A stretch of 47,587 bases of DNA, from the NCBI GenBank assembly GCA_032433595.1, contig JASWJB010000332.1, forward strand, positions 1-47,587, in the 5' to 3' direction. The notes under the pieces are model-generated. The model worked only from the letters and a program-made list of their open reading frames with translations. It was not told where the DNA came from and did no database searches. The DNA is from Conoideocrella luteorostrata (taxonomy: Eukaryota; Ascomycota; Sordariomycetes; Hypocreales; Clavicipitaceae). Position numbers and translations under genes: made by a program. Below, piece by piece: positions 1 to 47,587 of this stretch (position 1 is the first letter of the stretch; the number at the start of each line of letters is the position of its first letter).

Positions 1-1029
1 TTGAAAAAGACGAGGCAAGGGGGTGGGCATAGGATATTGCATGGTCCAGCGCAATGCGGTGTCAACAACGGCATCGAGGACAGACTCATCAAAAAGCCAG
101 TACTAGTATGTTCAAGTATAACTATTTGGTGCGATGCAAAAGATGTCCAGACGAGCCGGCATTGACTTCATTTGCCTTGGTATACCGACGCAGCTATTTA
201 TTTACGAAGGGGTCTCCAGAGCCGCCTCAGCTTTATGCACGTCACCTGTCGCGAACATGCCAAAACGCTTCCCCCTCCTGCGTCCCCTTTATTTAAAATT
301 CAACTGCCGCCGGCGCCCAAACGGCCACACTCACGGGGCATGATGCAGCCAAAGCGCTGTACAAACATGCGCGGAAACCGACGAGTTGCATGCAGAGCAT
401 ACCCAAAGTCTACTTATTTGTACCGAGGACGGAAGAGGGCTTCTATGTGCTGCAGTTGATAGTTGGAGTCACCGCTGAGCTTGGTGAAGCCGTTTCCGTC
501 CTGGCAATGAGTGGCAGGTGGCTCGAGAAAGGTGGCAGCGAGGTCGAATCACGCACCCCCTCCTGCCCACTCAACCACTCACTGCCCCTCCATGCCCGCC
601 AAACACTGGCAGACTGGGCGAGAGGGAAATTTGAGAGGATCCGCGAAACGGGCACGGTGGATTCCAGCGGGTCTGTTAACGCGGCGCGGCGCATTCGCCA
701 GACGGGCCGCAATCTCAGGAACACACCACACACTTGACACCACACACACCACACACACATGTCGCTGGCATGTACTGCGTACGGAGTAGTTAGTTCGCGT
801 CCAGCACGCATTCGACGTCCAGAGAGTAAAAATAAGAGTAAGCGTGCAAAATGAAACGCAAACCTATCTATGTATGAACATGGTTGCATGGCTAGACTTT
901 AGGTGGATACGAACGAGAATCCTGCAGTTTAGCTTCTCCGTATTCTGTCTGGTTCGATTAAACCAAAAATGGTCGTTTCCGACGTATGCATGCATGCCCG
1001 TGATATACGGACGACGGGGTAGCCCATAT

Positions 1030-1640
1030 CATGTATCATCAGTATTAATTCGGAGTAAGTAAACTACGTCCTATAAGGTGCGGAGTAAAGTACTCCGTAG
1101 TGCAGTTTTGATTAATTTGACCCCGAAATGATGGCCGGTTGGCGCCGAGAGCCCCCTATATTGAATGAAGAGCTGCCTTGGCAATTTGGCTGGCGCTCCC
1201 CAGGCAATTGACATCCTTCGTGTTGTCGAACTTCGGTTTGTATCGTCCCATCCACGTTTTTACAGCAGCATATACGGAGCACTTCATTATCTATTGATTT
1301 GATTGTTCCCGTGTATATACCCTTTGTCTTGCCTTGGCCGTCATGCCGTGAAACATAATGACCAGCCCATATTATCAGTAAGGCACGTGTAATACAGCTA
1401 ATGTCCCCCCGTACCTAAAAATCAGACTAGGGCGGGCCGAAAAAAACTCCCCCAGTCCCAAGATTGCAATTCGAGCCAAAACGTGGAAAAGAGAGGAAGA
1501 AGGGGCGTGTGGTTGAACGAGTCATCAAAAGGTTCTGAAGTACCTACTCCGTAATCTGCTGCTCTCGTGCCAGCTCTACGGAGTACTCCATACGGAGTAT
1601 CTACAGTAGGTACTAACTAGAATTCAGCTTTGTACGGAGT
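1030..1640. repeat. TACGGAGTA motif cluster
   Basis: Several copies of TACGGAGTA or its reverse complement TACTCCGTA lie here, for example near 1081-1099, 1548, 1577-1600 and 1632. At 1081-1097 two copies face each other, CGGAGTA-AAG-TACTCCG. The motif recurs in most non-coding parts of the window. Confidence 0.7.
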
Positions 1641-1657
1641 AACTGCCCAAGGCGTCG

Positions 1658-1736
1658 ACAAATCAGTTAACTAATCGAGACATCCAGGGCGGAGGCAGAG
1701 TGCGTGGAGTAGGCGCCGACGTCTCGATTAATTTGT
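1658..1736. repeat. Interrupted inverted repeat
   Basis: TAATCGAGAC at 1672-1681 is the exact reverse complement of GTCTCGATTA at 1721-1730. ACAAAT at 1658-1663 matches ATTTGT at 1731-1736. The left arm has an 8-nt insertion (1664-1671), so the structure is a 16-bp stem with one bulge and a 39-nt loop. It could be a decayed MITE or a chance hairpin. Confidence 0.5.
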
Positions 1737-2204
1737 AGGGGCGCGTGGCTGCCACAGTAGCGACCCTTGTTGCACAGGAAATAGCTGTGCAAACCCTTTT
1801 ACAATACGAAGCCACCATTTAACAAAACAAAAAAACAAGAGGCAGGGACCAACAAAAAAAAAACCCCTCATCCATCGCATGCCACCCCATCAGATGCCGC
1901 TCTCACCACACCGACACAGGAACCGTGACCTGAACCCGCTGCCGTGGCCCAACCAAGCGAGACATGCACACACGTCGCGCACGGGGCTGCATGTCAGCAT
2001 GTCGAACGCCCATGCCTCCCATCATCATCATCCACTGGGAAAACTAGGTCACACAGCGGCAGCCCAACACTCCAGACCGGATTTGTATATGCGTATTCCA
2101 CTTTGCCTCTCAGCCGATGACATCAGTTGTAATTTGAGAATTTGAGGGGACCTTGGTCCGTGGAGGCGCCTGCCTTTCAGGGGTCGCTGGCGTCGATGCA
2201 AGCA

Positions 2205-2310
2205 GGTACGGAGTTGGTTCTTGTGTACGGAGTACGGAGGAGTAGTTACTACATACTCCGTAACTAGTTATGGAGTAACTAGTTACAGAGTACGGAGTAC
2301 AAGACCGGGT
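2205..2310. repeat. Dense TACGGAGTA cluster
   Basis: This is one of the densest groups of the motif. It includes a tandem form with a 7-bp step (TACGGAGTACGGAG near 2226) and a 22-bp near-palindrome, ACTCCGTAACTAGTTATGGAGT, with one mismatched pair. A further AACTAGTTAC follows directly. Confidence 0.7.
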
Positions 2311-3115
2311 AGAAAGTTCGAGCCAGCCCAGTCTAGTCAGCTGTGTGGTCCTTGCGCAAACGCAAATCGTCCAGTCTGTCGTTACCTTTACCGCCGATTG
2401 GGGACTCGGGCATTTTCCCCAAACATATGAGGCAAACCAAGCTTTTTATTCGTCCGATGCGGGAACACACCAATAAGACTGCCTGCCTTAACAGTTCCAA
2501 GACTGGGTATGTAGATGGATTTGCTTGCCCCTTGCATTGCTGGCAAACGACTAGCCGCATGCATCCTCCACTGATTCCCAGTCATGGCTTACCAAGGCGG
2601 CATAATAAGTGTAAATATTGTTTTCGTGTCATATTGGATTCGATTATGGTAGCTTGAAAAATAGTAATATAACTTGGCCGAAATTGTCCCTCTATAATGA
2701 TACAATAAACGCTGCTAGTAATCTCATCGCATGGGGCCATAGTAGCTCCCATACCGTGCATACCTCGTCATGCTGTGGCGACGGGTATGTCTCTTTTTAT
2801 TATTGGTATCCCCGAATTCAAATGTATGCCTCCATGTAGTGGCCGGATGAGTGCCGCTCCACTGTTGAAAATATTTGTGCCATCTTGGCTTTTTATACGT
2901 CAAGAATTCGGCGTTGCTGCGGTTGTTTTCCGGCAACTCGATCATACACCCAAGGCGACCCTTCATCCAAGTCACGAATCCTATGTTGCCATCCAAAATG
3001 GGATAGGCTATGTCCCTTCCATAAATTGCCCTTTATCCCTAAAAAAAAAATACCAAGGTCGATTTTCGCATATTCTCTCCTTGCTGGGCTGCGTCACCTT
3101 TACCCAAAAGATAAA

Positions 3116-3145
3116 TAAAAATAAAAATAAAAATAAAAATAAAAA
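3116..3145. repeat. (TAAAAA)5 microsatellite
   Basis: Five uninterrupted copies of the hexamer TAAAAA lie about 160 bp downstream of the glycosyltransferase stop codon. Confidence 0.9.
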
Positions 3146-3307
3146 GGTAGGGCAGTAGGATTCGTAGGCAGCCCATGCTCGCATCGTCTGTCACTCTTTT
3201 CATGTGGTCTCATCGGGAAAAGCGATGTTGACAGTCGGTTATCCGAGAATTGTGTGTTGTTTCCAGACCCCGCCATGTAAACTCCACACCCTGTCATGAC
3301 GAATGCT

Positions 3308-4870
3308 TCAACGGCCCCAGGTGTCTTTGACAGGCCATTTAAATGACTTATCGCAGTCTTTTTGCTTCTCGATCCACTGCTTGATCTTTTTAGTGTTCCA
3401 TCCGCTCATGTATCGTTTGGAGTCGTCGTCACCCTTCTTCGTAGGCTTGCCATGCTTGAACTTGTGGGCCATGCCGCAAATGTTGTTCTGGAAACGAAAC
3501 TGGAAGCAGTTTTCCAGGCTAAGACAAGCTGTCTTGCAGTCGTCAAAACTCTTGTACGCCTCGGCTTCTTCATTTGACAAACCGTCCTTCTTGGCTCGGT
3601 TCACTTCCCACTCCTCATATTGCGCAATTGACGTGTTCAGGTAGTACACATCTTCGCTCAGATTGTCCCAGTCCGGTCGTGCGTCTATCAAGTGGGGGGA
3701 CATGAACCTGTGATACAAGTCCTTGATCCGCAAAGGCTTGGAAAATTTGCGCTCTCGTTCGAATGCGTACAGATCGGAAATTTCCTCAGCCACAGCGTGA
3801 TGCATGGTGACAATGGGATGACACCATTCGTCTTCGGCGTATGGCAGAGTATGTGGCTTCTCGCCATTGATAACAGGCCACTGCGATACGTTAGCTACCC
3901 TGCACCGTCAAGAGAGCGGAGCTGGTGTGGCTGAGATGATGATGCTTACCGCATTGACAACTTCGATGCCTGTCTCATCCTTGAGAGCCTGGGACCACAT
4001 GGCGTCACCACAGCAAACATGCTGAACCGGTTCGTCATACTTATTTGCGACGCCGGTTTTGCCATAGAACATGGCATGCATGGCAGCCTTGGAGACGAGA
4101 TATCCGCTTCCGCCGTGACCAAACGGCAGCGAGCCCAAGTAGGCGACGCTTCCGATGTAATGAGGCTTGTTGGGGTCTAATTCCTTCAGCCACTCCACCA
4201 AGTTTGGAAAAGCGACGTAGGTGTCGGCGTCGATAAATAGATACCAGTCGTAGTCGGGTCGCATATGATAAGCCTTCTCTGCCATATGGATGTTCTTGTA
4301 TTTGTCCAGATCCCATCCCTGCTTGGCAGTATCATGGTTCTTGTTGCATTGCTCTTGGTCGATGGGGCATTTCTTCTGTCGATGATACAAATCGAAGTCT
4401 TTGTTCGTCTGCTTGACCTCGTTCAGAACGGTGTCGAGGCTGTCGTGAATAGTGTAGCCACCAATCTTTTGAGCCATGTCGCTGAAGACGAGAAAGTCTG
4501 GTAGACACTTGAGGTTGGTCATCAGCTGAGTGGGAATCTTCGAGTAGGCTTCGGAGGCGCCAGTCTTCATGACCGTCAATACGCTGGATGTATTGGGGAA
4601 ATTGGCGCACTCGTCACTGAGCGTAGCGGACTGAGAGCTGGATGGGACATGCTGACTGCCGGAGTGAGTTTTGTCGTTGGTGGTGTTCCCGCTGGCCTCA
4701 TTGTTTCCAAAGCTAGGCAACTTCTTACGCAGGCCTGAAACGTCACAATAGCTTCCATCCTCACAGAATTTCCCCATGTTTCTCGCTGTAAGCAACAAAA
4801 CTCCCATAAACGAGAAAATGACAAAAAGTAGGAGGAGTGTCCTCCTCGGAAAAATTCTTGGCGGTGACAT
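3308..4870 (-). CDS. GT31 family glycosyltransferase, type II membrane protein
   Basis: Predicted 497-aa Golgi-type glycosyltransferase of the Fringe/beta-1,3-galactosyltransferase superfamily (CAZy GT31). Exons are 4870-3950 and 3880-3308. The 69-nt intron has GTAAGC, branch site GCTAAC and CAG, and it keeps phase 0. A single transmembrane helix lies at about residues 10-29, followed by a Ser/Thr/Asn-rich stem. The metal-binding DxD is the DAD in YLFIDADTYV at about 214-216. HGGSGY (about 252-257) and CCGDAMW (about 286-292) fit the acceptor side. A Cys cluster at about 422-442 resembles a PAN/apple segment. I chose the ATG at 4870 because it places the helix at the N terminus. ATGs at 4927 and 5065 are possible, but the extra residues mostly come from a translated pyrimidine tract. 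Donor and acceptor sugars cannot be read from the sequence. Confidence 0.88.
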
Positions 4871-4981
4871 CTTGCCGATTATAGGTAATAAAGGCGAGGA
4901 GGGTTTCTCCAAAATACCGACCATCATCGAGATTGGCCGAGACTTGTAGTTGGTGCCCGACAATTCGAGCGTCGAGAGAGC

Positions 4982-5018
4982 AAAGAGAAAGAAAGAAAGA
5001 AAAGAAAGAAAAGAAAGC
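4982..5018. repeat. Polypurine tract upstream of GT31
   Basis: A GAAA/GAAAA-rich run; on the coding (minus) strand it is a CTTT-type polypyrimidine tract about 110-150 nt upstream of the chosen GT31 start. Such CT tracts are common in fungal promoters and leaders. Confidence 0.6.
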
Positions 5019-5497
5019 AAAAACAGCAAAAGTAACAGCGAGGCGACAGAAATTAGGATGAGCAAATGCGAGGCGATATTTCAAGTCCAAAAGCACGCGA
5101 CGCTATGGTACTGTCGTGTCAGCGGCGCCTGTGGATTGTGTGTTCAGGAGAAGCGCGAGCACGTTGTGCCGGATCCGGAACTGACAGCAGCCAACAGAAG
5201 CGAATGCCGGAGATGGCCAGATAGGGGCCGATCGCCTATTTACGCGGTTCTCGAATGCGTCAGCAACTTGCGACTGGCCATGCAAGTGTGTGATGAACCA
5301 GATTCGAATGAGGTGAGCAAATGAAGGATACGGAGACGGATGCAGAGGGAAGCGAGCGCTGAAGAAGGGTGATGAGAAGCGAAGGAGAAGCAAGCATCAG
5401 CGCTGCGAGTGTCGCTTGCACCCAACCAGAAAGTCACCAGTGTGGAACCTGGCGAACTTTGACCCCGTTGCGGCATATGCTGCATGTGGGCAGGCTG

Positions 5498-5523
5498 TAC
5501 GGAGTAACTACTAGTACTCCGTA
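5498..5523. repeat. TACGGAGTA perfect inverted repeat
   Basis: TACGGAGTA (5498-5506) and TACTCCGTA (5515-5523) form perfect 9-bp arms around an 8-nt spacer. This shows the head-to-head form of the dispersed motif. Confidence 0.85.
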
Positions 5524-7308
5524 TTGTCGCTTTGGATTCGTCCACCATGCTGTGCAATAGGGAGTAACAATGACCAGCTGAAATCCGCACCTACGGCTAT
5601 AATTCACAAATTGACCCACTCTACCACCCATTCTCCACGTAGTACGTAGTACGGGGTACTCCGTACACCACCAGCAATTCATTCTATCGATAGTGCTTAC
5701 TTTTACATGCGGAGGCTGGTGCTGGCTGGCTGTTCCTCACATCCTTAGCGTGGACGACACGAAGGGTCGACATGCCGATAAGGGTCTTCATCCAACCTCG
5801 AGGGTGGTTGCAATGGCATATCGTAACGCACGAGTGGTTGGTATGTGTCGTGTCGTGTCGAGCCGCACACATCTGATATTTCAGCTCAGACCGCTACTGA
5901 CCAATAGCTAGTTATAGTACTCCGTAGTAAAACAAAAATAAACAGCGCCAAGATATGCATGTCGCGGACTAGAACAGCCCCCAGTTCTGCCTGTTTCTAA
6001 GACTTATTCTGGGGTACTTCCCACATTTTGCAAGACGGCCGATGTGGCAGCATGGACACCAACCCGAACGCTGGTTGCCCTTGAGCCAGCCAGCCAGTGA
6101 GTGAGTGAAGTATTGGGCTCGACGCCGTATTTAGGGAGGGACAGTCACAAACTGGCTAAAACCAGACTTTATCGCCCAGCCACTTGGGGCTCTTGATGTC
6201 TCCAGCCCGTCTGTCCCTGATGGGTGGTTAATGAGCCTCACGCGCCTCTGTCCTTTCCAACTCGCTGTCAGCACCGCCAGCTTCGATGCACCCTGAATTC
6301 GGTGCTGGGCACCCATTCATTGACTGCGCCCGGGTCAAAAAATAATGGGAAACGGTCTAGTGCTGCTTCAGGCGCTGAAGGCTTCCGGAAACCCTTTGTT
6401 TGCCTCCTTCATTCCATAGAGCTTAGTTACGAGCTCCGAGACGTATGGAGAACTGCTTCCCATTCCATGTCGTCATGAGGCAGCCATACAAAGTTCATAA
6501 AGGAGTAGTTGACAATTTCATCAAAAAAAAACTATTGGTACTACGGAGAAATCTATACTCCGCATAGAGCAGACAATTGCCAACTACCACGTATTAGTAT
6601 CTTCAAGCTGCCTCTCAGCATGTCAAAAGCCAAGACAAAGCCAGCCCAGTTTCAATGTCGGCCCGCTCTGCCTGCACCAGCCAACCAGCCCCAACATCGG
6701 ACGAAATAACTACACAAAGCATTACTAGAGGCTCACTGTAGGCCCGGCTCAGTGCTTCGCACTCAGTGCTGCTCAACGCCGCTCAGCAGTCTTCAGTGGA
6801 AATCACGCGCCGTTGCGGACTTCAAAGTCAGTCGTCAACCTTCCCCGTCCTGATAGCTATGATATCATCAATATCAGATCCCGACTTCTCTTTTAATTGT
6901 TTGGCAATGAAGATGCGTCTCCGGACCGCGCTATTCTCGCATTCCCAAAATCGGTGGCCCATGTCGAATGCCAATCCCAAAAGTACTCCATGTCGCCACC
7001 TGGCTACCGCGGAGGGGTAATCAATCCCCTTACCCAAATAATGCCATGGGGATTAGACAAGGGGTCTTGCAAGGGTCTGGCATCAACGGATTACGATGCC
7101 TCTACTTCCTGCTGTGGACCGCCCAGAAATCTTTCAGGGTGTCTTCCGACACTTGCCTACTGACGATCATAACCGGCTGCTCCAGAGACAACGCAACTAA
7201 CAGTGTCGAGCGATCGCTCAATGCGCTCAGTGCGCCTTGTGACTCCAGGCCTGAATCATGTTTTTCATGCAATTGAGGCTTGAACCTGGCACTTGGTCGA
7301 TGACAGCC

Positions 7309-8692
7309 TCAGAGTTCGTCCCTAGCTTCTTCTGTGCCGAGTGAGCCTGGAGACTTGTCTTGTCCCGTCCATGAGGGGATTTTCCCTCGCGAAATCGCCG
7401 TGATAAACGTTTCAATATCCTCGGCGTTAATGGGGCCACTGGAGCCTCTGAACGGGAAGACTTGGCCGTTCCGTGTGTTTTCAACGACGAGACCTTTGTC
7501 CGATTTCAGACCCATTGCACGCGGCATGTCCTGGTACTCGGTAACGTCAACCGTGACAAATGTAAGATATTCTTGGTAAGTCTTTGCAAGCGGCCTCATT
7601 TTTTCAACGTATAAATCCCGATCGGACTTGTCATTTGTGAAATAATGAACCAATGACTTTCCTGTCTATTTGAAATTAGTCCATGTTAAGTTCTAGTATT
7701 TGATATGAGGACAAGCATTACGAGGAACCAAGACATGTTTGCGGCGTAGGACGGACCTGTGTGTGCTTGGCCTCTGACTTTCGCGTCAGAGGGGGAATCA
7801 AAGGCTCAGTGCAGGTCTCGACGAATCTGTCTATTGCCCCTATGCGGGTCAAACTCGTCTCGACATATTGCAAGCCGTCAATGTTGTTGAAACACCGTAT
7901 GGAGTTTGCTTCTTGCCCTTGGTCCCCCAGGTAGCCAAACGTGTAGCGATCGCGATATACTTCAGCAATTGCAGTAAATCGATCTGACAACGCGTCGTTA
8001 CTGTGCTGAAAGTGTGCAACGAAGACAAAGTCATCACCGGTCGAGAAGGGGGTTAGTTCCGAGCCGCTCAGCCTAGTAACCGCAGGCTGTTGTCTTCTTC
8101 TGAAGAAAGACGCGATTCTGCATCAAATCAGAACTTGCCCTGTAGCGGATCAAGGTTCAGAGAGCCAGACACTTACGATGCAGCAGTTCGGGGCCCTCGA
8201 TATCGAGCCATGGTTTGCTCTCCATGATACAACCGAACTGCAGGGAAAGAAGCCACGTCCATCATCGAGCACAGGTCCGGTGCAGCGGTGCAGTCGATGG
8301 ACGTAGCAGTCGAGAAGTTATTTTGGAGTGCAGTCCATTCTGGTAATAGAGCTTTGCTTGCCTCACTTACCGCCGTCAGTTATTCTCTCTTACAAGCAAA
8401 GGCATCTTAACTAGACCAGTGACTTACTGGTCGGACTGCGGCATTGAGTTGCGTTTTGTCAGCGTTAAGAAGCAGCGCGTTTGTAAGACTGGTACTCACC
8501 GCAACGACTGCGTAACTCCTAGTTAGCATATTGAGCTCGGCTCTATTCTCGTTTCTTCAGGGACTCACAGGCAACTAGAGTATAGCGGTTCCGCGCCAAA
8601 GCCAAGTGCAGCCCTTCCGGCGTAGTATGATTCCAAGCGACTGCGTGGCCGGCAAAGACGCCAATGGCGACAGTAAGGCGTAGAAATATCAT
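7309..8692 (-). CDS. Redox-inactive PDI-like protein with RDEL tail
   Basis: Predicted 348-aa ER-lumen protein with thioredoxin folds. Exons: 8692-8569, 8507-8500, 8435-8428, 8365-8177, 8117-7757 and 7665-7309. The N terminus (MIFLRLTVAIGVFAGHAVA) is a signal peptide. The first domain aligns without gaps to the canonical PDI stretch FFAPWCGHCKALAPEY, but here reads FVASDHEASKALLPEW. CGHC is therefore HEAS (residues 47-50) and no CxxC occurs elsewhere. A second domain begins near DDFVFVAHF, and a third runs from GKSLVHYFTND. The protein ends in RDEL, a KDEL/HDEL-type retrieval signal. It is shorter than standard PDI (about 500 aa) and lacks the last catalytic domain. Introns are 59-64 nt except the last (91 nt). 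Exons 2 and 3 are only 8 nt each, and intron 3 ends in AAG, so this part is the least certain. The gene is divergent from a prolyl 4-hydroxylase. Confidence 0.82.
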
Positions 8693-9073
8693 CGTCTGTT
8701 GGTACAATCAGGTTGTCGCGTGACGACAAGATTGCTGTATTCCTGTCCTATGGAATCTCCTTGCCAGGAATGTAAGGAAAAGACTTGCATAATAGATTGG
8801 AACAGTTTACAAGTAATGCGACTTTCAATTCTGTGACATGACGCTCGTGGCAGGGGCAGCGATGACGCCGGGATGGCACAACACGAGATGAGCCACTGTT
8901 TCGAGTTGCCCCATACGCTTCAGGTTACAAGTAGTTAACACGGACCTAAGAAAGGCGTCGCTCAATAGCTCAATCTCGTTCAACTTGAACGCAAACCCGT
9001 TTTCCGTTCATTTTGGAACAAGGACGGCACAACAAAAAAGAGGAAGGAGAAGAGTCGGTAGAATCTCGCCGTC
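8693..9073. promoter_or_regulatory. Shared divergent promoter, PDI-like / prolyl 4-hydroxylase
   Basis: The two start codons are 381 bp apart and point away from each other, so one intergenic stretch must hold both promoters. A small inverted repeat, TTGTCG-N5-CGACAA (8713-8729), lies about 20 bp from the PDI-like start. The last 60 bp before the hydroxylase ATG are purine-rich. I see no element I can name with confidence. Confidence 0.6.
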
Positions 9074-9901
9074 ATGTTCTCTTGGTCAGGGCAAGCACGC
9101 TCTTTCGCGATACTTGCAGTGGCATTTGTCGTCGCTGCGCAAATGCAGTCACCAATCTCCGAGGCATACAGCTGCACGCACCCGCCATATAAAGTTCGCA
9201 TCGTCAGCAAGTCTCCGCTGGTTGTATACCTCGAGGACTTCTTAACACCTGGTGAACAGGTGCACCTCCTAGATCTGGCGTGAGCTGTCCAATTCCCGCT
9301 CAAGCATCACTGACTTACACGATTCAGACGAGGCCAATTCAAGCACTCCGCTATCCTCGACTCGTCAGGCACAGCAGCCATTCATTCCGTCCGCACCTCA
9401 CAGTCAACATCCGTCGAACGGTCACCGGTTGTGCGCTGTATTGAGCAGCGAGCCCTCGACTTCCAAGGCTTTGACACCCCCTCCACGCACCTCGAACCCA
9501 TCCAACTTGTTAAGTACGCCGCAACTGAGAGGTACCACTTCCACACGGACTGGTTCACGGATGATGCGTACACGACTGTGGCGATGGGCGGCAATCGCGC
9601 AACTTCAATATTTGGGTACGTCAAGGCCGAGAATGTGACGGGTGGAGGCACGAATTTCCCAATGCTGGAAACACCGACAGATGAGAGGTGGTGTGAGTTT
9701 ATTGATTGCGATGAGGAGTACGAGAGAGGGGTCACCTTCCGGCCAGTGGAGGGGAATGCAGTATACTGGGAGAATATGATTGGGGGAAGAGGTGATCCAA
9801 GGGTGCTGCATGCCGGCTTGCCGGTTGCGAATGGTGAGAAAGTCGGGATGAATATCTGGACGAGGGAAGGACCTTTGCCAGGTGATGTGAGGGGTGAATA
9901 A
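9074..9901 (+). CDS. Prolyl 4-hydroxylase, 2-oxoglutarate/Fe(II) dioxygenase
   Basis: Predicted 259-aa enzyme that would hydroxylate peptidyl proline using 2-oxoglutarate, O2, Fe(II) and ascorbate. Exons 9074-9279 and 9328-9901 flank a 48-nt intron (GTGAGC, ACTGAC, CAG). Residues about 11-30 form a signal peptide or signal anchor, placing the enzyme in the secretory pathway. The iron ligands are H141 and D143 (YHFHTDW) and H230 (VLHAGLPV). K240 lies exactly ten residues after the distal His, the spacing of the 2-oxoglutarate-binding Lys in collagen prolyl 4-hydroxylase alpha subunits. GMNIWTR follows, as in the family. It is a catalytic domain only, without the peptide-binding and dimerisation domains of animal alpha subunits. 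It has no HDEL-type tail, unlike its divergent PDI-like neighbour. The substrate is unknown. Confidence 0.93.
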
Positions 9902-10900
9902 CACACACTCTACATGTTGTTTATGGTTCTCATGAGCATTGGTGTCTGGGGCGTTAAATCCGGAGATTGGTGCTGGCTTACACGGTACTGCACTGTCCAG
10001 CAAGGGACTGAGTGCTCATGGCGAATATGCCCGATGTATATATAGCATGACTGATATGACCGAAACATGAAGCGTATTCATCTAGGATTTCAATGATCTA
10101 GAAGGCTTGCTATAGTACTTGAGAGTGGAATATTTTGTATATTGGCAGGTGTGACTGTGTTCTTCGATTTAGTATATTAGAGCATCACACTTCTCGTTGC
10201 CTGAGCTAGCTTAGTTGGCACCTCATGTGAACGAACGGCAACGCATCGGCCCCGAGATGAACCCGGTGTGAGCACACTACAACGTACTAGGGCTTTGCAA
10301 TATATCCCTTATGTGGCTTTTCCCTTGGTAAATTAAAATAGTGGTACTGGTAATTGTGTAATACTATCTAGCTAGGGGATAATAGTAATAATATTAGAGC
10401 ATCGAGGCCAGCGACGAAGTGAAATGAGTCCCACACCGTCACAACTTTGCTTTAAAAGGGATACATAGAGAGGAAAAAAAAAAGAGCGTGAGATTCTGCA
10501 TTACACGTATGAAACAACTTCATTAATTTTAAAGAAAAGGTATTTAGGCATATCACCAAATCGTCTGTTTCCGCTCCCACCCTATACTTCACCAATATTT
10601 AACCACGTGACAGCGCGTGCTCACCATGTACCCACGCGAAGCTACGTACCCCCCATATTCCCCGAAGCGCAGATTGGCCGGGCGCAAAAGAAGCATCCAA
10701 ATGGTGGTGTGGTCTAGAGTCCATTACCAGCCCGGAGCGAATACTTTGCGTGTGGGAATCCCGGTACCGCAATACAACGCACGGAGTACGACATGGTAGC
10801 ATTGCCGTCCAAGGTCGTAGCTTGAACACACCATCCCCCCCGTCCCTTCCATCCCCTCCAATCCCCGGTGTATTGATACCCGCGTGGTGGTAGTGGCGGT
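9902..10900. other. Intergenic region
   Basis: No coding frame supported. From about 10060 to 10580 it is visibly AT-rich. A CACGTG site lies at 10604-10609, and a TACGGAGTA-type copy lies near 10779. Confidence 0.5.
10604..10609. promoter_or_regulatory. CACGTG E-box
   Basis: ACCACGTGAC is a Cbf1/bHLH-type core. It lies about 390 bp upstream of the candidate upstream exon of APC10 (ATG 10997), where a promoter would be expected if transcription starts that far upstream. Binding is inferred from the core only. Confidence 0.35.
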
Positions 10901-10996
10901 TTGACGTACCAGTATGAGTGTGGGAGTACCATTAATGCTGATGCCAGAGTAAAACTAAAAATTAAATTGGGGGGGAAAAAACCCGATAGAAAAATC

Positions 10997-11438
10997 ATGG
11001 ACATTGTGCGTGGCTCGCGACGAGCTCGCCATGTAACTGCCAATGCTGCCGCAGCCGCAGCCGAAGCCGATGAACAGGAAGGAGGAAGCTTGGGAGTATG
11101 GAGACGCCAACAACCATCTTGGCCTGAGTCTCAATCCCAATCTCCATCTCAATCTCAACCACCTCAGCAGCAGCAGACCGCCGCACTTGCTGTAACTACG
11201 CCTGGCGCGCCGGTGATAGGGCTAACGCACACGCCGGCGTTACAGCACGGGCAACAGCTCGCATACCAGGAAGCGCCTCCAGTACGGAGACAATATCCGA
11301 GCCAGAGTCATTACCGGCAGCGCCAACAACATCCCCATCAACTGCAAGTGACGCCGGATCAGCCTTTTCAGCAGAACGCTTCGCCGCCGGGGGTGGCCGC
11401 GGCTGGACCAGCGCCGCATCCGTTTCGGCTGCATAGGA
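10997..11438 (+). CDS. Candidate upstream coding exon of APC10 (Gln/Pro/Ser-rich)
   Basis: The open frame starts at ATG 10901 or, more plausibly, 10997. It is rich in Gln, Pro, Ser and Ala, with an Ala run and a QPPQQQQ stretch, and has no recognisable domain. It ends at a consensus donor, GTGAGT at 11439, in phase 1. The acceptor CCCCAG ending at 11762 would restore the frame and read straight into the APC10 ATG at 11792. The joined protein would have 581 aa. The implied intron (324 nt) is long for this window and its branch site is weak. The stretch could instead be untranslated leader or a chance open frame. Confidence 0.4.
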
Positions 11439-11791
11439 GTGAGTTGGGATTTTTGATACGCACATGTTGATTTGCTTGTTGCTTGCTTCACTGCAATCTT
11501 GATATATGGGGCTTGGTTTACAAACAATGTGAATCTGATGGACCTTGAGTTCACGTTTGGCTCACTTAACGCGGGGGGGTGGGCAGTCAAGAAAAGTTTT
11601 GTGCAACCAGCTGGAAAGCAATAAACGCGGATCGTCTAAAAACTTATTTGATTCCCTCCCCCCCGTCCTCCCCCTTTTTTTTTAACCCAGAGGCTGGCCC
11701 TCTGATTTTGCTTCATGAACCACCTTGAGCTTAGTTTACCAAACGATTTCTTCACGCCCCAGTTGTCAACTCACTGCCTTTTCACACCACA

Positions 11792-13145
11792 ATGCCCTTT
11801 GTACAGCCTCCGTCGGGTCAAATGATGATCGATTCACCCCACGGCTCACCTCCATCCAAGCAGATCCCTCGCCGTCCCCTTCAAGAGCTGCCTGCTTCCC
11901 CTGAGGGTAGTATCCTTGCCACAAGAGCCCCGTCTGTTCAGCCACTCCCGTCTGCAGATCAGGAGAATCTCCAGGCTCTGGTCCAAGCCCTCGTCCGTCG
12001 CCATGACTTACTTTCCGAGCATGACGAGGACTATTCTTTCATAGCCCACAGCCTCCAGCATTATTACCATCAACTCTCGCAACAGGGTCTATGCACTATC
12101 ACTCAATCGGAGTTTGCTGACAGCTTTCTAGCCGCGCAGTACGCTGGCACACGGCTCAGCATGCCTTATGAGTCGGATGATTCTGGCTCGGAGCCAGACA
12201 TGAGTGTACTCGCCACGATGAGAGCCCGCCATGGTGGCATGGACCCGCAAATGCAGGGCATAAACACCGGGACATATGATGAAGAAGCGTTTTCATCTCA
12301 GGGACAGTACGAGGCTGAAGATTCTAGCATGGAGGAGCGGGTCGACGAAGAAGACGACGACGAGGAAGGGCCGGAGGAAGAGGTGGAACAAGAAGAAGCC
12401 GCCAACTTGGTCGATCCCGCAGATATTGGACTCAAAGAAATTTCTAATCTGGGCAGATTCACCGTTAGCAGTCATAAGCCAGGGAACGGAATCGAGGAGC
12501 TACGGAGCGATGATCTTAAGTTGTATTGGCAGTATGCAATTCTGTTCCTTTCTCCTTCCCTCTCACGCACAAATCAGCTGTATAGACGTTCTGCTAACCG
12601 AAGCGAGTAGATCTGATGGTCCCCAACCCCACAAACTAACAGTCTACTTCGTCAAACGCGTTGGCATCCGTGACATACGCTTCTTCGTCGACTACAACGA
12701 CGACGAATCCTACACACCCACCAAAATCATCTTCAAGTCAGGAACAAGCGAGAACAACCTTATTGAATTCGCCACCATGACTATGGACAACCCTGTTGGA
12801 TGGCAGCAAGTGCCCATAGCTGGTGCAGGCGGCGAACCGGATGGCAATACATTGGTGTCATATGTCCTGCAGATGCAGATTCTGGAGAACCACCAAAACG
12901 GCAAAGATACTCATTTGAGAGGGATCAAGATTTATGCGTTCGATGCAGATGCTGCTCAGGCAGGGCCGGGTGGTGGCGCGCCGGAGGACATGGCTGATGC
13001 CAGTTTCAGCAAAGACGGTAATGAGAGGTTTAATACCGGTGATAAGTTGGGCGACATTGCGAGGACTTTGGCGGCAGCGAGGTTGGAAGGTGGAGAGACG
13101 GGGTTTACGATTCCGGATTTCATGAGGGAGCCGGAGATTCGATAA
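11792..13145 (+). CDS. APC10: Anaphase-promoting complex subunit 10 (Doc1 domain)
   Basis: Predicted 424-aa subunit of the APC/C ubiquitin ligase, where the Doc1 domain helps capture D-box substrates together with the co-activator. Exons 11792-12531 and 12611-13145 join in frame (GTATGC, GCTAAC, TAG; 79 nt). The first 205 residues are a poorly conserved extension with an acidic Glu/Asp run. The DOC domain covers about 209-385 and includes LGRFTVSSHKPGNGIEELR, LYWQSDGPQPH, VGIRDIRFFVDY and LRGIKIY. The chain ends in the dipeptide Ile-Arg, the IR tail with which Doc1 docks on the TPR subunit Cdc27/APC3. A longer N terminus is possible through an upstream exon. The DOC family call is secure. Confidence 0.93.
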
Positions 13146-13414
13146 CGGATGTGCTTTATTGACCCTATACGAAGACGATGGGGAAATGGAATGGGACAGG
13201 GAACGTGTGCATCTGTCTGGTGGATTAGTTGGTATTTGCGTGATGGCAGGATTTGGCTATTTGATTATCAAAGGGTAAATGCAACATGTTGGGAACTGGG
13301 AACAAAAAAACGAAGCATTGGGAATGGTCTCTAGGCATTGGTGTTACTTAGACGACGGGAAGACCTATTACCTATCTTAGCATGGAAGGAAGTATAAAAT
13401 GAGTAAGTAAATGA

Positions 13415-13526
13415 TAATAGATTAAAGCGGCGAACGGTTGGTCAATGTTCTCCGGCACGGCATAGCTGGTATCTAATCCTGTATTGTTACGCGTTGAGAT
13501 GAGTCATGAGGGACAGAAGAAAGAAA
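13415..13526. repeat. Dispersed element, copy A (3' of APC10)
   Basis: This stretch is clearly related to 42909-43007. Shared blocks in the same order include GTTGGTCAATGTTC (13437-13450), CCGGCA, ATCTAAT and TTGAGATGAGTC (13494-13505), then ATGAG, GAC and an A-rich tail. Small indels separate the blocks. It lies about 290 bp after the APC10 stop codon. Confidence 0.7.
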
Positions 13527-15246
13527 AACAAAACAAAGTATGAGTGGATATACAGGATTTGGCTGGTCCGTCTATGGGAGTGTTTTACGTGATGGGGGTT
13601 CGCCGACAGCACCTCTTCGTTTACGGATTGCTTGTGTCACTCTGTCTTGGGGGGAGCAAGCTGCAAGAAGACTCTGTAATGAAGTACAGCGTCGTCTGTG
13701 CAACAAGAGGCACTGCATGCCATGCAGTTGACCGCATCTTTGGCCTTCGGACATGTTTGGTCAACGCGAGGCTCATCCACAAAGTGTATAAACTACCCAC
13801 ATTCTGTCCGCCTCGGCGCGTGTACAATAAGCCTCATTGATCGACATTGATTGGTAGAAAAGCTGTCTGCAATTGATGAAGAGAGTTGGCCATCAAGATA
13901 TGACCATTCTGCCCATCTTGCTTGCGGCATGGCCGAAGTTAAAGACCAACGTAAAATTGCTATTTGGAGCTACGTGGGGTTTTGGATCCGTAGCTATGTT
14001 TCGTGGCATCATCAGCACCACTGTAGACCGGCCCGCCGCCTTACCAACAATTCTGGAAGCTATCTGCATGTCCTACCAATCGCGTGGCTTGATGCTTACC
14101 CCTGCGAGGCCAATTCGGTCGTCTTTGGAGGATGCCAATGAACACGGATGCCTCATGGGGGGTATTTGTTAGGCACCAACATCTGAGGCTGGAACAGATG
14201 CACTGCCTCGGAGAGCAGGTTCGGTTCGATGCTTATGCCTATGATGTGAATTGGAAGATGCCGTTCGTCTCCTTTGGATGTGACTTAGTTACAAACTATT
14301 GGACCTGGGAAAGACATCGGCCAAGGGGCGAACCTATCGTTTCGATCAATCGATAGCGAGTGGAGTGACATTGCACCCGGAAATAAAAAGCTCGCCCAAT
14401 CCATCTTTTGAAAGATCAGCATTCGCCACCTGGAGCTACTGTATAAATCGTCGCAAGCCTCAGATGGAAGGCTTCCAGAAGGCACATTACGGTGAGGGTC
14501 CACCATGATGCTCGGCTGCTTCCATAAAGGACTAGCACCGCTGGAAAACATGGGTTGTCTTTGACCAAATATTGCGCAATAGTATCCTGAGGCTGACCCA
14601 CGAGAGACCGAGAGACCCAGAGACATTGGGCCGTACGATCCCCAGCCAAGAAAACCCCAGATAAGCAAATTGGACATTGATTGCCACGCCCGCCCGGGGG
14701 GGGGCTGTGTATAACGTCACCATCCTCTTCTCATTACGGTTGGCGGCTGTCATGTGTGGCCGGACCACCGTATTAGTCGGATTCGCCAAGCTAGGCAGAC
14801 CTCTAGGCATGTCGGCACCTCGCCTTACCGTCCCAGGTTGTTGGGCATGCTGGGGATGTGGTGCATCAACAAAAATGTGGCATCGGCTGCAAAGTTCCGT
14901 CCAGTAGCGCGGGTTCGCAAAGCCTGTCGGCACCATCAAACCAGCCGTCCAAGTTGACCCTCGTGAAGTTCGAGTGAGGGGTTTCCCAAAGGTCCTAGGG
15001 GGGTACATGTGTGGGCTGTGAAACGGATAATGCGACGACTCGGCAGCCACAAACGAACAATGTTTGGGGTCATGATACGGCGAGATGGTAAACTATACAT
15101 GTGCTCGTAGAACAGAAAGTACTCCGTATTTTGTCAGATTACGTTCGCTTTCATCGTATGACGACCAGCAGGCAGACGCTGACTGGTAGCAAACAAGCAG
15201 CTGCCAAGACGAAGAAGTATGGAGAAGCTAACTAACTAATTAACTG

Positions 15247-15260
15247 CTCCGTACGGAGTA
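15247..15260. repeat. TACGGAGTA motif as fused palindrome
   Basis: CTCCGTACGGAG (15247-15258) followed by TA is two motif copies fused head to head without a spacer. Another copy lies about 120 bp upstream at 15119-15127. Confidence 0.75.
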
Positions 15261-15534
15261 CATAGCCCCGCTATTTGGAGGTGCTGTCATCCCATTCGAA
15301 CAGCTGGGCAGTTGCGCGCGCTGCCTAGAAGCTAGCAGCTTGGCGTTTATGGAATCATAGGCACTTGCAAGACATGGAGAGTCTATGTCGTCGATGCAGG
15401 GAAGAAAATGGATTTTTTTAATGTTTGAAAGAGGCGACGAAAGATGCAAATGGACCGAGTCTGGACGGCCTCGCCCAAACACTTTTGTTAATCAATTCTA
15501 TCAAAGTGGTCTGCCTGTTTCCCCCCACTGCACG

Positions 15535-15588
15535 GCGCTGAGCGGGCAAGCAAACATCGAGCTCGATGTTTGCTTGCCCGCGCTGAGC
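15535..15588. repeat. Perfect 40-bp palindrome flanked by 9-bp direct repeats
   Basis: Positions 15542-15581 form a perfect palindrome with no spacer: 20-bp arms meeting at GAG|CTC, left arm GCGGGCAAGCAAACATCGAG. The 9-mer GCGCTGAGC occurs at 15535-15543 and 15580-15588, overlapping each end by two bases. This could be an insertion with a 9-bp target duplication. It could also be the product of replication template switching. Confidence 0.9.
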
Positions 15589-16166
15589 CACACTGAGCCT
15601 CGCCAGATCCATGCCGAACATCCGCCAGACCCCTTCTGAAGCTAGCCTGTGCTACCGGCTACGGCGCCCCACTGCTGTTCTCACACCCTTGCATGAAGTC
15701 ACGGATGTTGGCAGTAGTCCGCACTACACACCTACCAGGAAGGCAGTTACTTGCCAATTGCCAAAGGGTATCGTGCCGGCTGTGTCGTTGCTCCAACTCC
15801 GCGTTGAGAGCTTCTACTTCCACTTTCTCAGAAGACGTCAGAGATGGGTGTCGTGCAACTGCAGCATTCATAAATACAGACGTTTCCGCACCCCCTTCTT
15901 CAGTCCTCACGGCTAGCCAGCTTGTTTCGCATCATTATCCAATTACTTTACATATTCATCGTGTAAATATCACCAAACATCTCTTCCCCCTCGCTTTGAC
16001 GAGCCCTCTCTTTTAATATCCTCCCGTCCTTTTCTAGCGACCTCGCAGCTCGCATAGTCGTGGCTAAAACCTGCCCACGAGAGCTGCTGGCCCATTCATA
16101 TCACTACAGACCGCAACACGAACAGCCGCAACCATAACTTCCTTCACCTCATCCACTGAACCCATC

Positions 16167-17343
16167 ATGGCCGAAGTAAATGGAGGAGGCTCGTCTGGCA
16201 AGGCGGCTGCGCCGGCATACGACGCCCAACCCAAGATGAATGTTGAACCGCCGAGGCAGGAAGACCTTCAACAGAGCTATGCCACTCTTCTCGGCAATGA
16301 TCCCAACCCCAAGGGCTGGTATGGCACCATGAGTTAGTACTGCCATGCCGTGTGATCCCGTCCGGCCCGGACCATCTGTACTGACAGTGAACGCCTTTAG
16401 TTAACAACATCGGCGCCTGTACCGGAACAATGGGTGCTATTCCCTTCTGCTTCTGTTGCCCTAACCCTTACAAGAATGTCCATCAGGGCAATGTCGGTCT
16501 TGTTACCAAGTTTGGCCGCTTTTACAAGGCTGTCGATCCCGGTCTCGTAAAGGTCAACCCCCTCAGCGAAAAGCTCATCCAAATCGATGTCAAGATTCAG
16601 ACATCCGAGGTTCCTGAGCAGATTTGCATGACCAAGGACAACGTCACTTTGCGCCTCACTTCTGTTATTTACTATCACATTGTAGCTCCCCACAAGGCTG
16701 CGTTCGGTATCTCCAACGTACGTCAAGCGCTGCTGGAGCGTACCCAGACGACGCTGCGTCACGTTATCGGAGCGCGCATCCTCCAGGATGTCATTGAGCG
16801 CCGCGAGGAAATTGCCGATTCCATTCGTGAGATTATCGAGGATGTCGCTGCGGGCTGGGGTGTTCAGGTGGAGAGCATGCTCATCAAAGACATCATCTTC
16901 AGTCAGGAGCTTCAAGAGTCCCTCTCCATGGCCGCCCAGAGCAAGCGTATCGGTGAAAGCAAGGTCATCGCAGCCAAGGCCGAGGTAAGCCTAACCTATG
17001 TTCATGAATTGAACGGCTCAGCTGACAAATTTCGTATTCATAGGTCGAATCTGCCAAGTTGATGCGACAGGCCGCCGACATCCTTAGCTCGGCCCCTGCT
17101 ATGCAAATTCGATACCTCGAAGCTATGCAGGCCATGGCCAAGTCGGCTAATAGCAAAGTCATCTTCCTGCCCGGTGCCCACCAGAACTTGCAGGCTACCA
17201 TGAACGCTTTCGGGCCTGGGGACAATGGCGAGGGCAGCAGCTCCAACCGAATTGACACCAGCGGCCAGAACCAAAATGAGTTTGGAGGTCAGGACTCCGG
17301 TTTGCAAACTGCCATCAACGCTCGTGTCGTGGAGAACATCTAA
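16167..17343 (+). CDS. Stomatin/prohibitin-family (PHB domain) membrane protein
   Basis: Predicted 349-aa SPFH/stomatin-family scaffold protein that would assemble on the cytosolic face of membranes. Exons are 16167-16332, 16401-16984 and 17044-17343; both introns (68 and 59 nt) preserve the frame. The N-terminal 55 residues are polar. A hydrophobic hairpin-type segment, INNIGACTGTMGAIPFCFCC, follows and contains several Cys residues that could be palmitoylated. The PHB domain starts at NVGLVTKFGRFYKAVDPG and contains KIQTSEVPEQICMTKDN. An Ala/Glu-rich helical stretch (AAQSKRIGESKVIAAKAE) leads to the oligomerisation region (LMRQAADIL, LEAMQAMAKSANSKVIFLP). The tail is Gly/Asn/Gln-rich and polar. 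Which membrane it occupies cannot be read from the sequence. Confidence 0.95.
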
Positions 17344-18417
17344 CGACGCTGCCGCCAACGACCGTCAAGAGTGTGATATGCTAACTCGGAGTCATCCGGT
17401 TGATTAGGGTGGTATAATTGATTTCGAGTGCCTCTATTTCATGAGCACCCATTCGTCTTCAAACCTTGCTGCTGCGCCAATTTATCATCCGGATGCACTC
17501 CGATCCAGTTACGTCCCGTCATCGTCTTGTCACGCCGAAAACGATTTGATTCGCCCGCTTTTATACCCGCTACGCAATGGAAAGTCGTGGGCTTCTATGT
17601 TGCTCGCAGTGTTTTTTGCCTTCGTGTTTACCTTTTTACTTTTATGATGACAGGAGGCTTCCTTTCTTACTTTGTGGTATTCGTTTTCTCTATGACTTTG
17701 CTCCAAAGTAAAGATTCATGAACTTGGTTGAGATACCCCGCCACTCGTCCGCCGCACAGATTTCGCTCTACGTAGTGGCGAGGATAAAATGGAGATTATG
17801 TGTTGTCAGTGGTCTTTGGTCTGGATGTTGCGATGGATCCAAATCGTTTGCTTGGTAAATCCGGTCGAGGCAATTTGTATTTCTGATTTGATTTTTTCTT
17901 TCTCTTTTCTTTTCCACATCTCTGTAGAATATGACATAGTAATTCAAGACAGCTCAAATTGATAATGCAGGTTAATCACAGCGTGGTCTTGAGGTGCCAT
18001 CACATTTATTTTTCTTTCACTTTGGGCCTTGATGATTTTGGTTGAATATTGCCATTTTAGTACTTTAGTAACCACATTTTTCTCCTACCGCAGCTCCCAC
18101 AAAGTCATGACCCATAGACAATGTGACCGTGATACGTAGGAAGAAAGCAGAAATGACAACAAATTGAGAGTAAATCAAAATTAAAAAAGCCATTCGCGCC
18201 AAATGCCTAAGAAGATGTCCATCCGAAAACGCCGTAGATGAGAGGCCAGAAGACTCAACACGGCCCCAAGCATCGCCCACTTCTAGTTGAATCTCAGGTA
18301 TCAAATCATATATCTACACATCACACATGGTATGCAGGCTCTGTCTGATCCCATATTTTTTTTTCGTCTTCCTTAGTATTGCCTGCTGAAGTCGCAACAT
18401 CATTTTTCGAACCGCCT
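17344..18417. other. Convergent intergenic region
   Basis: Lies between the 3' ends of the stomatin-like gene and NOP58 and holds both 3' untranslated regions. It is T-rich. No gene, RNA or motif copy was recognised. Confidence 0.5.
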
Positions 18418-20380
18418 CTACTCGGTGCCAGAGTGACGCTTCTTCTTCTTCTGCTTCTTCTCCTTTTTGGACTCGGCCTCGTCGGCGTCCTCATCGTGCT
18501 TTCTCTTTTTCTTCTCCGACGTGGGCTCGGCCTTTGATGGCGTGGATTGGGCCTCCGCCTTGCGGAGCTTCTTCAATTCCTTTTTACTGAAAACCTTGGG
18601 GGTGCCGTCGGTGTTGAGTTGAACGTCGCCACGCTCGTACTTTCTCTTGAACTTCTTGACTGATAAACCAGCGAGCTCAGCGAGACGCTCGTACTCGGCA
18701 CTTGATAGCTTGGCTACCTTGTTGGCGGGTGTGGCGGCATCATCATCATCATCGCTATCAGCTTCTTTGGCGTCTTGCATCTCCTCATCTGATTCCTCCT
18801 CAACGGCTTCGATCTTCTTGGGGGTTTTGTCCTTTTTGGGTTTCTTTTCCTTCTTCGGGATGGCCTCGCCATTGACCTCTTCATTCGTAATACCGTCGGC
18901 ATCGGTGTTATATCGCTTGGTCTCCTTGAGAACGAAGGAGCCGGCAGCGCCGACGATTTCGCCTGATGGGGCAACGTTAGCGCCCTTGGGCAGCGGCGGC
19001 TTACCCTCAAGCTTTCGCAAGTGGTTCTCTAACTTGATACGAGCGCTTAGGCCGAGAATGGCACGTTCCTCTTCGTCCTCTTCGTCATCGTCACCGAGAG
19101 CATCGACACGCAAACCCAGGGCAGCCTTGGCAGCCAGCATACGAGCAATCTTGCCCTTGTTGCGGCCGGTCGCCTGACCGATAAGAGAGGAGTGGTAGAT
19201 TAAACCATACTTGGGAGTGTCATGTTTGGTTTTGAGTGCACGGAACAGGGCCTTTTCAGCACCAAGAATCTGGATAGTGGAACCGGGCGACTTGGCAAGG
19301 CTGATGAGGGAACCAGCGTGGGCGATCAATCTAGCACCAACCAAGTATCCAACGAGGGCAGACAGGTTGGGAGCGATGGCTCGCATACGGGTCTCCAAGT
19401 AAGAGGACAGCTCGGCACGGTACTCCGAGTATTTGATGACCTGCTCGGCCAACAATTTTATGTTCTCCAAATCTTCATCCATGATCTCGGTGCCCATGCT
19501 GATCTCAGCGGCAGCCTTGATGGCAACTTCAACTTCCTCGGGAAGAATTTCAGACAGGTCACTGTCCGCAACGTTGGTTCGCATACCTACGGCGAGGATG
19601 ACACGAGCGTAAGCAAGGTTGTCATTCAGGATCTTGGCCATCTCGGGGAAATGCCAGCCATACCACTCCTTGGTTCGCATGGCATAGACGTTCAACTCTT
19701 TGTCCATATCATCAAGCAGCTTGACAGCCTGAATAATCATGGAGTCGACCTTGTCGGCAGAGAACTTGAGCTTGTGACGGGACATCGAATGGGAGAGACC
19801 GAGCGACATGCGATCGACGATTTCCTGTTCCAGTCCGGGAATGAGAGATGAGATGTGTTCACGAATTCCTCGGAAGACCTCCATAGTGTTGTTGCCAGAC
19901 ACCGGGGAGATGTTGAACTGAGGCAAGTTGGAGATGGCAGTTCCCAGCTTCAAATCGGCAACGGCGAGTGAGGCCTTCTTCTCGCTCTTGAGGTCTTCGA
20001 GTAGGGTTGTTAAAAGCTCGGGGACCTTGCCCTCCTTGAGAGAAGCGGCCTCCTCAAGGGCCATAGCAGCGCTGTCGAACTTGACGAACTTTTTCAATTT
20101 CAACCTGGATAAATTTTTGTTAATAGGCCGTAATTGGAGAGTCGATGTAACGGTATTGAAGGAATCCTCACATTTCGACCAGCTTCTCGGGGCGGCCAAG
20201 CTCTGTGGCGAGGTCATCATTCTTGAACATTTTCTTGTCTGCAGCCTTGAACAGGCCGTAGCTGTGGTATATTAGCCATCAAAAACGCAGTTACAGTCGA
20301 AGGCTACTTCCTCCAGTTAAGCGAAGTAGGAGACTAAAAACTCACCCCGCAGGCGTTTCGGCAAGAACGAAGAGAGACAT
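18418..20380 (-). CDS. NOP58: Nucleolar protein 58, box C/D snoRNP core
   Basis: Predicted 603-aa core protein of box C/D snoRNPs, needed for 2'-O-methylation of rRNA and for pre-rRNA processing. Exons are 20380-20346, 20261-20172 and 20104-18418; both junctions are split-codon and frame-consistent. The N terminus [16 protein letters not shown] is the family hallmark (NOP5NT, about 1-66). A central coiled-coil/NOSIC region follows. The Nop domain contains [25 protein letters not shown] and [15 protein letters not shown], then [14 protein letters not shown]. The C-terminal third carries alternating acidic and Lys-rich blocks ([10 protein letters not shown] and [10 protein letters not shown]), the KKE/D tail typical of Nop58 rather than Nop56. 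It is divergent from the V-ATPase subunit d gene. Confidence 0.97.
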
Positions 20381-20876
20381 TGTGGAAGGTTGAGGCTCTC
20401 TCCAGCGATCCTGCTCAGGTTGATTGTGCTTCGGCTTTCTTGCGAGACACAATTGCGATCGATGTGCGCACGGCAGGACAGAGTGTGATGGAAATTTTTC
20501 AGTCAAGAAAAGCTTCAGTCCCCACTCAATTTTTTTTTGGCTCGGGTCCTGCGCACAGGTGGACGGCAAAGCCTGCGATCCGGATACCGGCATTTCAATA
20601 TTCCGATATTACTTTGAGCGCCTGGGCTCTCGCTCACGTGTATTCCGTAGTCAGATTTGCCTCCGTGCTTAACGTTCGGAGCTAACTATAGCGGGCTGCA
20701 GCAACCATACATACGGCGTGGTTGAGCACTACGCATTATCCTGAGTTCCACCAAAGGACGGACATCATCTCTACATTACGGACGCGCAACACATCTACTT
20801 GCAGATACCCCATCCGTCGCTGCTGCCAAATTCCGCCTCGCGACACAACCATCCGACTGAGGAGACGTTGGGCAAC
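20381..20876. promoter_or_regulatory. Divergent promoter NOP58 / VMA6 with CACGTG
   Basis: The 496 bp between the two start codons include CACGTG at 20635-20640, roughly in the middle. The same core lies in the MRPS28/RPS0 promoter. A shared Cbf1/bHLH-type input is an inference from this recurrence. Confidence 0.45.
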
Positions 20877-22143
20877 ATGGAGGGTCTGTACTTTAATGTT
20901 AACAACGGGTATGCCGACGGCTTGACACGGAGGATCGAGCCACTACTGACTTCTGAATAGCTACGTCGAGGGCATCGTCCGCGGTTACCGCAATGGCTTG
21001 CTTACCGGTCCGGCTTACAATAACTTGACTCAGTGCGAGACAATTGACGGTAGGAGAGAATCAACGTAGTTCTATCTTGATGACCTGCGTAGTGCTAATT
21101 ATAACGACCAGATCTTAAGCTGCAGCTTGGCCCTGCCTATGGCGACTTTCTCGCTTCCCTGCCCCCCAACCCATCGACATCCAGCCTTGCAGCTAAGACG
21201 ACAGACAAGCTTGTTTCGGAGTTCCGTTACGTGCGGGCGAATGCTGTAGGATCGCTGGCGACCTTTATGAATTATGTCACCTATGGATACATGATCGACA
21301 ATGTTGCTCTACTCATCACTGGAACCCTTCACGAAAGAGATACTCGCGAGCTGTTGGAGAGATGCCACCCTTTGGGTTGGTTCGAGACTATGCCTGTGCT
21401 TTGCGTTGCCACGAATATCGAAGAACTTTACAACAGCGTCCTGATCGAGACGCCCCTTGCTCGTTACTTCAAGGGCAGCCTCAGCCACCAGGACCTCGAT
21501 GAGCTCAACATTGAGATTGTACGAAATACTCTCTACAAGAATTACCTTGAAGACTTTTACAACTTTGTCAACTCGCACCCTGATATGAGCGGCACGCCAA
21601 CAGCAGAGGTCATGTCGGAGATCCTCGAGTTTGAGGCTGACCGAAGAGCCATTAACATCACTCTCAACTCTTTTGGTACGGAATTATCCAAGGCTGACCG
21701 TAATAAGCTTTATCCCAGCTTTGGAAAGCTATACCCAGAAGGCACTCTTATGCTCTCACGAGCTGATGACGCCGAGGGAGTTCGTCTGGCTGTCGATGGT
21801 GTTCACGATTACAAGACTTTCTTCGACGCCGCTGCACTGGGTGGTTCGAGTGGCCCCGGAAACATGGGTGGTGGCTCTTCCGATGGAAAAACTCTGGAGG
21901 ATATGTTCTACCAGAAGGAGATGGAGATCTCAAAGGGTGCCTTTACAAGACAATTTACATATGCTATTGTCTATGCTTGGGTGAAGCTGCGAGAACAGGT
22001 CAGTCTCGAAATAGCATCTAATAAACCATTACGAGTATGCATTGCTGACAATCCAACAGGAGATTCGAAATATCACATGGATCGCCGAATGCATAGCCCA
22101 GAACCAGAAGGACCGCATTGGCAATTTTATTAGCGTGTTTTGA
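20877..22143 (+). CDS. VMA6: V-type H+-ATPase V0 subunit d
   Basis: Predicted 363-aa subunit d, the cytosolic cap of the V0 ring that couples the V1 central stalk to the proteolipid ring and so supports vacuolar acidification. Exons are 20877-20908, 20961-21049, 21112-21998 and 22060-22143, all frame-consistent. The chain starts [20 protein letters not shown], typical of the family, and continues [16 protein letters not shown]. Further hallmarks are [20 protein letters not shown] and [10 protein letters not shown]. It closes with [20 protein letters not shown]. The first exon is only 32 nt and the last 84 nt, so a search for single long frames would miss both ends. The 3' end converges on MRPS28, with 209 bp between the stop codons. 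Confidence 0.97.
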
Positions 22144-22352
22144 TGAGCCAACGATGTGGTCTCCTAATTTTGTTATTTTAATTATCATGGCTTGTAGTAT
22201 ATGACCCCCGCTAGCTCAAAACTGCACTGTAGAAAGGTTTACAATTGGTGCATAAGGGCAGAGGCTAACGATGTATTCGAGTATGTAGACAGGCAAAGTG
22301 TCCACCGAGTGGCTTGATGTTGTACAGATAAAAAAAGTAGTCTACAGCATTT

Positions 22353-23374
22353 TTACAAGTCGATCTGTCCCTTCCACGTGGCCGGTGTCAGACCCAGCTT
22401 CTCAATCATATGTGTCCATCGCTCGCTTCCTCTCTCCTTTCTCTCCATGTATGCTAGTAGTTTCTGTCTGCGGTGAACAAGAAGCCTCAGGTTCCTCTTA
22501 TTATGCACATCTTTGTATCCTCGATTGATCTGCAGAGCTTTGTGCAACGTTCGAATCTTTGCAGTCAAGATAGCAACCTGCACCTCGGAGCTGCCAGTAT
22601 CAGGCCCGGCACGATCGGGCAATGGCGTAGTGTTTGGGTTGATTGACTGTGGCTTGGGAGCCAGAAACTTGTCGGTCTTGTGACGTCCGAATTCATCCAC
22701 GATGCGGCGAACGTTGGCGTGGAATCGATCCTTGGCGCTGCTGTTCCGCAGCGACGTTATCCGTCGCAAAGCTTCAACTGCTTTGGCGTGATTCTCATCG
22801 TATTTCTTCTCCGGGTCCACCTCTAAGCCAGAGTTCAATTGCGCTGACACGGCGCCGATCATGGGCTTTCCAAGAGCGTAAGCGTGTTTCGTGGCCTCCT
22901 CCAGCTCGGCATCGGTAAGGTAGTGATTTCTGAGGCCTGGCGTGTTGGGAAGCTCGTGCGGTGTCTGTAACATATTGCCGCTGGCATCTCGGGGTACTTC
23001 GCTAAGACTGGCCTGCCCGGCAGTGTCGAGCGACTCGAGGAAAGGTGTCGGTTTGCCTAGTACTGGGTCTCCCCATGCCTCATCTCTTTGTTGTTGAAGC
23101 TCTTCGCGGCGCTTGAGGTTGGCGTTCTTTCGTTGTTGAGCTTGTGCCCACTTGTAAGGATCTTGTTTCGCTTTACGCTTCTTTTCTCTTTGTGAAAGGT
23201 TGGCTGTTTGGATGACAGGCAGGAAGTTTGGAGTCGCAGGTCGTGTCGCAGGTCGGAGGCACACTGGAGACGTAGACTCGTTAAACCATCAATTGCTCGC
23301 ATTTGGAGGTAAAAGCAATAACACTTACGATTGAAGGTGCCTAGGCGTTGAAGCACCTCTATTCTCGGAGGCAT
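22353..23374 (-). CDS. MRPS28: Mitochondrial small-subunit ribosomal protein uS15m
   Basis: Predicted 318-aa mitoribosomal protein of the S15 family (yeast Mrps28). Exons are 23374-23329 and 23263-22353, with a 65-nt intron (GTAAGT..CAG) in phase 1. The N terminus is rich in Arg, Thr and Pro with few acidic residues, as expected for a matrix-targeting presequence. The ribosomal S15 domain fills the last 90 residues: DTGSSEVQVAILTAKI, LQINRGYKDVHNKRNLRLL and VHRRQKLLAYMERKE. The middle is a fungal-specific, mostly charged extension, which makes the chain much longer than bacterial S15 (about 89 aa). It is divergent from RPS0, so a mitochondrial and a cytosolic ribosomal protein gene share one promoter region. 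Confidence 0.95.
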
Positions 23375-23792
23375 GGTTGGCGGAGGTCCCCTGGGAAAAA
23401 GATGGTGTCCCGATAAACCCTCTCGACGCTTGACTGTCGCGGGTGCTCAAACTGAAGCATTCCCTCAAAATTTCCCTGCCATGCCTGCTCCCCTAAGCCC
23501 AGTCGGATTCGGGGACCCAGCACTCCGATTGACGGGTCCAACCCTCCAGAGCAGTTTAGCGCCAATTCACGTGACAGCCTGGTTGTAATCGAGCCCGTCA
23601 AGCCCAGACTAGTCCACTTTGACACTAGCGGTGCTCAGGGCTCTCCCACCACACACACTTTCGGAAATTCAGTGAGGTTTCTCGCGAACTTTTCGAGACT
23701 TGCACGATTCCGCAACCAACTCTTAATTTCTTCCCTTCCTCCCCTCCTCTCTCCTAGCTTCACGTTCAACCTCACGGAAGAAATCAGTCAAG
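23375..23792. promoter_or_regulatory. Divergent promoter MRPS28 / RPS0 with TCACGTGA
   Basis: This 418-bp region separates the two ribosomal protein start codons. It contains the 8-bp palindrome TCACGTGA (23567-23574), a classic Cbf1-type site. CT-rich tracts lie just before the RPS0 ATG (about 23725-23760), as is common in highly expressed fungal genes. Confidence 0.55.
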
Positions 23793-24901
23793 ATGGTCTC
23801 CAGCAATTTGCCGTCGGTCCTTAATGCGACCACCCAGGACATTGAAATGCTCCTGGCTGCTCAAACCCATGTTGGCAGCAAGAACTTGCAGACGCACATG
23901 GAGCCTTACCTGTGGAAGACTCGTGCTGATGGTGTTAACATCATTAACATTGGCAAGACTTGGTATGTTTTTGTATTCTGTAGCGCGCTTCCTATTATTC
24001 TAAGAGGAAGAGGTTTCGTGGGCAAATCGCTACTAGTGTCACGATTTGCGCTACATACCGTCGACGAATGATATGTAAAGACAATGGGAATTTTATATCC
24101 AGTCATGCTGATCAATACTCACAGGGAGAAGATTGTCCTCGCTGCCCGTATCATCGTCGCCATCGACAACCCTGCCGACATTTGCGTCATTTCTGCCCGT
24201 CCCTATGGACAGCGTGCCGTCCTCAAGTTCGCTGCTCACACTGGTGCCTCCTCCATCGCCGGTCGCTTCACACCCGGTACCTTCACCAACTACATCACCC
24301 GTTCCTTCAAGGAGCCTCGCCTGATCATTGTCACCGATCCCCGCACCGATGCCCAGGCCATCAAGGAGGCTTCCTACGTCAACATTCCCGTGATTGCCCT
24401 CTGCGACACCGACTCCCTCACTGAGTATGTCGACGTTGCCATCCCTACCAACAACAAGGGTCGCCATGCCATCGGTACCATCTGGTGGTTGCTCGCCCGT
24501 GAGGTCCTCCGTCTCCGCGGCACCATCTACAACCGCGAGACCCCCTGGGACGTTATGCCCGATTTGTACTTCTGTATGTTTCCCCTTCTCGCTACATTCC
24601 GAAATTTGGAATTGGACACCAGAAATCACTGGGAACGTAGCTTAAACTGACCATCGCCACAGACCGCGACCCCGACACTGAGGCTGAGGAGAAGACCGAC
24701 GAGGAGAAGGCTGCTGAGGAGGAGCCCGCCGCTGCTGTCGAGACCGCTGCCGCCCCCACCGGTGGTGAGTGGGAAGCCGGTGCTCCTGGGTTCTCTGGCG
24801 CTGCTGCCCCCACTGGTCAATGGGACGGTGCTGAGGGCGGCGACTGGGCTGCCGGTGGCACCGAGTGGGCCGAGCCCGCCAAGGGTGAGTCCCAGTGGTA
24901 G
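23793..24901 (+). CDS. RPS0: 40S ribosomal protein S0 (uS2, laminin-receptor family)
   Basis: Predicted 285-aa cytosolic small-subunit protein uS2. Exons are 23793-23962, 24125-24573 and 24663-24901, all frame-consistent. The N terminus carries [12 protein letters not shown] and [21 protein letters not shown]. The core has [30 protein letters not shown] and [20 protein letters not shown], diagnostic for eukaryotic RPSA/S0. The C-terminal tail is Glu/Ala-rich and ends with W-containing repeats ([21 protein letters not shown]). Coding sequence is strongly C-biased at third positions, as expected for a highly expressed gene. Intron 1 (162 nt) and intron 2 (89 nt) can both fold into stems that bring the 5' splice site towards the branch site. 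Confidence 0.98.
23979..24055 (+). other. Predicted three-way-junction RNA fold in RPS0 intron 1
   Basis: Outer stem TGTAGC (23979-23984) pairs with GCTACA (24050-24055). Inside it are two hairpins: CTTCCT/AGGAAG (23988-23993 with 24005-24010) and GCAAATCG/CGATTTGC (24022-24029 with 24042-24049). The second hairpin abuts the outer stem directly, which would allow coaxial stacking. The pairing was found by eye and no energy was computed. Confidence 0.5.
24591..24641 (+). other. Predicted stem in RPS0 intron 2
   Basis: GCTAC-A-TTCC (24591-24600) pairs with GGAA-C-GTAGC (24632-24641), nine base pairs with one A/C mismatch. The stem lies between the 5' splice site and the branch site (ACTGAC), so it would loop out about 30 nt. 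It was found by eye. Confidence 0.45.
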
Positions 24902-26502
24902 GACACTGCGGCTCCTGCGACTCCTGCGACTCCCGCCGAGGGCGAATCGAGCACCACCTTTTCATTGTGGTAAACAAATGGGGGGGGTTTTTTTTTAAAA
25001 AAAAAGGAAGAAGAGAAAGAGCTTGATCATCAGAGGCGTTTGGCCAGGCTTAGGAAACAAAACAGCTGTATCTTCATACCAAACTGGTGTCTTGGGGGGG
25101 AAACTCTGGTCTGACTTGGTCCGGCACTTATGAGGGAAAGATACTCGCCTCCTGCTATCACATGGTTTTTTTTTGTTCTGTTCACCGCCCCTTTTCTTAC
25201 GGTACGGATATTTCTTCCCACTCTTTTCACTGGTCCCTTCCCTCTTCGTTCTTGGAACCTCTGGTTGTAGTGTTTGTGAAGAAATAAATTTCGAGCCCAA
25301 AAAAAAAGGAGAGATAAGGGGGAGAAAATTTGAAAATTATGTATTTCAGGAGAGAGGGAAAGCCCTGTGCTGCCAAATAGGGGTGGACTTAACCGTTATC
25401 CCGCCTTTGTTATTCTATCTTGACAACATTTCGTATTTGATCTATGTGAAAAAAAAAAGCCTGGCTGGCATTAGTTGGTCTTTTTGATGAGACGAGGAGA
25501 GAATCGTGTATGAAAGCCTTTGAAGTATGAGGGTCGCCCATGAAGACACGCAGTGAGATTATGCCTGCATGACGCACCGGTTGGCCCATAAACACGTCCC
25601 GTTTGAACCAATTTTGGTGGATCAATCGCGTAGAAAGTCTTAAAAGTCGGTAGGTGTTCTTCTTATCAGCATCAGGCCAAGGGGTAGGCGTAGTAGATAC
25701 CTTCCATGCGAACACAAGACAAAGGCACAAAGAGGATGGCAAAGCCCACCAATACAATGCTATTTCGGGCGCAGAGTTCATCAAGTAATACTTTGTTCAT
25801 TCATCTACCTAAGTCGCCAGCTTCTCCAGGACTTTGCACCAGGGGTATATTCCGTGCTCCATTACCAAAACGTCCAAAGTCTAGTTATCCTTCTCAAACC
25901 ATGCATGAACCACTTCGGCCATTCCACAGTAACAAAATAAACCCCCCGTAAGACAATGTGGTATATAGCAAAAAGAAGAAAACTCCTCGCTCCAGTATGA
26001 TTCGAAAGACAAAGTAGATAATCGCCTGGTCAAGCATGGTTGAAGGTAAAAAGAAAATATGTGCGCGCTGAGTCTCCATCCATGTATGTATGGGTGAACC
26101 AGAAAATAGATAATGAAATGGGAGAAGGCATTGGGCCCTCGCGTGTGGCCAGAATTGCCGTCGGCCGTTGGTATCATTTAAAGTGGCATCATTGTCCGCC
26201 CCGGATAAAATATTAGTTACTGTCGGTCGTATGCTAATGAGTACATGAAAACAGAAAGGGTGTTTGATGCAGAAAAGAAAGTCGTGACAGCGAAGGGGCA
26301 TCTAATTTCAAGTGCCAGGTGCCCAAGGTAGTTGGTTGTGAAGCCCGCTGACCTCTATAAAATCATTTGAAAAAAAAAAAAAAAAGAGGCTGCTGCTCAC
26401 GTATGCAAACGCCGCCAATTATGATTGATTCGCAAATCAATTCGTGTCTACTTGAAACATGGTAACGTCGACACCAAAACGACAACCGGGACATTGGTAA
26501 CC
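24902..26502. other. Convergent intergenic region
   Basis: Lies between the 3' ends of RPS0 and the RasGEF gene. It contains homopolymer runs (G7T10A9-like at about 24980-25010), T- and A-rich stretches and no supported gene or RNA. Confidence 0.5.
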
Positions 26503-29500
26503 TTACTCAAGGCCTTGTGAGTATCTTCGAATTTCGCCGTCACTCAAAGCTCCGATCCAGAGACAGCGTTCAGTAACTCCCTCAAGGGGCATGAAAGTGT
26601 ATCGTGTGCTTGCCTCTAAAAGGCGAAGAAGGGTCTTGACCACGGCAGCTCCACACCGACATCGCTCAAAATTGACCAGTGGCGCGGTTGTCGGTGAGCT
26701 GGCGATGCCCGAGGGTCGTTGGGCATTGTAAAGCAGGTCGTGTGTGTAGATTCCGACGAACGGAATGCAGCCACTGTTTGTCCCTATCTCCATCTCTTCT
26801 CGAATGTTGTGGAAATTCCTGCTCGGTGTGACAAGCACCTCGAGGTCATTAAGTGTCTTGATATCTGATTCAGGCACCAGGTCCCATGTTTTTGACAAGC
26901 GAGATACCTCATTGCTGGACAGAGCAATGGTAAGCTGAGCAAGAGTAGCAAAGTTTCGGTATCGTCGACAGTGGGCTGCAATGTGAATGAGCTTGATGAT
27001 GCACCGAGCTCTCTCTTCCACGTGCTGGGTAAGCACAATTTCTGATATAGCCCACTTTACCATTATGTTGAAGCGGGCTATGACAACATCAACTCCTTGA
27101 GCATCAATATTTCGTAGAAAATCTACCCATGAGCGGGAGTTGCTACTAGCACAGTTCTTCCAGTTCATATCGATCAACTCTTTCCAGTCAATTTCAGTCA
27201 GTGCATCCTTCTCGATCAAAGTAAACTGCTGGGCCAATGTGTTGGAATCGAAAGCGAGTATGAACGGTAGGTGGACGGAATGCTTGCGACCCGTAACCGC
27301 GTCTACCTGCGCTATACCAGCATTGGGCTCGTTACTGCGAGCCAGTTCATCCGTCGACCTCGGGCTCTCCGTGCAGCCCATAACTGGTGTCAACTCTGGC
27401 GTGGGGGGTAGTGGCTTCTTAGGCCGGACGCCCGGCTTGAGAGGAGCAACAAAATTGTTGGGAGGAATGGCCAATGCCTGAACCAATGTTATCTGGGGTG
27501 AAGCAGAATGTGATCTTTGGGCGACCGGTTCGTCTGCAAGAGGATGTGTAGGCATGCCATGAGCGAAGGCATTTCCGTCTAGTCCGTCGCCTTCACGTGG
27601 CATCATGTTGTCCTCAGATAGCTCGGAAGATAGATCAGTGTCGTCTGCGCTGTCATCTTTCAAGAAAGACTCATCTTCTATGACAGACGCAATTGAAGGC
27701 ACTGTCTCTCCATGGCTCAACTTTTCCAAGGACTCCGTCTTTTGGACGAAATTGAATGATGAGTACTTCTCGCCAGCAAGGTCGTGGTCTCGCTTATGCT
27801 CTGTCTCATCCGAGGAATCCTCGTCATCCGAACCGCAAAGAATTGATTGTTCTGTCCAGAGTCGTGGGTTTGATTTGCTTGTTTCGTCACCTAACCCGCG
27901 CTGCAAGAGGGGAATTGAGCAATAGGAGTCTTGAGAACCATCAGACAGAAACGAGCTTAATGCTCTCACAGATGGCCGTACAAGATGTGCCTGTCCGTCA
28001 ACAGGGGAGCCTGATCCGCCGGTTTCTTCGTTCAAGGTCGGATACACTGATGGGCCATCTATGCTACTCAAAGGTGGCTTTTCATTGGCATCTGCGTCAT
28101 CCTGCTCCTGGTAATCGACATGTTCCTCTGACGCCTCAGGACTCTGTCCAACAATCGATAGTTTGATGGCCCGCTTGGGCAAGAATTTTCCCTCCAACTT
28201 CAATAGAGCAGATTCCACACCATCGTCTTCATCATCCGGTATCTGTGCCAACTTTTGGGCTTCCGCTTCAAAGGAAGGACGCATTATAGGTTTAGAAGAA
28301 TGTGTACTGAAAAGGGATAAGTCACGCTTCGTGGGTTTGTCAGCGAGTTGACCGAGCGAGAAGACATCTGCTCGGCCGTGGGGGACACGTGTAGTGCCGG
28401 AATCAACCTCTACAATCGAACTGGGACGAGAGTCAATCATATATGAGCTGCGAATAGATTCTGTGTAGGTTACGAGGGAACCGACGGACTGCGACCGTCG
28501 CAATGCCGGCCGGTCCAAGTCGCCAATATTTGTAGCAGCTTTCAAATCTCCTCCAGGCCGTCTCCGCAGAAGGCGGAGTGGTGCGGGTATGGGAACTTCT
28601 GAGGGATGAGCTGGGTCGGCATCTCCTGAATCTGTAGTAGCATCGAAACTTCGTAGCGTCGGCGGTACTGTAATGCTTCCGAAAGATGCAGCTCGACGAC
28701 GTAATATCGAGCTTACGGAATGGTGAATTTTCGAGGATCGAGCCCTTCTATGCATACGAAATGTTCCTCCACTGGATGGAGGATGTCTCCTTCTACCTTG
28801 TTGCTGCTGCTGCTGCTGCTGTTCTTGTTGTTGTATAACAGGCATGGACGGTCGATGCAGATCCTCCGAAACCCTGGTGCTCTGACTGCCCTCAAGTGTC
28901 GCCAGATCAGGAATAAATGGGGGCAGAATATCCTCCTCTGATATAGGAGGCCTCATAATATGATGGTTGAGAAGGTAAGACGACCTTCGAGGTGTACAGC
29001 CTTCAAATGTTTGTGAGGGTGGCGTATTTGGTGGGGTTGGATCTGCACCCCTTCGGATGAAGGAATCTGCAATAGTATCGACTGATGGATTGTGGACATT
29101 GGATGTTCCGCAAATCGAAGGCATTTCGAAAGGCACTGTATCATCTACAATGACGATTGATTTACTCCCTACTGTTATTGCCATGTCACTGACCGGCCTT
29201 TGCCTCTGTTGCTGTGTCAAAACCTCGAGCGTGGTCGAGTCCATGTGCGTAGAGGAGCTGTCCGGGAAGGTGGAAAGCAGTGGCGCAGAATTTGGCGGGT
29301 TCAATGAAACTCCACCAAACCTCTCACGGTCAGCTGTGGCTGCAACAATAGCCTCCTCTTCTTCTCGGATAGCCTTCTTGAAGTCCTCGGCTACTTCTGC
29401 GCCTAGAAGATCAATTCTGACAGGTGGTCGTGAGCCGTTCTGTCGCACAGCTCCATGGGGAACTACAGCCGTTCCGGGGATTCGATTGGTTGTTGCGCCC

Positions 29501-32114
29501 CTTGGGCCGACCGGTTGGATGTCTGTTAGGATTGGTTGAGTTGTATGAGCACCTTGCCCTTTATTTTTCAAGGCCCTGCGTGCACTGCGCAGCAGCTTTC
29601 GCATACCATATCCTGACATGGCACCTCCCAACACGCCATCCTTGGTGAACTGGTGGCTTTTTGATTGGAACACGGTTGTTTGCCGATGAGCATGACCGAA
29701 GCGACCTGCAAGCTCAACGTCGACAAAGGCTTGACCAGGAGGAAGCAAGTTTCCCCGAACAAGACTGCCACCCGACGGCATGGCGGAGAAAAATTCTTGA
29801 TCAGTCGAAGACGCCCTGTCAGAGCTGTGCTCCCGTAAAGAGTCTGATAGGCTGTTATTGCGTTTGTGTGTTTGTGTTGGGCGAACTCGCTTGCCGACAA
29901 GGGTTCTGGGTGTCGTTGCTATCGGACCGGTTGCATTGCCCACAGAAGCTGAGGTCACAGGATGTGCCGCCATTACATGAGCCGTATTGGGATGTAACGT
30001 CTTCAGACTCTTGCCGGGAAACGAGCATGATACGATGTCGATGCTCCCCTGGCTTTGAGGCGACGTGGGGCTTTGACCCGGGTTGAACGGCCCGCCAATG
30101 TGGTTTTCTGGAGTCCCAGGGCGATTATCCAGGACTACAAAGTCACCAACTGGTATCGGTTTGGGTGTCTCTCCACGGAAGCTGGCAGAGTGCGTTTGGG
30201 GAGAACTCTGCCACTGTTGTGCCACGGCACTGAATTGATCTCGTTCAATTGTTGACGAGTCCAATGTGGCAGGATCTACGTGAGGATCTCGGCTCGCGGC
30301 TATGCCTCCGGGTGTAATGGCAACTTCAGGGCCAAGCAAATCGTCAAATTCGTCCCCATCCCAAAACTGAGCGCAGACCCTGCGCCAACATTTTTTGAGC
30401 TCCGCAAGAATCTTTAGTTGAACTCTACGGGAACACATGTCTTGTGAGAGTTCATCCACAAAATCGTTCAGTAGGTTGCAAAAGGTCACTCGTAGACCGT
30501 ACTCTAGGAGGAAGTCGTCCACAAAATAATTCAATATCCAGTGTCTAAGGGCAACAAAAGTTCTCACGCGAACAATCATGCCAATCTCGTCATCCTGATC
30601 CAATGCCCATCGCAGCCGAGCTACGAGCATTCGGAGGAGATCTGAAGGTTCCAAAAAAGATCTGAAAGAGAGAAAGAAATCGGAAATGAGCTCGTAATCC
30701 AGAAAGGTAGGTGACGTGATCTCGGCAACAAGGCGAGGAGGAGTAGCTGCAGTGACCGCCCCTGCTGATGAATAACGTACTATCGACCGGTCGTCACAAG
30801 CTGGTTTGAACGTCAAGTCGGCGAACATGGCAGGTTCGATGACCAGCTGAGTCGACATGTATGTAGACCTTAAGGGGCGTAGTAGTCGTGGAGAGGGCAT
30901 GCCGGTAGCGCCTTGTTGTGCCACAAGCGGCGTGCGATTTGTCGGGACGGCCACAGGGTTGGGTCGCCTTGCCAACATGCCGGGAACAGCCATGTTAGGG
31001 ATCCGAGATGAAGAGTTCAGGCCTGATACCGCACTCAAACGAAGGTCCTCGGTGGGTGCGTAAGATGAACCCCGTAGCATGGGACTCCCTCGCAAAGTGA
31101 AACGGGGCGTACCTAGACGCCATGAAGGTATATTGACATTGAGCAACGGAGCGTTGGTGACTGCATCCAGGTCATCCATGGTTCGGGGTCGCGGCTCACC
31201 GTGATCGGCCGCGTTTGAGATGGTGACCTTGAAAGCATGCGGTTCCTGTTCTTTGCTGATACTCGCTTCATGCACGGTGCTATCCGACATGGCTCGTCGG
31301 TGTCTGCGAGGTTGACTAAACGCGCCGGCGTCGTGAAGGACGTGTCCGTCGCTGGCGAGCGGAGTCGCACTCGTTGTTGGAGTCCATGGTGCTGTTTGAT
31401 AACTGATCTCGTCTACCCCTTTCTTGATGTCATGCTGCTTTGCTTTGTTGCTCTGGGTCCAGCTATCCACAATGGCAGTACTAGGTGGCGTTATGGGAAA
31501 AGTAAAGTTTGGCTGGGGATACCGTTGGTAAGCTGGTCGAACGCTAGGCCTAGCACACCCCAAGTCAGCATTCCATCGCGATCTTTATAGGCAAATCACC
31601 CAAAAAAATTAAGACCCCATTGAGCCCCTTTTTTGCCATTTGTCTCCCACACCCCTCCAAGATAATCTGGGGAAAGGAACAGGTGGTACCTTAAATAAAT
31701 CCTCCCATTGTTCCCCACATTCGCTACGGTAAACTGACGGGCCTCGCGGCCAGCCGAACTGCCATCCGGTGCAATATCCCGTCTGTCCACATCATTTTCT
31801 GCTTTCCCTGGTATGCTGCGCTTCTCTTCGCGCGACCGACGTTCCGATAGCGGTACCAATGGTTTTGCGGTAGTTGAAGTCCCGCGCGTGACAATTTTAG
31901 TAAACAGCTTTGTCGTCGTAGGTTTGGATGTCGAGGGTGTAGTCTTCGTGGGGAGCAGCCCTGACGGAAGAGGGGAGACCTTTCTCGGTTTCTCATCCGT
32001 TACCGCGGCGCGCCTTGGTGACGTTTGTGTTTTAGCGTTTGGTCGTAAGCTGGTCGAGGTCGACAAACCCGGTAACGAGGGCCTCGCCAGGGCCGGCGGA
32101 TCAGCGGCGTTCAT
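26503..32114 (-). CDS. LTE1: Lte1-type RasGEF, mitotic-exit regulator
   Basis: Predicted 1,823-aa guanine-nucleotide-exchange-factor-like protein. Exons are 32114-31690 and 31549-26503; the 140-nt intron (GTACCA, GCTGAC, TAG) restores the frame as YLRPSVRPAYQRYP. A RasGEF N-terminal (REM) domain lies at about 392-522 (AEITSPTFLDYELISDFFLS, LRHWILNYF). The catalytic Cdc25/RasGEF domain fills the C terminus from about 1560 (FDSNTLAQQFTLIEKDAL, WVDFLRNIDAQGV, IKLIHIAAHCRRYRNF, PFVGIYTHDLL). The roughly 1,000-residue middle is Ser/Asp/Glu-rich and probably disordered, with a Gln run near residue 1060. The order of a short N-terminal motif, REM, a long linker and a terminal GEF domain fits Lte1. 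In yeast Lte1 acts in spindle-position control of mitotic exit, and its GEF activity is debated. CACGTG lies at 32167-32172, 53 bp before the ATG. Confidence 0.92.
28797..28833 (-). repeat. CAG/CAA repeat coding polyglutamine in LTE1
   Basis: A run of CAG and CAA codons on the minus strand encodes QQQEQQQQQQQ in the disordered middle of the RasGEF protein. It is interrupted by one Glu codon. Length variation between strains is likely. Confidence 0.85.
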
Positions 32115-32165
32115 AGCCAGACGCGTGCTACGTGAAGCTGGCTGTCGTCACTATGTTGCGGGAAC

Positions 32166-32173
32166 GCACGTGT
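32166..32173. promoter_or_regulatory. CACGTG E-box upstream of LTE1
   Basis: GCACGTGT lies 53 bp upstream of the LTE1 start codon. It has the same core as the NOP58/VMA6 and MRPS28/RPS0 promoters. Function is inferred only. Confidence 0.35.
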
Positions 32174-32659
32174 GTTAGATAACCAGGCAAATAAAAAGAT
32201 GAGCCGTGATGTCCCTGTGCCAGGACGAGGCCTTCAGCGTCCTCCAACTGCCGCCGCGCCATACAGAGTAGATGTCGCTCGAAACAATAATACCTCGCGA
32301 GGCCAGTGAGAATACCGTGGAGGGGAAGTTATGCGGGTGACGACCGGAACATACCTTTGTTGCGAGACGCCATTAAGCGACCGTTTCCGAAGTTTAAAAG
32401 TGCGTCATGGATGCTGGGTGCAATAGAGAAATCCGCAAACCAATTCGCACGAGTCGAGCGGTCATAGAGACGGACTACAAGCCTTGGTACATCAAGTCAC
32501 CTTGGCTGGAGAGAAGGGGAAGAATATGTTTGGCAGACGATAGAATCGTCAACAACCGACCGTCAGTCACTCTTGGTGGAGCGTCGCGAGACCTCAATGG
32601 GGGAGGGAGGTGGGTGGGTGGGCTGCTAGCGGCGGCCGGTGGTAGTGCTGTCCTCCATA

Positions 32660-35600
32660 CTTGCTGCTGCTCCGTACGGACTTCTGTACTGTACGGAGTA
32701 CGGAGTATAGATACATGCAAATGTCTGGCTGCCAACCGATGCCCAAGTGTCGACCGTGCCCGCCATGCAGAATACGCTAATGGCCTATCCTTGCAAGAGA
32801 TCCATCCTTGGTTGGTGCAAGAGCCTCCCAGCCATTTGGATATCGGCCAACATGGATCAATTGTTCACATTCACCCAAAAGCTGGCTTGGCTTTTCTTAT
32901 TGGGGGCCGGGAGCCAAACAACGAAGTCGCCAGCTGAGCCAGTTGGTGCCTATTGTAGGTACGGAGTGCTCCGGACCAGGGCACTGTATGGAGCACGGAG
33001 TATGGCACAGATTTACAGTTCAGACAGCACTGGACACGTACTCTTAGTTATGGCAAACATGGAAGCGGGTAAAAAAGCCACGCACATGCGGACAGTTGAC
33101 TCCAGCCGGCAGACCTCGCATCGCTCTCACTCCCACATTGCAGGGCATTCCTGGGATATGCCGCGACAGAACCGCCTCTGCTCTTGTTCGGTGTTCCATC
33201 CATCCATCCTGTATTCAAAGGCATCCAATCATGGACCGGTAGCGCTGTACTTTCCCACCACCTATTCCATATCACCTGCTATCCAGATCGTCTTCTCATG
33301 CGGCCGCGTCCACGAAGTTGTGGTGACAGATGACTACTGAGTGCTCGAAAGAGTAGCCCCGGTGGCGTCTCCGCTTCATTTCGACCTCCATCCATCCTGG
33401 ACTCTTTGTGGCAGGCCATCCCGACATAATTTTATCTTTAGCCCTACCGAAAACTGCGACGCTACAATGTGCTCACCCATGACATCGGCAGCGTTGACCG
33501 CCCAGGTTCTGGGCTCTGCCCGCCACCCATGTCCGTGCCGAAGCGTTCCCTCAAACTCGCGCCATACCATTGCCTGGTGCATGGTAGATTAGACAAGATG
33601 GATGATGGTGTGCAAGACGGATATACAACTCCATAGACCCAACAGGATAGCGTCTGAACTGTTTGCCAACGTTCAAGCGGCACACGTGCGGTATTACATG
33701 TCATATCGCCCAGACAGCCGCAGAATGGCTACTGCGTTGAGCTCTCCTTGTACCCTTATTCACTCGAAAATGGCTTCGATGCTGCGGGGCAGAAAAGCAA
33801 ATATAACTCGATGCAGGATCTTTATTACTCCAGATCAAGCTTAGCAGTATTGCCACTGTACGGAGTATTGAATCTAATAGGGAATGCTATCAAACAACCC
33901 TGATCCCAAGCAGCGGGAATGCAACACGACAGGGAACAGCGCAGTTGTACGTAGATATGCTCATGCATGTGTGACAGTACGGGGCAACGGGGCACCCAGC
34001 ACTTGACCGGCACTTGACAACCTTGGCATGCGTGATATTACGTCTACATCTCTGGCAGTATGCCAGACCTGCCTTACGTCGACTCCGTACCGGCTCACCA
34101 GCCAACTTGTCTCTTTCGGCTCGTGGCAGCATTGGGCCCCCGGCTGGACGAAGGCACCAGGGATCTCCAGTTATTTTCCTTTTCTCTCCATATGGAAGAG
34201 CACCCAACCACGAATAACTAACACGTACGCCGTAGTAATGGGCTTTTGGTTATGGAGTGGCACATACCTTGCCATATACGGAGTACATTGACGAGGATTG
34301 TACAGTACTATAGAGATTCTGTGCCCAAATATTAAGATCTTCTATCATCTGTTCAGGTTATCATCAGTTGAAATCTCCGTCAATCAAGACATCCTTCAGT
34401 CAAGACCTTTGTTGGTCAGGGTCTCTACTCCGTAGCAATGAGGACTTTGCCCGGGCCCTTCCTCGTAATCCTCTTGAAGGACGTTGCAGCTATTCCGGCT
34501 TAGGCTTAGCTTCGTCTGCATGATACAAATTCTCCATTGCGTGTTTAAGTTATTCCCCGGCTAGTTATCTTTCATTTTCTTTTTTAAACCCGCAACTTGT
34601 GTTAAAGCAGTCCGCTTATACGTCAGATTGTTCATGGTTGAATCGGGTCGAGAACGCCTGGCGTCGTAAGTCAACCCTCCCCCAAAAAGCACGCATGTCC
34701 GTCTCCCCACAAAAAAATTCAACGGGTTGGGCTTCATCCCTATTGTCGAGAAATTGAGCCGCGAGATAATGTGGACTGAATGCATCCAGAGTGACATATC
34801 AGAAAGAAAAAGAAAAAAAAGGACAAGCTAGCCCGTATGGTGCACGTCAGCACTTGGATAGAACTTTTTTTGATTACTTACCCACCACGACTTTTGAACA
34901 GCAAAGGTCAAATGACATGGCTGGATCCATAAGAGGGGAAGACTACCAGCCCGGCTCGCTCCCGTTCCGCTCACATCCAGCACGCCGACCACAGCAGCTG
35001 CGCCGTCTAGGAGTACGGAGTACGGAGTACAATGCCAACACAATAGAGTAGAGTAGAGAGTGTGTGGAGTAGCCATGAAAATGTGGTAGGGAAATCCAAA
35101 TACGGTATGGCTGTGTGGTTGGAACCGACTCCGAACCTGACAGCCGGGTTCGCATGAATGAAAATACTTTCACCTATTCCGTACTCCGTACAAGTTATAG
35201 TAGGCCCTTTAGTAGTTACTCCGTACGCCCTTCTCCGTCGAGCGCTCTTGCGGCGGGGGCTGGCGTTCTGCGAGTCTTTAGACATATTCCTGAAGAAGAC
35301 GTTGTTGAGCTGATAGAACAGTTTGATTCTGGCCCGCTTCTATACCCGGGGAATCCTCCCGTGAACCAGCAGCGGCAGCGACAGCGACAGCGACGGCGTC
35401 GGCACTGGCATCGCACCAGGCCAAGTCAGCTGAAATGTCCTCACAAGTGTCGTCACGACGCAGGCGATCGCGACTAGCCTAGTCCTGCGCATCGAGATGT
35501 AGTAAGATAGACGAAGTATAAGCACAGAATGCGCAAGGTCAAAGTGCATGCGCTGCCCCTCCAGCTGTAAATGCCATGAATCTCCATTCTGCAGGTGTCC

Positions 35601-36600
35601 AAAGAGAGAAGCCTATCTACGGAGTAGGCGGCAAGACAAGCAGGGCTGTCTTCTGACCTGCAACAGCCAATCTCACGTCCAAAACCCCGCCAACTATAGA
35701 GTGACTACAGTAAGTGCTCCGTACTCGGTACTTTTTGAGACAACCTGGATTTAAATCCTCTTGAACAGCATATTGTATAGCTAAAGGCTTGTTCTACTGC
35801 GTAGCGACATGGCACAGGAGACGCAAGCATACGGAGCACAGTCAGGACTCATTCAACCAGCCTCTTTTTCTACGGTGCTCTCTCCGATTTTAGTCGGATA
35901 TTTAGTCAAATTTCAGAACGAAGTACTCCGTACAGATGGTTGCTATCGACCCAGCCCTCCTGCTTGCATAATAGATACAGCGGAAGCAGATGTGTGTGCG
36001 TGTGAGTGAGCGTTCCGACGGAACAGACTTGACGCCGCGAGACACGGCGGACATAATCTATCAGGCGAACCCTGTCCCGGTACAGTACGGTCAACAACGT
36101 TGAAATGCTTATCCACTGATACCGTGCCTAAGAACCAAGTACAAAATACTCGTATCCGAGAGCCGATGCTGTTAGAAACCAAGAATACCCTCCGCCTAGT
36201 TCCGGTACCTCATCCAGTCCTCCCCCCACGCCCATCCTTCGGGAAAGGAAAGGACGCCTTCGCACTAAACACCACGTACCGGAGCACAATATGAATAATA
36301 CCGTCATGCTCCGTAACTGCAGAGTATTGTATTGTACTCCGTACATGCAACACAATAACGTACAAATAGTAAGCGACATTGACGTCTTGCAGGGGATCCT
36401 CGTCCGGAAGCTCTCCCCGTCGACGCCACCCATTCCCAACAGCACGGCACACCATCTCCCTCCGGAGTGCCGCGCTACGCATCTAGCACTGATTTCGGGC
36501 TCAGTTTGGCCTCTCCTCCCGCTGCCAATGGGATGACCGCTACTCCGTACTCCGTAGTTAGAAACTCTTCCCTGTGGGTTGCTTAGTTAGTTACGGAGTC
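32660..36600. repeat. Longest field of TACGGAGTA copies
   Basis: Copies seen by eye lie near 32668, 32690, 32962, 33859, 34084, 34275, 34428, 35012-35030, 35180, 35217, 35622, 35718, 35922, 36334, 36541 and 36592. At 35011-35030 three copies are fused in tandem with a 7-bp period (GAGTACG GAGTACG GAGTAC). Near 36541 the same tandem occurs in the other orientation (TACTCCGTACTCCGTA). Confidence 0.75.
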
Positions 36601-38604
36601 GGTGAAAACGGCCCTCGTGCTGTTTCTAGGCTTCAACGGCACGAGCCATAATTACGCCTCATCACGGGCGTTCGCGCAATCTCGGGACAGCTGGATCATC
36701 CTCGAAGCTGGACTTTTCATAGTGGAGGAGTAGACCACTCCTTGACCAGTTTACATGTTAACCAACGGTTGTGACGTGGATAGCATAGACTCTGCTGGCC
36801 GGCTTACCTGCTTTCTTGCCGAGTGCACAACTGACTTACTGGTATATCTGCCTGGGGTGGTCCCTTAACAAAGTAACCGCTATAGAACCATCATAATATG
36901 CCTCTATAGAATTAGCAACACCGCCATTCTACAGGAAAATCAGGCAGCTGAGCATGTCGCAAGGGATTAATAGTCTGAAATTAACTCAATCCTGATTTGC
37001 GGCCTCGCTTGCACCTTATGTGGAGGAGCAGCATGCAACAGGTAGTAGGAGCGCGAAGCGTGCCCAATTTAGTCGAATTTGGGTAGGAACTTCGTAGAGC
37101 CGCATGACTCTACATAGCTGACTTAGCAAGAAATGCTGACGTTTTAACTCTATCATGCCGTCTTCATTGTAATTAGATTAAAGGCTAAAGACACAGGCGC
37201 CGAGTGACGCATGCTGCCTGAAGTTGAACTAAAATTTATGTCCAATGATGACTAGATATGCATATTGAGAAGGATAAATCCAGGCATGACCATCAGCTGC
37301 GGCCAAAACCATAGCTGGCAGTCCGACTTCAACAGACGCCGGGGTCGCAACGAGATTCACTCAGAATGCAATTCGCTCTCAGGACACTTGGGCGCATGGA
37401 GGAGAGTCACAATAGTAACATGAGACTGGAAAGACCAGAAAACGTGAAAAAATATTAAATTAAAAAATTCAAGGAGATGTGTGATAGATGAGCTGAGAAC
37501 TAACTGGTGACCAATATCTGGATGTGCTTCATATATTTATTTATATGTTTCTCTTAGGAAGGGGGCTCATTTAGCCCAGTAACCGTACGAAGAACTTTGA
37601 ACATTCGGTCGCTTCCTGTTCTCATTCCCCTTCCCAGAAGATAACTATCTTCCCATGACGACAAGCATCGGCAGGATATGATCCTCAGCCGCGTGAGACG
37701 TCCATGCCGACCTTGAACGTGAACTCTGTTGGCGATAACTATCTACAAGCCATGTAATGGGCTTAAGAAAAGCAACCTTACAGGTTCTTGTGTCTCTTGC
37801 CATGGCTATGGGTAGGCAGTGAACCTGGCCTAATAGCGTGCGTCTATTAATAGCGTTTGGGATAATTACCTCGTACATTGTTGACAAAAGAAAAGACGCG
37901 GCAACCTATAGCCGAAACGACAAGGAGAGAGGGATCAAGAAGGGGAATAGGGGCAAGAGGAGAAATAATACTAAAACAAGGAATGAAATTAAGAAGGGAA
38001 AGAAGAATAAAAGTAAAAGTAAGAAGAGAAACATGAATAAAAAGGGGAACAGGAACCAGAAGGGGCGGGAGCAGGACGATGGAGGAAGAAGAAGAAAACA
38101 CGCTTCACAGTCCAGGTAAGTAAGCCAGCCAGCTGCAATGGCAAATTTGGCAGCAATAACAAAACATCAGAGGTTCGCATCAAAGTAATTATTTCTTTAC
38201 GTAGTAGAGTCTGGCTCAAGGCGTTTGACAAGAGATATATGTAAGGCACGTACAAACCGGAGCCCGTAATATTGGGTAGCCGCAGGGCCCAAATTACGGA
38301 GTTTTCATCTTGGTGTTCTGACTGATCTAGATATGGATGAGCGCAATGCAACTGGCTGCGCAAGTGACAACGTGTTCAGACATGTGATAATAGCGCCGGA
38401 GCGGACCTACGCCACATCAACAATGTACGTTTGAGCGTTTTGAGGCTGGGAACAGAACAGAGTGCTAATTGCAGATCTGGAATAGCTCGCCAGTGTGCGT
38501 GCGTCAAGGCATCAAACACCTGTTTCTTAACATTGCGTGTCAAATACATCTAAACTGTACTTCATTCGTACCATCTAGCATTAGGTGTATGTACAAGATA
38601 CCAA

Positions 38605-41313
38605 CTACATCATCGTCTCCTGTATGTACTCCAGAAGCAACTCCGCAAAGGTCTCCAGCACGTTAGATTCCGGCCCACCAGCCTTAGCTTCAAAGATGCA
38701 GTCCTGAATTGTCTTGATGCCAACGCCAATCGAGTCGGAACCCGTGCGCTGCTGCACCATATCAACGACTTTGTCGATGTCTCCAGAACTGAAAACCCTG
38801 GCCTCCCGCAGGAAGCTGGCCAGCTCTTGGAGGTTGGAGACGGCCGGAACGGCCACTTTCTTTGCAAAGTCACCATCGATCTCGAGCATGTTCAGCACAG
38901 AGGCTTTGGAGGTTGTGACAAAAACCAAAAGGCGGTGATTCTGTTGCAGCTTGTTAGTCAAAGTTCATACGGTAAGGTAACTAGGATAGGGGGAACACAC
39001 TCTTGGCGGTTTCGAAATAATCAGAGTAGTTAAAGCCTCGAGCATCACGTTGGAGAAACGAGATCCAATGGGGTTCCATCCAATCAAACGCTCAAAGTCG
39101 TCCAATATGAGGATAGAAGCTGGAGACTTGTGAGCATCTGTAAATGCCTTGTGAATATAGTCTTTCTTTGCAAAGTCGTCTCGATAACCAACAAGATCGG
39201 CCGGTGTAACAAGTTTCACAAAGGGGAAGCCTGACTGCATTGCAATGTGGGCCGCAAGTGCAGTCTTTCCCGCACCTCTGGGCCCATGGAACAGGACAGA
39301 TGTGCTGAACTTGTTTGGATCCTCCTTGATCATGCCAACGACTCGCATCATCTCTTGAATGGTCAAGTTAATGTGTTGTGTGTAAGGGATGATACCCAGC
39401 CTGACAGCATCCTCAAGCTCCGCTTCGGAAACACCATAAGCTGGCCGCACTTCTTTTAGCGCATTCATAAAGTCGACACGGTTGACTTTCATGCTGGCGA
39501 CATCTTGCTTGACCGCCGCCATCTGGCCGACCTCGGTATGCCGTGAAAAGGCGAATGATGCCGCAGCCTTCACCACACCGTTGATTTCAGCACCCGAGTA
39601 ATTCTTGGTAATACCAGCAAGCTCTTCTAGGTCGACGTTGGGGTCAAGAATGTTGTTTTCTCTCATTTTGGAGGTATGGATATTGAAAATTTCAAGACGA
39701 CCAGGTTCGTCTGGCAGCGAAATCTCAATATGAACCTCGAGACGACCCGGTCGCATGAGCGCATCATCAATCATATCCTTTCGGTTCGTCATTCCTATGA
39801 GCAGAATGTTGTTGAGCTGGTCAACACCATCGAGCTTAGAGAGCAGCTGGTTCACAACACTATCACCGACACCTGTGCCGCCGCCGGCACCTGATCCTCT
39901 CTGCTTACAAACTGCGTCCAGTTCGTCAAAGATGATGATGTGAAGTCGGCTATTATCTTTCTTTTCCTTGTATTCTTTTTCGGCGTCGGCGAAAAGCTTT
40001 CGGATGTTCTCCTCAGATTGACCAACGTACTTGTTCAGCACTTCAGGGCCGTTGATGATCTTCGGTGGTACAGCGTTGAGCACTTGACCGATTTGGCGTG
40101 CAATCAGGGTCTTTCCGGTACCAGGAGGGCCGTATAACAGTATTCCCTTGACGTGTGGAATCCCCATCTTAGCCACAAGGCCAGGAGGGAATACACGGGA
40201 AGCGAAAGCTCGACGGAAGATTGTGGCGAATTCGTTCCCCAGACCACCAATGCCCATGTCTGAAAACTTGAAGTCTGGAGCCAAGATCCCGTTGACGCTT
40301 GGCCCATCCTCAGACGGCTCGAATCTCATATTGGGGCCTGCCCTGGTTATTCGTATTTCGGTTGGTTCGTGGAGGATACCTCTGACATTGCGTGTGTTGT
40401 TTTCTTGCTGGCCGGCCGGATTCGGGTTGAGACCAAAAATATCACTTAACTTGATCGACAGGATTTTGAAACGTAGAGCAATCCCCAATTCATCCGTTAG
40501 GAGTAGTTCCTGTCCAGGAGACAGGATCTGTTTGTTGAATAATGTTTTAAATTGATGTCCGACAACCTTCTCGTCATATTCTTTGGTAAAGGAAGGATCG
40601 GTCTTGTCGTATTTAGCAAAACTAACTTCCACTTTGACCAATCCTAGGTGCTCTTCCTCCCTTCCTGAAGCGCGAGGATTATGAGCTTTGCCGTTGAGCG
40701 TGTCGCGGGCGGATGTGACGCCACACCAGATACGCTGAAGCCCCGACAAATAGATGTGACCTTTGGGCAAGTCCTTGACTGGCACTGCTGTAAAAATGTA
40801 TTCACCACCCAATTCGCCCCCTCGCAAACGGATGTAGGTGGGATTTTCTTGCCATTTGCTCAACTCCTCATCGGTGCAGTATACTACTGGGTTGAATTGT
40901 GTATCCCTAGAGGTGAGTAATGGGAAGTCCTCCGGTGAAACGCCACACCTGCAATTTAAAGGTTAATGAGGAGTGGGCGAGGATGAATGGGAGTGGCGAA
41001 TCACATACATGTTTTTATAAACCAATCTGGGTAGCGCCCTATCAATATCTTCAAGCACGATACGAGTGTCGACAGAGTGGGTTGGAGGTATGTAAATTCT
41101 TAACTGAATCTCGGGATCCGATGACCTCTTTTCTTGGTTTATCGGCATACCACTCGATTGGGGGCCAGCCCTTTCACGCGGGGGGGGGTCATAGGGTCTT
41201 GGGGCACTTCTATACCCAGGACTCCCGCCGTATGATTCTCCTGGTTGTGGTCGAGCCTGAACAGGAGGTCGAGACCCATAGCCGGGTGTCCAACCGGGAG
41301 GTGCTTTGGACAT
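38605..41313 (-). CDS. SEC18: Vesicular-fusion ATPase Sec18/NSF
   Basis: Predicted 862-aa AAA+ ATPase that, with SNAP, disassembles SNARE complexes after membrane fusion. Exons are 41313-41009, 40948-39001 and 38940-38605 (60-nt introns). The first 60 residues are a Pro/Gly/Arg-rich tail. The N domain spans about 65-260 and includes NMCGVSPEDFPLL across the first junction. D1 has Walker A GPPGTGKT at about 375-382 and Walker B IIIFDEL at about 439-445, with the arginine-finger region DALMRPGRLEV. D2 has GPRGAGKT at about 657-664 and ILILDDF at about 714-720. The DD in place of DE there fits the poorly hydrolysing D2 ring known for NSF. The start is ATG 41313; an upstream in-frame ATG at 41349 would add 12 residues. 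Confidence 0.97.
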
Positions 41314-41849
41314 TATGAAGGATCTATGTGGACGGTTTTCGCTCAACAAAACAACGGAAAGGCAAATTGTCAGGTTTTAGGAGAAGGAAGTCGATGAACC
41401 GCAAACAAAATATGACAATTTGGCAGGCAACGTGGTCTTAAGTTGTGGCGATGTGCGTGGAGGGTTGGAGCTTGGAGCTAGATATAGAGGGGCGATGACA
41501 AGGAGAACGTTGGGGGTCTCGTTGCGTTTCACACCTAGGTTCTCGAAGCAGTTTAGCGCGTTGTTACAACCAGCCTCATTGCTGGCCGCCGTGCATCACC
41601 ACCGCCGATTCGCTGTCACTGTTACTCGTCACTGCCGGAGAATAATGCTGGCGGGGCAAAGAGGGCAGCTCCCGTGAGAAGGCACGGTAGGGGCTTTTGC
41701 CACAAACCACACCGAGAGCGCCTGGATCTTTCATTCACGATAACTCTAGTTGCTTTGTTCCTTTCTTTTCGCCCTAGGACGTCTTTATACGGAATTGGGC
41801 GCAAAGGATTTGCTGCGTTGACCTAAAAAGGTCCGGTCCAAGGATCGCC
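41314..41849. promoter_or_regulatory. Divergent promoter SEC18 / LENG1-like gene
   Basis: 536 bp separate the two start codons, which point away from each other. No CACGTG or TACGGAGTA copy was seen here, in contrast to other intergenic regions. Confidence 0.45.
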
Positions 41850-42914
41850 ATGCCTCTGTGAGATCCTCTTTACATATTCTACAAACGCATCAAGAAGTGC
41901 ATGCTAACGCTGGCCAGGCATTTGCTGGGAAAGAAATCATGGAATGTCTATAATGCCGACAACATCTCAAGAGTCCGCCGCGACGAGGCGGCGGCCAAGG
42001 CTGCCGAGGAAGCTGAGGAACAACACATGCAAGAAATCGACGCCCAACGACGTCTAGCAATCTTGCGAGGCGAAGGCCCGCCGCCCTTAATAGAGCAGGA
42101 CAAAGACAGCGAGGCCGTCAGATCGGAGAAACGTAGCCAAGAAACCCGTCACAGCTATGGGCGGACACAAAAAAAGCGAAAGCGGTCCGGCGAGGACGAT
42201 ACCGACTTCGAGCTGCGGCTAGCAAAAGAAAGCGCCGAGGCTGCCAACAAGTCGGTTAAGGTTTCGCAAAAATCAAGCAGCTCCGCCCCCATCGTCGATA
42301 ACCGTGGACACATTGATTTATTCGGCGATGAGAAGACCAGAGCGCATGCGGAGAAGAACAAAGAAGCTGAGAGGGAGGCGCAGAAAAAGAGACGGGAGTA
42401 CGAGGACCAGTACACCATGCGATTATCCAACGCGGCTGGCAAAGACGGTATCAAAAGACCTTGGTACTCCCAAGCGGACGAAGAGCGACAGGACGCACCA
42501 CTAAAAGACACCTGGGGGAATGATGATCCGATGCGTAGACAACGAGATACAAATCGAATTACTGCCAACGATCCTCTAGCTCTGATGAAGAAAGGAGCTT
42601 CTCGAGTTCGGGAAATAAAACAGGAGAGGAAGAAGGTTCAAGAAGAGCGAGATGAAGAACTCGGTCAAATGCGGAAAGAGGACAAAAGAAGAGAAAGACA
42701 CAAACGGAGAGAAGGGAGAGAGGCGCGGCACCGCGGCTTATCGCCGGTTGCTGACCAGAAGCAACGGCGATCTAGGAGCAGACCAGATGAAAAGTATGTT
42801 GAGGGTCACGATCGCGATCAAGAGCGAAGGAGACATCGGCATCGAGACCGCTCACATCAGCATAGGGATCGTTCTCAGGAACGTGAATCCCGCCGTCATC
42901 GCATTAATGAATAG
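41850..42914 (+). CDS. CIR_N-domain nuclear protein (LENG1-like)
   Basis: Predicted 334-aa protein. The first exon is only 8 nt (41850-41857, ATG CCT CT), followed by a 60-nt intron (GTGAG, GCTAAC, CAG) and exon 2 at 41918-42914. Splicing gives MPLHLLGKKSWNVYNADNIS, matching the start of the leukocyte-receptor-cluster member 1 family (KKSWHVRNKDN-type). The CIR_N signature RVRRDEAAAKAAEEAEEQ follows. HIDLFGDE and a Lys/Arg/Glu coiled-coil segment come next, then KRPWYSQ, all in the same order as in LENG1. The C terminus is rich in Arg, His, Asp and Ser with RDRS-type repeats, as in splicing-associated proteins. A role in RNA processing is inferred from the domain and RS-like tail. An unspliced start at 41901 would lose the conserved N terminus. 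Confidence 0.9.
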
Positions 42915-43007
42915 ATGTATTCGAACTGTTGGTCAATGTTCCCCGGCAGTATATGGCCGGCATCTAATTCTTACTTGCGTATTGAGATGAGTCCATGAGT
43001 GACGAGA
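42909..43007. repeat. Dispersed element, copy B (3' of LENG1-like gene)
   Basis: Related to 13415-13526 by shared blocks in the same order: AATAGAT at the stop codon, CGAAC, GTTGGTCAATGTTC (42928-42941), CCGGCA, ATCTAAT, TTGAGATGAGTC (42982-42993), ATGAG, GAC and an A-rich end. It begins at the LENG1-like stop codon. Confidence 0.7.
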
Positions 43008-43178
43008 AAAAAAAAATTAAGAAAACATGAAAATAAAAATAAATTGATAGGTGTATGCATTAATGATGGGCCAATTTTTATTCTAAATATCACTTAACTG
43101 GCATGGTGAAAATATCCACCGATAAATTTCACGCCATGGTATTATTTTGCAACACACCCTTGATCATCCCGTCGAGCA

Positions 43179-43784
43179 TCATTTTTCCGTCCACGGCAAC
43201 TTAATCTCCACCTGCCTCATATCCCGCCCCGTCATCTCCGCAACCTCCTTCGCCTCCAGCCTCTTCAGCGCTCCCTCAATCCTCCGGTACGTTGCCTCAC
43301 TCAATCCCTCGGCGCAGTCACTGTAAATATCCACCCCTTCTTTTGTAAAGACAGTCGGCGCAAACCACGTAACCGCCCACCGCTCCGTCTTGCCCTCGAC
43401 GGACGTGCTCTCGCCCCAGCCCAGCAACTCCCAATGACTAGACACGAAGAAGAGCATGCCCTTGCCTCGCCAGTCCCATTCTCCGTCAGCGGCTTGCGTA
43501 TCCACGCCCGCGACGGACTTGAGGACGCCGGCGTTTTTGGTGGGCTCATACTCTACCAGGTCGTCGATGCGCAGCTTGCCGTCGCCCTTGGGAGGGAGAG
43601 GCTTGTAAGTGATGCGGACGTTGCGCGCGGATCGCCACATGCTGAGCGTGGAGTGGGTGACGGTCCATGTGCCGGTGAGCCATTCGATGCTCGGGGGAGG
43701 CGATCTGCTGGCCGCCTGCGACTGGGGGTTTTTGGGTGCGTATTTTGAAGGGAGATTCAGAGTTATGGGTGTTTGGTCCGCCAT
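43179..43784 (-). CDS. Lipocalin-like (calycin fold) fungal protein
   Basis: Predicted 201-aa intronless protein without signal peptide or membrane segment, so probably cytosolic. After about 30 polar residues it has WLTGTWTVTHSTLSMW, with the G-x-W motif that opens the first strand of lipocalin and fatty-acid-binding-type barrels. Alternating short hydrophobic strands follow (NVRITYKPLP, LRIDDLVEYEP, GMLFFVSSHWELLGWGES, WAVTWFAPTVFTKEGVDIY). A helical C terminus (LSEATYRRIEGALKRLEAKE) closes it. Trp is unusually frequent. The fold assignment is my inference from the motif and strand pattern; the ligand is unknown. It converges on the LENG1-like gene, with 264 bp between stop codons. Confidence 0.83.
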   Translation of the reverse strand: MADQTPITLNLPSKYAPKNPQSQAASRSPPPSIEWLTGTWTVTHSTLSMWRSARNVRITYKPLPPKGDGKLRIDDLVEYEPTKNAGVLKSVAGVDTQAADGEWDWRGKGMLFFVSSHWELLGWGESTSVEGKTERWAVTWFAPTVFTKEGVDIYSDCAEGLSEATYRRIEGALKRLEAKEVAEMTGRDMRQVEIKLPWTEK

Positions 43785-44606
43785 GACGGCGTTGCGTGTG
43801 ACGGGCTTGAGTGACCGCTCTTAATGGTGATGCTCAAACAATGAGACCGGATGCTGGACCTGGACGAGGGGGAGCCTCCGAACCATATGAGAATAGACGC
43901 TGTTAGAACAGTATACAGGCCAAAAAGATAATCACACTTTTGTGCATATAAGCATATGTTGTGTCTCTCTTTGAGGACAGGGCTTGGAGTAGTATTTATT
44001 ACAATTGAGGTCTACAATACGGAGGAGTACTCCGTATAGTACGGTGTGTCAACCCCCGGGATCTCACGTATCCGAGATAAGATGGCACCTAATTAACTAG
44101 GTCATTGACGCAGCGCTCAGCGGTAGGGTAGTGATCCACCCCCGTTCTCTTCCGTATATTTGATGAAACTCACGGGGCACCCGAAGTGCGTTATCCAAAT
44201 ATCAATAGGCTCTCAATTCCATTATCTCATGAACTCTCAAATAGTGTAGTCAGCCAGGTGTTTAAGCTCGATGAACATGTTGTTGATTGACGCCCCAGCT
44301 CCAGCGTCCGATGCCAGCAGGACAAAGCTATACCAGACCTCTCTGCCCCACCACCAACCAACAGGCCAATAGTTAGTTACTAGTAGGCTCAAACCAGAAC
44401 TCACCAAGCACTTTTCACGCCCCCAAAATCCCGAAACCACGTCACAACACCACTCAACACATCATCTAATTTCCCTCCCTAATCAACCCCACACTTACGG
44501 TGAAGCAAAATCCCCTGCTATCGCACACATCACCACATCATCAACCGGAGCGGCATCCCTCCAAAGACAGCCCATCTCGTCCATCGCAAACAAACCACCA
44601 CGAATC
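43785..44606. other. Divergent intergenic region
   Basis: Lies between the lipocalin-like gene and the gene at 44607. An inverted motif pair, ATACGGAG-N5-CTCCGTAT, lies at 44017-44037. No RNA gene was recognised. Confidence 0.5.
44017..44037. repeat. TACGGAGTA-type inverted repeat
   Basis: ATACGGAG (44017-44024) and CTCCGTAT (44030-44037) form perfect 8-bp arms around GAGTA. A further TACGG follows at 44040. Confidence 0.8.
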
Positions 44607-45170
44607 ATGGATCCAGATCGCGACGCAGACGGGGACGACGCAACAGCCATGGCCCAAGCCATGGGCTTCTCATCATTCGGCACCCAAGATCCCCCCCAAA
44701 AGAAGAGAAGATACAACGCCGCCACAGATGCTGTGACGTCTACGCAACAGCATCTGCAAGAACGCAATCGACAATCAGCAACAGGATCCAACTCGACGCC
44801 TTTGGGAACGCTGAAACAGCCAGCCGCAAACTCAGATGAGATTGATTTGCATGACGACGACGAAGATGGTAATTCAGGTATTGCCGCGTCGCATAGACCC
44901 GCAGAGGAGGTCCCCCAAGCAATAACAGCGCCGCCTGTAGGGTTGCCGGCTCGTCCTGCCCCTGGAACTGGCTTCGTTGGGTCAGCTTCGAAACCTTCGT
45001 CGCAGGGTCGATCTGAGAAGAATCCCCGGCGGCATAATGAGCTTTGGTACCAGGGATACTATGATAGTACATCGAATGAGAATCCCTGGGAACGGCTCGA
45101 GAAAGCTATGGGATTAGAAAGCAAGGGAGTTTGGGTTCCTAGGCAAACACACGCGCCAATGACGACTTGA
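44607..45170 (+). CDS. Unrecognised conserved-looking hydrophilic protein
   Basis: Predicted 187-aa intronless protein of no family I can name. The N terminus is acidic (MDPDRDADGDDATAMAQAMG) and leads into MGFSSFGTQ and the basic PPQKKRRYN, which could act as a nuclear localisation signal. The middle is low-complexity, with an acidic patch (DEIDLHDDDEDG) and a Pro/Ala-rich linker. The C-terminal 45 residues look most constrained, with ELWYQGYYDSTSNENPWERL and EKAMGLESKGVW. The ATG is chosen because it begins this coding-like stretch and follows an AC-rich leader. A nuclear role is inferred from composition only. Confidence 0.72.
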   Translation: MDPDRDADGDDATAMAQAMGFSSFGTQDPPQKKRRYNAATDAVTSTQQHLQERNRQSATGSNSTPLGTLKQPAANSDEIDLHDDDEDGNSGIAASHRPAEEVPQAITAPPVGLPARPAPGTGFVGSASKPSSQGRSEKNPRRHNELWYQGYYDSTSNENPWERLEKAMGLESKGVWVPRQTHAPMTT

Positions 45171-46415
45171 ACCGCCGCATTTCAGCAAACAACATTGGCT
45201 ATTCAGCATAGCTGTCCCACCCAGCAGACGGCCATCCAGTTATATCACCTATCAATCGAGACCAAGACACTTAATTTCAATATTGCGACAGATAATCTGC
45301 GTGAAGAATTCGCGGCGTTGGGACAGACTTGCGCTGTTCTGACGAGACGAATACGGTCACGTGACCAGATTCAACTACACAGCTTGCCTGTGGTTGATAT
45401 GACCTCAACAAACCGGCATATGTTCAAGGCCAATCAGATGGACTGAGTGTCCGCGAGGGATGAAACATCAAGGGTGGGTCATCAATGTTGCTACAGCGTT
45501 GTTGGAGAGTCACGTCCGGACACTGTCGGTCGATCGTCACTGACCCCAGATTTGGATCGGTACGTCTGTATGGCATAGCATGGGGAGATGTTTACTATCG
45601 ACACACTCATCCAGTGTACCCACTACTTGTCCTACTACTATGTAGAGTCATACGAAGCCCCATTTCTGCACGGCGTTCTCCAGAGAACCAGACTATCCGC
45701 TTACAATGGGCAATTTGCTCGTCCAATCGGTTCAGATCCTCCGTCGCCTACCAGCTTCTCGGTAAACGCAACCCTTTTGCATAGTGCTCACAATGCCAGC
45801 TCTGTTCCCATCGTCACACATGGCACTGGTCCTATTGGTACCACTCTGCCGGTAAACAGGGCCCCCTTGTAGCCCTGGCGTTCGGTTACCACGCCCAGGC
45901 ACCAAATAGGATCCCGGCTTAGCCAGGCACAAGAAATCAAGGCGTACATCGTCCAAAGCTCCCCAAGCCTTCCCAGCCCTTTATCCAATCATAAGTCATT
46001 AAATCATAAAATAGCCACAATCGCAACCCCACACTCGGTTCCTCGCCATGTGGAGAGATTGAGTAAATGAGCGCCTAATTGCCGCCCAGCTGCAGGGGGA
46101 TTGGGTAAAAGCAGCAAGAGATCGGGCGCGCCTAACGAGATGCGAGATTGCCGCGCATTTGGCTGCAGGTTCAACTACAGACCATGCTGTCGCGCTTGAG
46201 ATTCGCCAATATGAACTGGTGGTGCGAATGTCGTAGATGCTACAAAAGAAATGCTCGCAGTTTTTCGAGGAATAAATACGCTCAGGTATCTTTTTCAGTA
46301 ATTTTGGGTCCAAGACAAGAAAATGCGTAGTAAGCAACCGCTCTTTTGTGAATTGAAGACCGTGGGAAGAAAGCGCACAATGATATGTGACAAAATCATT
46401 GCCGGAGTCGCAGAT
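45171..46415. other. Intergenic region with 12-bp E-box palindrome
   Basis: Lies between the 3' ends of two genes. GGTCACGTGACC at 45355-45366 is a perfect 12-bp palindrome with a CACGTG core, oddly placed downstream of both neighbouring genes. No coding frame is supported, although a plus-strand frame of 94 codons exists at 45588-45872. Confidence 0.5.
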
Positions 46416-47381
46416 TTAGTACTCGGGAGAAGGGAATCTCTCGCGAGCCTTGCGGTATTCCTTGGGGTGCTTGCGGGCAGCTTTGGCTTGCAGGGACCTG
46501 GGAAATGGCATGTGGTTAGCTTGTGAAAGCCGCCTTAAAAAGATGATGTTCACTAATTTTCTGGCCGCCTCATTGCCCAAAAGGAATAACAAAAAGATGG
46601 CGCTTGCGACCAGCTTCTCAATTCCAGTGCAACGAGACGGCCGTACGTCATGGCGTCGTCCGCGTCGTCCGTGGAAAGGGACTAATTTAGGCAGACTCAC
46701 GAGACTTTCTTCTGTGTCCACTCCAAATCTCCCCGCACCTCGCGCGCATCTCGCATTCCGTCTTGGAATCGCTCCCTGGTCTTGGCAAGACGGGCTTGCG
46801 CCTGCTTTTGCAATTCCGCGAGCTCACGATGCTTTGCGTTCAGTTTACCAGATCTGGAGGTAATCAATTAGTGACTGTGGAGTAAATCAAGTTTTCGTGG
46901 TAGCAGTTCCTCCTTGGGACCCTTATTGGGCAGATGCACACGAAACCCTGCCCAACAGCCATTGGACACCCACCAAACTCGGTAGTTGCAACAATGGCCG
47001 TTTTGTCCCATGTAAAGGACAAAGGGAGGGCGGGCATAACAATATAAGACACACACCCACTTACGTTTGCGCTTGGACCGCCATACTACGGTCAAGGGGA
47101 ATGGGATTGAACGAGTTGGAGAAGCGGTCTTGCATGTATTCCTGGAAATCGATTCCGCTAGCCGAGTGGGCGCTCTCATAATCGTGAGAGCTGCCAATGT
47201 AGCTTGCCGAGGTGCCGGTAAATCCACTGTTGCTGTATGATGCGACGCCCGACGCCGAGCTAATGGAATCATCGCATTCCGGGGGAGACATTGAGTAGTG
47301 GCTGTACGTGGGGTATTGGTTGCCTTTTCCAGGGACCGCCATTGGCATGGAGTAAGACACGTTTGTGAATGGGCCAGACAT
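46416..47381 (-). CDS. Unrecognised protein: Ser/Tyr-rich head, coiled-coil tail
   Basis: Predicted 183-aa protein in three exons: 47381-47065, 46853-46701 and 46497-46416. All junctions are split-codon and frame-consistent (acceptors CCTCCAG and TTCCCAG). The first 80 residues are Ser/Tyr/Pro/Gly-rich with no fold prediction (MSGPFTNVSYSMPM, ATG at 47381). FQEYMQDRFSNSFNPIPLDR then looks conserved. A charged amphipathic helix suited to a coiled coil follows (LNAKHRELAELQKQAQARLA, AREVRGDLEWTQKKVS). The tail is ARKHPKEYRKARERFPSPEY. No family could be named. An upstream in-frame ATG at 47498 would add 39 residues. A (GT)10 repeat lies in its upstream region. Confidence 0.75.
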
Positions 47382-47562
47382 CTTGGGCTGATATGCTGAT
47401 TGTGATGGTGAAGTAAAGTTTCCGGCCTTGTGTGTTGGTGTGACAGCTGAATTGTCAGGTCTAAGCACGAGCTGGAATGCTTGTTGTGATAAAGTCAATG
47501 GAGGTCTTGTCAGAAGACTAAAGTGAGACTTTGGTAGTAGGGCAATGTGTATGTATGTATGA

Positions 47563-47582
47563 GTGTGTGTGTGTGTGTGTGT
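47563..47582. repeat. (GT)10 microsatellite
   Basis: Ten uninterrupted GT units, preceded by ATGTATGTATGAGT, about 180 bp upstream of the start at 47381. Confidence 0.9.
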
Positions 47583-47587
47583 TTGTG

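Follow-up and report, generated by a model that had tools for sequence, protein, structure and literature searches.

Introduction

The collagen prolyl 4-hydroxylase (C-P4H) of animals is an α2β2 enzyme in which a P4H catalytic domain is combined with a PDI-family protein (human CAT-PDI, 7zsc). Its α subunit additionally comprises dimerisation and peptide-binding domains, and its β subunit is a full a-b-b'-a' PDI. In the human enzyme a soluble and competent α subunit requires the PDI subunit, which is the bearer of the KDEL tail; PDI touches CAT via the CGHC motifs of domains a and a' and via the b' pocket, with the largest contribution from a' and b', and a soluble complex depends on CAT residues between 281 and 304, as described in one report (PMC9676403). 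The same report describes Chlamydomonas P4H-1, a short-chain algal P4H (3gze/2jig), as a monomeric enzyme (PMC9676403).

PDI-family proteins likewise serve as subunits of other ER proteins in the EDEM/Htm1-PDI, MTP-PDI and tapasin-ERp57 complexes. To our knowledge these complexes use ordinary PDI or ERp57 and no dedicated redox-dead gene, and we know of no PDI-like neighbour of algal P4H-1. The non-catalytic mammalian PDI members ERp27 and PDILT are also PDI proteins of the ER-retained type without a working CxxC, ERp27 being composed of b-b' and PDILT containing two a-type domains (PMC3500226). In a report on Aspergillus niger, human, plant and viral P4Hs were introduced, and its account of these experiments does not name a native pair (PMC12333218). 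Our survey of the open-access literature, to which the search was confined, retrieved no report of a fungal P4H/PDI pair or of a redox-dead a-b-b' PDI family. Here we analyse a divergent pair of a PDI-like and a P4H gene in a filamentous fungus and compare it with these systems.

Results

Layout and products of the two genes

Conoideocrella luteorostrata is a fungus that infects scale insects. The window, i.e. the whole 47.6-kb contig of this species considered here, harbours a PDI-like gene (8692-7309, minus strand) and a P4H gene (9074-9901, plus strand) that are separated by an intergenic gap of 381 bp (Table 1). Coordinates and orientation were exact on recheck, and the 381-bp promoter region that the initial annotation had described as common to both genes was thereby reproduced. 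Since each of the two genes has a conserved family, the pair is more than a chance arrangement.

Table 1. Positions of the features of the divergent pair in the window.
Feature	Position	Strand	Basis
Shared intergenic (divergent promoter) region	8693..9073	none	motif scan
PDI-like exon 1: signal-like segment, then the first part of the a domain; ends at the phase-1 intron	8569..8692	-	
PDI-like exon 2 (8 nt)	8500..8507	-	same-length relatives
PDI-like exon 3 (8 nt)	8428..8435	-	same-length relatives
PDI-like exon 4: remainder of the dead a domain; HEAS straddles the exon 3/4 junction	8177..8365	-	
PDI-like exon 5: b domain, including C185 (53/53 rows), and beginning of b'	7757..8117	-	
PDI-like exon 6: b' domain and RDEL tail, then no a'	7309..7665	-	
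P4H exon 1: signal-like segment, then the first part of the catalytic domain	9074..9279	+	translation, hydropathy
P4H exon 2: catalytic core with H141, D143, H230 and K240; without ER-retention tail	9328..9901	+	

The P4H gene contains one intron of 48 nt and encodes a protein of 259 amino acids, which is identical to the database protein QQS21_010822 (P0043) and has a single Pfam domain, PF13640. The complete set of H141, D143, H230 and K240 noted before, comprising the HxD...H iron site and the 2OG lysine, is confirmed in this translation and is invariant in the 84 aligned rows of the 120 listed. An AlphaFold model of the protein (pLDDT 88.2) has the P4H fold. By its iron site, 2OG lysine and fold the window P4H is thus assigned to the 2OG-Fe(II) dioxygenases, with prolyl hydroxylation as the predicted activity. 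The signal segment attributed to it is signal-like by hydropathy, the measure from which the signal segments of both proteins were predicted, and an ER-retention tail is missing as described. A tail ending in EL occurs in only 2 of 120 P4H rows among the matches listed (of 455). Judged from its sequence, the enzyme is of the soluble secretory short-chain type and has neither an ER-retention tail of its own nor a strong membrane anchor. A protein search of the same genome returned just one other P4H homolog (L009, G000:C592; 40% identical), which has a strongly hydrophobic N-terminus and whose sequence suggests that it is membrane-anchored. The Pfam search of the genome gave five PF13640 loci in total.

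The PDI-like gene is composed of six exons encoding 348 amino acids, with a signal-like start, an RDEL end and HEAS where canonical PDI has CGHC, so that the features given in the initial annotation (signal peptide, RDEL, no CxxC) are all recovered, the signal by hydropathy. Its Pfam domains are PF00085 and PF13848, the latter corresponding to the b' domain. The a' domain is absent, which had been missed before, and the architecture is a-b-b'. The two 8-nt exons, which flank the former active site, are backed by relatives of equal length annotated by others (M. acridum, FVVPDHESSKALLPEW; window, FVASDHEASKALLPEW), and the least certain splice site of the predicted gene model is the TAAG end of intron 8427-8366. 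QQS21_010821 (P0001, 250 aa), the corresponding database entry, begins only at Met98. It lacks the first three exons, so that neither the signal segment nor the greater part of the dead a domain is visible in the public protein. Several relatives (e.g. P0003, P0019 and P0020) look mis-spliced at the place where the annotation of P0001 fails.

We scanned the shared intergenic region for a HacA-type UPR element, using an approximate consensus. By this consensus a full element is absent from the 381 bp and was rejected as a feature of the shared promoter; there is one match to the short core at 8709. The canonical PDI promoter, of which 600 bp were scanned alike, has no full element either, and this control is therefore uninformative. 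Among the neighbours (window 3308-5080 and 12264-40962), five of the seven frames scanned match APC10, band-7, Nop, a V-ATPase subunit and an AAA ATPase, while the two frames at 3308-5080 gave no Pfam match. As five of the seven belong to housekeeping families, no biosynthetic cluster is evident around the pair.

A redox-dead a-b-b' family

C571, the canonical PDI encoded in the same genome (508 aa, with two CGHC motifs), served as reference for a set of 56 PDI-like rows, the window's own entry included, of which 42 came from a first search and 14 from a second, word-limited search that scored just 7993 candidates with most words in common. At the CGHC columns CxxC is found in 0 of 55 relatives; 12 show nothing but gaps at this site (fragments or apparent mis-annotations), another four are gapped in part and five retain a single cysteine at the last place. 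Two relatives, P0003 and P0007, have a CxxC elsewhere in the chain. The a' domain is missing throughout, with 0 of the 100 columns of the canonical a' core filled in the window protein and 0-25 in the 55 relatives. An xxEL tail is present in 53 of the 56 rows (41/42 from the first search and 12/14 of the later ones). Family residues were counted over 53 rows, with the three most distant (P0174-P0176) left out: C185 and E225 each occur in all 53, R222 and R103 in 98% and C212 in 49, and these residues are absent from canonical PDI. Consistent with this architecture, an AlphaFold model of the M. acridum PDI-like protein P0002 (pLDDT 90.9) aligns over its full length to PDI a-b-b'.

A phase-1 intron interrupts the PDI-like and the canonical PDI gene at an identical codon (LAE/LVA, then T|TC), which points to an origin by duplication. 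On this evidence the PDI-like gene is a duplicate of canonical PDI that has lost a' as well as the active-site cysteines of domain a, and its relatives constitute, by their sequences, a maintained non-redox family of Sordariomycetes and some Leotiomycetes. With its predicted thioredoxin folds, ER signal-like start and ER-retention tail the protein belongs to the PDI family in the broad sense; it lacks the CxxC active site by which catalytic PDI members are recognised. The distant rows P0174, P0175 and P0176 have LDSV or FEPC at the CGHC columns, and one of them is from Talaromyces, a genus of the Eurotiomycetes. Because of this distant row the family may be older than the split between Sordariomycetes and Leotiomycetes.

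Linkage and co-occurrence

PDI-like and P4H rows are located on equally long contigs in 10 of the 11 assemblies that have both among the matches listed, namely Conoideocrella, O. australis, P. didyma, P. lavendulum, S. alkalinus, E. macrotheca, Cercophora sp. LCS_1 and P. conica, matched by script, and D. grovesii and S. bragantina, read off the search tables. C. fioriniae and D. rosae were excluded from the count because their PDI-like and P4H rows stem from different strains. Four of the ten pairs have consecutive locus tags, namely those of the window, O. australis (CDD81_6143/6144), Cercophora sp. LCS_1 (OQA88_8323/8324) and Echria macrotheca (QBC47DRAFT_448781/448782), which span two orders, Hypocreales and Sordariales. 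The one miss is Colletotrichum falcatum, with the genes on unequal contigs (88034 vs 165739; assumed to be a single assembly). Equal contig size is a proxy for linkage: several of the pair-bearing contigs are small (118, 145, 588 and 694 kb), and contigs of 4-5 Mb would coincide by chance with ~0.11-0.13 each, assuming 40 Mb genomes. These values were not multiplied into a probability, given the C. falcatum miss, the several P4H copies per genome and the way the pairs were picked. The P. didyma pair, on a contig of 5.3 Mb, is doubtful, since this species has three P4H rows and the copy on the same contig is not the one closest to that of the window.

Of 24 genera named in the PDI-like rows, at least 16 are represented by a P4H as well, counted over the 120 matches listed of 455. 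The P4H group is far wider than the PDI-like family (455 hits vs 56 rows, obtained at different thresholds), and in Xylariales, Diaporthales and Exophiala numerous P4H rows come without a detected PDI-like row, some of which the word-limited PDI search may have missed. The adjacency in related genomes that the initial annotation anticipated is supported by the consecutive tags and the shared contig sizes, but it does not extend to C. falcatum or to the many P4Hs without a detected partner. ER tails are missing in the P4Hs without a detected partner too, which argues that P4H retention does not in general depend on the PDI-like protein. For this reason a role in retaining every one of these P4Hs was rejected, and the enzymes without a detected partner are the strongest point against such a general role. 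The paired P4Hs form no clade in an analysis of 58 of the 120 P4H rows (9 changes; 221 of 500 shuffles were as low). The pair distances show a modest correlation (r 0.47, reached by 30 of 5000 permutations), which is confounded and uncorrected for species phylogeny.

Discussion

The initial annotation regarded the pair as a fungal counterpart of C-P4H with a purely structural PDI, a view that is partly supported. What speaks for this is a redox-dead, ER-tailed and linked partner; as in the animal enzyme, the ER-retention-type tail is carried by the PDI-family protein alone, in the fungi as read from the sequence. Several defining features of the animal assembly are, however, missing. Compared with the full-length animal β subunit the fungal PDI-like protein is without a', and where CGHC cysteines contact the α subunit it has HEAS, with no CxxC in any of its relatives. 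The fungal P4H possesses neither the dimerisation nor the peptide-binding domain: its residues 37-252 align to human 325-523 and are preceded only by the signal-like segment, which leaves no room for the N-terminal extension of CAT. With cysteine and a' contacts impossible and no CAT extension, the interface must largely be the pair's own, if the two proteins bind. Direct membership in C-P4H was rejected on these three counts, and the best reading of the sequences is that the pair would be analogous to the animal enzyme.

By its sequence, a PDI duplicate without a' and the a-domain cysteines has persisted as a non-redox binding protein of the ER-retained type, which occurs with, and in several species beside, a tail-less short-chain P4H. 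We propose that the two proteins function together, the simplest arrangement being a heteromer whose PDI-like member would maintain the fold of the P4H and its residence in the ER; such a partner would be analogous to the β subunit of animal C-P4H but independently evolved and with a different interface. A structural role of PDI has precedent, since EDEM/Htm1, MTP, tapasin and C-P4H complexes are, by their titles, among the best structural matches. That the PDI-like protein acts as a dedicated, retained and non-catalytic holder of the tail-less P4H, presumably in a heteromer, is a tentative assignment to which we give a little less than an even chance. It is possible, though rather doubtful, that filamentous fungi have evolved, independently of animals, a two-subunit secretory P4H with a β-like subunit that is a dedicated PDI duplicate without a' or redox chemistry.

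Linkage and shared occurrence fit a common pathway without a stable complex equally well. The PDI-like protein would then be a non-catalytic peptide-binding chaperone holding unfolded P4H clients, similar to ERp27 and PDILT, which are precedents for ER-retained PDI members of this kind (PMC3500226), and peptide binding by the b' pocket of PDI (PMC9676403) is in line with such a function. The fungal a-b-b' family differs from these two mammalian proteins in having arisen from a fungal PDI, as indicated by the shared intron. The protein is not known to have a client, and the region of R222 and E225, which is particular to the family and lies where b' begins, would suggest a specific surface, so that we consider the chaperone function somewhat unlikely. 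Divergent gene pairs can also persist for a shared promoter, and co-regulation or inherited local synteny without any joint work of the products would agree with the wide occurrence of P4H without a detected partner and with the weakness of equal contig size as evidence on multi-megabase contigs. Gene order across orders such as Hypocreales and Sordariales is usually shuffled, though, and consecutive tags are present in both; a full UPR element, by the approximate consensus, was not found in the shared region. We consider such linkage without joint function about as likely as the chaperone function.

Two further explanations fare worse. The PDI-like protein could serve another ER partner, e.g. 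an EDEM/Htm1-type mannosidase, with the P4H merely a neighbour, but such a structural match is expected of any fungal PDI homolog and the linkage to P4H would be left unexplained; we regard this as very improbable. Tiny exons and one weak acceptor might indicate a decaying pseudogene in which the loss of the cysteines reflects decay. This reading was rejected as it is contradicted by the frame, the invariant residues and the ER-type tail kept in the relatives, and we give it hardly any weight.

If the holder-type pair indeed acts as a unit, natural evolution would have separated the structural role of PDI in a hydroxylase from redox chemistry, fungi would have a secretory route to hydroxyproline built on a defined set of genes, and the production of hydroxylated proteins could draw on a short P4H system of two genes. 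An independently evolved two-subunit P4H would present the structural role of PDI in pure form on a gene of its own. Irrespective of complex formation, our survey of the open-access literature retrieved no conserved PDI family of redox-dead a-b-b' type with linkage to a P4H.

Collagen-like proteins had been put forward as candidate substrates. The genome contains 15 PF01391 matches to collagen-like reading frames, of which six loci were read. In most of their tracts proline is rare or absent at Y. L022 (G000:C47:883-1038) combines a signal-like start with long Gly-Asn-Pro and Gly-Gly-Asn repeats and has proline at Y in 10 of the 21 triplets of its longest tract. It is a possible collagen-like surface protein and a candidate P4H substrate only. 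A further reading frame, L015 (G000:C26:243144-243530), encodes a hydrophobic segment and, behind it, 43 Gly-X-Y triplets in which Asp, Arg and Glu are abundant.
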